Source of the DNA: Candidatus Omnitrophota bacterium
Lineage (GTDB): Bacteria; Omnitrophota; Gorgyraeia; Zapsychrales; Fredricksoniimonadaceae
Assembly: GCA_021731625.1 (NCBI GenBank)
Contig: JAKFXC010000032.1
Location: 1-48,576 of the forward strand
Reading direction: 5' to 3'
Length of the DNA stretch: 48,576 bases
In this document: positions 1 to 48,576 of the stretch, in pieces
Layout: every line of letters starts with the position of its first letter
Numbering within the stretch: position 1 is the first letter of the stretch
Position numbers and translations under genes: made by a program
The notes under the pieces: model-generated
The model's database searches: none
The model's input: only the letters and a program-made list of their open reading frames with translations
Told to the model about the DNA's origin: nothing

Positions 1-2
1 AT

Positions 3-2654
3 GTGGTGGTGGGCGGCACCTTCGTGCATGAAACCCAGGCAGAGAAGGACTTTAGCTTGGCCGGCACCGACGTCACCGCGAAAATGGGGGAGGACACCGT
101 GGTCAAGGCCGAGTATGCCCAGACCGAATCCTCCGGCACCAGCTCGTATGTTTCCACCGACGGAGGCATCAGCTTCACACAGCTGGTGTCCGGCAACTTG
201 GAATCCGGAAGGGCGTATGGCATCAAAGGCGACACCCGTTTATTTGACCGGGTCGGGGTTTCAGCCTATTACAAATGGATTGAAAATTCATTCAGCTCGC
301 CTCAAATCACCGCCCAGCAAGGCAAAGAACTGGGAGGGCTGGCGTTAAGCTTCGACCTGACCCCGGTGACCCGCTTGACCGCCCGCCAGGACATCCAGCG
401 GCTGCTCAGTAACGGCACCTTGCAGACCCGAGCCCAGGTGGGGGCCAGCCAAACCACGACCACCATCGTGCAAATCATGCACGAGACCCAGCGTTTGCGT
501 TTGACCGGCGCCTATCAAATCCAGGAAGTCAAAGACCGCATCGGTGATTTTGAAACCAACACCAACCAGGTGAGCAAGACCCTGGCTGGCAAGGGCGAAT
601 ACGATGTCAACGGCCGCCTCACGCTGTCGGTGGGCCAGCAGTTTGACATCAATGACGCGTCCAAAAATATCACCACCATCGGGGCCCAGGCCAAGCTGAC
701 CGACCGCACGACCGTCAAAGTCGAAGAGGCCTTCAGTCCCGTTGGCAACGCCACCACCGTTGGGGTCACCCAAAACGTGACCGACCATGTGGCTTTGTCG
801 GCGGCGCACACCCTGACCCAGAATAACAGCGGGGCCACCGACAAGACCACCACGGTAGGCGCCGAGGGAAAAATAAGCGAGACGGTCAGTTCCTCCGCCA
901 CGGTGGCGGTCACCAAGTCTTCGAGTGGTAGCAAGACCACCACCGGCGCCCTGGGCGCCAAGGCCAAACTCAATGACGCCACTTCGCTGGAAGCCACCGT
1001 TGGAAAAATCGCCTCTACGGCCGGCGGAGAACAAAGCACCGCCTCGCTCTCGGCCACCACCAAAGTGGATGACGCCTCATCCATCAAGACCGGCATGGCC
1101 GTCCATGAGGACATCGCCGGACAACAAGTCAAATCGTTGTCCCTGGAGGCCACCACCGCCAACGACGGATCGGAAAAATCTTCCAAAGTGCAGGTGGATG
1201 AAGCGGCCCAGGGCGGCAAGACCTCCACCATCAGTTTGACCGAGCGCAAGAAAATCAACGACCAATTGCAGGCCGTGAGTGAGCGGGCATTTTCCCTCAC
1301 AGCCGAAGGCACTAAAAGCGACAGCACGTACAGTTTGGTTCGCAACAAGAATAATAAGGAGATACAGGCCAGTTTGACCCGCCAGCTGGCGGACAGTACG
1401 GCCAACGGGGTTTCTGAGTCAAATATTTATGGCTTAAGCGGGGACGTCAATGACCGCCTGGCCCTGCAGGGCAGTTTTGAAAAAGGCGAAGTGCAGAATT
1501 TAGACGGCAGCCGCACACAGCGGCGGGCCTTCGCGTTAGGATCCGGGTATGTTTGGAAGGACACCGAAACAGCGGTGGAACGCTTAAAGAGTTCCAGTAA
1601 AATCGAATTGCGCTTAGACACTGGCGGGCAGGACACCCGGCAATATGTCTTGTACACGGCCCTGGAAGGCAAAGTCACCGACAACCTCTCCGTCACCAGC
1701 AAATTGGATTACTCCCGCACCGTCGAGGGCGACACGGGCCGGACCCTGGAGCGTCACAAGGAAATCATTTTAGGGAGCGCTTACCGGCCGGTTAACTTCG
1801 ACAGACTCAATTTGATTGCCCGCTACACGTACAAAGACTCCCAAAGTCCGGCCGGGCAAAACGCCAACGCGGTCCTCGACGTGCAGCAAAGCCGCATGCA
1901 GGTCTTTGATGCCGAGGCCGTCTACGACATAAACGCCAACTGGCAACTGGCGGAGAAATTTGCCTTGCGCATCAACGACGAGAAAGTCACCGGCTTTGAA
2001 TTCAACCGCACCCACACCTGGCTGATGATCCACCGCTTAAATTACCGCATGGATCGGAATTGGACGTTGGGCGGTGAATACCGCAAACTGACCCAGGTGG
2101 AGGCCAAAGACAGCAAGTCGGGCTACATGCTGGAGGCCAGCCGCAATATCAATGACACCACACAACTGGGCATTGGCTGGAATTTCACCACGTTTAACGA
2201 TGATCTGACCGCGCTCAACTACACCTCGCAAGGGCCGTTTTTGCGCATGACCGGCAAACTGTATGATCGCACTCCCGAGGAGAAAGAGCGGGCCCGGGCC
2301 AAATGGCTGGAGGAACAGGTGGGTCAATGGGCCTGGACCATGGTCAAGAAAGAATTGTCCCAGCCGGAAAGTAAAGTTTCAAACGATCTAAATCACCTGT
2401 TTGCCCTGGCCCAAACTGCCCAGAAGGCCGGCCAATATGAGCAGGCCCAACAAGTGTATAAGGACATCATCATGGCCGGTCAAATGATGTACGATGAGGC
2501 CGCAGAATATATCCGCAAACAAATCGCCTTTGAGGAACAATTGCAGAATTACCATAAGACCGCGCAGGAATATTTTACGACCGGCGAATATACCAAGGCG
2601 AGAAAATTATGGGAGAAAATAGTGGAAGACGCTCAAAAACGTGTGGTAGAATAA
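3..2654 (+). CDS. Outer-membrane beta-barrel-like protein with C-terminal TPR-like helices (5' partial)
   Basis: The reading frame is open from the first bases of the window, so the apparent GTG start is an artefact and the N-terminus lies upstream. About 750 visible residues are alternating short strands rich in Thr, Ser, Gly, Asn and Asp, with repeated phrases such as TTTVGAEGKI and GALGAKAKLND, typical of a long beta-barrel or beta-repeat surface protein. The middle (about 480-750) carries barrel-like strands rich in Tyr and Arg (NLIARYTYKDS, WTLGGEYRKL). The last 90 residues switch to helices with TPR-like spacing (AGQYEQAQQVYKDII, TGEYTKARKLWEKIV). It is followed 10 bases later by the giant repeat protein, whose helices resemble this tail, so the two probably act together at the outer membrane. 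The exact family is not recognised. Confidence 0.7.
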   Translation: MVVGGTFVHETQAEKDFSLAGTDVTAKMGEDTVVKAEYAQTESSGTSSYVSTDGGISFTQLVSGNLESGRAYGIKGDTRLFDRVGVSAYYKWIENSFSSPQITAQQGKELGGLALSFDLTPVTRLTARQDIQRLLSNGTLQTRAQVGASQTTTTIVQIMHETQRLRLTGAYQIQEVKDRIGDFETNTNQVSKTLAGKGEYDVNGRLTLSVGQQFDINDASKNITTIGAQAKLTDRTTVKVEEAFSPVGNATTVGVTQNVTDHVALSAAHTLTQNNSGATDKTTTVGAEGKISETVSSSATVAVTKSSSGSKTTTGALGAKAKLNDATSLEATVGKIASTAGGEQSTASLSATTKVDDASSIKTGMAVHEDIAGQQVKSLSLEATTANDGSEKSSKVQVDEAAQGGKTSTISLTERKKINDQLQAVSERAFSLTAEGTKSDSTYSLVRNKNNKEIQASLTRQLADSTANGVSESNIYGLSGDVNDRLALQGSFEKGEVQNLDGSRTQRRAFALGSGYVWKDTETAVERLKSSSKIELRLDTGGQDTRQYVLYTALEGKVTDNLSVTSKLDYSRTVEGDTGRTLERHKEIILGSAYRPVNFDRLNLIARYTYKDSQSPAGQNANAVLDVQQSRMQVFDAEAVYDINANWQLAEKFALRINDEKVTGFEFNRTHTWLMIHRLNYRMDRNWTLGGEYRKLTQVEAKDSKSGYMLEASRNINDTTQLGIGWNFTTFNDDLTALNYTSQGPFLRMTGKLYDRTPEEKERARAKWLEEQVGQWAWTMVKKELSQPESKVSNDLNHLFALAQTAQKAGQYEQAQQVYKDIIMAGQMMYDEAAEYIRKQIAFEEQLQNYHKTAQEYFTTGEYTKARKLWEKIVEDAQKRVVE

Positions 2655-2664
2655 CGAAAATTCC

Positions 2665-5600
2665 ATGAATTCCATTCTTATATTTTTCATCCTCCTGATG
2701 TCCAGCCCTACGTTTGTCTCCTTTGGCGAATGCTTCGCTGCCGACGAGCCGCGTTCCGCACTGGATAATAGCCCTTCTGTGGATGCGGCCGCACTACCGG
2801 CATCCTCGTTCCCCTCTTCGGGAACGGCGGCGCCGCCCCCTGCAGCAGCAACTGCCGCCGCAGACCCTACACCGGAGGAAGTCCCTGTTGCTGCCAAAAC
2901 CCTGCCTGCCGCTGACAACCCGCCACCCACGCCGGCGCAAGGGCAAGCCAGCTACGTCTATGATTTGAAAAAACTGATTATTAAGTCCCGCGAGAACATC
3001 CGCCGGGTCAACGATAAGATCAAGGAACAGGCCGTGATCAAGCGCAATCAAAAACGCGAAGAACGGGCCCGGGAATATTACCTGCGCGGCCAACAGCTGA
3101 GCGAGGATGGCAAGCTTGATCAGGCTAGGGAATATTTTGAAAAAGCGATCCGCATCACCGAACATCCGGAAATGCAGCGCTACATTCAGCAAAGCGAGTT
3201 TAAGCTCAAGGCCCAGGAAAAAGCCCTCAAGCGGGAGCAAAAGCAGCAAGTCCAGCAGCTGGAGGCCGAAGGGCACTCCCGCCAGCAGGAAGCTCAGCAA
3301 TCTTATGAAACTGCGGTGCGGCTTTACCGGGAGAAAAAATACCCGGAAGCCAAGGACCAATTTGAACACGTGGAGGATCTGGTGCCGGATTACAAAGGCA
3401 CCCGCAGCTACTTGCGCATCATTGACCAGGACATTGTGCAGAACGATTCGATGACCAAGAAAGAACAAAGGGTCGAAATCGACCGGCAGCAAAAGGAAGC
3501 GGAAGCGGCCCGCCAGCGCGAAAAAACAGAATGGAAAAAGGAAATCGAACACAAGGAAGTGGAACGCAAGCACCAGATCAACCAGCAGGCCGATGCCGTC
3601 TACGATGATGCGGTGGTCCTGTATAAGGAGAAGAAGTTCACCGAGGCCAAGAAAAAGTTCCAGCAGGTGGAGTGGGTGGTCCCGGACTACAAGGCCGCCC
3701 GCAATTATTTGGCCCGCATCGACAAAGACATTGACGATGAAGAAAAAAAGGTGGAGGCCGAAAAAGCCAAAATCCTGGCCCAGCAGGAGTGGGAAGAGCA
3801 GGTGGAGAAGAGCAAGAAAGCTGCGGCAGACAAACGTGCCGCCGAGGAACAAGAAAAGAAACGGCTGCAGCAACTGCACGACGAAGCTGGTTTCCTCTAC
3901 CAAGCCGCGGTGAAGCTCTTTGACAAGGAAGTTTACGATGATGCCAAGGAAAAATTCACCGACATTGAAAAAATATTACCCGGTTATAAGTCCACCCGGG
4001 TTTATCTAGCCAAAGTCACCCAGCTGAAAGCGGACAGAGAGCGCCGGGAAGCCGAACGGGCGGCGGCCGAGGCTAAGCGCAAAACCATGGAAGAAGAAAA
4101 GGCAAGAAAAGAAAAAGCCGAGGCTGAAGCCAGGCAGCAGCAACGGAAATTGGAAGCCGAGACCGAGGCGTTGTATTCCGAAGGTATGGATTTATTTAAC
4201 CAGAAAGATTATGCCGAAGCCAAGGCAAAATTCCTGGAGGCCGACAAGAAAATCGCTTCCTACAAAAAAGTGCAGGATTACATACGCCGCTGCGACGAGC
4301 GCCGGAATCAGGCCGAGACGATGCTTGCCCAGCAGCAGGCCAAGGCCAAAGAGAAGGCCATTTTGGATGAGGTCCATCAAAAAATAGCCCAAGCCGAAGC
4401 CAAGGCGGTAGCCAAAACGGCATCGGCGGAGCCATCGGCCTCCACTGCCACCAGCGAGGTGCGTTTATCGAAGGAGGAAGAATTTAAGCAGGCCAAAGAA
4501 ATCGCTGCCCTGGCCCAAAAATCGTCCGAGCTCTTTCGTAAGATCCGCGAGCTGGCCGATGACCGACGCATTGCCCCGGTCAAGAAAAAAATGGCCCAGG
4601 TGGATGAAGTGCTTAACAAGCTTAAAAGCCAGAAGGAAGACTTATTAAGGCAAATCCGGATGGAAGAAGAGCGGGTGCGGCAGGAGGAAATCCGACGGAA
4701 GCAGCAAGAAGCCGCCGACTTGGCTCTGGGCACCTATGATGAAGCCATTGTGCTGTTGCGTAACAAAAAATTTGACGAAGCGAAGGTGAAGTTCCAAGCT
4801 GTGGAGAAAGCCATCCCCAATTTTAAAGGGGTGCGACGGTATCTAAGCAATATAGACCAGGACCGGGCCAACGCCGAACGTGAGGCCGTGCTGGAGCGCA
4901 CCCGCAGCGAAGAAATACAATTTAAAGAATTGCAGGAGAAAGAAAAGGCCGCAGCCGAGGCCCGCCGTCAGGAGGAACAAGAGCGCCGCGCCAAACTTCA
5001 AGAGGCCCAGGAAAAGGAAATCGACAGTTTGGTGGAAAAAGCCAGCCTCATTAATGACGACATTTTGGTATCTTCCAAGCAAAGCGATTTTCAAGCAGCC
5101 AAAGCCCAATTGGGTGAGCTGGAGAAGATTCTGGATTCTTTGCAAGATTTAAGGAAAACCATGCAGACGCAGGAACAGGAAGAGGAGCGCCGCCAGAAAA
5201 GCGAAGCCCTAAAGACCAAAGCCCAGGAGGAGGAAAAATCCGCACTGCTCGAGCGGCAAAACACCCGCCGGCGGCTGGCCGCTGCTGCGGCAACAGCGTC
5301 GGACCCAGCCATGCAGCGGGCCTTGAAGGTGGCCAAACGCCAGCAGGTCATCGATGTCGATAAAACGCATGAGTTTAAACAGCGGGATGTGGCGCGCAGC
5401 CAAAAAGACATGTACCGCGAGGCGGTTACCTTATACGATCGTAAGAAATACACGGCTGCCAAGGTGATGTTCAATCAATTGGCCTCTGAGGGTGACCAAG
5501 GGGCCCGGGCGTATCTGCGCAAAATCGACCGCCTTATGGATAAGCGGGAGGCGGCGGTCATGGTCGCGGCGGAAAAGCAGCGCAGCGAATTTTTGGCCGA

Positions 5601-6462
5601 CCAAATGCGTCAGCAGCGCCTGGCTAAAATCCTGCGGGAGAAAGAACTCATCCATCAAAGGGGTCTCACCCGCGCCTTGGAGAAACAAAGGCAAGTGGCG
5701 GAAGATGCCCAGCAGCGCGGCCAGGTGCGCAAGGAAGCCCTGAAATTAAAAGACAAAGAAAACGCGCCCCGCCGGAGTGAGGAAAAAACTCCGTCGCAAT
5801 TTATCAAGCTCCGTCCCCAAGGCGCGCCGAAGGGGGCGCCGACAGGCGCGGACAAGGGTAAAGAGAAAGACTTGGAAAAAGACCAGGCTCCAGTGCCGTC
5901 GAAAGAAGAGGAACGGGAAGCCCAGGTTGAATATTCCAATAAACGCAAAGAATTCCTCGAGGCCCAGTATAACAAGGAACAAAAAGAAAAAGAGCAGGTC
6001 GCACAACAAGAGCAGGCCCAACAGCGTAAAGTCCAGGAAGAGAAGCGCCGTCAGGAATTAAAGGCGCAGCAGGAACAATTCATTGCGCAGAAAAAAGAAA
6101 AAGCCCTGCGTGAAAAAGAGGCCCGCGAAAAACAAAAAGAATTGGACGCCCAGGCCCAGGCCATCCGTCAAAAACTCCTGAAGGGAGCGGAAGACATGTA
6201 TCGGGAAGGGGTGCGGCTTTTTAAGACCCGCAATTTCTCAGCCGCGGCCAGAAAATTTCAGGACATTGAAGATATTTTGCCCAACTACAAGAAGACCCGC
6301 TTCTACATTGACAAGGCCCACCGGCAAGCGGTGGAACATGTTCCCCCGCCGCAAAAAGCCGCGCCGCCTAAGATTGCCCCCCCGGCTCCGGCCAAGCACA
6401 GCAAGAGAGACGAGACCATCCTGCAGACGTTGGATGTTTTTGATACGGATGCCCACCAATAG
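2665..6462 (+). CDS. Giant periplasmic coiled-coil protein with repeated TPR-like units (1265 aa)
   Basis: The N-terminus is a signal peptide (hydrophobic residues 4-22) followed by an Ala/Pro-rich linker to about residue 95. After one ordinary TPR (about 135-175) come seven copies of a roughly 42-residue unit starting near residues 214, 313, 412, 504, 691, 917 and 1179. The shared pattern is a Tyr, then A-V-x-L-Y, K-K-x-Y/F, E-A-K-x-K-F, a V-E pair, I/V-P-x-Y-K, and R-x-Y-L-x-x-I-D. Charged coiled coil rich in Glu, Lys, Gln and Arg separates the units, and the C-terminus is Pro/Ala/Lys-rich. No catalytic motif is visible. There is no clear Shine-Dalgarno site, fitting translation as part of the operon. 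A scaffold or spacer between outer membrane and cell wall is an inference; coiled-coil composition makes remote homology unreliable. Confidence 0.85.
3304..6324 (+). repeat. Seven diverged repeat units within the coiled-coil gene
   Basis: Units begin near 3304, 3601, 3898, 4174, 4735, 5413 and 6199 and each encodes about 42 residues. The first three are spaced exactly 99 codons apart, then the spacing widens, as if an early tandem duplication included the intervening coiled coil and later copies diverged. The units differ at many bases, so the duplication is old. Confidence 0.75.
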
Positions 6463-8488
6463 GTTAATTCACGAACAAAGCCCATACCTCCTCCAGCACG
6501 CGCACAACCCGGTGGACTGGTTCCCTTGGTGCGACGAGGCTTTTGCCAAAGCTGGCCGGGAACACAAACCCGTGTTGTTGTCCATTGGGTATTCCACCTG
6601 CCATTGGTGCCACGTGATGGCTCATGAAAGTTTTGAACGCGAGGACATTGCCGCGTTGCTCAATGCGCATTTTGTGCCGGTCAAGGTGGACCGCGAAGAG
6701 CGGCCCGACATAGACCACATTTATATGAACGCCGTCACCGCCATGACCGGCCAAGGCGGATGGCCGCTGACCGTTTTTTTAACGCCGGAGAGGAAACCAT
6801 TTTTCGGAGGCACCTATTTTCCACCGGTGGCGAAATGGGGCGCGGTGGGATTTAAAGACCTGCTAAGCTCGGTGCATCAGGCCTGGCAAGCCAACGCCGC
6901 ACAAATTGCTCAATCTAGCCAGGAGCTCACCGAAGCGCTCCGTCAATCCCGCTATGCTGCCGCCGACCAGGCCCCACAAGCCATACCGAAGGACAACGGG
7001 CTGTTTGAGGCCGCCTTCCGGCAGATGGCGTCCCAGTTTGATCCCACCTATGGCGGTTTTGGCACCGCTCCCAAATTTCCCATGGGGCATAGTTTATCGT
7101 TTTTGTTGCTTCATGCGCATCGCCGCAAAGAGCCCAAAGCTTTAGCGATGGTGGAGGCGACCCTCAAGGCCATGGGCGCTGGTGGGATTTATGACCATTT
7201 GGGTGGCGGCTTCCATCGGTATGCCACCGACGGGAAATGGCAAGTCCCGCATTTTGAAAAAATGCTCTACGACCAGGCTTTGCTGGCCTTTGCGTACGCC
7301 CGCGGTTTTCAGAGCACCGGCAATGCTTTGTACGAGCGCATTGTGCGGGAAACTCTGGATTATGTGTTAAGGGATTTGACATCCCCGGCAGGAGGTTTTT
7401 ATTGCGCCCAGGATGCTGACAGCGAAGGCCGCGAGGGGGCATTTTATGTGTGGACGGACCGCGAAATCCAGGCGGTGTTAGACCCCAAATTGTTGGCGGT
7501 GTTCGCCAAATATTATCCGTTCGCGGCGTCCGGCAATGTCGCCCATGACCCCCAGGGGGAATTCACAGGGCAAAATATTTTATTTCAAGCCCAAGATATT
7601 GCACCCCAAGATTGGGACATGGTCCGCGCTGCCCAAAAAAAATTGTTTGCTCGTCGGAAAGAGCGCATCCATCCGCACTTAGACGATAAGGTCCTCACCG
7701 ATTGGAACGGCCTGATGATCGCGGCCTTGGCTTTTTGCGGCAGTGCGCTCAACGAACCCCGCTACCTGGAGGCCGCCGCTGGCGCCGCGGATTTTATCCT
7801 GGCCAACTTAAAGGAGGACGGCCGTTTGCTGCACCGCTGGCGCGACGGCCAGGCCGCCATCGCGGGATTGCTGGATGACTACGCTTTTTTCCTTCTGGGT
7901 CTTTTGGAGCTTTATGAAGCAACCGCCAGCCAGCGTTATTTAACGCAAGCCCGTGCACTGGCCGAGCGCATGGGCACCTTATTTGCGGATCCCGGCCAGG
8001 GGGGGTTTTATATGACTCCCGCTGACAGCTTGGATTTGATCGTCCGGCCACAGGACATTTACGACGGGGCGCTGCCGTCCGGAAACTCCGTGGCCGCGCT
8101 GGTCCTCATCAAACTTTCCTACCTTTGCCAGGAAGAGCAGTATAAAACCCAAGCTGAGGGCCTCTTTAACCATTTTCTTGCGGCGGTCAGGCAGGCCCCG
8201 CAGGCGTACAGCTTTTTTTTATCCGCGTTTGATTTTTATCTGCACCCGGCGGTTGAAGTGTGGGTTGAATGGCGCGCCCTGGGGCATGCCCCAGGCCCTC
8301 CGACGCAGGAGACCATTGCCAGTTTAAGAAAAGTAGTGTATAAACATTATGTCCCTACGCTGGTCCTGCGCCATACAATTGGGGCCGGGCCATCGTGGGT
8401 GATGCATGTCTGCCGTCAGGCGGTGTGTTTACCGCCGACTAGCGATTTAAATCAATTGGATCAGATGCTGATCCAGTCAGAAAGCTGA
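6449..8488 (+). CDS. YyaL/DUF255-type thioredoxin-domain protein (SSP411 family)
   Basis: The N-terminal thioredoxin-like domain begins [21 protein letters not shown] and has the family motif C51-H-W-C54 followed by HVMAHESF. The rest is the (alpha/alpha)-barrel half with [39 protein letters not shown] and [11 protein letters not shown], all typical of the YyaL/spermatogenesis-associated protein 20 family. At 679 residues it has the family's normal length. I chose the ATG at 6449 because the family starts a few residues before this Pro-Tyr-Leu-Leu motif; it overlaps the end of the preceding gene by 14 bases and upstream in-frame codons are shadow sequence. The enzymatic role of the family is not established; the barrel resembles N-acyl-glucosamine epimerases and the CxxC suggests a redox function. 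Confidence 0.93.
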
Positions 8489-8500
8489 GGACAGTTTTTT

Positions 8501-9406
8501 ATGATTCGTCTATTGCTTTTGGCGCCGATTGCCGTCGCCATCATCGCCGTAGCCGGACTGGTGTGGTTTTTTATCGACCCATCCCATAAGCCGGCGAATC
8601 CGGAATCTAGCAGGCAGCAAAGCGGTGATTCTTTGGCCCAAAAATTTGCCGATGCCAGGGTGGATTGGGATGCCATGGTCACTTTGCGGGACAAGCTCAC
8701 GGAAGACGTGAGACTCAAGCTGCAAACCCTTGAAGACCAACGCAAGGGTGTGGAATCGCTGGAGAATGAATTGTCCCAGGACGTGCCAGCGCACACGCCG
8801 GGAAAAATGCTTTTGCTGAGCTTAAAGGAAAAGGCGGCCGCGCTTCGACAGGGGGCCATGGACATTGCCCACCGAGGAAAAGAGGTTTTACAATTTGCGC
8901 AAGAAACAAAGACCGAGATTGAGCGCATGAAGCGGGACTTAGACTTGGGTCAACCGCTCATGGACAAAACTCTTATCCGGCGGCAAATGGAAGCCATGCA
9001 TCGGCAGATGGAATATGCCACGATGTTCCAAAGAAACATGCTGGAAAAATCCGCGGAGTACAGCCGCTCCTCCTTGGAAAAGGCGGTGGCCATGCAGCAA
9101 CAGGTGCAGCAAATGTCGGAGCAGCTGGCCGCTTTGCCGGACACACAAAGTTCGCCCTTTAAGTTAAGTCTTCAGGAAATTGCCGTGCGCCAGGAGCAAA
9201 TCGTCATCCAGCTCTCCGACCAGAAACGCAGATTGCAGGACATCAACGACAGGGTGCGTGAGAGCATGAACCGGACCCGGGAGCGGGTGAGAGATTTGAT
9301 GGAACGCAACAAGATGACATTGGAGGACGCCCGTCGGCAGGGGAAGGAACGCAAGGAACTCCTGCAAGAACGCCTCCGGGACCAAAAAAGAACAGTGGCC
9401 AAATAA
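8501..9406 (+). CDS. Single-pass membrane-anchored coiled-coil protein, unknown function
   Basis: One N-terminal transmembrane helix (residues 4-24, LLLLAPIAVAIIAVAGLVWFF) anchors a 270-residue helical, strongly charged domain with heptad-like spacing, Gln/Met-rich in the centre and Arg/Lys/Glu-rich at the end. No enzymatic motif is seen. It follows the YyaL-like gene by 12 bases with a GAGGA-type ribosome site, and its TAA stop overlaps the next ATG by one base (TAATG), so it is translationally coupled to the AsmA-family gene. A periplasm-facing or cell-envelope structural role is the simplest inference; it could also be a partner of the giant coiled-coil protein upstream. Confidence 0.8.
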   Translation: MIRLLLLAPIAVAIIAVAGLVWFFIDPSHKPANPESSRQQSGDSLAQKFADARVDWDAMVTLRDKLTEDVRLKLQTLEDQRKGVESLENELSQDVPAHTPGKMLLLSLKEKAAALRQGAMDIAHRGKEVLQFAQETKTEIERMKRDLDLGQPLMDKTLIRRQMEAMHRQMEYATMFQRNMLEKSAEYSRSSLEKAVAMQQQVQQMSEQLAALPDTQSSPFKLSLQEIAVRQEQIVIQLSDQKRRLQDINDRVRESMNRTRERVRDLMERNKMTLEDARRQGKERKELLQERLRDQKRTVAK

Positions 9407-11334
9407 TGAAGATCCTCAAAATTGCCTTAATCACCATCGTGTGCGTATTGGCCATCGGCCTGGTTGGGCTTTTTATTTTTATTAAAACTTTTGACGTTAA
9501 CCGGTATTTGCCTCAACTTACCGACAGCGCCAGCAAAGCTTTGGGGCGTCCGGTCAAAATTCAAAACGGGGACGTCCGGTTGTCTTGGCAGGGTGTGTCC
9601 GTCGGGATTTCCGGGGTGAGCGTGGCCGATGAAGCTGAATTCAGCCAGAAGCCGCTGCTGGAGTTGTCCAAAGCGGATTTGGCCCTGGCGTTTATGCCGC
9701 TCGTCCTGCACCGGCAGGTTCACATTTCCACCATTACGGTCAAGGAAGCTAAAGTTAATATTGTGCGTTTGCCGGATGGCCGCGTCAACATCAGCGCGTT
9801 GGGATCGAAGCCGGCTGCTCCGCCGCCCCCTGCGCAGGCTGCACCGCCACCCGCGAGCACAGCCACCGCACCGGCCGCCGCCCAAGAATCTGCATCCGAT
9901 TCTCCATTGCCGGACATTTACGCCCGCGACATTCTCATTAAAGACGCCTCCGTTGAGTTTACGGACCAAAATACGCAAATGCCAATGCATGTGCTGGTTG
10001 CGCATCTTAATGTAAAGGGAAAACATTTCTCCTTGACTGACCCGTTCCCGTTTGAGTTAGATGCGGTGGTCTTAAGCCGGGAGCACAATGTGCATGCACA
10101 GGGGACAGTTGCTTTGGATCTTAAACAAGGGCGCGTTGCATTCACAAATTTGAATGTGGTCAGTGATTTGGCCAACCTGGACATCGCAGAGTTGGCCGCG
10201 GCCTCACCCGCATTGGCCAAAGCCAATTTGCCGGAACAATGGAAAGGAAAATTGTCCGCCAAAATAGCCACGTTGGCGTTGGGCGCCGCTGGGTTGGAAG
10301 ACCTTAAGGCCAGGGTGGATGTTCTCGACGGCATGGTCAAACTAAAGGAACTGGCATCCCCACTGACCGGGGTGCGCTTAAGCGCCAGTGCCGACAAGAA
10401 CACTATTGAGCTACAACAAATTACTGCCCATCTCAAAGAGGGCGCCATAGAAATGAAGGGGGAGGTCAAAGATTATGTGAAATCCCAGGTGTTTTCGCTG
10501 CAAACGTCGGTGCAGGGCATTCAGGTGGAAGATGTCCTAGACCCTAAAAATCTTCCCTACCGGGTCAAAGGCATGATCAAGGGCAATGCCCTTCTGACCG
10601 GTCAAGGATTTGGTCCGGACGTATTGGCCAAAAATCTGAAAGGCCAGGGGGAATTCTTTGCCGACGGCACCGTGATTGAAGGTTTGAATATTCTAAAGAC
10701 CGTATTGGGGTCGGTCTTGGGATTTATCCCAGGCCTGGCCGCGCAGGTCGAGGATATGCTTTCCGAAAAAGTCAAAGCCAAGTTGGATTCCGACACCACG
10801 GTCTTGGAAAAAGTGCACGGTAAATTCTCCATCGAGGATGCGTTGGTCTTTATCGACGAGGGGGTGGTGCAAAGTCCGGTGTTTGAACTCAGTGCCAAGG
10901 GCTCGCTTGGTTTCGATATGATGACCGACATGGTCCTGGCGGTGCGGCTGGATCCCGAAGTGTCCACGGAACTGTTAAACGGCGTGGAACAAATGTCCGT
11001 CCTAAGCGATGAGAGCAAACGGATCAAGATTTCTGGAAAATTGATCGGCACCTTGCCCCAGGTGAAATTTGTGCCGGATGTTCAGCTTAAGGATGTGACC
11101 AAAAATGTCCTCATTGAGGAAGGCAGCAAGCAATTGCAGAAGGTCATTGAGAAAAACCCTGAAGTTGGGAATATTTTAAATTCCATTTTTGGCGCCCCAA
11201 ATTCCAGCGGGCCGGACACCAGCAGCCAAACGCAGCAGAACGCAGCAACCGAAGGCCAAACGTCGGGAGAAGACGCGTCTAACGACGCGTCCAAGAAGGC
11301 CATTGGCGCGATTTTAGACAGCATCTTTAAATAA
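9406..11334 (+). CDS. AsmA-family inner-membrane-anchored protein
   Basis: An N-terminal transmembrane helix (residues 5-27) is followed by the AsmA family start, FDVNRYLPQLTDSASKALGRPV, here split across the helix boundary, then repeated beta-strands of the type that build lipid-transfer bridge proteins. An Ala/Pro-rich linker lies near 138-165 and the AsmA C-terminal domain follows (LLTGQGFGP, GQGEFFADGTVIEGLNI). The last 70 residues are a polar low-complexity tail. AsmA-like proteins of E. coli and relatives act in outer-membrane lipid homeostasis, which fits this envelope operon. Length (642) is usual for the family. Coupled to the preceding gene through TAATG. Confidence 0.88.
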   Translation: MKILKIALITIVCVLAIGLVGLFIFIKTFDVNRYLPQLTDSASKALGRPVKIQNGDVRLSWQGVSVGISGVSVADEAEFSQKPLLELSKADLALAFMPLVLHRQVHISTITVKEAKVNIVRLPDGRVNISALGSKPAAPPPPAQAAPPPASTATAPAAAQESASDSPLPDIYARDILIKDASVEFTDQNTQMPMHVLVAHLNVKGKHFSLTDPFPFELDAVVLSREHNVHAQGTVALDLKQGRVAFTNLNVVSDLANLDIAELAAASPALAKANLPEQWKGKLSAKIATLALGAAGLEDLKARVDVLDGMVKLKELASPLTGVRLSASADKNTIELQQITAHLKEGAIEMKGEVKDYVKSQVFSLQTSVQGIQVEDVLDPKNLPYRVKGMIKGNALLTGQGFGPDVLAKNLKGQGEFFADGTVIEGLNILKTVLGSVLGFIPGLAAQVEDMLSEKVKAKLDSDTTVLEKVHGKFSIEDALVFIDEGVVQSPVFELSAKGSLGFDMMTDMVLAVRLDPEVSTELLNGVEQMSVLSDESKRIKISGKLIGTLPQVKFVPDVQLKDVTKNVLIEEGSKQLQKVIEKNPEVGNILNSIFGAPNSSGPDTSSQTQQNAATEGQTSGEDASNDASKKAIGAILDSIFK

Positions 11335-11342
11335 GGCGGCTT

Positions 11343-11759
11343 ATGCCTTGCAGTGATAGTTCTTCAGGCCTAAATATTCGTTTATCGGCGGATGAGCGTC
11401 TGGATAGTTTCCAGTTTGCCAAAATCACCTGTTCCAGTGAGATTGGCGGCAATACCGGCTTGTCGGCCTTCTGTAAAGGCAAGAGTCTGGAAGCCATATT
11501 AGACCTGGATTTTTATATGCTGCGCACGGCTCTGAACCTAGGCAGTGATGAGGAGCGGCAGTTTGTGATGTATTTAGAGTTAGACGCCTTGAAAGCGGGA
11601 ATTGCGCAATACCTAGGGGTGGAGCACCCCAGTGTGGACCCTCTGCGTTGTCAGATTTCTTCCATCGAGCACACCGGAGAATTTATCGACATCGCTGAGG
11701 TGATTCTTCCCCCTAAAGAACTTCCCAAAATACTACCCTGCAGTTTAAAAGACCGTTAA
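11343..11759 (+). CDS. Small cysteine-containing protein, weakly NifU/IscU N-domain-like
   Basis: A 138-residue soluble protein, last gene of the plus-strand operon, 8 bases after the AsmA-like gene. The segment KITCSSEIGGNTGLSAFCKGKSLE resembles the NifU/IscU scaffold region around its first conserved Cys (written here in two parts: KITCSSEIGG, then NTGLSAFCKGKSLE), and LPPKELPKILPCS near the end recalls the scaffold's third-Cys region. Cysteines sit at about 3, 30, 44, 103 and 132. The order and spacing are unusual, with about 45 residues between them lacking the usual central motif, so this may be a diverged scaffold-fold protein without cluster-assembly function. Its stop overlaps the convergent ilvN stop by 4 bases. 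Confidence 0.7.
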   Translation: MPCSDSSSGLNIRLSADERLDSFQFAKITCSSEIGGNTGLSAFCKGKSLEAILDLDFYMLRTALNLGSDEERQFVMYLELDALKAGIAQYLGVEHPSVDPLRCQISSIEHTGEFIDIAEVILPPKELPKILPCSLKDR

Positions 11760-12259
11760 GTCTTTTCTTTGCCCTTGGCCATGAGCACCTTGCCGGTGCG
11801 CACCATTTCTTCCAAGCCGAATTTTTTAAGCAGCCCTTCAAATTCGTCCAGCTGGGCGGTGGTGCCGGTTTGCTCGATAATGAAATAGCCTTCCGAGGCA
11901 TCGTCCATTTTGACGTGGAATTTACGGGAATGTTTGGTCACAAAGGCCTTTGCCGCTGGAGAGGCCTTGACCTTTAGAAGGGCCAATTCCTTTTCCACCG
12001 AGTGCGTCAAATCGTGCTCTTCGCAATGGATGACATCAATGAGTTTAGTGACATTCTTAATGATCTGATCCAGCGTCTCCAGGTCCCCCGTGGCGGTAAT
12101 CGTCATGCGGGAATATTTGGGATTGACGGTGGGGGAGACCACCAAAGAATCAATGTTGTATGCCCGTCGGGCAAAAACCAAAGCAATGCGCACCAGGACG
12201 CCGGGTTTATTGGCGACGAGAATGCTGATCGTGTGGATAAGGGGTTTGGGGTTTTGCAT
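11756..12259 (-). CDS. ilvN: Acetolactate synthase small (regulatory) subunit
   Basis: The 167-residue protein opens with the ACT domain of IlvN: HTISILVANKPGVLVRIALVF, in parts HTISILVANKPGVL and VRIALVFARRAYNI, then SLVVSPT. The C-terminal regulatory domain follows (ELALLKVKAS, then a diverged second half with a polar tail). It binds the catalytic subunit and normally gives valine feedback inhibition. It lies 7 bases downstream of ilvB on the same strand, the usual ilvBN order. No ilvC or ilvD is nearby in the window. Its stop overlaps that of the convergent NifU-like gene. Confidence 0.95.
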   Translation of the reverse strand: MQNPKPLIHTISILVANKPGVLVRIALVFARRAYNIDSLVVSPTVNPKYSRMTITATGDLETLDQIIKNVTKLIDVIHCEEHDLTHSVEKELALLKVKASPAAKAFVTKHSRKFHVKMDDASEGYFIIEQTGTTAQLDEFEGLLKKFGLEEMVRTGKVLMAKGKEKT

Positions 12260-12266
12260 AAAATCT

Positions 12267-13985
12267 TTAAGTGGAACCAGTCGGCTTCTCCATTTTTCCC
12301 GTCGGTTTTTCTATGATCATATGGTGCGCGGACCGGCCCGAGGGGATCATCGGGAACACGTTGTCCTCTTTAATGACTTCCGCGTGGATGACGCATGGTC
12401 CCGCAAAGGCCATGGCCTCTTTCATGACGTGTTCGCAGTGGTCAACCCGGTCCATATGAAACCCTTTGATGCCGTACGCTTCCGCCAATTTTTTAAAGTC
12501 AGGATTGCCTTCCAAATCCACTCCGGAGAGCCGATTGTCGAAAAACAATTCCTGCCATTGCCGCACCATGCCTAAATATTTATTGTCGATGATGAGCACT
12601 TTGACCGGCAACTTGTGGATAAAGACGGTGGACAATTCATAAAGGGTCATTTGAAAACCGCCGTCACCGACGATCGCCACCACTAACGCCTTGGGATCCG
12701 CAAATTGGGCCCCGATGGCCGCCGGAAACCCATAACCCATGGTGCCGGCCCCGCCGGACGAAAGCCAGTAATTGCCTTTGTCCGACAAGTAAAATTGCGC
12801 CGCCCACATTTGATGCTGTCCCACGTCGGTGGTGACAATGGCCTTGCCTTGGGTGACTTTGTAACAGGTATCAATGACTTTTTGGGCCGTCAAACCTGCG
12901 GCATTGGAATATTTCAGCGGGTATTCGTTCTTGTAAAATGCCAGTTCCTTCAGCCAGTCCGCCGTGTCCAATGGTTCCACCAGCTTGACCAACTCTTCCA
13001 CAACCTCTTTGGCGTTGCCGACCACCCAGGCATCGGGTTTGACGATTTTGTTGATTTCGGCAAAATCCACGTCGATGTGCAATTTTTTGGCATTCACGCA
13101 GAATTCATTGTTATTGCCGTTGATGCGGTCGTCCCAGCGGGAGCCGATGGATAGGATCAAATCGCAATTGATCAGGGCCTTGTTGGCATAGGCGGTGCCG
13201 TGCATGCCGAGCATGCCTAGAGAAAGCTTGTGGGTTTCCGGAAATTCGCCCTTACCGAGCAGGGTGTTGGTGACCGGGGCGTGCAATTTTTCGGCCAGCC
13301 TCTTGATAGCGTCCCCGGCATTGGCGATCACCGCTCCATGCCCGATGAGCAATAAAGGCTTTTTGGCCCCTTTAAACATTTTGGCCATTTTTAGAATATC
13401 TGCTTTACTCGGCTTGGCAGGAATTTTATATCCGGGAATGTCCATCTCCGGATCCAAGCTATCGCCGCTAAAAGGGGCGGAAGTGATGTCTTTGGGCAAG
13501 TCAATGAGCACCGGCCCGGGCCGGCCGGTCTGGCAAATGTGCCAGGCTTCCTTGATCACGCGAGGAATGTCGTTGGTGTTCTTGACCAAATAGCTGTGCT
13601 TGACCACCGGCATGGAGATGCCGGAAATGTCGGCTTCTTGGAAGGCGTCTTTGCCGAGCATAGCGGTGATGGTCTGGCCGGTTAAGACAATCATGGGCAC
13701 CGAATCCATCATGGCCGTCATAATGCCGGTCACGGTATTGGTAGCCCCTGGTCCGGAAGTGACTAAAACCACCCCGGGTTTGCCAGTGACGCGGGCGTAC
13801 CCGTCGGCAATATGCGTGGCCCCTTGCTCATGGCGGGTCAGAATCAATTTGATTTTGGAGCCCACCAACGCATCAAAAATAGGAATGGCCGCCCCACCGG
13901 AGAGGCCCCAGATGTACTGCACCCCGAAATTTTCCAGGCATTTGATGAGCGCTTCGGCGCCATTAGGTTGTTTTTTTGCGGTCAT
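12267..13985 (-). CDS. ilvB: Acetolactate synthase large (catalytic) subunit
   Basis: A 572-residue ThDP-dependent enzyme that condenses pyruvate (or pyruvate plus 2-ketobutyrate) in branched-chain amino-acid synthesis. Visible family signatures are the N-terminal LILTRHEQGATHIADGYAR with the catalytic Glu of HEQGA, LVTSGPGATN, the FAD-binding middle domain, and the ThDP/Mg motif GDGGFQMTLYELST followed by NNKYLGMVRQWQ-like NKYLGMVRQWQ. I took the ATG at 13985, starting MTAKKQPNGAEALIK, rather than the longer frame from 14168, because the 61 extra residues have no family counterpart and a good promoter lies immediately before 13985. No Shine-Dalgarno site precedes this ATG. Followed closely by ilvN. 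Confidence 0.96.
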   Translation of the reverse strand: MTAKKQPNGAEALIKCLENFGVQYIWGLSGGAAIPIFDALVGSKIKLILTRHEQGATHIADGYARVTGKPGVVLVTSGPGATNTVTGIMTAMMDSVPMIVLTGQTITAMLGKDAFQEADISGISMPVVKHSYLVKNTNDIPRVIKEAWHICQTGRPGPVLIDLPKDITSAPFSGDSLDPEMDIPGYKIPAKPSKADILKMAKMFKGAKKPLLLIGHGAVIANAGDAIKRLAEKLHAPVTNTLLGKGEFPETHKLSLGMLGMHGTAYANKALINCDLILSIGSRWDDRINGNNNEFCVNAKKLHIDVDFAEINKIVKPDAWVVGNAKEVVEELVKLVEPLDTADWLKELAFYKNEYPLKYSNAAGLTAQKVIDTCYKVTQGKAIVTTDVGQHQMWAAQFYLSDKGNYWLSSGGAGTMGYGFPAAIGAQFADPKALVVAIVGDGGFQMTLYELSTVFIHKLPVKVLIIDNKYLGMVRQWQELFFDNRLSGVDLEGNPDFKKLAEAYGIKGFHMDRVDHCEHVMKEAMAFAGPCVIHAEVIKEDNVFPMIPSGRSAHHMIIEKPTGKMEKPTGST

Positions 13986-13994
13986 AAGTCGGAT

Positions 13995-14023
13995 ATAATA
14001 ACACAAATTTTTAGAGGAGCCAA
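13995..14023 (-). promoter_or_regulatory. Sigma-70-type promoter of ilvBN, probably leaderless
   Basis: On the minus strand TTGGCT (14018-14023) and TATTAT (13995-14000) are separated by 17 bases. The -10 box ends 9 bases before the ilvB ATG, so transcription should begin within about 3 bases of the start codon. No ribosome binding site is present. Confidence 0.55.
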
Positions 14024-14066
14024 CGGATTTATTACTGCTGTCCGGCGTCCAGTTTGCGTAACCCTC

Positions 14067-14573
14067 ATGTTTCACACTATTTACCCGCCGCTGGCCATTG
14101 GGTTGGGGGTGATCATTGCGAATATTCCGCGCTGCCTTGGCAAAGGCCAGTATTTTTTCTTTCGTCAAGCGCGGCCATTGTGGTGTTTATGTTCCTTTTT
14201 GGTTTCGGTACTTTTCCTAACATGGCGTAGTCAAACCCTCACCCTCTACAACGCCGCGTCTTCCCAAAAAACCCTGGGGATCATGCGGCATGTGGCCCTA
14301 ATCGGCATGCCCCTGGTTTTGGGCTATACATTCACGATGTATTGGATTTTTAGAGGAAAGGTGAAACTCGATAAGAATAGGTATTTAAAGCAATCCCTAT
14401 ATTGCTTTTACTGGCTACTGATCAGTGCCGCCAGTTCGCCGTTCTCGTGCATCTCCGTCACAATATCACAGCCACCGATAAATTCCCCATTAATAAAAAC
14501 CTGCGGGATGGTTGGCCAATTGGTGAATTCTTTGATGCCCTGGCGCAGCGCCTCGTCTTGCAGGATGTCATAG
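14067..14573 (+). CDS. Possible small hydrophobic protein (doubtful)
   Basis: This is the only sizeable frame in the 420-base gap between ilvB and the monothiol glutaredoxin gene. From the ATG at 14067 it encodes three hydrophobic stretches (PPLAIGLGVIIANIP, CSFLVSVLFLTW, ALIGMPLVLGYTFTMYWIF) and then runs antisense through the glutaredoxin gene, where it has the composition of a shadow frame. There is no Shine-Dalgarno site. The first 110 codons could be a real membrane protein, perhaps truncated by the neighbouring gene's 3' end; the family is not recognised. Confidence 0.22.
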   Translation: MFHTIYPPLAIGLGVIIANIPRCLGKGQYFFFRQARPLWCLCSFLVSVLFLTWRSQTLTLYNAASSQKTLGIMRHVALIGMPLVLGYTFTMYWIFRGKVKLDKNRYLKQSLYCFYWLLISAASSPFSCISVTISQPPINSPLIKTCGMVGQLVNSLMPWRSASSCRMS

Positions 14574-14725
14574 GCTTTGATGGGCACGCCATAGGACTGC
14601 AAAATTTGCACCGACCTCGCCGAGAACCCGCACATCGGCGCTTGAACGTTGCCCTTCATAAAAATTACCACTTTGTTGTCCTTAATGTCTTTTTCGATTT
14701 GTTGACGCATTTTATCAGTTAACAT
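14408..14725 (-). CDS. grxD: Monothiol glutaredoxin, Grx4/GrxD type
   Basis: A 105-residue CGFS glutaredoxin: MKGNVQAPMCGFSARSVQIL places the active Cys at 32, followed by the conserved WPTIPQVFINGEFIGGCDI glutathione-binding region. Proteins of this class bind a glutathione-ligated [2Fe-2S] cluster, form heterocomplexes with BolA-family proteins and pass clusters to targets. The start at 14725 (MLTDKMRQQIEKDI) matches the family; the 12 extra upstream codons do not, and AGAAAGGGA lies just before this ATG. It is the last gene of the glutathione operon, 36 bases after the IbaG-type BolA gene, its expected partner. Confidence 0.95.
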   Translation of the reverse strand: MLTDKMRQQIEKDIKDNKVVIFMKGNVQAPMCGFSARSVQILQSYGVPIKAYDILQDEALRQGIKEFTNWPTIPQVFINGEFIGGCDIVTEMHENGELAALISSQ

Positions 14726-14761
14726 ATGGGTCCCTTTCTCTTGCACATAACATGGCACCAA

Positions 14762-15019
14762 TTACAGCGGGAATTGGTGCTTGACCTCCTGCCATTTGGA
14801 CGGTGTAAATGTTTTTAGACTCAAGGCATGCACGATATGAAAGATATCTTTAACCGCGGTCATGACCGCCTGCTGTTGTTTAAACACCGGCATTCCTTCG
14901 AACGTGGGGGAGACCACAATAGCCTGCAAGTGCTGGCCGTCGTTCATAGGGTCAAGGACGTAGGCGGTAGACTCGGGGACCGCAGCTTCAATTTTTTGTT
15001 TGATTTCCTGAAGGGTCAT
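14762..15019 (-). CDS. BolA family protein, IbaG-like subtype
   Basis: An 85-residue BolA-fold protein. The central motif is FEGMPVFKQQQAVMTAV and the C-terminus HALSLKTFTPSKW. The canonical BolA R-H-R motif is replaced by K-Q-Q, as in E. coli IbaG, while the C-terminal His of the V-H-A-L-S motif, a known cluster ligand with Grx4, is kept. It begins inside the upstream glutaredoxin gene, overlapping it by 32 bases, and precedes the CGFS glutaredoxin, so the three are probably made together. Role inferred: [2Fe-2S] cluster trafficking with the adjacent Grx. Confidence 0.9.
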   Translation of the reverse strand: MTLQEIKQKIEAAVPESTAYVLDPMNDGQHLQAIVVSPTFEGMPVFKQQQAVMTAVKDIFHIVHALSLKTFTPSKWQEVKHQFPL

Positions 15020-15245
15020 ATTTGTTTTTGAACCAATCAATGATGTCGGCAGACTCGTACAGGGCCTTCCCGTCCACAACTAAACACGGTACCTGGGCCC
15101 TGCCGCCGATTTTAACCAATTCGTCCCGAAATGCCGGGTTGGCGTGGATGTCTTTCATGGTAACCCGGATGCTCGTCTGGTCCAGAAAACTCCGCACGCG
15201 TGCGCAATACGGGCAGCCAATGTAGTGATACAGTGCCAGTGTCAC
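14988..15245 (-). CDS. Dithiol glutaredoxin-like protein (CPYC)
   Basis: An 85-residue thioredoxin-fold protein starting MTLALYHYIGCPYCARVR, with active site C11-P-Y-C14, the cis-proline motif AQVPCLVVDG and the C-terminal ESADIIDWF seen in glutaredoxins and small GST-N-like domains. It reduces disulfides using glutathione. The ATG overlaps the gshB stop by 4 bases (ATGA arrangement), and its 3' end overlaps the start of the BolA-like gene by 32 bases. The gene context strongly supports a glutathione-linked role. Confidence 0.92.
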   Translation of the reverse strand: MTLALYHYIGCPYCARVRSFLDQTSIRVTMKDIHANPAFRDELVKIGGRAQVPCLVVDGKALYESADIIDWFKNKYDPSGNQTKN

Positions 15246-16201
15246 TTCGAACGGCCGCCTTTGAAGGACCGCACCATCTTTTCCACAAAATCGATGACTT
15301 TATCTTCCAGCTGCACGCTGTAAAGCCGGTTCATTTCTTGTAGGCACGTAGGTGACGTGACGTTCACCTCAATGAGGGAGTTGCCTAGGATGTCGATGCC
15401 TACGAAATAAAGGCCCAATTTTCTTAAATGGGGCTTTAGGGTTTGCACGATTTTCTTGTCCCGGGCGTTAATGGTGGCTGGGGCGGGTTTGCCGCCGGCA
15501 TAAAAATTATTGCGGTGGTCGCCGGGCCCATGCTGGCGCAGCAGTGTCCCTAGAATTTCGCCGTTTAGCAGCAGGATCCTCTTGTCGCCGTTTTTAGACT
15601 CTGGCACATATTTTTGCAGGATGATGGCCTCGTCGAACGATTTGCTCAACGTTTCCAAAATCACATTCACATTGGTGTGGCCGGCCTCCAGATGGAAGAC
15701 CGAGCGTCCGCCGAATGCGTTGGTGGGCTTGGCGATGACGTTCTTATATTTATTCACGAAGTCAAAAAGGTCTTTGCGGTTGGTGGCAATGGTGGTGGGG
15801 GGGACAATGCCGCTAAAGCGCGCGGTCCATATTTTTTCGTTGACGGTGCGCACGCCGGTTGGATTATTGATCACCGCCACCGATGCCGGCAATTGGTCCA
15901 GCAGCCAGGTGTTGAGCAAATATTGCTCGTCAAAAGGAGGGTTGGTGCGGATAAAAACGGCATGAATGTCATCCTGGCTCAGGCGTAAGGTGTGTTCTTG
16001 GATGAATGGTTCATGGGCCATGGCTTGCGGCTTTACTTTAACGGCATGGAAATGCAATTTGCCTTCGATGAGACTGATGCCATCCTCGGGCACGTAATAG
16101 ACTTCGTGCCCCCGGCGGTAGGCGCCCAGCATCAACATGAGCGTGGTGTCTTTGTCGAAGGTGACGGTCTCCAGAGGGTCCATCAGGAATAAGAATTTCA
16201 T
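15242..16201 (-). CDS. gshB: Glutathione synthetase
   Basis: A 319-residue ATP-grasp ligase joining gamma-glutamylcysteine and glycine. Family signatures: MKFLFLMDPLETVTFDKDTT at the N-terminus, RTNPPFDEQYLLNT, VINNPTGVRTVNEK, AKPTNAFGGRSVFHL in the ATP-binding region, RILLLNGEILGTLLRQHG, and the C-terminal GIDILGNSLIEVNVTSPTCLQE (shown as GIDILGNSLIEVN and VTSPTCLQE) with metal/ATP-binding Glu and Asn. It overlaps gshA by 4 bases upstream and the CPYC glutaredoxin by 4 bases downstream. Confidence 0.97.
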   Translation of the reverse strand: MKFLFLMDPLETVTFDKDTTLMLMLGAYRRGHEVYYVPEDGISLIEGKLHFHAVKVKPQAMAHEPFIQEHTLRLSQDDIHAVFIRTNPPFDEQYLLNTWLLDQLPASVAVINNPTGVRTVNEKIWTARFSGIVPPTTIATNRKDLFDFVNKYKNVIAKPTNAFGGRSVFHLEAGHTNVNVILETLSKSFDEAIILQKYVPESKNGDKRILLLNGEILGTLLRQHGPGDHRNNFYAGGKPAPATINARDKKIVQTLKPHLRKLGLYFVGIDILGNSLIEVNVTSPTCLQEMNRLYSVQLEDKVIDFVEKMVRSFKGGRSK

Positions 16202-17490
16202 TGCTTTTTTTTCTCCAGTTCCAGGATTTCCATCCCGGCGGCAATGCTGGCAATGCGGGCCAGGATGCGGTAAATATCGAAAATATTCAAGTTATGGGCA
16301 ATGCCGCAATCGAGCCCGTATTTATCCAGGCGGGGACAAAGTTTTTGAAATCCCATGCCGCCCGGCGAATTCAAGTTTTCCCGGGAATTTTTTCCGGTGT
16401 GATAACGGTAAAACCCGCCGATCAAGTTGTTGTCAATTTGATAAATGCACACTTCGCAGGGGCTGCCTTCGATGCGGTGGATGGTCGGCACGCCTTCTTG
16501 CAGCAGGAACCGGTGTACGGTGTTGCCGCCTTTGCTGCGCTCCAGGTCGTTGCGTTTGCGGCGGTTGAGTTCCAGGATTTGCTGCGGCTTCTCGATGGGA
16601 GTCACCCCCACCCCGTAGGTGCCGGAATCCGATTTGATAAAAATAAACGGTTTATCCTCAATGCCATGCTCTTTGTATTTGGCCTCGATTTCCGCAAACA
16701 ACCGCACCCCGGCCTGGTATAAGCGTTGCTGGTCTTCTTCCGTGTTGATATCCACCGCTTCCACCAGTTCATATAGACAGGAAAATTGCCAAGGGTCCAG
16801 GCCGACGATTTCGGAAAATTCCTTAATCAGGGAGTTGGTCCAGCGGAAATGTTCCGATTTATGCCGGGCATGCCAGCCGGCTTCCATGGGCGGGAATACC
16901 GGGATGTTGATTTCTTTTAAAGCCTTGGGAATGCCGCCGGTCAAATCGTTGTTTAAGAGCACGAAGTCAAAATTGATCTGTTTGTTTTGGATTTTCTCTA
17001 AGATCTGCTTGAAGCAGTAGATTTTGACCGTGGCCCCGGTCGCCGTTTCAAGTTCCAAGGCATGCGCCGCCTGGTCGCAAAAGGTGGGCTGGTTTTCAAA
17101 AAAGGTGGCGATTTTTGCCTCAAAACCGGCTTTGGTAATGATTTCCTGGAGGATGCGCACATTTTCCAGGTACCAGGTATTGCGGGTATGCTCTTCAGCG
17201 GCAATCAATACGCGTTTGGCGCGAGGGACGCGCTTGAGGATGGCCGTCCGGATAAGCTCTTGGGCGTCCGCTAACCCATGCTCGCACAGATTGTTAAACC
17301 CCGCGGGGAATAAGTTGTTGTCAATGACGGCGATCTTAAAGCCGGCGTCGCGGATGTCCACTGACGAATAGATGGGGGTGTAGATGGGTTCATATTTGGC
17401 AAACCAGTCGCTGATGGCCTGTTGCTTGGACTGGATGCAGGGCACGCACAAACTGCCGGAGAAATTATTGTGTTTGATGAGTTCAGGCAT
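16198..17490 (-). CDS. gshA: Glutamate-cysteine ligase, GshA family (PF08886 type)
   Basis: A 430-residue protein matching the GshA-type glutamate-cysteine ligase that is unrelated to the E. coli enzyme: PELIKHNNFSGSLCVPCIQSK at the start (in parts PELIKHNNFSG and SLCVPCIQSK), VIDNNLFPAGFNNLC, the DSGTYGVGV and RIEGSPCEVCIYQI region, and HNLNIFDIYRILARIASIAAG-like C-terminus. It makes gamma-glutamylcysteine for gshB, which it overlaps by 4 bases. I chose the ATG at 17490; the 41 codons upstream in the longer frame run back into the symporter gene and have no family match. A TATAGT sequence sits 6 bases before this ATG, but a 7-base gap to the symporter gene suggests co-transcription. Confidence 0.93.
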   Translation of the reverse strand: MPELIKHNNFSGSLCVPCIQSKQQAISDWFAKYEPIYTPIYSSVDIRDAGFKIAVIDNNLFPAGFNNLCEHGLADAQELIRTAILKRVPRAKRVLIAAEEHTRNTWYLENVRILQEIITKAGFEAKIATFFENQPTFCDQAAHALELETATGATVKIYCFKQILEKIQNKQINFDFVLLNNDLTGGIPKALKEINIPVFPPMEAGWHARHKSEHFRWTNSLIKEFSEIVGLDPWQFSCLYELVEAVDINTEEDQQRLYQAGVRLFAEIEAKYKEHGIEDKPFIFIKSDSGTYGVGVTPIEKPQQILELNRRKRNDLERSKGGNTVHRFLLQEGVPTIHRIEGSPCEVCIYQIDNNLIGGFYRYHTGKNSRENLNSPGGMGFQKLCPRLDKYGLDCGIAHNLNIFDIYRILARIASIAAGMEILELEKKKQ

Positions 17491-17497
17491 GCGCAAA

Positions 17498-18769
17498 CTA
17501 TACCACAATTTTAGAATTATGGCGAGGGTCGACCGTCTTTTGGATGAGGCAGGCCGCAATGTAATCACCCTCGACATTGACCACCGTGCGCAGGGTGTCC
17601 AACGGCCGGTCAATGGGGATGAGGATGGCCACGGCCTCCACCGGCAGGCCGACCGCCTGCAGCACCATCATCATGGTGACCATTCCGGCGCTGGGGATCC
17701 CGGGGGCACCGACGGCCGCCACCATGGCGGTTAACCCAACGATGATTTGCTGGGCCAGGGAGAGATGGATGCCGCAGAGGTTGGCCACGAAGAGGGCGGC
17801 CATGGCTTCATACAGGGCAGTGCCATCCATATTGAGGGTGGCGCCGATGGGCAAGACAAACCCGGCAATATTTTTATCCACTTTTAAATTCTGGGTCACA
17901 CAGCGCAAGCCCACGGGCAAGGTCGCCGAGGACGAACTGGTGGCAAAGGCGGTAATCAAGGCATCTTTCACGGCTCGAAAAAATACCCAGGGGCGTATGC
18001 CGGTGGTCAGCCATAAGATCGCCGGCAGCGTTACAAATCCATGCAGGAAGGTCGTGCCCATGACCACCGCGATGTACGTATTTAATACGTTCAGTAAATG
18101 CAGGTCCTGATGGGCCACCAATTCCGCCAAAAGCCCCATGATGCCCAGAGGTGCCAGGCGCATGATCCAGCCCACCATGGTCATGATGATCTCCGAAAGC
18201 TCGTTGATGAATGTCAGCACCGTCTGCGCACGCTTGTTTAAGGCAAAGATGGCGATGCCCGTCAGCATAGCGAACACAATCACGGCTAAAATATTGTTTT
18301 GGGCCATGGCCGTCACGGGATTGGCAAACAAGGCCTGTACAAATTCTGGGCCGAATCCGTCCAGGCTCAAAGGGCGCCAGGTGTACGCCGACATGCTGTC
18401 TTTAAATACATGGATGTCCAAACCAGCCCCGGGTTTAAAAATATTGGCGGCGAGCAGTCCGGTGGCCGCAGCCACTGTGGTGGTAAAGAGGAAAAACAGA
18501 AACAGCGTCCACCACATGCGGTGTGTCTGCGGTGTTAGCTGAAGGTTCGCAATTCCCGCAGTCAAAGATGTAAATACCAACGGGACCACGATCATTTTGA
18601 GCAGACTGATAAATATTTTACCGAACAGTCCAAAAATGAAAAGCAGAGGCGAGGCCACGGTGGGTGGGCAGGATGTGTGGCCTAGAATATAACCAGCGGC
18701 GATGCCGATGGCGGCGCCGAGCAGGATTTGGGTATTGAGGGTCCAGCGCAGGATCATTTTTTTTGGCAT
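17498..18769 (-). CDS. Dicarboxylate/amino acid:cation symporter (DAACS/SDF family)
   Basis: A 423-residue multi-spanning transporter with the family's serine-rich hairpin ATSSSSATLPVGL, the substrate/cation motif NMDGTALYEAMAALF, GAPGIPSAGMV and the C-terminal DRPLDTLRTVVNVEGD. These proteins import glutamate, aspartate or C4-dicarboxylates with Na+ or H+. The substrate is not proven by sequence, but its position 7 bases upstream of gshA suggests glutamate supply for glutathione synthesis. The start is uncertain: ATG at 18769 (MPKKMILRWTLN) fits the family length; 18757 and 18832 are alternatives. No convincing Shine-Dalgarno site precedes any of them. Confidence 0.92.
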   Translation of the reverse strand: MPKKMILRWTLNTQILLGAAIGIAAGYILGHTSCPPTVASPLLFIFGLFGKIFISLLKMIVVPLVFTSLTAGIANLQLTPQTHRMWWTLFLFFLFTTTVAAATGLLAANIFKPGAGLDIHVFKDSMSAYTWRPLSLDGFGPEFVQALFANPVTAMAQNNILAVIVFAMLTGIAIFALNKRAQTVLTFINELSEIIMTMVGWIMRLAPLGIMGLLAELVAHQDLHLLNVLNTYIAVVMGTTFLHGFVTLPAILWLTTGIRPWVFFRAVKDALITAFATSSSSATLPVGLRCVTQNLKVDKNIAGFVLPIGATLNMDGTALYEAMAALFVANLCGIHLSLAQQIIVGLTAMVAAVGAPGIPSAGMVTMMMVLQAVGLPVEAVAILIPIDRPLDTLRTVVNVEGDYIAACLIQKTVDPRHNSKIVV

Positions 18770-18842
18770 CGAGGCTAAGCCCCATGCTTTGGTTAAAAAT
18801 TTTGCCGTAGTGGGGATCGCCGCTCGCAACAAAATCGTTGTG

Positions 18843-18872
18843 TTGCTCGACCCTTCGGGACTATGCTACAAT
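18843..18872 (+). promoter_or_regulatory. Sigma-70-type promoter of bolA, probably leaderless
   Basis: TTGCTC (18843-18848) and TACAAT (18867-18872) with an 18-base spacer. The -10 box ends 11 bases before the bolA ATG at 18884 (8 before an ATG at 18881), leaving an untranslated leader of at most a few bases and no ribosome binding site. Confidence 0.55.
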
Positions 18873-18883
18873 ACTTCTATATG

Positions 18884-19132
18884 ATGAGCAAAACAAAGAT
18901 TGAACAGGCCCTCAAAGACGTATTCCAGCCCGTTTACTTAAAGGTGATTGACGAAAGCAGCAAGCACACCGGGCATGCAAGCACCGGTCAAGGCGGGAAT
19001 TTTGGGGTGGAGATCGTGAGTCCGGCCTTCGCCGGCAAAACATCCCTCGAGCGCCACCGCATGATTTACGCAGCCCTGGAGCCCCTCAAATCCTCCATCC
19101 ATGCTCTGGCCATAAAAGCAAAAGAAAAGTAG
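18884..19132 (+). CDS. bolA: BolA family protein, canonical subtype
   Basis: An 82-residue BolA protein: VIDESSKHTGHAS followed by the classic F-A-G-K-T-S-L-E-R-H-R-M-I-Y motif (FAGKTSLERHRMIY) and IHALAIKAKEK. It retains both the R-H-R histidine and the C-terminal HAL histidine used for [2Fe-2S] ligation with monothiol glutaredoxins, unlike the IbaG-like paralogue at 14762. An ATG one codon upstream (18881) is equally possible. The stop codon lies inside the stem of a bidirectional terminator. Confidence 0.93.
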   Translation: MSKTKIEQALKDVFQPVYLKVIDESSKHTGHASTGQGGNFGVEIVSPAFAGKTSLERHRMIYAALEPLKSSIHALAIKAKEK

Positions 19133-19153
19133 GGAGTTGTCCCTACTTTTCTT
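19122..19153. terminator. Bidirectional rho-independent terminator
   Basis: A perfect 14-base inverted repeat, AAGAAAAGTAGGGA (19122-19135) and TCCCTACTTTTCTT (19140-19153), with a 4-base loop. A/T-rich arms give U-runs in both directions. It serves the convergent bolA and ABC permease genes and contains the bolA stop codon. Confidence 0.8.
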
Positions 19154-19160
19154 CCCCACT

Positions 19161-19943
19161 TTACGTCCGCAGTTTGTATCCGATTTTAAACAAGTACACG
19201 GTGGCGAAGAAAAATAGGGTGGCCATGCCTAGCGCGATGGCGGCCGACTCCATGACAGGCATGTCGCTGATGCCGGTCATGCTGTAGCGGATGCCATTGA
19301 CTAAGTAGGACATGGGGTTAAAGTGCGAGATAATCAGCAGGGGTTTCGGGAGCATGGCCATGGGATGGAAAACGCCGCCTAAGAGGGCCAAGGGCACAAT
19401 AAAATAAATGTTCCACATCGACAGCATCCCAAAGTCTTCCGCCCATAAAGCAGCCATCATTCCGGCGCAGGAAAATATGACCGCGATCATCACCATGAAG
19501 TAGATGAGCACTAACGGGTGGACGATCGTGCTGGGCACAAAAAATAAAGACATCATCCACACCCCCAAACACACCACAACGCCCCGGACCACCCCGCCGG
19601 CGAGCAGGCCCAAGACCATTTCAATATACGACAGCGGCGAGAGCAAAATTTCCTGGATATGGTTGTGCCAACGCCCAATAAATAGCGAAGAAGAGGTGTT
19701 TTCATAAGCACTGGAAATCAAGTGCATGGCCATCAGCCCGGGCGTGATGAAATTTAAATACGGCATGCCGGTGATCGCCGCAAAGTCAATGCGGCTGCCG
19801 ATCGCCACCCCAAAAATGTACATAAACAGGGCGGAAGACACCAGCGGCGGGAAAATGGTCTGATTGGCCACCGAGAAGAAACGGTGGATTTCGCGTTTGG
19901 AAAGCGCTAGCACGCCAATGGGATTAGAAATTAAATGGATCAT
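19161..19943 (-). CDS. ABC-2 type transporter permease (YadH-like)
   Basis: A 260-residue permease with about six transmembrane helices and the ABC-2 pattern: FITPGLMAMHLISSAYENTSS, written as FITPGLMAMHLISSAYEN, then the coupling region FIGRWHNHIQEILLSPLSY, and LGGVFHPMAMLP. It resembles YadH/NodJ-type exporters. Its start follows the ATPase stop by one base. Substrate unknown; the best guess for this family is a lipid or polysaccharide-related export. Confidence 0.92.
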   Translation of the reverse strand: MIHLISNPIGVLALSKREIHRFFSVANQTIFPPLVSSALFMYIFGVAIGSRIDFAAITGMPYLNFITPGLMAMHLISSAYENTSSSLFIGRWHNHIQEILLSPLSYIEMVLGLLAGGVVRGVVVCLGVWMMSLFFVPSTIVHPLVLIYFMVMIAVIFSCAGMMAALWAEDFGMLSMWNIYFIVPLALLGGVFHPMAMLPKPLLIISHFNPMSYLVNGIRYSMTGISDMPVMESAAIALGMATLFFFATVYLFKIGYKLRT

Positions 19944-19944
19944 G

Positions 19945-20673
19945 CTATTCCGAGCTGGTGATTTCTAAGAATATTTCCTCCAGCGACTTGTCTTGCAAAA
20001 TCTCTTTCTTATCGCCGATTCGCACGATGCGGCCGCGGTTGATGATGCCGATCGTCTTGCACAATTTTTCCGCCTCTTCCATATAATGCGTGGTCAGGAA
20101 AATGGTCTTGCCTTCTTTATTAAGCTGCGCTAAATAATCCCAAATCAAAAATTTGAGTTCCAAGTCACAACCGGCCGTGGGCTCGTCCAAAATGAGGATT
20201 TCCGGATCGTGGATCAAGGCCCGGCATAAGAGCAGGCGTTTTTTCATGCCGCTGGAGAGGGCGCGGTGCTTGCAGTGCCGCTTGTCGGCCAGCTGAAATC
20301 GTTCCAAGAGGGCTGTGGCCCGGCGTCGGGCCTCCCAGGGAGGGATGCCGAAGTATTCCGCTTGGTAAATGAGCATCTGCAAAATGGACAGGAATGGGTC
20401 AAAATTGAATTCCTGGGCGCACAGACCAATCAACCTTCGGGAGTTTAAATATTCGTTGGTCACGTCATAGCCGAAGACATGCACGTCGCCGCTTTGGTAG
20501 TTGGACAATCCGGTGACCACATTGATGGTGGTGGTCTTTCCGGCGCCATTAGGCCCTAAAAAGGCAAAAAAATCGCCGCGTTTGACTTGGAACGACACCT
20601 GATCCAGGGCCTGGAATTTTTTGTAGAATTTACTGAGGCCCTTGATGGAGATGGCCACATCGGACTTGCGCAT
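19945..20673 (-). CDS. ABC transporter ATP-binding protein (YadG-like)
   Basis: A 242-residue nucleotide-binding subunit: Walker A G40-PNGAGKTT, signature LSSGM at 139-143, Walker B ILILDEP at 159-165, and the H-loop His196 in LTTHYMEE. It pairs with the downstream ABC-2 permease. Its ATG is 6 bases after the oxidoreductase stop, so dus, the oxidoreductase, this gene and the permease form one minus-strand operon. Confidence 0.96.
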   Translation of the reverse strand: MRKSDVAISIKGLSKFYKKFQALDQVSFQVKRGDFFAFLGPNGAGKTTTINVVTGLSNYQSGDVHVFGYDVTNEYLNSRRLIGLCAQEFNFDPFLSILQMLIYQAEYFGIPPWEARRRATALLERFQLADKRHCKHRALSSGMKKRLLLCRALIHDPEILILDEPTAGCDLELKFLIWDYLAQLNKEGKTIFLTTHYMEEAEKLCKTIGIINRGRIVRIGDKKEILQDKSLEEIFLEITSSE

Positions 20674-20679
20674 AACTTA

Positions 20680-22074
20680 TTATATCCGCACCAGATTCTT
20701 ATCCAAAGCAGTTTTTGCTTTTCGGGCCGCATTGCGGACAATCTCCGGCAGGGCCGGGTGAATATAGACCATGTTCAGCAAATCGTCTAAAGTGCCGTGC
20801 TTGTTCATAAAGGCGATGATCAGGTGGATCATGTCCGAGGCCTCGGGCCCGACGATGTGCCCGCCCAGAATGCGTTTGGTTGCCCGGTCAATGAGGATTT
20901 TGCAAAAGCCATGGTCCGACAATAAGGCCATGCCCATGGCAGAGTTTTTGTACCAATTGAGTCCCACCACGTAATCAATCCCGTCAGCTTTGAGTTGCGC
21001 TTCGGTCCTGCCCACGCCGGCGATTTGCGGGTGCGTAAATACCGCATGCGGGATGGGGGGGTAACCAATGGGGTGTCTGGCCTTGCCGCCCCAGAGATAA
21101 TCGAATAAATATTCGCCTTCAAAATTCACGCTATGACGGAAAAAATAATTGCCGATGCAATCTCCCAAGGCATAAACCCCTTCGACGCTGGTTTGCAGAT
21201 AGGGATCGGTCTTGATGAAATGCCCGGGTTCGAGCCGTTCAATGGCCGTGTTCTGCAAGGCCAGGGTATCGGCGTTGGACGTAATGCCAGCGGCAACCAG
21301 CAATGCCTCGGCGCTTAACTGGCAGAGCGTGCCGTTTTGGGTAAAATGCACGGTGAAGGTGCCATCGCGGTATTCCACCCGCGAAGGCACACTGCCCAGA
21401 CGCACGTCATGATGCTGTTCAAACACCCGGGTAAATTCAGCAGCGACTTCTTCATCTTCCGCCCGCAGTAGCCGGGAGCGGGCCAAGACATGCGTTTGCG
21501 TGCCCAACGCCCCGTACGCATGCCCCAATTCGCAGGCAATATAACCCCCGCCCAGAATAATCATGCTTTTGGGCAAATGGGTGTTGCGCAAAGCTTCCGT
21601 GGAAGTCATAAACGGCGTGCCGGCTAAGCCCGGAATGTCCGGAATTTGGGGCCGGGTACCGACGGCCAGGAAAATTTTGTCTGCGGTGATTGTTTCGCCG
21701 TTGATCTCCATCACTTTGTCTTGGACAAATTTGGCCTCCCCTACGTAGAGGGTGATATTGGGATGGTTGTTGTAACTATGCTCGATCTTGGCAGAATCCG
21801 CGTCGACAGTGGCACAGATGCGGGCAATCAAGTTGGCAAAGTTGACCCTAAATGCGGAGTTATTGAGGATGTCAAACCGGTGCGCTTCTTTGATGTGCAT
21901 GGCCACATCCGCCGGATGGATGAGCATTTTGGAAGGGATGCAGCCGCGATTTAAACAGGTGCCGCCCAGCTTGTCTTTTTCAATGACCGCCACCTTAAGG
22001 CCCACGGCCGCGGCCGGGGAAGAAATTTTTGCCGCGCCGCCGGACCCGACGGCAATCACATCAAATTTTTTCAT
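20680..22074 (-). CDS. Pyridine nucleotide-disulfide oxidoreductase, class I (dihydrolipoyl/mycothione reductase-like)
   Basis: A 464-residue FAD enzyme with the redox-active disulfide GGTCLNRGCIPSK (C40, C45), the NAD(P) motif ILGGGYIACELGHAYGALG, the second FAD motif VYALGDCIG and the interface dyad HPALPE (H439, E444). The N-terminal GSGGAAKIS departs slightly from the usual GxGxxG. The HPALPE form and overall look are closest to mycothione reductase-like and stand-alone dihydrolipoyl dehydrogenase-like enzymes; no 2-oxoacid dehydrogenase genes are nearby. Given the glutathione genes 3 kb away, a thiol-disulfide role (possibly glutathione) is worth testing but is inference. Its start overlaps the dus end by 14 bases. 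Confidence 0.85.
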   Translation of the reverse strand: MKKFDVIAVGSGGAAKISSPAAAVGLKVAVIEKDKLGGTCLNRGCIPSKMLIHPADVAMHIKEAHRFDILNNSAFRVNFANLIARICATVDADSAKIEHSYNNHPNITLYVGEAKFVQDKVMEINGETITADKIFLAVGTRPQIPDIPGLAGTPFMTSTEALRNTHLPKSMIILGGGYIACELGHAYGALGTQTHVLARSRLLRAEDEEVAAEFTRVFEQHHDVRLGSVPSRVEYRDGTFTVHFTQNGTLCQLSAEALLVAAGITSNADTLALQNTAIERLEPGHFIKTDPYLQTSVEGVYALGDCIGNYFFRHSVNFEGEYLFDYLWGGKARHPIGYPPIPHAVFTHPQIAGVGRTEAQLKADGIDYVVGLNWYKNSAMGMALLSDHGFCKILIDRATKRILGGHIVGPEASDMIHLIIAFMNKHGTLDDLLNMVYIHPALPEIVRNAARKAKTALDKNLVRI

Positions 22075-23032
22075 AAGCGGTCTCTAAATATTGCTGCAGA
22101 CGTTTGAGAACTTGCTCCAAATGCAGGCACTGCATAAGATCGCTGCGCACCGCCGCTATGTCCGGCAAGCCCCGCAAATATCCGGCATAATGTTTGCGGA
22201 AGGTCAGCACGCCGTATTTTTCCCCTTTATACTCGACGTTTAATTTTAAATGCTCGATGCACATTTGGATTTTTTCTTCTAACGTGGGATCCGGCATATG
22301 TGCCCCGGTGGCCAAATAATGTTTGGTCTGCCCAAAGATCCAAGGATTGGCAATGGCCCCGCGACCGATCATCACCCCGTCGCAGCCGGTCTCCAGCATG
22401 GCTTTGACATCCTCTGGCGTGGTGATGTCGCCGTTGCCGATGAGGGGGATAGAGACCGCTTTTTTTATTTTTTCCAGCCAGGACCAGTCGGCAAAACCAT
22501 TGTGGGCTTGCGAACGGGTACGGCAATGGAGCGTCAGCGCCTGGGCTCCGGCCGCTTCCACCATGCGGGCCACGTCGCAGATCACAATGCTGTTTTCATC
22601 CCAGCCCAAACGGGTCTTGACCGTCACCGGCAGCGTGGTGCCCTTCACGGTTGCCTTCACAATGGCCTCAAAAAGAGGCAGGTCACGCAACAGGCCGGCC
22701 CCTTCGTTGCGGGCCACATGGTTTTTGACCCAGCAGCCGCAATTGATGTCGATAAAATCGGGCCCCAGTTTCTCTATAATGGCAGCTGCTTCGCCCATAG
22801 CTTCCGGCCGGCCGCCAAAAATTTGTATGGCCACGGGCCGCTCCGCCTCAGCAATTTCGATTTTTTCCATGATGCGGGGGATTTCGCGCACAATGCCTTC
22901 GGAAGAAGTGAATTCCGTGTACACAATGTCGGCGCCCAGGCGTTTACATATTAAGCGGAAGGGGAGCTCGGTGACATCTTCCATCGGGGCCAGGCACAGC
23001 GGTTTGTCGATGTTAAGGTTGCCAATTTTCAT
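22061..23032 (-). CDS. tRNA-dihydrouridine synthase (Dus family)
   Basis: A 323-residue FMN-dependent enzyme reducing uridines in tRNA: LCLAPMEDVTELPFR, AIQIFGGRPEAM, the catalytic-Cys segment DINCGCWVKN, VTVKTRLGWDE, LTLHCRTRSQ, IGNGDITTPEDV and GVMIGRGAIANPWIF. The catalytic Cys is kept although the usual Pro after it is Trp. Closest to DusB-like proteins, but the subtype cannot be fixed by eye. First gene of a four-gene minus operon, read from an apparently leaderless promoter. Confidence 0.95.
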   Translation of the reverse strand: MKIGNLNIDKPLCLAPMEDVTELPFRLICKRLGADIVYTEFTSSEGIVREIPRIMEKIEIAEAERPVAIQIFGGRPEAMGEAAAIIEKLGPDFIDINCGCWVKNHVARNEGAGLLRDLPLFEAIVKATVKGTTLPVTVKTRLGWDENSIVICDVARMVEAAGAQALTLHCRTRSQAHNGFADWSWLEKIKKAVSIPLIGNGDITTPEDVKAMLETGCDGVMIGRGAIANPWIFGQTKHYLATGAHMPDPTLEEKIQMCIEHLKLNVEYKGEKYGVLTFRKHYAGYLRGLPDIAAVRSDLMQCLHLEQVLKRLQQYLETAYEKI

Positions 23033-23040
23033 AGACCGAT

Positions 23041-23068
23041 ATTATAACCAAATTTTTATTTTATGCAA
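23041..23068 (-). promoter_or_regulatory. Sigma-70-type promoter of dus, probably leaderless
   Basis: On the minus strand TTGCAT (23063-23068) and a consensus TATAAT (23041-23046) are 16 bases apart. The -10 box ends 8 bases before the dus ATG, so transcription should start at or next to the start codon. Confidence 0.65.
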
Positions 23069-23088
23069 TTGACGGTTTCCGGTTCCGC

Positions 23089-23116
23089 TTGAAATTTCTA
23101 GCGATTGGCCTATAAT
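23089..23116 (+). promoter_or_regulatory. Sigma-70-type promoter of the TrpD2-like operon, probably leaderless
   Basis: TTGAAA (23089-23094) and consensus TATAAT (23111-23116) with a 16-base spacer. The -10 box ends 10 bases before the ATG at 23127; there is no Shine-Dalgarno site. Back-to-back with the dus promoter, the two -35 boxes being 20 bases apart. Confidence 0.65.
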
Positions 23117-23126
23117 TAGAGTCCTT

Positions 23127-24362
23127 ATGAGCCTCCTTGTAAACACCCCAGAACCCGCGATCGTGCGGGGGATTAAAACCGTCGGCATCGGCAAGAAAGG
23201 CCGTAAGCCTTTGAGCGTGGCACTGGCCCAGGAAATTTTAGCGGATTTAAAAGGCCGGAAGGTCTCGGCCGCGGCCGAGGGGGCTTTTTATGCCGGATTA
23301 ATGGCCAAAGGCATCACCGCCGAGGAGGCCAGCTTGGGTGAGGCGCTCCAGCTGGAATCGATCACCAAAGGGGCACCGGAATTTGCCCGGGCGATGTGCC
23401 TGCGTTTAATGAACGGGCAGACCTTGGACACCGCAACGGCCCATCGTTTAGGTAAGTTTTTGTTGTCCGACGGGCCCGGCGATGGCGCCCGGGGATTTAT
23501 CGCCAGTTATTTACGGGTGCGTTATGAAACCGAGGATGAATATGCCGGCATTTGGCAGGCCATGCAGGAGACGATTGCTCCGGCGTTTCGCGGTCCCACG
23601 CCGCCGGGTGAACCCATTGTACAGATCGCGGAACCGTTCGACGGCAATGATCACTCTTATCTGGTGACCCCGGTGGTGGCGGATTTTGTGCAGCGCTTGG
23701 GGTTTCGGGCCATCCACATGGTCGGCCGCAACAGCGGGCCCAAACTGGTGTATAACCTTTTAGATGTGGCAGCGCATTTGCCGGGCACTTTTGCCGCCCG
23801 AAATCTCGACTTAAACTACGCCAAGCCGCGCCACGGCTGGTTTTTGCGGCAGGCAGAAGTTTCCCCGGCGCTGGACCGCTGGGTCTCCCTGCGGCATCAG
23901 ACCATCAAGCGTCCGTTTTTGGCCACGTTGGAGAAATTTATCAAGCCGGTCGATGCAGACATCATTGTGACTTCCGCGTTTCACCCGCCTTACGGCGAAA
24001 AAATGCTGGCCATTTCGGAACGCGCCGGGTTTGCCGGGGCCATGGTCATCCGCAACGGCATGGAGGGCAGCACGGCCTTTCCGCTTAAGCGTCCGGCCAA
24101 GATTTTGTTATCGGCCCGGCAGAACGGGGGCCGGTATCTGCGCCATGAAATCACCTTTGAGGCGGAGAGATTCCTGGGGACCATCGTCCCAGTGGAAGAA
24201 CAACGCAAGCCATTGACGGCCCAGAATAACGCCTATTTGATTAAGGAATACACCGCCCAAGGCCACAGCGGCGATCAATGGTTTGATTTAAGGGTCAAAG
24301 CGACCTGCGAAGGTTTTCGCCAAGGCCTGGGCTGGTTAACATCCGCTATGGAGAGAGGATAG
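23127..24362 (+). CDS. Anthranilate phosphoribosyltransferase-like protein (TrpD2/YbiB type)
   Basis: A 411-residue protein with the TrpD fold: an N-terminal helical domain (LSVALAQEILADLKGR, AEGAFYAGLMAKGITAEE) and the glycosyltransferase-3 domain with HSYLVTPVVADFVQRLGFRAI and a C-terminal half with GMEGSTAFPL. The GTGGD pyrophosphate loop of true TrpD is replaced by EPFDGNDHSY and no other trp gene is near. YbiB-type TrpD2 proteins have lost the enzymatic reaction and bind nucleic acids, so the biosynthetic name would probably be wrong here. First gene of the plus operon, 4 bases before htpX. Confidence 0.85.
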   Translation: MSLLVNTPEPAIVRGIKTVGIGKKGRKPLSVALAQEILADLKGRKVSAAAEGAFYAGLMAKGITAEEASLGEALQLESITKGAPEFARAMCLRLMNGQTLDTATAHRLGKFLLSDGPGDGARGFIASYLRVRYETEDEYAGIWQAMQETIAPAFRGPTPPGEPIVQIAEPFDGNDHSYLVTPVVADFVQRLGFRAIHMVGRNSGPKLVYNLLDVAAHLPGTFAARNLDLNYAKPRHGWFLRQAEVSPALDRWVSLRHQTIKRPFLATLEKFIKPVDADIIVTSAFHPPYGEKMLAISERAGFAGAMVIRNGMEGSTAFPLKRPAKILLSARQNGGRYLRHEITFEAERFLGTIVPVEEQRKPLTAQNNAYLIKEYTAQGHSGDQWFDLRVKATCEGFRQGLGWLTSAMERG

Positions 24363-24366
24363 GTTT

Positions 24367-25332
24367 ATGTCACTTCAATTACGCATGTACGCGCTCATTG
24401 GGGCGCTGTTTGCCATAGTTTACATGACGATTGTGATGATGGGCACCGCCTTGGGGGTTTATGATTTTTATTTTTATTTGCTCATTTCTGTAGGCCTGAT
24501 GTGGCTGCAATTTATGATGGGCCCCAAAATCATCGAATGGACCATGCAGCTGCGCTACATCACCCGGGCGGAAAACCCCAAACTTTACGGGATGGTTGAA
24601 GACTTGGCCAAACGGGGGAATTTGCCCATGCCCAAGGTGTGTGTGTCGTCTTCCCACGTACCCAATGCCTTTGCCTTTGGACGCAGCATCGGCGACGGCA
24701 GGGTCTGCGTCACCCAGGCCTTGATGAATCTACTCGACGACGATGAGTTAAGGGCCGTGCTTGGCCATGAGTTGGCCCACATTAAAAACCGCGACATGGT
24801 CACCATCACTTTGCTTTCCGTGGTGCCGATGATCTTGTACCGCTTGGCCTGGCATTTGATGTGGTCCGGAGGGGGCCGGCGCAGTGACCGGAACGGGTCC
24901 AACACGGCGATGGCCGGCCTGGTGGCCTTTTTCTTTTATTTTCTTACCAGTCTTCTGGTCATGTACGGGTCGCGTATCCGGGAATATTTTGCCGACAAGG
25001 GTTCCGTTGAGTTGGGCAATAAGCCTGCCGCCCTGGCCTCGGCCTTATACAAGCTGGTGTACGGCTCGGCCCGTCTGTCGGAGACCGCGGAACTCAAACA
25101 AGTGGAAGGCATGAAGGCGTTTTTTTTAAACGACCCGTCCAAAGCTCTTCATGAAATACGGGAATTGAAAGCGGTGGACACCGACCGCAGCGGCACGATT
25201 GACAGCAATGAGCTTTTTCGCTTGCGTAACAAGCGGTTGAACCTGTCCGCCGGGGAAAAATTGATGGAGCTCTTGAGCACGCATCCCAATATGCTCAAGC
25301 GGATCAAGCAGCTCTCGGAATTAAACGCGTAA
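24367..25332 (+). CDS. htpX: M48 membrane zinc metalloprotease HtpX-like, with an EF-hand loop
   Basis: A 321-residue integral membrane protease. Two N-terminal transmembrane segments (8-50), the zinc/catalytic motif H134-E-L-A-H138, GRVCVTQALMNLL before it, a second membrane hairpin (about 175-200) and SRIREYFADKGSVEL with the third zinc ligand Glu. Residues 271-282 read DTDRSGTIDSNE, an exact 12-position EF-hand calcium loop, which E. coli HtpX lacks. The C-terminal STHPNMLKRIKQL is typical of the family. It degrades misfolded membrane proteins; calcium control is an inference. GAGAGGAT precedes the ATG. Confidence 0.93.
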   Translation: MSLQLRMYALIGALFAIVYMTIVMMGTALGVYDFYFYLLISVGLMWLQFMMGPKIIEWTMQLRYITRAENPKLYGMVEDLAKRGNLPMPKVCVSSSHVPNAFAFGRSIGDGRVCVTQALMNLLDDDELRAVLGHELAHIKNRDMVTITLLSVVPMILYRLAWHLMWSGGGRRSDRNGSNTAMAGLVAFFFYFLTSLLVMYGSRIREYFADKGSVELGNKPAALASALYKLVYGSARLSETAELKQVEGMKAFFLNDPSKALHEIRELKAVDTDRSGTIDSNELFRLRNKRLNLSAGEKLMELLSTHPNMLKRIKQLSELNA

Positions 25333-25340
25333 CGAGGTTC

Positions 25341-26618
25341 ATGAAGACCGTTTCTTTTCATACGCTCGGCTGCCGCCTTAACCAATCGGAGACCGCCTCA
25401 TTGCAGAATGCGATGGAGGCCGACGGCTACCAGGTGGTGGATGCGATGCAACCTGCCGACCTTGTGGTCATCAACACCTGCACGGTGACCGCCGGGGGCG
25501 ATGCCGAAACCCGCCGGCTGGTACACAAAATCAATCGCCACAACCCCCTGGTCCGCATTGCCTTGGTGGGTTGCCAGGCCCAGATCCAAAAGGAGCAATT
25601 GGCGGCTTTGCCCAATGTGCGTTGGGTGGTCGGAAACCAACGCAAGATGGACTTGGCCCGCGTAATTGCGGAGCATCCTGATCCCGACCCGGCAGCGGTC
25701 ATTGCCCCCACGATTAAGAGGGCCCCTTTCACCATGCCGACCGCAGGTATGGACCGCCAGCACACCCGCGCCAGCATTAAAATCCAGGACGGCTGTGATT
25801 TCTTTTGTTCTTTTTGTGAAATCCCGTACGCCCGCGGCCGGGCCCGCAGCCGCATTTTCGAGGACCTGGTCCTGGAAGCCCGCGCCCTCGTCGCGGCCGG
25901 CCATAAGGAATTAATTGTGACCGGCATCAATATCGGCACATATGAGAATGAAGGCAAAACGCTGCTGGATGTGGTCTGGGCCCTGGAACGCCTGGAGGGG
26001 TTGGCGCGCATCCGCATTTCCTCCATTGAACCCACCACCATTCCCCAACCGTTGCTTGAGCGGATGGGGCAGGGCAAACTCTGCCGTTATTTGCATATTC
26101 CGGTCCAGAGCGCACATAACGACGTCCTTTACAAAATGAAACGCAAATATTCCATCGAAGAATTTAATGCCTTTATCCATGCCGCGGTGCGCAAGGTCCC
26201 CGGCCTTTGCATCGGCACCGATGTCATTGTTGGTTTCCCCGGCGAGACCGAGGCGCATTTTGAGTCCACCGTGGACATTTTGACAGAGGCCCCGGTGCAT
26301 TATCTGCATGTTTTTAGTTATTCGCCGCGCCAGTTGGCCCAGAGCCGGCTTCAAAAAACCTTGCCGGCGAACATCATTTCCCGCCGCAGTCAGATTTTGC
26401 GGGAACTGTCGCGGCGCAAACGCCGGATGTTTTATGAGTCGCTCCTTGGAACCATCCAGCCGGTATTGTGCGAAGAACATTCCCAAGGATTTTGGACAGG
26501 GTGGACGGACAATTACGCCCGCATCAGGATCAAGTCGGAAGCGGCCCTGCACAGGGTCCTGGTTCCGGTCCGGCTTGTGAAGGCGGAGGATCAATGTATC
26601 ATCGGAGAACGGGTGTGA
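25341..26618 (+). CDS. mtaB: tRNA (t6A37) methylthiotransferase, MtaB-like
   Basis: A 425-residue radical-SAM methylthiotransferase. The N-terminal UPF0004 domain starts HTLGCRLNQSE and has NTCTVT and GCQAQ cysteines; the radical-SAM cluster is C152-DFF-C156-SF-C159 followed by PYARGRARSR, then GTDVIVGFPGETEAHF and a C-terminal TRAM-like domain. HTLGC and CRLNQ with GCQ fit MtaB (2-methylthio-t6A) better than MiaB. GAGGT lies before the ATG. The 3' end overlaps the CPBP gene by 25 bases. Confidence 0.9.
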   Translation: MKTVSFHTLGCRLNQSETASLQNAMEADGYQVVDAMQPADLVVINTCTVTAGGDAETRRLVHKINRHNPLVRIALVGCQAQIQKEQLAALPNVRWVVGNQRKMDLARVIAEHPDPDPAAVIAPTIKRAPFTMPTAGMDRQHTRASIKIQDGCDFFCSFCEIPYARGRARSRIFEDLVLEARALVAAGHKELIVTGINIGTYENEGKTLLDVVWALERLEGLARIRISSIEPTTIPQPLLERMGQGKLCRYLHIPVQSAHNDVLYKMKRKYSIEEFNAFIHAAVRKVPGLCIGTDVIVGFPGETEAHFESTVDILTEAPVHYLHVFSYSPRQLAQSRLQKTLPANIISRRSQILRELSRRKRRMFYESLLGTIQPVLCEEHSQGFWTGWTDNYARIRIKSEAALHRVLVPVRLVKAEDQCIIGERV

Positions 26619-28423
26619 AAAAGTTTGCCGAAATTGCGGTTTTGCTTGTTTTGGCCGCCGCCGGGGTTGCGCTTTGGATCCATTTTGCGCTGCCGCGCTA
26701 TCAGGAAATTGACCTTTCCGTCAAACAGCCGCAAGCGGTCCGCACCGCCACGCAATTCTTGGTCGACCGGGGGGTGCGCACCAGCGACTACCAAACCGCG
26801 GCCGTGTTTCATGTCGACGATGGCAGCGACCGGTATTTGCAAAGAACATTGGGTATTCAGGCAACCTCGCAGCTGCTGCGCCAGCTCGATTATGATCTGT
26901 TTTCCTGGACGGTGCGTTTTTTTAAAGAGAAACAAAAGGAAGAATTCAAGGTCACGGTGAGTTCCAAGACCGGGCAAGTGATCGCCTTTTATCATGAGGT
27001 GGAGGACACGGCAGAGCGTCCCTTGATGGACAAAGATCAGGCCCGGCTTGAGGCCTTCGAATTTCTTAAAAAGAGTTTCGGCTTTGACGCGGAGAATTTT
27101 GTCTTTCACCGCGAGGACGTCAAAAAATTGGACCACCGCGTGGATTACACGTTTAGCTGGGAGGCTAAAGGGGTGGAGATCCCCTGGGAAGCTAAATTGG
27201 GGGGTGGCAGCGCCAAGCTCTTGACCACGGTGGGCCTCTCCGGCGGGGACGTGCTGCATTTTCGCAAATATTGGTTTAAGGTCCCCGATGCCTTTGAGCG
27301 TTATGTTCAAAATCTCAAAGAGACCGGCGAAAACCTTAGCCTCGTATTCCATATTGCGTACCTGGCGCTGCTGACCATGGCCATCATGATTTTGATTAAC
27401 CGCAAACAGCATCATGTCCCGCGCATGGTCAAATCTTTTTATCTTAAGGTGGGCGTGGTGTTTTTTCTGCTGATGCTCATCGAAATCGCCAACGGTTACC
27501 AATTGTTTTTCTATATTTATCCTACCCCGCTGTCATTTTTGGATTTTATGGTCAGGGCCTTCATCAAGTCGATGATGGCGCCGCTGTTTATTGCCTTGGC
27601 TTTTATTCTGCCTGGCCTGGCAGGGGAATCTTTACGTTTTGAATGCGATAAGAACAGGAAATTAGGCGGCTTTTTAGCACCCATTTTGTCTTCTTTCCTT
27701 ACCCAGCCTGTGGCCAGGCAAGTTTTGATAGGTTATCCGTTAGCGGCCCTGGTGCTGGGGGTCCAAGGCTGGATTTTTCACATGGGCTATCAACATTGCG
27801 GGGTGTGGAACGAATTGACCTGGCTCAACCAAAGTTCGACGACGATTGTGCCGGCATTTACCGCCCTGCTCATTGGTTTTCAGGCGGCATTTACGGAAGA
27901 GGTCACATTTCGCTTATTCGCCATCAATTTTTTCCGCCGTTACGGCTTGCCGATGATGGCGGCCGTTTTTTTAAGCTCCCTGATTTGGGGGTTTGGCCAT
28001 TCCGGGTATGCCATTTTTCCGATGTGGTTCCGCGGAGTCGAAGTGACCTTGCTGGGTCTTATTTTGGCGTACGCGTACCTGCGCTATGGCTTGATCACGG
28101 TGATTGTGGCGCATTTTTTAATGGATACCTTTTTGATCTCCATGCCGTATTTATTTAAACCCGGGGATTTTGACTTCTTCAGCTCTTGCGCGGTCCTGGG
28201 CCTGCCGCTCGTGTTTGCCGTGGTGGCGGGGCTGGTCAATCGTTCCACCCAGCAGCGGTCTTGGGAGCATCGGTTTAATGCACAACAGCAGTTTAATTAC
28301 CTGCTTTTGAAAGGGATTTGCCAGACCAAGTCCCGCGAACAATGGGCAGTGTTGCAGAAGGATTTGCTCAAGCATGGCTGGGACCCCGCCGTCATTGAGC
28401 GGGTCTTTAAGGAACTCTCATGA
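26594..28423 (+). CDS. CPBP family intramembrane metalloprotease with PepSY-like periplasmic domain
   Basis: A 609-residue membrane protein. After an N-terminal helix (about 15-33) comes a roughly 200-residue extracytoplasmic region with two PepSY-like stretches (KEEFKVTVSSKTGQVIAFYH), then about eight helices containing the CPBP/Abi motifs E435-E-x3-R (EEVTFR), FGHSGY and HFLMDTF. The family includes Rce1-type CaaX proteases and bacterial intramembrane proteases. The ATG at 26594 is preceded by GGCGGAGG at ideal spacing; GTG 26615, overlapping the mtaB stop, is the alternative. Substrate unknown. Confidence 0.9.
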   Translation: MYHRRTGVKKFAEIAVLLVLAAAGVALWIHFALPRYQEIDLSVKQPQAVRTATQFLVDRGVRTSDYQTAAVFHVDDGSDRYLQRTLGIQATSQLLRQLDYDLFSWTVRFFKEKQKEEFKVTVSSKTGQVIAFYHEVEDTAERPLMDKDQARLEAFEFLKKSFGFDAENFVFHREDVKKLDHRVDYTFSWEAKGVEIPWEAKLGGGSAKLLTTVGLSGGDVLHFRKYWFKVPDAFERYVQNLKETGENLSLVFHIAYLALLTMAIMILINRKQHHVPRMVKSFYLKVGVVFFLLMLIEIANGYQLFFYIYPTPLSFLDFMVRAFIKSMMAPLFIALAFILPGLAGESLRFECDKNRKLGGFLAPILSSFLTQPVARQVLIGYPLAALVLGVQGWIFHMGYQHCGVWNELTWLNQSSTTIVPAFTALLIGFQAAFTEEVTFRLFAINFFRRYGLPMMAAVFLSSLIWGFGHSGYAIFPMWFRGVEVTLLGLILAYAYLRYGLITVIVAHFLMDTFLISMPYLFKPGDFDFFSSCAVLGLPLVFAVVAGLVNRSTQQRSWEHRFNAQQQFNYLLLKGICQTKSREQWAVLQKDLLKHGWDPAVIERVFKELS

Positions 28424-28551
28424 TCCGCCTTGCCGCCGTTTATTTGAAACAGCCAGGCGAAAAATTCGCACCATACGGTTTCCTCAAAATTGAAGTCGAC
28501 CAAGGCCTTGGTCGTCCCGGTAGCGGGGAGGGCACATGCCTATCGCCTTAG
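28420..28551 (+). CDS. Possible 43-residue protein between CPBP and propeller genes
   Basis: The ATG overlaps the CPBP stop (ATGA) and the frame ends 16 bases inside the next gene, an arrangement typical of translational coupling. It encodes MIRLAAVYLKQPGEKFAPYG and a polar tail. No signal peptide or known motif. It may only be a frame that bridges ribosomes to the next start. Confidence 0.3.
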   Translation: MIRLAAVYLKQPGEKFAPYGFLKIEVDQGLGRPGSGEGTCLSP

Positions 28552-29654
28552 TTGCATTTGCGGTCCTGTTGTGCTTCGTGCCACCGGCGCTGGCCCAGGA
28601 CGGCAAAGAGTTGCACTTGGATGCCATCAAGCTGCCTAAGGGATTTTCGATCTCGGTGTACGCCAAGAATGTGCCGAATGCCCGCTCCATGGCGCTCAGC
28701 CCCAGCGGGATTTTGTTTGTCGGGTCCCGGGTGGCCGGGAATGTGTATGCGCTGCTCGACACCGACCAGGATTTTAAGGTCGATCGGAGACACTTGATCG
28801 CCACCGGTCTCTTAATGCCCAACGGCGTGGCTTTTAAAGACGGGGCATTGTACGTCGCTGAGGTCAATCGCGTCTGGCGGTTTGACGATATTGAACACAA
28901 CTTAAATCCGCCGCCAAAACCGGTCTTGGTCTCTGACCGCTTCCCGACGGATAAAGGACACGGATGGAAATATATTCATTTTGGACCTGATGGCAAATTG
29001 TATGTTCCGGTGGGCGCGCCGTGCAATGCCTGCCAATCCGATGACCCCTACGCCGCCATCGTAAGGATGGACCCGGATGGCCAAAACCAGGAGGTGTTTG
29101 CCAGGGGGATTCGTAATACGGTGGGGTTTGATTGGGATCCCCGCACCCAAGAGCTTTGGTTTACCGACAATGGCCGCGACAACTTGGGCGATAATTTCCC
29201 CCCGGATGAGTTAAACCATGCGCCTAAGCCAGGCATGCATTTTGGTTATCCATTCTGCCACGGCAACGGGGTGGCGGATGTCGAGGTGGCACCCACCGCG
29301 GACTGCTCCAGATACACGCCAGCCGCCATGGCCTTAGGGCCGCACGTAGCCTCCCTGGGCATGGAATTTTACCGCGGCAAAATGTTTCCGAAACAGTACC
29401 GCGGGCAAATCTTTATTGCGGAGCACGGGTCCTGGAACCGCACAGACCCACTCGGGTACCGCATCACCCTGGTGCGTTTAAAAAACAATCAGGCGGTCAG
29501 TTATGAGGTGTTTGCGCAAGGGTGGCTCACCGACGGCGAGCCCCAGCCAAGCCCCTGGGGCCGGCCGGTCGATTTGGAAATGCTGCCGGATGGATCCATG
29601 CTGGTTTCCGACGACCATAGCGGCACCATTTACCGCATTGCATATCAGAAGTAG
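28536..29654 (+). CDS. Secreted PQQ-dependent sugar dehydrogenase-like beta-propeller
   Basis: A 372-residue protein with a signal peptide (cleavage near ALA-Q21) and the sorbosone/glucose dehydrogenase-type six-bladed propeller: KLPKGFSISVYAKNVPNARS, LIATGLLMPNGVAF, GKLYVPVGAPCNAC, VFARGIRNTVGFDWDP, LWFTDNGRDNLGDNFPPDELN and FIAEHGSWNR with its conserved His. Extra cysteines (CNAC, FCHGN, DCSRY) suggest disulfides or a heme-like ligand set. PQQ use is the family expectation, not shown by sequence. GGGGAGG precedes the ATG. Confidence 0.9.
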   Translation: MPIALVAFAVLLCFVPPALAQDGKELHLDAIKLPKGFSISVYAKNVPNARSMALSPSGILFVGSRVAGNVYALLDTDQDFKVDRRHLIATGLLMPNGVAFKDGALYVAEVNRVWRFDDIEHNLNPPPKPVLVSDRFPTDKGHGWKYIHFGPDGKLYVPVGAPCNACQSDDPYAAIVRMDPDGQNQEVFARGIRNTVGFDWDPRTQELWFTDNGRDNLGDNFPPDELNHAPKPGMHFGYPFCHGNGVADVEVAPTADCSRYTPAAMALGPHVASLGMEFYRGKMFPKQYRGQIFIAEHGSWNRTDPLGYRITLVRLKNNQAVSYEVFAQGWLTDGEPQPSPWGRPVDLEMLPDGSMLVSDDHSGTIYRIAYQK

Positions 29655-29706
29655 TTTTCATTCTTTTTTAACCTTGTTCTCATCTTTTACCTCGTAAGAT
29701 CCATTC

Positions 29707-30426
29707 ATGAGGAGCGAGGAAAAATTGAATATCACGATCCGTCCCTCCAAAGAACGCGGCTATGCCAACCACGGCTGGCTGGAAGCGCATTACACTTTTT
29801 CTTTTGCCGATTATTACGATCCCATGCATATGGCCTATCATTCTTTGAGGGTCATAAATGAAGACCGCATTGCCGCTGGAAGAGGGTTCGGAGCCCACCC
29901 GCATACGGACATGGAAATTATCACTCTGGTGTTGGAGGGCGCCCTGGAACATAAAGACAGCATGGGCAATACGTCGATCATGCGTTTGGGGGATGTGCAG
30001 CGCATGAGCGCGGGGAAAGGCGTCCAGCATAGCGAGTACAACCATTCCAAGACGGACCCGGTGCATTTGTACCAGATTTGGATCCTGCCGGACCAAAAGA
30101 ATTTGCCACCCAGTTATGAACAGCGGCATTTTGCCCCCGCCGGTAAAGAGAACACCTTGCGCTTAATCGCGTCTCCCAGTGGCGCGGAGAATTCCGTCTC
30201 CGTACATCAGGACATCCTCTTGTATGACAGTTTGCTTGACAAAGGAGCGGATCTTGTTTATAAAATGGACAAAAGGCGGGCGGTCTGGGTGCAAGTCAAG
30301 GAAGGCCAATTAAAAATGAACGGCCTGCTGCTTAAGGCCGGAGACGGCGCTGCCATTGAACAGGAAACCAAGCTGCAATTTACTGCCGAAGACACAGCCG
30401 ACTTTATCTTATTTGATCTAGCATGA
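29707..30426 (+). CDS. Pirin family protein (YhhW-like bicupin)
   Basis: A 239-residue pirin: ERGYANHGWLEAHYTFSFADYYDP at the start (in parts ERGYANHGWLEA and HYTFSFADYYDP), metal-binding GAHPHTDMEIITLVLEG and GVQHSEYNH, with LYQIWILPD after. YhhW-type members show quercetin dioxygenase activity in vitro; the physiological substrate is unknown. A TAAGAT sequence lies 6 bases before the ATG without a Shine-Dalgarno site, hinting at a weak internal start. Its stop overlaps the next ATG by 4 bases. Confidence 0.93.
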   Translation: MRSEEKLNITIRPSKERGYANHGWLEAHYTFSFADYYDPMHMAYHSLRVINEDRIAAGRGFGAHPHTDMEIITLVLEGALEHKDSMGNTSIMRLGDVQRMSAGKGVQHSEYNHSKTDPVHLYQIWILPDQKNLPPSYEQRHFAPAGKENTLRLIASPSGAENSVSVHQDILLYDSLLDKGADLVYKMDKRRAVWVQVKEGQLKMNGLLLKAGDGAAIEQETKLQFTAEDTADFILFDLA

Positions 30427-31100
30427 AACTCTTGCGCAACCTTATCGTGTGGCTGGTGGTACTCATCGTGGCGCTCGTCGCTGCGAGGAACTTCCTTATT
30501 CAAGTGAGCATGGAGCAGGGCATCCGTGCGGTCACCGGCCTTAAGCTGCACATCGGAAAGTTCAACGTGGATTTGTTTAAGCCCATCATCAGCATTAAAG
30601 ACTTAAAATTGTATAACCCCGCTGGGTTCCAGGATAAAGTGATGCTGGACATGCCAGAAATTTTTATCGCCTACAAACCCGCAGAATTATTGAGAGGCCA
30701 ATATAGTTTTCCCGAATTGCGCATCAACCTGGGCCAGCTCATGGTGGTGCGGGAGGGCAAAGGTTTAAACATCGACGCTTTAAAGGCCTTGAAACCTCCG
30801 CCGGGAGGCGAGCCTCCCAAATTCCGTATTGATGATTTTAATCTGGCTATTGGACAAGTCATTTATAAAGACTATAGTCGAACCCCTGGGCCGATGGTTA
30901 AAGAGTTTAACCTTAACGCCAATGAACATTTCTCCGACATCACAAGTCCCTACGATCTGGTGCGTTTGATGATCCTCAAGACCTTGACTAAGACCAGCAT
31001 TGCCGGCCTGGCGAACATCGACCTTAATAGCATCAAAGAGGGTTTGCAAAGCAGCGTCCTGGAAAACATTCAGCAAAAGATTAAAAGTTGGATGCGTTAA
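30423..31100 (+). CDS. Small AsmA-like membrane-anchored protein
   Basis: A 225-residue protein with one N-terminal transmembrane helix (residues 6-26) and then the start of an AsmA/DUF748-like domain: VTGLKLHIGKFNVDLFKPIIS, seen as TGLKLHIGKFNVDL, SIKDLKLYNP, and PELRINLGQLMVVREGKGLNI. It is much shorter than the AsmA-family gene at 9406 and lacks the AsmA C-domain, so it is a single-module member. Coupled to the pirin gene by ATGA. An envelope role is inferred. Confidence 0.8.
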   Translation: MKLLRNLIVWLVVLIVALVAARNFLIQVSMEQGIRAVTGLKLHIGKFNVDLFKPIISIKDLKLYNPAGFQDKVMLDMPEIFIAYKPAELLRGQYSFPELRINLGQLMVVREGKGLNIDALKALKPPPGGEPPKFRIDDFNLAIGQVIYKDYSRTPGPMVKEFNLNANEHFSDITSPYDLVRLMILKTLTKTSIAGLANIDLNSIKEGLQSSVLENIQQKIKSWMR

Positions 31101-31112
31101 GAAAGGTTGGCT

Positions 31113-32735
31113 ATGAAGATCAAAAAATTCCGTGTATTGCATTATAAATCCATCGTGGACAGTAGTGACGTGCGCCTTCCTTCAGATTTTGCCGTGTTGA
31201 TTGGCAAGAACGAGTCCGGCAAAACCGCGCTGTTGGAATCTTTAAGAGATTTTGACCGCGACGCGCATTTTCCCGAAACCGCTTTTCCTTTGCATTCCGG
31301 CGAGAAACCCAGCGTGGAAATAACCTTTGGCCTTACCCCCAAGGAATTGGAAAGCATCATGGAGGAATCCCAGATCACGGTCAGCGACGAACTGTGGCCT
31401 AAAATTTTGCAGGAGGGGATTTGCCTGACCAAATCATCCTCGGGAGAATACAAAATCAAGCTTGATTCCATGGATGAACTGTTCCCTCAAACGTCGGCCG
31501 CGCCGATGGAGCAAAGCGAGTCGCAACAAATCCGCGAAAAACAGCAGCGTTTGGATGCTTTGCTTAACTGCTCCATCCCGGAGATCCGCACCGACAACAT
31601 GGAACATCGCCAGAATTCCCTGAAGGTGCTGCGGGGGTTTATCAAGTCCCGTTTGAATTTTATCGCCGAAGAAGACAAAAAAGTCCAGATTGTGGAGACC
31701 CTGCACGAGATCAACCGCATTCTAAAGATCACCAGCACGGCCGGGGCCCAGTTCACCTCGCGGGCCAGGTTCACCCATGCCGTGGTGCAGCACATGCCGC
31801 GGTTTGTTTTTTTCAGCGATTTTAAAGACATCCTGCCTTTTGAAATTCCGGTCGAATCCTCCAAAAGCAATGATATTGTCACGGACTTTGCCCGCATTGC
31901 CGATTTGGACCTCGATGCCTTCGTTAAGACCCAGGACGTTCAGAAACGGATCAATATGCTCAGCCGTTCTTCGGCCACCGTCAGCGGGGATTTTCTCAAG
32001 CATTGGGGGCAAAACAACATTGAAATCGTGGCCCGCCCCGAGGGCAATAAAATGCTTTTTGGGATTAAAGAAATCGGAGGGACGGATTTTTTTAAGGTCG
32101 AACAACGCTCCAGAGGGTTCCAATGGTTTTTGTCGTTTTATTTGCGGCTCAATCGTTTTAAAGACCATGAATCCACCGTGATTTTGATCGATGAGCCGGG
32201 GATCAACTTGCATCCGGTAGCTCAAAAGGATATTTTAAAAATTCTGTATGCGAAGTCATCGGGCAACGCTCAGATTGTTTTCAGCACCCATTCGCCCACA
32301 TTGATTGATCCCCAGCGCCTGGACCGGCTGCGTTTTGTGATTAAAACCAAGGACATCGGCACCACCGTCAAGGACAACGTCAATAGGGAGGTGGATGAGG
32401 AATCGTTTATGCCGGTGGTTATTGCTATGTCCATGGGCTCCTATATGCCGGACCAAGCAGATGCCCAGGACGATTACACCATTGAACAGATCAAGGAACC
32501 GGTCAAAGAACCGGTCCAAGCACCGGTGAAAGCACCGGTGGAAGAACGGGTGGAAGAACCCGCCGTGCCTTTGCCGCCGGAGAGCCAAGAGGTGAAAGCT
32601 GTCATTGACATTGATGAAAAGCAGTTGGAAGAGGAATTCACCCGCGCAAAATCAGAGTTTTCTAAAACGGAAGAAGAATTGGAAGAACCTCCTAAACGCA
32701 GGTCTTTGTTCGGATTATTTAGAAAAGACAGATAA
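31113..32735 (+). CDS. AAA ATPase, OLD/RecF-like, without a visible nuclease domain
   Basis: A 540-residue soluble ATPase: Walker A G31-KNESGKT-38, a long helical insert (about 90-300), an ABC-like signature region QRSRGFQWFLSFYLRL, Walker B V356-ILIDEP-362 and the STHSPTLIDP switch. This is the OLD-family/AAA_15-like architecture, but no TOPRIM nuclease domain follows. Instead residues about 460-485 are a K-E-P-V repeat and the end is a charged helix. The ATG at 31113 has GAAAGG before it; a TTG two codons upstream is less likely. Defence or DNA-repair function is possible but unproven. Confidence 0.85.
   Translation: MKIKKFRVLHYKSIVDSSDVRLPSDFAVLIGKNESGKTALLESLRDFDRDAHFPETAFPLHSGEKPSVEITFGLTPKELESIMEESQITVSDELWPKILQEGICLTKSSSGEYKIKLDSMDELFPQTSAAPMEQSESQQIREKQQRLDALLNCSIPEIRTDNMEHRQNSLKVLRGFIKSRLNFIAEEDKKVQIVETLHEINRILKITSTAGAQFTSRARFTHAVVQHMPRFVFFSDFKDILPFEIPVESSKSNDIVTDFARIADLDLDAFVKTQDVQKRINMLSRSSATVSGDFLKHWGQNNIEIVARPEGNKMLFGIKEIGGTDFFKVEQRSRGFQWFLSFYLRLNRFKDHESTVILIDEPGINLHPVAQKDILKILYAKSSGNAQIVFSTHSPTLIDPQRLDRLRFVIKTKDIGTTVKDNVNREVDEESFMPVVIAMSMGSYMPDQADAQDDYTIEQIKEPVKEPVQAPVKAPVEERVEEPAVPLPPESQEVKAVIDIDEKQLEEEFTRAKSEFSKTEEELEEPPKRRSLFGLFRKDR
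32493..32564 (+). repeat. Six tandem 12-base units in the AAA ATPase gene
   Basis: Six consecutive units related to AAGGAACCGGTC encode K/E/Q-E/A-P-V quartets. The fourth and third units differ from each other by one base. Such arrays often vary in copy number between strains. Confidence 0.8.
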
Positions 32736-32769
32736 TAATCCTGCCGCCCGCAATCCCAAACATCCCAAA

Positions 32770-33168
32770 TTAAGGCAGTAAGACCCCGCCGGTGCTGATA
32801 CTCATGGTGGTGGTGCCGGTCGTGCCCACCGTAACCGGTGTGGCGACGATGGTGTAGCTGGCGATGGTGAATGAGCAGGTGTACACGTAGCCGCTGATCG
32901 TCAACCCGCAATAGAAGGGGGTATTTAAAAAGGCGGGGCTGGCTCCGGTCAGGGAGGTGATATCGAGGGGATAATTTCCATTGCTAGTGACGGCATAAGA
33001 TTCACTGGCCGTAGAAACGGCCCTGAGGGTTGATTTTGCCAAAGAATCATTAGCGTTGAGTTTGGCCCGCAGCAGGTTAGGGATGGCGATGGCAGCCAGC
33101 AAGGCAATAATAGCCACCACAATCATGATTTCGACCAAAGTAAATCCTTTTGATTTAGATAAGACCAT
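32770..33168 (-). CDS. Type IV pilin / pseudopilin-like protein
   Basis: A 132-residue prepilin. The leader is KSKG followed by FTLVEIMIVVAIIALLAAIA, with Glu at position +5 and the cleavage after Gly8, then AIPNLLRAKLNAND and a small globular part rich in Thr, Ser and Gly with two Cys (about 91 and 101) likely forming a disulfide. GspG/PilA-like. The start at 33168 has AAGGAG at ideal spacing; the longer upstream frame is not used. It stands alone on the minus strand between two plus operons, convergent with the AAA ATPase. Confidence 0.93.
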   Translation of the reverse strand: MVLSKSKGFTLVEIMIVVAIIALLAAIAIPNLLRAKLNANDSLAKSTLRAVSTASESYAVTSNGNYPLDITSLTGASPAFLNTPFYCGLTISGYVYTCSFTIASYTIVATPVTVGTTGTTTMSISTGGVLLP

Positions 33169-33272
33169 TGCGAGCTCCTTAAAGTTGAGAGGTTGCTTTT
33201 CACAATTAGTATGATAATGGGTAGAGATTTTGGCAATTGGAAATATTAATTTTATTTTGGTCGAAAAAACGG

Positions 33273-33278
33273 TATAAT
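33273..33278 (+). promoter_or_regulatory. -10 box upstream of pspC-like gene
   Basis: TATAAT stands 29 bases before the ATG at 33308. No convincing -35 is seen at 16-18 bases, where the sequence is only A/T-rich. A 6-codon frame (ATG at 33291, encoding MNEVFL) ends overlapping the gene's start. Confidence 0.4.
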
Positions 33279-33307
33279 TCGCCATTACCTATGAATGAGG
33301 TGTTCCT

Positions 33308-33502
33308 ATGAAAAGACTTTACCGTTCGGAAATGAACTACAAATGGCTGGGAGTGGCCGCTGGTTTAGGGGAATATTATACGGTGGACCCGGTGTTTTTT
33401 AGAATCATGTTTGTGGGACTTTGCCTGTTTAAAGGGCTCGGGCTGTTGCTGTACTTAATCATGGCCCTATGCATGCCGGCCAAATCCAAAATAAGGCCAT
33501 AA
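33308..33502 (+). CDS. PspC domain protein
   Basis: A 64-residue protein consisting only of the PspC domain: KRLYRSEMNYKWLGVAAGLG, EYYTVDPVFFRIMFV and a C-terminal transmembrane helix (LGLLLYLIMALCMP). PspC-domain proteins sense membrane stress in the phage-shock response; no pspA or pspB is near. GAGGTG lies before the start. It opens the plus operon that continues through the HtrA gene. Confidence 0.9.
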   Translation: MKRLYRSEMNYKWLGVAAGLGEYYTVDPVFFRIMFVGLCLFKGLGLLLYLIMALCMPAKSKIRP

Positions 33503-33513
33503 CAGGAGGGGCG

Positions 33514-33888
33514 GTGTCTTTTGAATCCACCAATGTGTTGGGCAGTTCGCTGAAACCTTGCTGTAAATTCCCCATGACCGGGTTTTACCGGGACGGGTAC
33601 TGCCACACCGGTGAGGAAGACTTCGGACGCCATGTGGTTTGCATCAAGGTCACCGACGAGTTCTTGGCATTTTCTAAGCAGGCCGGCAACGACCTCAGCA
33701 CTCCTCATCCCGAATTTGATTTTCCGGGCCTGATTGCCGGCGACCAATGGTGTCTGTGCGCCGCACGCTGGCAAGAAGCTTTTGAGGCGGGCAGAGCTCC
33801 GGAAGTCATTTTATCCTCCACGCACGCGTCGGCGCTGGAAATCATCGAGTTGGAAGATTTGAAGAAACATGCGGCCAAGGGGGCCTAA
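33514..33888 (+). CDS. DUF2237 family protein
   Basis: A 124-residue soluble protein matching DUF2237: NVLGSSLKPCCKFPMTGFYR, GYCHTGEEDFGRHVVCIKV, LAFSKQAGNDLSTPHPEF and GDQWCLCAARWQEAFEAG. Conserved Cys and His residues suggest a metal or redox site, but the function is unknown. GTG at 33514 is chosen because AGGAGG precedes it at 4-5 bases; upstream codons read back into pspC. TAATG couples it to the next gene. Confidence 0.9.
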   Translation: MSFESTNVLGSSLKPCCKFPMTGFYRDGYCHTGEEDFGRHVVCIKVTDEFLAFSKQAGNDLSTPHPEFDFPGLIAGDQWCLCAARWQEAFEAGRAPEVILSSTHASALEIIELEDLKKHAAKGA

Positions 33889-34145
33889 TGGATTGGGACC
33901 CGGCAACCGCAACAACTTTCAAACAGATGATCCACAAAGTCCCGGTTTTTTTGCGGGACATTGCCCAGAAGAAAATATCCCAAAAGGCGGAACGTCTGGC
34001 AACAGAAGCCAACCGGGCCCTGGTCACCGAGCAAGAAATGGTCGATGCTTTTTTTGCGGAGACACCGTTCGGATTTCACGGGCCCATGAAAACCGACATG
34101 AGGGAGCTGGGGATAGATTTTAAGAAATATGGTTATGAGGCATGA
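33888..34145 (+). CDS. PCP_red-like small protein (protochlorophyllide reductase C-terminal-type domain)
   Basis: An 85-residue protein starting MDWDPATATTFKQM, then VPVFLRDIAQKKISQKAERL and ALVTEQEMVDAFF. This is the pattern of the PCP_red domain (W, V-P-x-F-x-R, helix, V-T-x-E-x-M), known from the C-terminus of BchB-like proteins but also found alone in non-phototrophs. The tail HGPMKTDMRELG is extra. The function of stand-alone members is unknown and nothing here suggests phototrophy. It overlaps both neighbours by 1 and 4 bases. Confidence 0.65.
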   Translation: MDWDPATATTFKQMIHKVPVFLRDIAQKKISQKAERLATEANRALVTEQEMVDAFFAETPFGFHGPMKTDMRELGIDFKKYGYEA

Positions 34146-34831
34146 GGACGTTTATTTACCTTCTTGTCGTTTTTTTGTTATCGGAAGGAACCTGTTTGGC
34201 CCAACACAGCACCACGATGCGCTGCGGTGGCCGGCTGGTTTCCCTTTGGGATGATAAAGAGGACGTGGAGGACGTGTGCGGCCCGCCCTCCTTTGTGGAT
34301 GTGCTCGAGGAAGAACGGACCGTCAAGACCTATCAAAGGACACCGGGTCAAAAAATATCGGATCAAAAAACAGACGCCCCGGCCGAACCGGAAGACCAAA
34401 ATTATCAACGCATCACGGAGCGGACATTTGTGATCAGTATTGAAGAATGGACCTATAATTTTGGGCCCAGCCGTTTCATCCAGACTTTGCGTTTTGAAAA
34501 CAGCCGCTTGGTGTCCATTCAAATCGGCGGCTATGGTTTTTCCAAACACCCACGCAACCATCCGATTGTTGAAAAGGGCGACTCGAAGGCGTTGGTGGCG
34601 ATGAAATACGGGCCCCCAGAATATACCCGGCGAAATTATGAACAAGATGTCCGCATCAATCGCCGGAAAGACGGAAATTATTTATTTGTCGAGGAACTTA
34701 AAAAGCCCATCATGAAAGATGAATGGGTGTATGATTTTGGGCCAAACAGTTTTCGCCAGAAATTATTTTTTGTGAACAATGCGTTGGTCGAGATACGTTC
34801 GTTGAAGAAGGGGAAAGAGCAAAGTGATTAA
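34142..34831 (+). CDS. Secreted protein with two DUF2845-like repeats
   Basis: A 229-residue protein with a signal peptide (cleavage near CLA-Q21). The first unit has TMRCGGRLVS, DVCGPPSF and ends EEWTYNFGPSRFIQTLRFEN; the second has KYGPPEYTRR and ends DEWVYDFGPNSFRQKLFFVN. The paired endings show internal duplication; the second copy has lost the two cysteines of the first. DUF2845 proteins are periplasmic and of unknown function. Confidence 0.85.
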   Translation: MRTFIYLLVVFLLSEGTCLAQHSTTMRCGGRLVSLWDDKEDVEDVCGPPSFVDVLEEERTVKTYQRTPGQKISDQKTDAPAEPEDQNYQRITERTFVISIEEWTYNFGPSRFIQTLRFENSRLVSIQIGGYGFSKHPRNHPIVEKGDSKALVAMKYGPPEYTRRNYEQDVRINRRKDGNYLFVEELKKPIMKDEWVYDFGPNSFRQKLFFVNNALVEIRSLKKGKEQSD

Positions 34832-34850
34832 TATCAGGCAAGGAGGCATT

Positions 34851-35414
34851 ATGCGCATTCTTATCCTTTTGGCGATGTTGGTGATCGTGGGCCCGAATTT
34901 GTCACACGCCTTCTTGATCGGGGACACCATCCAATTGGGGCATTATTTTGAGGACTCCATTGCGCCTTTTGGGGAAAATCCCGGATCGAGAGTGGTGGCG
35001 GCAGGTGGTTCCGATGCCTGGACTTACGCCACCGGGCTCTATACCGTTAATCCCGAAGATACCGGGTTTTTTACCGATTTTTTCTATACCGGCACCTGGT
35101 CCTTGGACCAATCCTTTAACGGCCTGCGTTTAAGCGGGATCGACGCTCCCATTACCGCCGTCGATATCGACACAAATTTTGCGGGCTGGGACAATGCCCG
35201 GTTCACCCAAAGCGGCAACGATCTGAACTTTAATTGGTCGGGGTTGTCCTGGAAAGAGGAGACCTATTTTAATGCCAGAGTGCGCGGCTCCGATGCCCCG
35301 GATCCGATCCATGCGGTCCCCGAACCAGTGTCCCTGTTCTTATTGGGCGCGGGCCTTTCGGCCCGCTTGGCGGCCCGCATGTTCGGTGCCACCCAGTGTA
35401 ACCGGAATTCATAA
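34851..35414 (+). CDS. PEP-CTERM sorting-domain protein with an altered C-terminus
   Basis: A 187-residue exported protein: signal peptide (cleavage near SHA-F), a beta-rich region with many Asp/Asn/Gly, then VPEPVSLFLLGAGLSARLAAR near the end (as VPEPVSLFLLGAG and LSARLAAR). The V-P-E-P plus hydrophobic helix is the exosortase recognition signal, normally ending in a few Arg/Lys. Here the frame continues MFGATQCNRNS, encoded by a short dispersed repeat (35382-35409) that seems to have replaced the original end. AAGGAGG precedes the ATG at 34851; the 9 upstream codons are excluded. No exosortase gene is in the window. Confidence 0.85.
   Translation: MRILILLAMLVIVGPNLSHAFLIGDTIQLGHYFEDSIAPFGENPGSRVVAAGGSDAWTYATGLYTVNPEDTGFFTDFFYTGTWSLDQSFNGLRLSGIDAPITAVDIDTNFAGWDNARFTQSGNDLNFNWSGLSWKEETYFNARVRGSDAPDPIHAVPEPVSLFLLGAGLSARLAARMFGATQCNRNS
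35382..35409 (+). repeat. Copy A of a 28-base dispersed repeat
   Basis: It begins TTCGGTGCCACCCAGTGTAA and ends CCGGAATT. It matches 43126-43153 at 26 of 28 positions. It encodes the last residues of the PEP-CTERM protein. The ends are roughly complementary (TTCGG/CCGGAA), and a perfect 7-base hairpin (GCGGGCC/GGCCCGC) lies just upstream at 35349-35366. Confidence 0.7.
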
Positions 35415-35440
35415 AGGAGCACTCGAGGCAAAGGGAGTAT

Positions 35441-36595
35441 ATGACGCGCAGTGCCAATAGATTTGAACGGTATTCCAAGATCATCACCCCCGTGCTGATT
35501 TTTATTTTAATGATCCTCACGGACCTCGGGGCTGCCCAGGTTTACAAATTGCTCTATGGGGAATCTTGGGGTGAGGCACCCAGGAACCGGGCGCTGCTCG
35601 GGGAAAAAATCTACCGGATTAAGTCGAACATTTACGACCATGGGTTATCACCCAACGCCCAGCTCAAAGGCTTTTGGGGCAATGGGCGGTATGATTTTGC
35701 GACCAATTCCATGGGTTTTAAGGATTTTGCCCCCCGGGAGGTTTCGCTCGTTTCCGACAAGCACCGCATTCTGTTCATCGGTGACTCTTTCACGGAAGGC
35801 GTCGGCTTGACGTACGCCGATACTTTTGTGGGAATGATTTCCAAAGAGCTTGAGAAGAACAATATTGAAACTTTCAATGCCGGCGTGGTCAGTTATTCGC
35901 CCATCATCTACTGGAGGAAGATCAAGCATTTGATTGAGGATGTGGGCTTGAAATTCGATGAAGTGGTGGTGTTCCTCGATATTTCCGATGCCAAGGACGA
36001 GTTCGACAGTTATTATTTGAACGACGCCGGCGAGGTCCAAGAGGTTTCTCCCATCGATGAAACCAAAAAGAAGAAGAACTTCACCGATTTTTTACAAGAA
36101 AACACGATTTGCGTTTTTTACATTTACGAAATGTTTTTGTATAAGCTCGACGGCAGGTTTAAAAGGGTCTTTGCCAATGAGAATTTCGGACGGCTCAACA
36201 AGAGCCGGGCCTTATGGACGGGGGACCCCAAAATCTTTAAGGAATACGGAGAAAAAGGGCTGTCCAACATGGAGAAGAGCATGGATAGGCTGTACAGCCT
36301 GCTCAAGGAGCACGGCATCAAATTGACCGTGGCCGTGTATCCTTGGCCTGACCAAATTGTCCGCAACGAGATCAACTCCATTCAAGTTTCGTATTGGGGA
36401 GCGTGGGCCGCCCGCAAGAAAGACGTCCAATTTCTAAATTATTTCCCCGATTTTATTCCGGAGAATTGTGATTCCAATTGCCACAAGCGTGTTTTGAACC
36501 AATATTTTATCAAAGCCGATATCCACTGGAACCGGGCGGGGAATCGATTGATCGCTGATAAATTCATCTCATTTTACAAAAATGAACGGCTTTAA
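35441..36595 (+). CDS. Membrane-anchored SGNH/GDSL-like hydrolase
   Basis: A 384-residue protein with an N-terminal transmembrane helix (about 14-35) and an SGNH-hydrolase fold: block I ILFIGDSFTEGVG with Ser116, SVVSYS-like GVVSYSPIIYW, VVVFLDISDAKDEF, and the C-terminal D360-I-H362-W-N-R-A-G motif, which resembles the DxHW motif of AlgX/DHHW-type acetyltransferases as much as lipases. Likely acts on acylated polysaccharide or cell-envelope glycans outside the membrane; this is inference. The HtrA gene overlaps its end by 14 bases. Confidence 0.85.
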   Translation: MTRSANRFERYSKIITPVLIFILMILTDLGAAQVYKLLYGESWGEAPRNRALLGEKIYRIKSNIYDHGLSPNAQLKGFWGNGRYDFATNSMGFKDFAPREVSLVSDKHRILFIGDSFTEGVGLTYADTFVGMISKELEKNNIETFNAGVVSYSPIIYWRKIKHLIEDVGLKFDEVVVFLDISDAKDEFDSYYLNDAGEVQEVSPIDETKKKKNFTDFLQENTICVFYIYEMFLYKLDGRFKRVFANENFGRLNKSRALWTGDPKIFKEYGEKGLSNMEKSMDRLYSLLKEHGIKLTVAVYPWPDQIVRNEINSIQVSYWGAWAARKKDVQFLNYFPDFIPENCDSNCHKRVLNQYFIKADIHWNRAGNRLIADKFISFYKNERL

Positions 36596-37646
36596 TATGC
36601 CTGCCAGGACAATGACAGCATTGTGTGCCATGGGGATTTTTATTTTATCATGGCCATTCCCCCTCCAAGCGGCTCTCGATCCTGAGGAAGAATCGACCGT
36701 CAAAGTTTTTGAACAGTATTCTCCGTCGGTTGTTTTTATAAAGAACGCGTCCCTGCAGTGGGATTGGTTTTCTACGTATTTGTATGAGGTGCCTCAGGGG
36801 GCAGGGTCGGGATTTATCTGGGACAACCAAGGCCATATTGTCACAAATTTTCATGTGATTTACCAAGCATATAAGATTGAGGTGTTTTTATCGGACCAGC
36901 AGTCTTATGAAGCCAAGGTGGTGGGGGTCTCACCCGACCATGATTTGGCGGTTCTAAAAATCAACGCCCCGGAGAAATTGCTTAAATCCATTCCTATCGG
37001 CAATTCCAAAGACCTTAGGGTAGGGCAAAGGGCAATATCGATCGGGAATCCGTTCGGCCTTGACTATTCTCTCACCACCGGTGTGGTCAGCGCTTTGGGG
37101 CGGTCCATGCGTTCGATTGGCGGCCGCAAGATTCAGGATGTTATTCAAACAGACGCGGCCATCAATCCCGGCAATTCCGGAGGGCCGCTGCTGGACTCCT
37201 CGGGGAATCTCATCGGTGTTGCGACCATGATTTACAGCCCGTCGGGGGCTTCGGCTGGGGTCGGCTTTGCTATTCCAGTCAACACGGTCAAAAGGATTGT
37301 GCCGCAGTTGATACAATTTGGGAAGATCAAAAAGGTGGGATTGGGCCTGGTGCTGGTGCCGGACCATGTCCGGGAACGGTTAAGGCTAAAAGGGCCGATG
37401 ATTTTTGAAAGCCAAGCGGGCGGGGCCGCGGACCAGGCAGGACTGCGGGCAACGCAAAGAGATTTCAAGGGGGACATTATTTATGGGGATGTCATTATGT
37501 CACTGGATGACCGACGGATCAAAAACAACGAAGATCTGATCGAATATTTGGAGGATAAGAACGCCGGAGACAAGATCAATATTAAATTTTTGCGGGGCCA
37601 AGAGGAACAGAGCACCACGGCCATTTTACAGGAATTGATGGATTGA
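36582..37646 (+). CDS. HtrA/DegP-type periplasmic serine protease with one PDZ domain
   Basis: A 354-residue S1C protease: signal peptide (about 1-30, ending PLQA), catalytic His91 (IVTNFHVI), Asp121 (DHDLAVLKI) and Ser199 (NPGNSGGPLL), then IGNPFGLDYSLTTGVVSALG and a single C-terminal PDZ (KKVGLGLVLVPDHVRE to IKFLRG). Such enzymes remove damaged envelope proteins. Start at 36582 assumed; the ATG at 36597 would give a cleaner signal peptide. No Shine-Dalgarno site; coupled to the SGNH gene. Confidence 0.95.
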   Translation: MNGFNMPARTMTALCAMGIFILSWPFPLQAALDPEEESTVKVFEQYSPSVVFIKNASLQWDWFSTYLYEVPQGAGSGFIWDNQGHIVTNFHVIYQAYKIEVFLSDQQSYEAKVVGVSPDHDLAVLKINAPEKLLKSIPIGNSKDLRVGQRAISIGNPFGLDYSLTTGVVSALGRSMRSIGGRKIQDVIQTDAAINPGNSGGPLLDSSGNLIGVATMIYSPSGASAGVGFAIPVNTVKRIVPQLIQFGKIKKVGLGLVLVPDHVRERLRLKGPMIFESQAGGAADQAGLRATQRDFKGDIIYGDVIMSLDDRRIKNNEDLIEYLEDKNAGDKINIKFLRGQEEQSTTAILQELMD

Positions 37647-37664
37647 CCGCTAAAGGACATAAGT

Positions 37665-37692
37665 TTGCATATTTTCAGGCTTTTGATACATA
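37665..37692 (+). promoter_or_regulatory. Promoter of the TerC-like gene
   Basis: TTGCAT (37665-37670) and TACATA (37687-37692) with a 16-base spacer. The ATG at 37718 has AAGGAG before it, so this transcript has a normal short leader, unlike the leaderless cases. Confidence 0.45.
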
Positions 37693-37717
37693 ACAGCATT
37701 CATCTTAAGGAGCACCA

Positions 37718-38449
37718 ATGTTCGAATGGATAACGGATTCGCAGGCCTGGATGTCTCTCGTCACGTTGACTGCCCTGGAAATTGTTCTGGGGATTGATAA
37801 TATTATTTTTTTGTCGATTCTGGCAGGTAAACTGCCTCCCGAAGAGCAGGCCAAGGCCCGCCAGGTGGGTTTGACCTTGGCCATGCTGATCCGCATCGGC
37901 CTGCTGTTTTCGATCACCTGGGTGATGCAGCTGACCCAGCCGCTATTCCAAATATGGGCGCATGAAATATCCGGACGCGACATCATTTTGATCGGCGGCG
38001 GCCTTTTTCTTTTGGCTAAAAGCACGCATGAAATCCATGAGAAACTCGAAGGGGAAGAGGATCATTTTTCGGCAGGGAAGAAGAGAGTTTCTTTTATGGG
38101 GACCATCATCCAGATTCTCTTGTTGGACATTATTTTTTCGCTGGATTCTGTCATCACCGCCGTCGGCATGGCCAATCAGCTGAGCATTATGGTGATCGCT
38201 GTCGTGATTGCGGTGGGTTTCATGATGTGTTTTGCGGGGGCCATTAATGGATTTGTCCATCGTCATCCAACCATCAAGATCCTGGCTTTGAGTTTTTTGA
38301 TTTTAATCGGGGTGATGCTCATTGCCGAAGGGTTTGGCCAGCACATCTCCAAAGGGTATATTTATTTTGCGATGGCATTCTCGGTATTTGTGGAGATCAT
38401 CAACATCAAAGTTCGTGCTAAGAGAAGCAAGCCGGTGAAACTGCGTTAA
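37718..38449 (+). CDS. TerC family integral membrane protein
   Basis: A 243-residue protein with about seven helices and the TerC motifs: LEIVLGIDNIIFLSIL, LTLAMLIRIGLLFSI, LLDIIFSLDSVITAVGM and IKILALSFLILIGVML. Acidic residues inside the helices (GIDN, SLDS) are the expected metal site. TerC relatives export Mn2+ or protect secreted metalloproteins. The protein is shorter than fused versions with CBS/CorC domains. It has its own promoter and a hairpin terminator follows. Confidence 0.93.
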   Translation: MFEWITDSQAWMSLVTLTALEIVLGIDNIIFLSILAGKLPPEEQAKARQVGLTLAMLIRIGLLFSITWVMQLTQPLFQIWAHEISGRDIILIGGGLFLLAKSTHEIHEKLEGEEDHFSAGKKRVSFMGTIIQILLLDIIFSLDSVITAVGMANQLSIMVIAVVIAVGFMMCFAGAINGFVHRHPTIKILALSFLILIGVMLIAEGFGQHISKGYIYFAMAFSVFVEIINIKVRAKRSKPVKLR

Positions 38450-38451
38450 AA

Positions 38452-38493
38452 AATAATAAGGGTCTGTCGCTCTCTGCGACAGACACCATTATT
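38452..38493 (+). terminator. Hairpin terminator after the TerC-like gene
   Basis: Stem GTCTGTCGC (38462-38470) and GCGACAGAC (38476-38484), 5-base loop, extended by AATAAT/ATTATT outer pairs after a short mismatch. The following T-run is poor, so efficiency is uncertain. Confidence 0.6.
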
Positions 38494-38524
38494 AAATATG
38501 TAATAGAATAAATGGGAGAATAAT

Positions 38525-38611
38525 ATGACTCAAATAACCCAAGAATTGACCCCAAGTCGCGGCACAAGAATTGGGCAATGCCTTCAAGCTTCACCCGAGG
38601 CGGCAGGTTAA
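38525..38611 (+). CDS. Possible 28-residue peptide
   Basis: An ATG at 38525 preceded by GGGAG encodes MTQITQELTPSRGTRIGQCL and a short tail, ending 10 bases before the next gene. It may be a leader peptide or chance. Confidence 0.2.
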   Translation: MTQITQELTPSRGTRIGQCLQASPEAAG

Positions 38612-38621
38612 TTTTAATCAC

Positions 38622-39473
38622 ATGCTGTTTATTAAGCGTTCATCGATCTTTCTAATCTTTTTTTTAAGTAGTTGCGTGTGGAAAGGGCATTTCGTCTACG
38701 GCGACCACGACCAGCCGGTCTACAGCAAACCCGCCCCGCCGCAACGATCACACCTCAACCAAGGCATCGTATTGAAAGCTGTTTCCTATAACATTGAACA
38801 TGCGCAAAAAGTGGATCAAGCGATCGAGGTTTTGCGCAGCCACGAAACCCTTAAAGACGCTGATCTTGTGTGTCTGCAAGAAATGGACCTTCCAGGGATT
38901 CAAAAGATGGCTGATCAACTTGGGTATGGTTATGTTTATTACCCGAGCATCCGCCACGTCATGACCCATAAAGATTTCGGCAACACGATCCTGTCACGAT
39001 GGCCATTATCAAAACACGCAAAACACGTTTTGCCACCGGGACGAATGACTCAAATGCAGCGCATCATGGTCAGCGCCAAGGCGCACCTGGGGAAGAACGA
39101 AGTCTGGGCGTATTGCCTGCATGACGATGCGTATTTGTCGGCGTATAAGAAGCGCGACCTGGCACGTTTCGTCCTTGAAAGCATACCCGATGATGTCATG
39201 TATGCCATCGTTGCCGGTGATTTCAATACATTTTCGCGAAGGGCGCAGAAATATGTTGAAAACGAATTTCAGCATGCAGGTTTTATGGTTTCGACACCCA
39301 ATGTCCATTGGACCTCCAAACATTGGTATTTATTAAGTCAAAAGAGCAAGCTGGATCATATTTTTAGTCGGAATATGGAAGTGGATGATTCGGGGCTTGT
39401 GATGGATCGCTCAGCTTTTGATCATATGCCGATCTGGACACAACTTAAGCTCAAAGGCTGTACAGATGACTGA
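38622..39473 (+). CDS. Endonuclease/exonuclease/phosphatase-family lipoprotein
   Basis: A 283-residue protein. The N-terminus MLFIKRSSIFLIFFLSSCVW has a lipoprotein-like signal with lipobox S-S-C. The EEP fold follows: KAVSYNIEH (Asn), LVCLQEMD (metal Glu), GNTILSRWPL, CLHDD (where a catalytic His is usual), VAGDFNTF and FDHMPIW with the last His. Such enzymes cleave phosphodiesters in nucleic acids, phosphoinositides or sphingolipids; the substrate is not readable here. The start at 38622 was chosen for the signal peptide; 17 upstream codons are ignored. Confidence 0.85.
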   Translation: MLFIKRSSIFLIFFLSSCVWKGHFVYGDHDQPVYSKPAPPQRSHLNQGIVLKAVSYNIEHAQKVDQAIEVLRSHETLKDADLVCLQEMDLPGIQKMADQLGYGYVYYPSIRHVMTHKDFGNTILSRWPLSKHAKHVLPPGRMTQMQRIMVSAKAHLGKNEVWAYCLHDDAYLSAYKKRDLARFVLESIPDDVMYAIVAGDFNTFSRRAQKYVENEFQHAGFMVSTPNVHWTSKHWYLLSQKSKLDHIFSRNMEVDDSGLVMDRSAFDHMPIWTQLKLKGCTDD

Positions 39474-39539
39474 GTGGGGGCCAAAGAGTACAAGGGCACA
39501 GCGTTATAAACGTGTTTAACCTTACAATGGGAGGGATGT

Positions 39540-39911
39540 ATGAACAAAACAGCGGCATTCATGTTAACTTTAGTTATGGCCACGGTTTTTCTGACGGGTG
39601 TGGTTTTTTCCGCAGACCCGTTAGAAGTCGCTCCGGATATGTACAAGTTGAAATTTGAAAATGACCGTGTCCGGGTTATGGAAGTGACTTTCCAGCCGGG
39701 ACAAGAAATCGCCGAACATTCGCATCCAGACCATTTCGTCAATGTTTTGGAGGGTGGGAAATTAAGACTTACTAAAGCAGCCGGCGGCTCGGCTGATGTT
39801 GAGATGAACGTGGGTGACGTGGTTTGGATCGATGCCGAAACTCACTGGGCTGTTAATACCGGCACTACCGTGGTGAGGCTTCTAGTGGTTGAGATCAAAC
39901 AGCCAAGATGA
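39540..39911 (+). CDS. Secreted cupin-domain protein
   Basis: A 123-residue protein with a signal peptide (cleavage near FSA-D) and a single cupin: VMEVTFQPGQEIAEHSHPDH has the metal-binding H-x-H and Glu (shown as PGQEIAEHSHPDH), and the second motif is VWIDAETHWAVNTG. Function unknown; related small cupins occur beside stress genes. GGGAGGG precedes the ATG. Its end overlaps the ATG of the decayed toxin. Confidence 0.88.
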   Translation: MNKTAAFMLTLVMATVFLTGVVFSADPLEVAPDMYKLKFENDRVRVMEVTFQPGQEIAEHSHPDHFVNVLEGGKLRLTKAAGGSADVEMNVGDVVWIDAETHWAVNTGTTVVRLLVVEIKQPR

Positions 39912-40179
39912 CTTTAGCTGATATTCTGGCCAGGATTGACACCCGCGACAGAATTATGAGGCATTTTGCAGACGCGTTATTCTGGGGCTGCTATCGCCAG
40001 CTACCACAGTCTATCGAGCAGCTCGTCGATGAAAATTTTAACCTACTAACTCGGACCATAAACATCCACCGTTGCATTTGAAAAGGATTTCAAATGATTT
40101 CTGGTCCGTAAGGATAGGGAAAAGTTATCGTGCCCTGGCGGTTGGGACACATGCCTGGTACGATAAACTGGTTGGCTAG
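39908..40179 (+). pseudogene. Decayed RelE/HigB-like toxin gene
   Basis: Two frames together read like a ParE/RelE-type toxin of the widespread family with 'KNYELLKSDPRHPSLHFK'. Frame 1 (39908-40081) gives LFWGCYRQLPQSIEQLVDEN then FNLL. After a frameshift near 40054 frame 2 gives DHKHPPLHLKRISNDFWSVR, then IGKSYRALAVGTHAWYDKL, ending at 40179. About ten residues usually present between A-L-A-V and G-T-H are missing. With a frameshift and a deletion it is unlikely to make active toxin. Confidence 0.65.
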
Positions 40180-40412
40180 AACAACCCTACGGCTGCCCTC
40201 AGCTAGTGTATTTGAGGATATAGGAGTTTCCCATTCCGAAAAGGTCATGGCCCGTGCGCAGGTCACGTTACGGTTAGCTGACATCATCCGGGAACGTGGC
40301 CTAACACAAAAAGAAGCTGCCGCACTATATGTTCTCGCGGGACAGGGATGTGGAGATTATGATCAAGCCAACGACTAAAGATGGGAAGTTTGCCACGATG
40401 CAGGTTCATTAA
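40151..40412 (+). pseudogene. Decayed HigA/XRE-like antitoxin gene
   Basis: The frame from 40151 gives SVFEDIGVSHSEKVMARAQV, then RLADIIRERGLTQKEAAALY, matching the N-terminal half of HigA-type XRE antitoxins (helix-turn-helix start T-Q-x-E-A-A). The rest of the helix-turn-helix is deleted, and another frame resumes with RDRDVEIMIKPTTKDGK, the usual antitoxin tail (D-V-E-I-x-I-K-P), ending at 40412. It overlaps the toxin remnant as in an intact toxin-antitoxin operon. Confidence 0.65.
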
Positions 40413-41554
40413 TACGTTGGGACCGACGGATCAATCTCTTCTGACCACGCCTGAATGCCGCCTTTAACATTGACCAAGCGGGTAAAGCCTTTGGATTTTA
40501 AAAATTCAATCACCCTGGCACTGCGTACGCCGCCCTTGCAAAAACAGTACACGGTTTGGTCCTTGGGAATTTCTTCAAAGCTGTGTTGCAGGCTGCTCAT
40601 TGGTTTAAGATGAGCGCCCTGGATGCGCGCGATATCCCATTCTATTTGCTCGCGCACATCGAGCAAATAGAGCTCGGGCTGCCGGTCGCGCAATTGCTTT
40701 AACTCTCCAACCCCGATTTCCTTAATAACTTCGTCCGTCTGAGTCTCGGTTGCGTCGCAATGCCACTCGTATTCTTCGAGGGCGTGGATCGTTGGCTTGA
40801 GTCCGCACAGGGGGCACTGTGGATCTTTCTTGATTTTAACCTCATGCCAGCGGGTCGCCAGGGCATCGAGGATAAGCAGCCGTCCCAAGAGCGGCTCGCC
40901 GATCCCACAAATCCATTTGATTGCCTCGTTAGCTTGCATAAGCCCGATGATCCCCGGCACGACGCCCATAACACCGGCCTCGGCGCAGGAGGGCATCTCA
41001 TTTGCCGGGGGCGGCTCCCGGAAGATGCACCGGTAGCAGGGCCCGTCTTGGCCGAACATGCTCACTTGCCCTTCAAACTGATGGACACCGCCAAAGATAA
41101 AAATTTTCTTCAAAAAGAAACAGGCATCGTTGATTAAATACCGCGAGGGGAGATTGTCGGTCCCGTCCATAATGAGATCATAATCAGTGAGAATGGATAA
41201 GGCATTGTCGGCGGTGAGCCGCATGTGATGCATGCTAATCTGTACGTCTGGATTGAGCGCCTTGAGCTTTTCAGACGCGGAGATGACTTTCGGTTTACCG
41301 ATATCACCGGTGTTGTGAAGGACTTGGCGGTGCAGATTGGAGAGTGAGACAATGTCTGCGTCGATCAGGCCAATTGTGCCAACGCCCGCGGCCGTCAGGT
41401 AAATGGCCGGCGCTGAACCTAGTCCGCCGGCGCCCACAAATAGCACTTTGGCGTTCTTAAGCCGCATTTGGCCCGCGGGTCCAACCCCGGGCAGGATGGT
41501 TTGGCGGGAATAACGGGTCTTTTCATCTTCAGAAAAATCAAAATTGCGATTCAT
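40409..41554 (-). CDS. E1-like adenylyltransferase with rhodanese domain (MoeB/MoeZ-like)
   Basis: A 381-residue protein. The ThiF/MoeB domain has ATP loop G41-AGGLGS, GTDNLPSRY, zinc cysteines C173/C176 and C247/C250 and catalytic Cys190 in PSCAEAGVMG. The C-terminal rhodanese domain (about 283-378) has the persulfide loop C339-KGGVRS. Fusions of this type activate a ubiquitin-like MoaD/ThiS carrier by C-terminal adenylation and load sulfur. The divergent operon 84 bases away encodes a MoaD-like protein ending in Gly-Gly, the expected substrate. AGAGG lies upstream of the ATG. Confidence 0.95.
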   Translation of the reverse strand: MNRNFDFSEDEKTRYSRQTILPGVGPAGQMRLKNAKVLFVGAGGLGSAPAIYLTAAGVGTIGLIDADIVSLSNLHRQVLHNTGDIGKPKVISASEKLKALNPDVQISMHHMRLTADNALSILTDYDLIMDGTDNLPSRYLINDACFFLKKIFIFGGVHQFEGQVSMFGQDGPCYRCIFREPPPANEMPSCAEAGVMGVVPGIIGLMQANEAIKWICGIGEPLLGRLLILDALATRWHEVKIKKDPQCPLCGLKPTIHALEEYEWHCDATETQTDEVIKEIGVGELKQLRDRQPELYLLDVREQIEWDIARIQGAHLKPMSSLQHSFEEIPKDQTVYCFCKGGVRSARVIEFLKSKGFTRLVNVKGGIQAWSEEIDPSVPTY

Positions 41555-41637
41555 GATTTAAACCTCTATAATCATTATCTTAAAACTTTCGCGACAAAAA
41601 GTCCAATACCGTGGGAATCTGAATAAGGGAGGATGGT

Positions 41638-42825
41638 ATGAGCAAGGTCAGAGTCTTGGTCGGCACTCGCAAGGGAGGGTTTATTCTGACATCGGACGGC
41701 AAGCGCAAAAAGTGGACTGTCACCGGACCGTTTTTTGCCGGCTGGGAAGTATATCATATCAAGGGCTCCCCGGTTGATCCCAATCGCCTCTACGCATCCC
41801 AATCGAGCAGCTGGTTTGGGCAAGTGATCCAACGCTCCGACGACGGGGGTAAAACTTGGCATCAGCCGGGCACGCCGGCGGGCGAGAAAACCACCACGGC
41901 AGAAGGGATGCCCAAAGGGGAAAGCAACAAATTCGTCTACGACACATCTTCCAAGACCGGCAAGCCTTTAAGCACCCATCAATGGTACGACGGCACCCAG
42001 CATCCGTGGGAATTTAAGCGGGTTTGGCATCTGGAGCCATCCTTCACCGATCCCGATACGGTTTACGCCGGAGTTGAGGATGCGGCGTTGTTCAAAAGCA
42101 AGGATGGAGGTAAGTCCTGGCAGGAGGTGGCGGGCCTTCGGGGACACAAGACAGGGAAGCAATGGACTCCTGGAGCAGGCGGTATGTGCTTGCACACCGT
42201 TATTTTAGATCCCAAAAACCCTGCGCGGATGTATATTGCAATCTCCGCCGCTGGTGCCTTTCGAACAGACGACGGCGGCAAGACCTGGCGCCCGATCAAC
42301 CAGGGGCTGCGTTCCGAATACATTCCTGATCCCAAGGCCGAGGTAGGCCATTGCGTTCACCGCATCGCCATGCACCCGTCGCGTCCTAATGTTCTGTTCA
42401 TGCAGAAGCACTGGGATGTGATGCGCAGCAACGATGCCGGGGACTCGTGGCATGAGGTCAGCGGCAATTTGCCCACCGATTTCGGGTTCCCCATTGAAGT
42501 GCACGCTCACGAGCCGGAAACAGTCTATGTCGTGCCGATCAAAAGTGACGGCGAGCATTACCCGCCGGAGGGGAAACTGCGGGTGTACCGCAGCCGCACC
42601 GGAGGAAATAAATGGGAGGCGCTGACAAAGGGTTTGCCCCAACACGACTGTTACGTCAATATTTTACGCGATGCCATGGCCGTCGACACGATGGAGTCCT
42701 GCGGGGTTTATTTCGGCACAACCGGCGGGCAAGTGTACGGCTCCGTCGATAGCGGGGACAGCTGGGAGGCGATCGTTCGCGATCTTCCTTCGGTGTCTTC
42801 GGTTGAGGTGCAAACTATAAAATGA
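41638..42825 (+). CDS. Asp-box beta-propeller protein (sialidase/VPS10-like fold)
   Basis: A 395-residue protein without signal peptide, starting [17 protein letters not shown]. Asp-box motifs S/T-x-D-x-G-x-x-W stand at residues 67-74 (SDDGGKTW), 154-161, 210-217, 264-271 and 369-376, with a degenerate one at 319-326, as expected for a six- or seven-bladed propeller. The catalytic residues of true sialidases are not obvious, so an enzymatic name would be premature. It is cytoplasmic by its lack of a signal and overlaps the MoaD-like gene by 4 bases, so the two products are made together. GGGAGG precedes the ATG. Confidence 0.88.
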
Positions 42826-43118
42826 TCCGCGTCCTTCTGCCTTCCCATTTAAAGACACTGGCAGCGGTTAAGGATGAGGTTGTGCTTGATGTTCAGGGTA
42901 AGGTGACTCAGAGCGCTGTTCTGGATGCGCTGGAGCAGCGTTACCCGATGCTTGCCGGCACCATCCGGGAGCACGTGACCCACAAGCGCCGGCCCTACCT
43001 GCGCTTTTTTGCCTGCGGGGAGGATATGTCCCACGCATCTCCGGATACGCCACTGCCGGATGAGCTGGCTGAGGGCCGGGAGCCGTTTATCATTGTGGGC
43101 TCCGTTGCCGGGGGTTAG
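42822..43118 (+). CDS. MoaD/ThiS-like ubiquitin-fold sulfur carrier ending in Gly-Gly
   Basis: A 98-residue beta-grasp protein: [36 protein letters not shown] and the C-terminal IIVGSVAGG. The terminal diglycine is the site adenylated and thiocarboxylated by MoeB/ThiF-type enzymes, one of which is encoded divergently next door. No moaE or thiG is present in the window, so it need not be a molybdopterin or thiamine carrier. The ATG overlaps the propeller stop. Confidence 0.92.
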
Positions 43119-43125
43119 GCGTGAA

Positions 43126-43153
43126 TTCGGTGCCACCCACTGTAACCCGAATT
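43126..43153 (+). repeat. Copy B of the 28-base dispersed repeat
   Basis: It begins TTCGGTGCCACCCACTGTAA and ends CCCGAATT, 26 of 28 identical to 35382-35409. Including flanking bases the ends are inverted (GAATTCGG and CCGAATT), giving a small palindrome. It sits right after the MoaD-like gene, where the base composition turns AT-rich. Confidence 0.7.
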
Positions 43154-43243
43154 AATGTTGCTGAAAGGCCGAAGGCCGAAATAGTTATGCACCGTATTGC
43201 GCAGGCGTCATGAAAGAATAGTGCTCTTGAGGGGATAGCTTTT

Positions 43244-43552
43244 ATGAGGTATAACCCGCTCATCATAATTTCCGCTGCAATAGTCGCGGCTCTCTTTGCA
43301 TATTGCATACATTTTGATATTTTGCGCAGAATCGGAATTTATGAATATCATTGCGAAGGGTTTGGTTGTTTTCTTGGCGAGTGGTTGATAGAATTTTTGA
43401 TAGGGGCTGCTTTGGTTCCATTAATTTTTGGGATTTCTGGTTATTGTTTATCGCGGGACAAAAGGATGAGCCATGCAGTTTCCGCGTTTGTTATTTCGTT
43501 GATCTTAATGTTAGTGTCGTTTATAGTCGTAGGTGTTCTAGACAAAAATTAG
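43244..43552 (+). CDS. Small membrane protein, unknown family
   Basis: A 102-residue protein with three predicted transmembrane helices (6-22, about 46-66, 80-98) and three cysteines in the first loop (YHCEGFGCFLG plus CIHF in helix 1). GAGGGG lies 9 bases upstream of the ATG. Not recognised. The AT-rich codon use differs from the genes upstream of 43.1 kb. Confidence 0.65.
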   Translation: MRYNPLIIISAAIVAALFAYCIHFDILRRIGIYEYHCEGFGCFLGEWLIEFLIGAALVPLIFGISGYCLSRDKRMSHAVSAFVISLILMLVSFIVVGVLDKN

Positions 43553-43596
43553 GTGTAAAACAGGTTTCTAACCATCTCCTCCAGCGACCTTTATAT

Positions 43597-43989
43597 ATGA
43601 AGATAGTTCTTAAGCGTATATATAATCAGTCAATGCCATCAGATGGCCTAAGAATCTTGGTTGACCGGTTGTGGCCCCGAGGCCTTTCCAAAGAAAAGGC
43701 GGCGGTAGATGTATGGATGAAACAAATAGCCCCTTCAACATCATTGCGTCAATGGTTTGGCCATGATCCAAAAAAATGGCAGGAGTTCCGAATAAGGTAT
43801 CTAAAGGAGCTTCAGGTGAATGAGGCGGATACGGAAAAGCTTAAGAGCTTCTTATCAGGAGAGCGAACAACAACGCTGTTATTTGCCGCGAAAGAAGTGA
43901 AATTAAACCACGCAGTTGTTCTGAGAGAATTTTTAATACAGAAGAGTCGGCGTGATCGGACCGTTCAAAAGCTTAAAGCATGTTGTTAA
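43597..43989 (+). CDS. DUF488 family protein, YeaO-like
   Basis: A 130-residue protein matching YeaO-type DUF488: LKRIYNQSMPSDGLRILVDR, LWPRGLSKEKAAVDVW, IAPSTSLRQWFGHDPKKWQE. The family function is unknown, though members often sit in stress or metal-related loci. The ATG at 43597 fits the family start; a longer open frame reaching back to 43351 is a shadow of the preceding gene. The tail ends LKACC, two extra cysteines. Confidence 0.9.
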   Translation: MKIVLKRIYNQSMPSDGLRILVDRLWPRGLSKEKAAVDVWMKQIAPSTSLRQWFGHDPKKWQEFRIRYLKELQVNEADTEKLKSFLSGERTTTLLFAAKEVKLNHAVVLREFLIQKSRRDRTVQKLKACC

Positions 43990-44020
43990 AATAAAAACAA
44001 TCAAAAGAAGGGAGAACATT

Positions 44021-44131
44021 ATGCGTTATCTTATCATGTTAGTTGCCCTTGTTGTTTTAAGTGGTTGTTGCGCAATGAAGAAGACGTGCCCCGTCGGATG
44101 CAGCAAGCCTTGCTGTGTTGACCAAAACTAA
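44021..44131 (+). CDS. Tiny cysteine-rich lipoprotein (36 aa)
   Basis: It encodes MRYLIMLVALVVLSGCCAMK followed by KTCPVGCSKPCCVDQN. Residues 1-15 are a lipoprotein signal with lipobox L-S-G-C; the mature part of about 21 residues holds six cysteines, a composition suited to metal binding. GGGAG lies 7-8 bases before the ATG. It follows the DUF488 gene by 31 bases. Confidence 0.7.
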   Translation: MRYLIMLVALVVLSGCCAMKKTCPVGCSKPCCVDQN

Positions 44132-44248
44132 TGGCGGCCTATTTCCCCCTAAAATTCTGCATGGCAGGCGATGGTTGAACTTCATTTTAAGAGTAAGAGC
44201 CGGGTAGACTTGGCAAGGAAGTGATTACTAAACAAGTTGACCTCCTCA
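44132..44248. other. Short gap with fragmentary frames only
   Basis: Two short plus-strand frames, one from 44162 reading MVELHFKSKSRVDLARK and one reading EVITKQVDLLIAAGGIP, abut with a frameshift and may be another decayed small gene. Neither is recognised. Confidence 0.25.
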
Positions 44249-44277
44249 TTGCAGCTGGGGGTATCCCTTAGTACAAT
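44249..44277 (+). promoter_or_regulatory. Promoter of the fluoride riboswitch transcript
   Basis: TTGCAG (44249-44254) and TACAAT (44272-44277) with an ideal 17-base spacer. Transcription would start near 44284, about 9 bases before the aptamer. Confidence 0.65.
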
Positions 44278-44292
44278 GAATTAAATAATTGA

Positions 44293-44346
44293 GGCGATGG
44301 AGTTCGCCATGGACTGCCCAGATCTTCGTGGCTGATGACTCCTACG
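44293..44346 (+). ncRNA. Fluoride riboswitch aptamer (crcB RNA)
   Basis: The 5' part reads GGCGATGGAGTTCGCC (44293-44308) and the 3' part GCTGATGACTCCTACG (44331-44346), with a short GC stem region between (CTGCCC, GTGGC). These are the invariant blocks of the crcB motif RNA, which binds fluoride. It is followed by a terminator that shares the ACTCCTACG strand and by a crcB remnant, the classic target gene, which independently confirms the call. Confidence 0.93.
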
Positions 44347-44382
44347 TTTCCGGTGTCGGAATGCGTGGGAGTTTTTTATTTT
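44338..44382 (+). terminator. Riboswitch-controlled terminator (expression platform)
   Basis: ACTCCTACG (44338-44346) pairs with CGTGGGAGT (44364-44372, one G-U pair); an inner hairpin TTCCG/CGGAA sits within the loop, and a T-rich tract follows. The 5' arm is the conserved 3' strand of the aptamer, so aptamer and terminator exclude each other: fluoride binding should permit read-through. Confidence 0.85.
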
Positions 44383-44605
44383 GGGGGGAGGAACAGGCGC
44401 CATTGCAAGGTATTGCCTCTCAGGATTGATGCACACATTGCTGGGTGCAGATTTCTTGTTGGGATTACTGATAGTCCTGATGGAAGAAAGGCCGATGTTG
44501 TCGCCAGATGTGCGCATATTCCTGACAGGGGGGATTCTAGGAGGATTTACTACATTTTCTTCATTTATGTCTCAATTGGGCATATGGGCAGCAAGCAGGT
44601 TCTAA
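44361..44605 (+). pseudogene. crcB: Decayed fluoride channel gene crcB/fluC
   Basis: A frame from 44381 reads GGGTGAIARYCLSGLMHTLL and later SPDVRIFLTGGILGGFTTFS, clear FluC/CrcB signatures. Three lesions are visible. The likely ATG (44361) is 2 bases out of frame with the body. The middle segment carrying the conserved P-x-G-T-L-x-V-N motif is absent, G-A-D-F joining directly to L-L-G-L-L. The protein stops 16 residues after the Phe-box, without the last two helices. About 75 codons remain of roughly 125. TTG at 44381 is a conceivable start, but the product would lack the channel Asn. Confidence 0.85.
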
Positions 44606-44620
44606 CCTTGTTGGAATCCC

Positions 44621-44648
44621 TTGTGCTTTGATTTAATTTTGTTATTAT
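44621..44648 (+). promoter_or_regulatory. Probable promoter of the antiporter gene
   Basis: TTGTGC (44621-44626) and TATTAT (44643-44648) with a 16-base spacer, giving a leader of about 105 bases that contains two hairpins before the antiporter ATG. Confidence 0.45.
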
Positions 44649-44656
44649 CAAGTGGG

Positions 44657-44735
44657 TCTGGAAATGTTTCCAGAGGTTTTTATTGATGGTCGGGCCGCCA
44701 TCTGATGGAAAAATCAGAGGGCGGTCTTTTCTTTT
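44657..44735 (+). promoter_or_regulatory. Two-hairpin leader / terminators upstream of the antiporter
   Basis: Hairpin 1 is a perfect 8-base repeat TCTGGAAA/TTTCCAGA (44657-44664, 44667-44674) followed by GGTTTTT. Hairpin 2 is GCCGCC-A-TCTGAT (44694-44706) pairing with ATCAGA-G-GGCGGT (44713-44725), followed by CTTTTCTTTT, a strong rho-independent terminator. Being 25 bases before the antiporter gene, it either ends the crcB transcript or is an attenuator. Ligand unknown. Confidence 0.6.
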
Positions 44736-44759
44736 GTAATAAATAAGAATGAGGGAATT

Positions 44760-45827
44760 ATGGTCATTATTTTTTGTTTACTTTTAATATCAGGGATTAT
44801 AGCTGGGCAGGTTTTTGACTTGTCAGGGGGGAGAAATACCCTCGGTTTAATGACTTCGGTCTGTTTAGCTTACATTATGATCGAGGTTGGCTTGGAATTC
44901 TCTGACGATAAGAGAAAGATAAGCAGTTATAGGTGGGACGCTGTTGTTGCCTTTTCTGCTGCCGCATTGCCCGCCATTTTGTGGTTTATCTATTTTTTTG
45001 TGTTTATTCAAAAATCCTGGCAGCCTGCTTTAATTTCTGGTCTTTCCAGCTCCCCAACTTCGGCGGGTGTTCTTTTTTCAATGATGATGGCTGCGGGCTT
45101 GAGCGCTACCTGGCTTTTTAAAAAGGCGCGTACATTGGCGGTATTAGATGATCTGGTGGTGATCCTGTTATTGACCCCGCTTGAGATTGTCCTTCAAGGG
45201 TTTAACTGGGGTTCCCTCATGCTTCTGGCTCTAATTGCGGGGTTGTTATCTGCTTCTTTTCGCTGGCAGAATTCTATTTCCTGGCCCCTTGGTGAACGGT
45301 GGATTTTGCTCTACGCTTTTATCTTAACAGGAGTTGTTTTTCTGATGAAAAGTACCGTGAATATCCACCTCGAAGTTCTTATTCCTGCTTTTATGCTCGG
45401 ATGTTTAATCCTTCAGCACAAGTCCCAGGCAACAACCGTTCATAGTAAGTCATTTCTTAACCTGGATACGGCTATTAAAGGTTTGTTTATGTTTTTCGTT
45501 GGCCTTTCTTTTCCTAAGATTTCAATTGGAGCTGCATCTGTGTGGGAAACCATAGGCCATGTCCTTTTATTGACGCTTTTAGCCAATTTAGGTAAATGTT
45601 TCCCCGTTTTGTGTTACCGCAAAGATGTTCCCTTGAACGAACGATTTGCTTTAAGCATTGCCATGTTTCCAAGAGGAGAGGTGGGGGCGGCTGTCGTGCT
45701 TATAGGAATCGGGTATGGTTTTGGTGGTTATATAAGTACATTAGCCATGTTAAGTTTGGCACTTAACTTGGTTTTAACGGGAGTCTTTGTCTGGATGGTC
45801 CTGAAGCTTTTGAACAAAGCACCTTAA
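44760..45827 (+). CDS. CPA2-type cation/proton antiporter (Kef/Nha-like membrane domain)
   Basis: A 355-residue membrane protein with about 11 helices and family features: GLMTSVCLAYIMIEVGLEFS, ALISGLSSSPTSAGVLFSM, LAVLDDLVVILLL with the paired acidic residues of the ion site (LDDL), and AMFPRGEVGAAVVLIGIG, the C-terminal P-R-G-E motif. It exchanges Na+ or K+ for H+. No RCK/TrkA domain is present. Antiporters of this superfamily are common members of fluoride-responsive loci, and a fluoride riboswitch lies 470 bases upstream, but terminators intervene. GAGGGAAT precedes the ATG. Confidence 0.92.
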   Translation: MVIIFCLLLISGIIAGQVFDLSGGRNTLGLMTSVCLAYIMIEVGLEFSDDKRKISSYRWDAVVAFSAAALPAILWFIYFFVFIQKSWQPALISGLSSSPTSAGVLFSMMMAAGLSATWLFKKARTLAVLDDLVVILLLTPLEIVLQGFNWGSLMLLALIAGLLSASFRWQNSISWPLGERWILLYAFILTGVVFLMKSTVNIHLEVLIPAFMLGCLILQHKSQATTVHSKSFLNLDTAIKGLFMFFVGLSFPKISIGAASVWETIGHVLLLTLLANLGKCFPVLCYRKDVPLNERFALSIAMFPRGEVGAAVVLIGIGYGFGGYISTLAMLSLALNLVLTGVFVWMVLKLLNKAP

Positions 45828-45839
45828 GGGAGGGATAAG

Positions 45840-45992
45840 ATGAGGACATGAGTTGCTTATGATGAGTCTGAATGTTCGGATGCCACGTTAGACGATTTAA
45901 CTTGGGCGGGTTTGCCTCCTAAAACGGAGGCCTTGATGCTAACTACCACCGATGTGTGGTCGCCGGAGGCAAGTGTACATGACACACGGTGA
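45840..45992 (+). pseudogene. Broken universal stress protein (UspA) gene, 5' part
   Basis: Twelve bases after the antiporter stop, AAGGGAGGG precedes ATG-AGG-ACA-TGA: the fourth codon is a stop. The same frame continues VAYDESECSDATLDDLTWAG, LPPKTEALMLTTTDVW, which reads as the UspA N-terminus (A-Y-D-G-S-E-x-A-x-x-A-L), until a second stop at 45990-45992. The rest is lost and IS3 sequence begins about 20 bases further on. A small hairpin (GCCTCC/GGAGGC, 45914-45931) lies within it. Confidence 0.65.
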
Positions 45993-46014
45993 ACATATCG
46001 CTAATATGGCTTAG

Positions 46015-46275
46015 GAAACTCGCGCAATTGAACGTGGAAGCCCTTGGGAGAACGGAGATATTGAATCGTTTAAGGGCAAATTACGCAATGAGTTGCTGCA
46101 TGGGGAAATATCTGATACGCTTTACAAATCGCAGGTGTTAATCGAACGCTGGAGCACCGGAAGCAATCCAAGCACATTGGTTAATCCAGCCATCAGTACT
46201 ACACAACAGTTGGCTCAACAAGTAGGGCAGGTCAGCCCAGCCCAGGCTATTTTTACGAGGCCAAATAAGCGATCA
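46015..46275 (+). mobile_element. Remnant of an IS3-family transposase (OrfB C-terminal part)
   Basis: After a stop at 46012 the frame reads ERGSPWENGDIESFKGKLRN and ELLHGEISDTLYKSQVLIER-W, matching the DDE catalytic-domain end of IS3-family transposases (S-P-W-E-N-G-x-x-E-S-F, with the catalytic Glu). Sequence after I-E-R-W (about 46155) loses the match and the usual H-S-S-L-G-Y end is missing. No inverted repeats or OrfA were found, so this is a fragment and not an active element. Confidence 0.8.
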
Positions 46276-46303
46276 CTCATGCTGGCAAGATCAGGGGGAT
46301 TTT

Positions 46304-46672
46304 ATGCGAAGAAGAATGATTGTGACTACTTTCTTAACATTTATCTGTGTTTCAAATTCCTTTGCTGCTAGCGAAGCTATCCACAAATTGGGGCGGGGGA
46401 TTACCAATGTAGTAACAGCCCCTGTGGAAATTCCAAAAGAGATAAGAGTCCATTGGATCAAGGGTTCAGAAAAGACATATCACGTTTTGGTATGGATATT
46501 TTGTGGTTTTGTGAAAGGAATTGTTATGACTACGGCAAGGGTCGGTTCAGGGGTGGTCGATATTGCTACGTTTCCTTTTAAGAACGACGCTCTCCTTCAG
46601 CCGAATTATGTTTTTGAAGATTGGCCTAAAAGACAAGCGGGTGTCAGTTATAAAAATTTGGGTGATAAGTGA
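46304..46672 (+). CDS. Exosortase system-associated protein, TIGR04073-like
   Basis: A 122-residue protein with a signal peptide (cleavage near SFA-A) and the pattern KLGRGITNVVTAPVEIPKEI, then GFVKGIVMTTARVGSGVVDI and TFPF, with a Pro/Tyr-rich end (QPNYVFEDWP). This fits the TIGR04073 family, defined by co-occurrence with PEP-CTERM/exosortase systems; function unknown. A PEP-CTERM protein is encoded at 34851. It overlaps the YceI gene by 4 bases. ATG 46304 assumed; 46316 is an alternative. Confidence 0.75.
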   Translation: MRRRMIVTTFLTFICVSNSFAASEAIHKLGRGITNVVTAPVEIPKEIRVHWIKGSEKTYHVLVWIFCGFVKGIVMTTARVGSGVVDIATFPFKNDALLQPNYVFEDWPKRQAGVSYKNLGDK

Positions 46673-47247
46673 AAAGAATATTATTAAATCTTTTTTTCTC
46701 AATATTTATTTCGGGATTCTTTACTGCTTTATCCTTCGCTGAATCTCAGTATGCCTTTTCCTGCGATCGATCGAAAATCAAAGGGTCTATTAAATACAGC
46801 CTTATTGGGAAGTACAATTCGGATTTCAAAGAGTGTTCGGGGATCATTATTTACGATGATACCCAAAAGCAGGCAACGTCGGTACGTCTTGAAATTAAGA
46901 CTAAGAGTATTCATTCTAATTGTGAATGGTGCGACAACATTGTTATTTCAAGGCAGTTGTTAGATGCGGGGAAATATCCTTCAATTGTTTTTGATGGGAA
47001 GGATTTTAAAAAAGACACCAAAGGTTATTGGGTCAAAGGAGTCATTGATTTGCATGGAGTCAAAAAGGATCTTAATTCTCAATTTAATCTTGAGAAGAAT
47101 GCAGATGGCTATCTTTCCCTAAAAGGCAAATGGATCCTTCGCAGGAAAGATTTTAATATTATCTGGAATAAAGTCCTTGACCATGGGGGGGTCTTGGTGG
47201 GAGATCATATTACGGTAGACTGGGAAATTCGGGCAAAGAAGATATAG
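46669..47247 (+). CDS. YceI-family periplasmic lipocalin-like protein
   Basis: A 192-residue protein with a signal peptide (cleavage near SFA-E) and the YceI beta-barrel: YPSIVFDGKDF, GVIDLHGVKKDL, LKGKWILRRKDFNI and VGDHITVDWEIRAKK. Members bind isoprenoid or similar lipids. Extra Cys (CDRS, CEWCDN) are unusual and may form disulfides. It starts with GTG inside the preceding stop (GTGA overlap). Confidence 0.88.
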   Translation: MKRILLNLFFSIFISGFFTALSFAESQYAFSCDRSKIKGSIKYSLIGKYNSDFKECSGIIIYDDTQKQATSVRLEIKTKSIHSNCEWCDNIVISRQLLDAGKYPSIVFDGKDFKKDTKGYWVKGVIDLHGVKKDLNSQFNLEKNADGYLSLKGKWILRRKDFNIIWNKVLDHGGVLVGDHITVDWEIRAKKI

Positions 47248-47257
47248 GAGATATAGG

Positions 47258-48178
47258 ATGTTCTCAGGAAGAATATTAGTTCTCGGAGCCTCTGGCTATA
47301 TCGGAGCTCAGCTTGTTCCAAAATTACTAGATAAAGGGTATAAGGTCAGAGCCTGCGCAAGAGCTATTTCAAAATTAAAAGATCTTGATTGGTCACAGCA
47401 TATAAATGTTGAGTTAGTTGATGTGGATGTCTTGAACATCGAAAGTTTAAGAAGCGCCTGCCAAGGATGTGAGGTTGTGTATTATCTGGTACATTCGATG
47501 AATGCACAGCAAAAAGATTTTGCAAAAGCTGACCGAGAAGCGGCCCAAAATATGGTTCAAGCCGCCGAATCCGCGGGATTAAAGAGGATTATTTATTTAG
47601 GCGGACTGGGCGATGATGATAAGCATTTAAGCCACCATCTTCGTTCAAGAATGGAAGTTTCTAATATTATACAATCAGGAAAAGTTCCAGCGACCACATT
47701 GAGGGCTGCCATGATCATCGGCAAAGGTAGTGTTTCTTTTGACATACTGCGGGCATTGGTTAAAAATTTACCCATTATGATTACTCCACGTTGGGTCAGT
47801 ACCCAGTCTCAGCCCATCGCTGTAACAAATGTTCTTCGTTATCTGGTTGGCTGTTTGGAATCAGATAAAACGAAAGGTCAGATTTTTGATATCGGAGGAC
47901 CGGACATTTTATCCTATCGTCAACTGATGGATATCTATGCCCAAGAAGCTGGGACTTTCAAGCGTTTTATCATCCCGGTACCTTTATTGACTCCCAGTTT
48001 GAGTTCTTTGTGGATAGCACTTGTTACACCGTATCCCGCCTATATCGCTCGTCCGCTTGCGGAAGGGTTGAGAAATCGAGTGGTCTGTCACGATAACAGG
48101 ATCCGCGAAATTATACCGCAGAATTTATTGGACTGCCGGCAAGCGATTCGTATGGCGATCAAGCACGAGCAATCATGA
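47258..48178 (+). CDS. NAD(P)-binding SDR/NmrA-like protein
   Basis: A 306-residue atypical extended SDR: nucleotide loop VLGASGYIGAQLVPKLL, acidic VELVDVDVL, VVYYLVHSMNAQQKDFAKAD, AGLKRIIYLGGLG and a C-terminal domain with GGPDILSYRQLMDIYA. The catalytic Y-x-x-x-K is not in the usual place, as in NmrA-like members. AGGAG lies before the ATG. Next to chalcone isomerase-like and YceI genes, suggesting lipid or envelope metabolism (inference). Confidence 0.88.
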   Translation: MFSGRILVLGASGYIGAQLVPKLLDKGYKVRACARAISKLKDLDWSQHINVELVDVDVLNIESLRSACQGCEVVYYLVHSMNAQQKDFAKADREAAQNMVQAAESAGLKRIIYLGGLGDDDKHLSHHLRSRMEVSNIIQSGKVPATTLRAAMIIGKGSVSFDILRALVKNLPIMITPRWVSTQSQPIAVTNVLRYLVGCLESDKTKGQIFDIGGPDILSYRQLMDIYAQEAGTFKRFIIPVPLLTPSLSSLWIALVTPYPAYIARPLAEGLRNRVVCHDNRIREIIPQNLLDCRQAIRMAIKHEQS

Positions 48179-48576
48179 GAAAAATCATCTTAGTGATGAT
48201 GTTTCTGTTGATCGGTTATTCTTTATCTACGGTAGAGGCAGCCGAAATATATGGAGAAACATTCAAGGAGAAGATTGAACGGCACAATACTGTTTTTGCG
48301 CTCAAGGGATTAGGGGTTAAATCATATTTACTTGTGAAAGTTTTTGTAGCTGGATTTTATGTCGAAGAGAATTTTCAAGCTCAAGATGCTCTAGAGGATG
48401 TCCCAAAGCGGCTTGAGGTTGCTTATTTTTATAAAATACCAGGGGGTAAGCTGGCAGTTGAAACAAGTCGAAGGATCAAACTCAGCACGAACCAGCAGGA
48501 GTTTAATCAAATCAAAGATAGGGTTAATATGATGAAGGCGTATTTTGTCGATCTTAACCCCGGGGATCGGTACGCG
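48175..48576 (+). CDS. Chalcone isomerase-like periplasmic protein (3' partial)
   Basis: The ATG overlaps the SDR stop (ATGA). The first 134 residues are visible: signal peptide (cleavage near VEA-A), then YGETFKEKIERHNTVFALKG, LGVKSYLLVKVFVAGFYVEE and PKRLEVAYFYKI, the pattern of bacterial chalcone isomerase-like proteins. These are not flavonoid enzymes in most bacteria; lipid binding is suspected. The frame runs off the window end. Confidence 0.85.
   Translation, partial: MRKIILVMMFLLIGYSLSTVEAAEIYGETFKEKIERHNTVFALKGLGVKSYLLVKVFVAGFYVEENFQAQDALEDVPKRLEVAYFYKIPGGKLAVETSRRIKLSTNQQEFNQIKDRVNMMKAYFVDLNPGDRYA

Follow-up and report, generated by a model that had tools for sequence, protein, structure and literature searches.

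In the analyzed stretch of 48,576 nt (hereafter the window), an intact fluoride riboswitch was found in front of a frame that, by its profile match and its alignment with relatives, is a genuine but broken crcB/fluC gene. With a probability of roughly three in four (about 0.77), we regard the crcB gene, the target of this riboswitch, as a recent pseudogene, with ordinary loss having not yet reached the switch. All features described below lie on the + strand and are given in window positions.

The fluoride riboswitch and its broken gene

An Rfam scan of the window yielded exactly two matches above the curated cut-offs, namely the fluoride aptamer and an nhaA-I RNA. The aptamer (RF01734, 44284-44351) scored 47.2 bits in cmscan (GA 34; E 4e-10 with the whole window searched) and keeps the consensus base at 21 of 21 strongly conserved columns, defined as those at least 95% conserved across 43 other RF01734 matches in the phylum. 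An earlier note on this DNA had described the aptamer as intact; the covariance check agrees, and on sequence grounds the element is a fluoride riboswitch of the RF01734 family. The same note had called promoter and terminator well formed. A promoter-like TTGCAG-N17-TACAAT is indeed located 5' of the aptamer (44249-44277) and matches 8 of 12 consensus positions by manual count, but it scores under the threshold of a stricter standard promoter scan, which made no call there. A predicted intrinsic terminator (44338-44382, fold z -3.95 against shuffles of the fuller segment) uses the 3' strand of the aptamer: in its stem (44338-44346/44364-44372), ACUCCUACG of the aptamer is paired with CGUGGGAGU, followed by TTTTTTATTTT, and its -21.5 kcal/mol is the lowest value among the hairpins listed for 44 loci folded alike. 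Hence, the arrangement would be an ON switch, in which the terminator would form only without the folded aptamer. In score, conserved bases and overlap of the terminator with the aptamer 3' strand, the element is like the fluoride riboswitch (crcB motif, RF01734) with a terminator platform; it departs from the canonical system in that the gene controlled here is broken.

The crcB/fluC remnant (44372-44605) was delineated by its Pfam CRCB match and by alignment with full-length relatives. Its frame runs from 44372, beginning with FFILGGGTGAIARY and continuing to GGILGGFTTFSSF, and reads FFILGGGTGAIARY...GADF|LLGLL...GGILGGFTTFSSFMSQLGIWAASRF up to the stop codon. It matches CRCB (PF02537) with E 5e-10 over profile positions 5-72 of 103 and also matches solved FluC structures (5a40 and others), while the equivalog TIGR00494 gives 41 bits, under its cut-off of 80.45. 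In common with the FluC/CrcB channel it has GGxxGAxARY in TM1 and a GxxGGxTTFSTF-type box in TM3; the family signature of TM3, GxxGGxTTFSTFxxE (PMC3755343), is kept as GGILGGFTTFSSFMSQ, with T to S and E to Q. In contrast to the channel, with its four TM helices and about 120-130 residues, the remnant is without a proper start, half of TM2 and TM4, and has 74 codons counted from TTG 44381, its sole in-frame start codon. Its nearest relatives in a 384-genome phylum sample are about 50% identical, and a search of named genomes for its close relatives retrieved one distant Bacillus match only.

Three claims of the earlier note on this gene, a displaced start, a missing P-x-G-T-L-x-V-N segment and truncation after the Phe-box, were all confirmed. 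In the window, 12 nt separate the T-run from the GG motif, versus about 49-56 nt, counted by hand, in five terminator-type relatives (L045, L051, L053, L055 and L056), which places a first deletion scar at approximately 44378-44384. Compared with these relatives, about 37-44 nt are missing, a stretch that in them carries ribosome site, start codon and the opening codons of the gene. A second scar, at approximately 44449-44457, appears as a 13-column gap in the profile alignment with the FluC family. Here 39 nt were lost in frame, equal to the 13 residues P-x-G-T-L-x-V-N-L-x-G-C-F that form half of TM2 and include its P-x-G-T-x-x-V-N segment; this gap is absent from the aligned full-length relatives. 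The frame then stops after TM3 (the Phe-box helix), and TM4 is absent. A stretch in another frame that might derive from TM4 (GSNLVGIPCALI, 44606-44650) was considered and rejected, being without statistical support and matching no profile up to E 10. In what is left of crcB, the codons show good conservation (GGxxGAxARY, GGxxGGFTTFSSF) and no internal stop interrupts them; this speaks against the pseudogene reading, as it is not what old neutral decay usually leaves.

Fluoride switches and crcB genes in the genome and the phylum

The window genome (2.28 Mb in 101 contigs, 94.9% complete) was searched for an intact crcB, as the earlier note had proposed, and contains no second CRCB match even at E 10 and no further fluoride aptamer. 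Since 5% of the genome is missing, an intact copy could lie outside the assembly. A CLC-type exporter as replacement was rejected, the only match in this genome being one of 18.5 bits, below the cut-off. The recent orphaning that the earlier note had put forward is thus supported: aptamer and terminator have stayed intact, at least two deletions and the loss of TM4 have struck the gene, and the genome has no other CRCB match.

CRCB matches were detected in 58 of 92 related genomes, all of them near full length except the window remnant. Among the crcB matches listed, which come from 123 of 384 phylum genomes, open frames have at least 69 aa and nearly all have at least 95 aa. The crcB genes of the same family mostly precede a DUF190-like gene (by eye) and have no switch; a search of 10 loci for an overlooked fluoride aptamer in front of them found none, permissive thresholds included. 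In two genomes, tandem pairs of CrcB/FluC domains were observed inside giant open frames of 13,934 and 7,894 codons (L112, G045:C12:36806-37576, and L113, G043:C24:106601-107380), a two-domain layout reminiscent of eukaryotic FEX.

We also surveyed the sequence 3' of fluoride aptamers in two 384-genome samples of the phylum. Among 26 arrangements of fluoride switch and crcB, 21 have an intact and five, the window included, a truncated or shredded crcB. The gene behind the intact aptamer stops after 16 codons in G391; in G314 it carries large deletions and shifted frames and can still be aligned with an intact relative of the same family; in G293 only the first crcB codons remain, followed by a transposase-like frame (by eye); and in G227 the first crcB copy is shortened by a tandem duplication of 371 bp. 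At this last locus (L038, G227:C8:39131-39565), the duplication of about 371 bp comprises the switch and the 5' part of crcB, and the truncated copy precedes an intact one. All four genomes have an intact crcB elsewhere, whereas none was found in the window genome. The survey shows that a broken crcB behind an intact fluoride switch is a recurrent state in the phylum. Since it begins with intact aptamers, it cannot show that selection keeps the switches.

The nhaA-I riboswitch and the antiporter downstream

Between the crcB remnant and an antiporter gene lies the second Rfam match, which the earlier note had missed: an nhaA-I RNA, i.e. a riboswitch aptamer of the Li+-I / Na+-II type (RF03057, 44654-44703; cmscan 50.5 bits, GA 37). 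A promoter-like TTGTGC-N16-TATTAT (44621-44648) is located 5 nt upstream, and its TATTAT matches the -10 consensus at five of six positions. A predicted intrinsic terminator, formed by GCCGCCATCTGAT and ATCAGAGGGCGGT and followed by TTTTCTTTT (44694-44735; fold z -4.3), takes the 3' strand of this aptamer as well. Next comes an intact antiporter of the Na+/H+ exchanger family with 355 aa (44760-45827), which matches Na_H_Exchanger (PF00999) with E 6e-12 and 45.5 bits, above the cut-off of 26.2. Judged by this layout, the antiporter is controlled by its own nhaA-I switch, and the unit probably has its own promoter.

The nhaA-I RNAs belong to the Li+-I riboswitches; a variant that carries a terminator has been studied, senses Na+ and is termed Na+-II. 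White et al. report terminator-type members from Deltaproteobacteria only (PMC9646797). Like these, the RNA in the window is above the cut-off and precedes a Na+/H+ antiporter, with a terminator as in Na+-II. It differs in that the form with a predicted terminator is general here in another group of genomes. nhaA-I RNAs were present in 98 of 384 sampled phylum genomes, and a terminator hairpin with T-run accompanied 36 of the 36 inspected (at loci that include L063-L092 and L116). The neighboring switch thus indicates that the group holds a large stock of terminator-type Li+/Na+ riboswitches about which little has been written.

Orthologs of the antiporter were identified in 12 other genomes of the order, with up to 67% identity, and a paralog with 58% identity occurs in its own genome. 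The idea that this antiporter and crcB usually occur together was rejected. Only one relative, G036 of the same order, has a common backbone with the window that consists of thiF, a BNR-repeat gene, a MoaD-like gene and the antiporter. There the antiporter directly follows the MoaD-like gene and the intervening segment of the window is wholly absent, which indicates that this segment is dispensable. The antiporter ortholog of G036 (L114, G036:C3:4421-5475) is split by an in-frame TGA. Other elements were observed around the switch in the window: a gene for a DUF488 protein from the 'inactive' subclade N3 (43600-43989), adjoined by a small frame that is rich in Cys and lipoprotein-like, neither of which occurs at the syntenic locus of G036, and a remnant of an integrase-type transposase (rve_3, about 45990-46290), a degraded IS fragment about 1.4 kb downstream that counts in favor of gene loss.

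Explanations for the intact switch

According to the favored reading, recent loss of the gene with the switch still intact, transcription would start near 44284. As in the known riboswitch class, the 3' strand of the aptamer would be drawn into the terminator when fluoride is lacking, and transcription would stop near 44380; with fluoride present, the aptamer would keep this strand and RNA polymerase would continue. Such read-through would enter a crcB copy that lacks its ribosome site and start, half of TM2 and all of TM4, and would give no working channel. The antiporter would be run by its own nhaA-I riboswitch and terminator, probably from its own promoter. The response of transcription here to fluoride, or to Na+/Li+, is one that we infer from the known riboswitch classes. 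The switch would survive as a short element in a young decay, and selection is unnecessary as an explanation. The gene has been hit by two or more deletions and is missing its end, the switch has been hit by none; if three deletions fell evenly, the probability that all would hit the gene of about 375 nt and none the switch of about 105 nt is about 0.48, so its survival is unremarkable. Given this chance of about 0.48 and a survey that finds intact-switch loci only, selection keeping the fluoride switch was rejected as not demonstrable.

The earlier note had also suggested that the switch was kept for the antiporter. Read-through from the fluoride switch would then feed the antiporter gene through two ion switches in series, the gene being reached only with Na+ or Li+. 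Among the genes associated with fluoride switches, Na+/H+ antiporters form the second most frequent class (PMC11139923), and the antiporter in the window belongs to the same Pfam family. Within the phylum, too, 11 switches were seen by eye to precede antiporters, and all eight of the downstream genes tested belong to PF00999; further targets include enolase and ATPase genes, one that resembles phosphoglycerate mutase, and a family of unknown function. (At L134, L061, L049 and L150 and at L059, L135, L142 and L143, the switches precede a family whose proteins begin with MKHTxYFNLLxALKExGC and AAA-type ATPases, by eye; at L049, G062:C48:3314 onward, the sequence after an intact fluoride aptamer holds a phosphoglycerate-mutase-like fragment, short and broken, with another gene beyond it.) A terminator scan moreover found no strong terminator between the crcB remnant and the nhaA-I RNA. 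Some remaining use of the switch is therefore conceivable, as fluoride switches of the phylum commonly drive antiporters. Unlike in the published fluoride-switch/antiporter systems, however, the antiporter here is separated from the fluoride switch by a crcB remnant and by another riboswitch, which has a promoter-like site to itself. None of the orthologs in the 12 other genomes has a fluoride switch beside it, and in G066 the ortholog has the nhaA-I RNA upstream, alone. The phylum surveys of both RNAs found the two switches close together in no other genome, and in tblastn the antiporter of the window did not match the fluoride-driven antiporters. A dedicated riboswitch for the antiporter takes away most of the appeal of this proposal, and we consider such read-through unlikely, if still the strongest competitor. 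Less likely again is that loss of crcB made a serial gate, which fluoride would open first and Na+ or Li+ second, fluoride-driven transcripts reaching the antiporter only with both ions.

We give little credence to an assembly artifact, in which the true genome would have a complete crcB and the missing segments would be consensus errors. The genome is a draft of 101 contigs, but the artifact would have to account for two or more distinct gaps (about 37-44 nt and 39 nt) in addition to the lost 3' end, and independent genomes show similarly damaged crcB genes after this type of switch. A simple homopolymer error cannot be the cause: it shifts the frame and cannot remove 39 nt, so a sequencing-error route needs several separate misassemblies. 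It is very improbable that the frame of 74 residues opening with TTG encodes a functional short protein under fluoride control, be it a mini channel or a regulator. GGGAG in the terminator arm (44367-44371) is 9 nt before TTG 44381 and might serve as ribosome site, the frame is open and conserved motifs remain. Yet TM4 and half of TM2, including the conserved Asn segment, are missing, the putative ribosome site lies hidden within the terminator stem, and no similar short form is present among the crcB matches listed from the 123 phylum genomes. Equally hard to credit is the other use proposed in the earlier note, a short regulatory RNA, which the switch would have been kept to supply in dependence on fluoride. 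When fluoride is lacking, terminated transcripts of about 95 nt would arise; every terminator-type riboswitch, however, makes such leaders, and the proposal found no support in either a target or conservation past the riboswitch itself.

Recent loss of the gene thus remains the preferred reading, and the locus, with its four companions in the phylum, provides a clean example of an ion riboswitch outliving the gene that it served. It also calls for caution when a working fluoride response is inferred from a riboswitch match alone. If the loss is real, either fluoride defense is dispensable in the organism to which the window belongs, or another system does the work.
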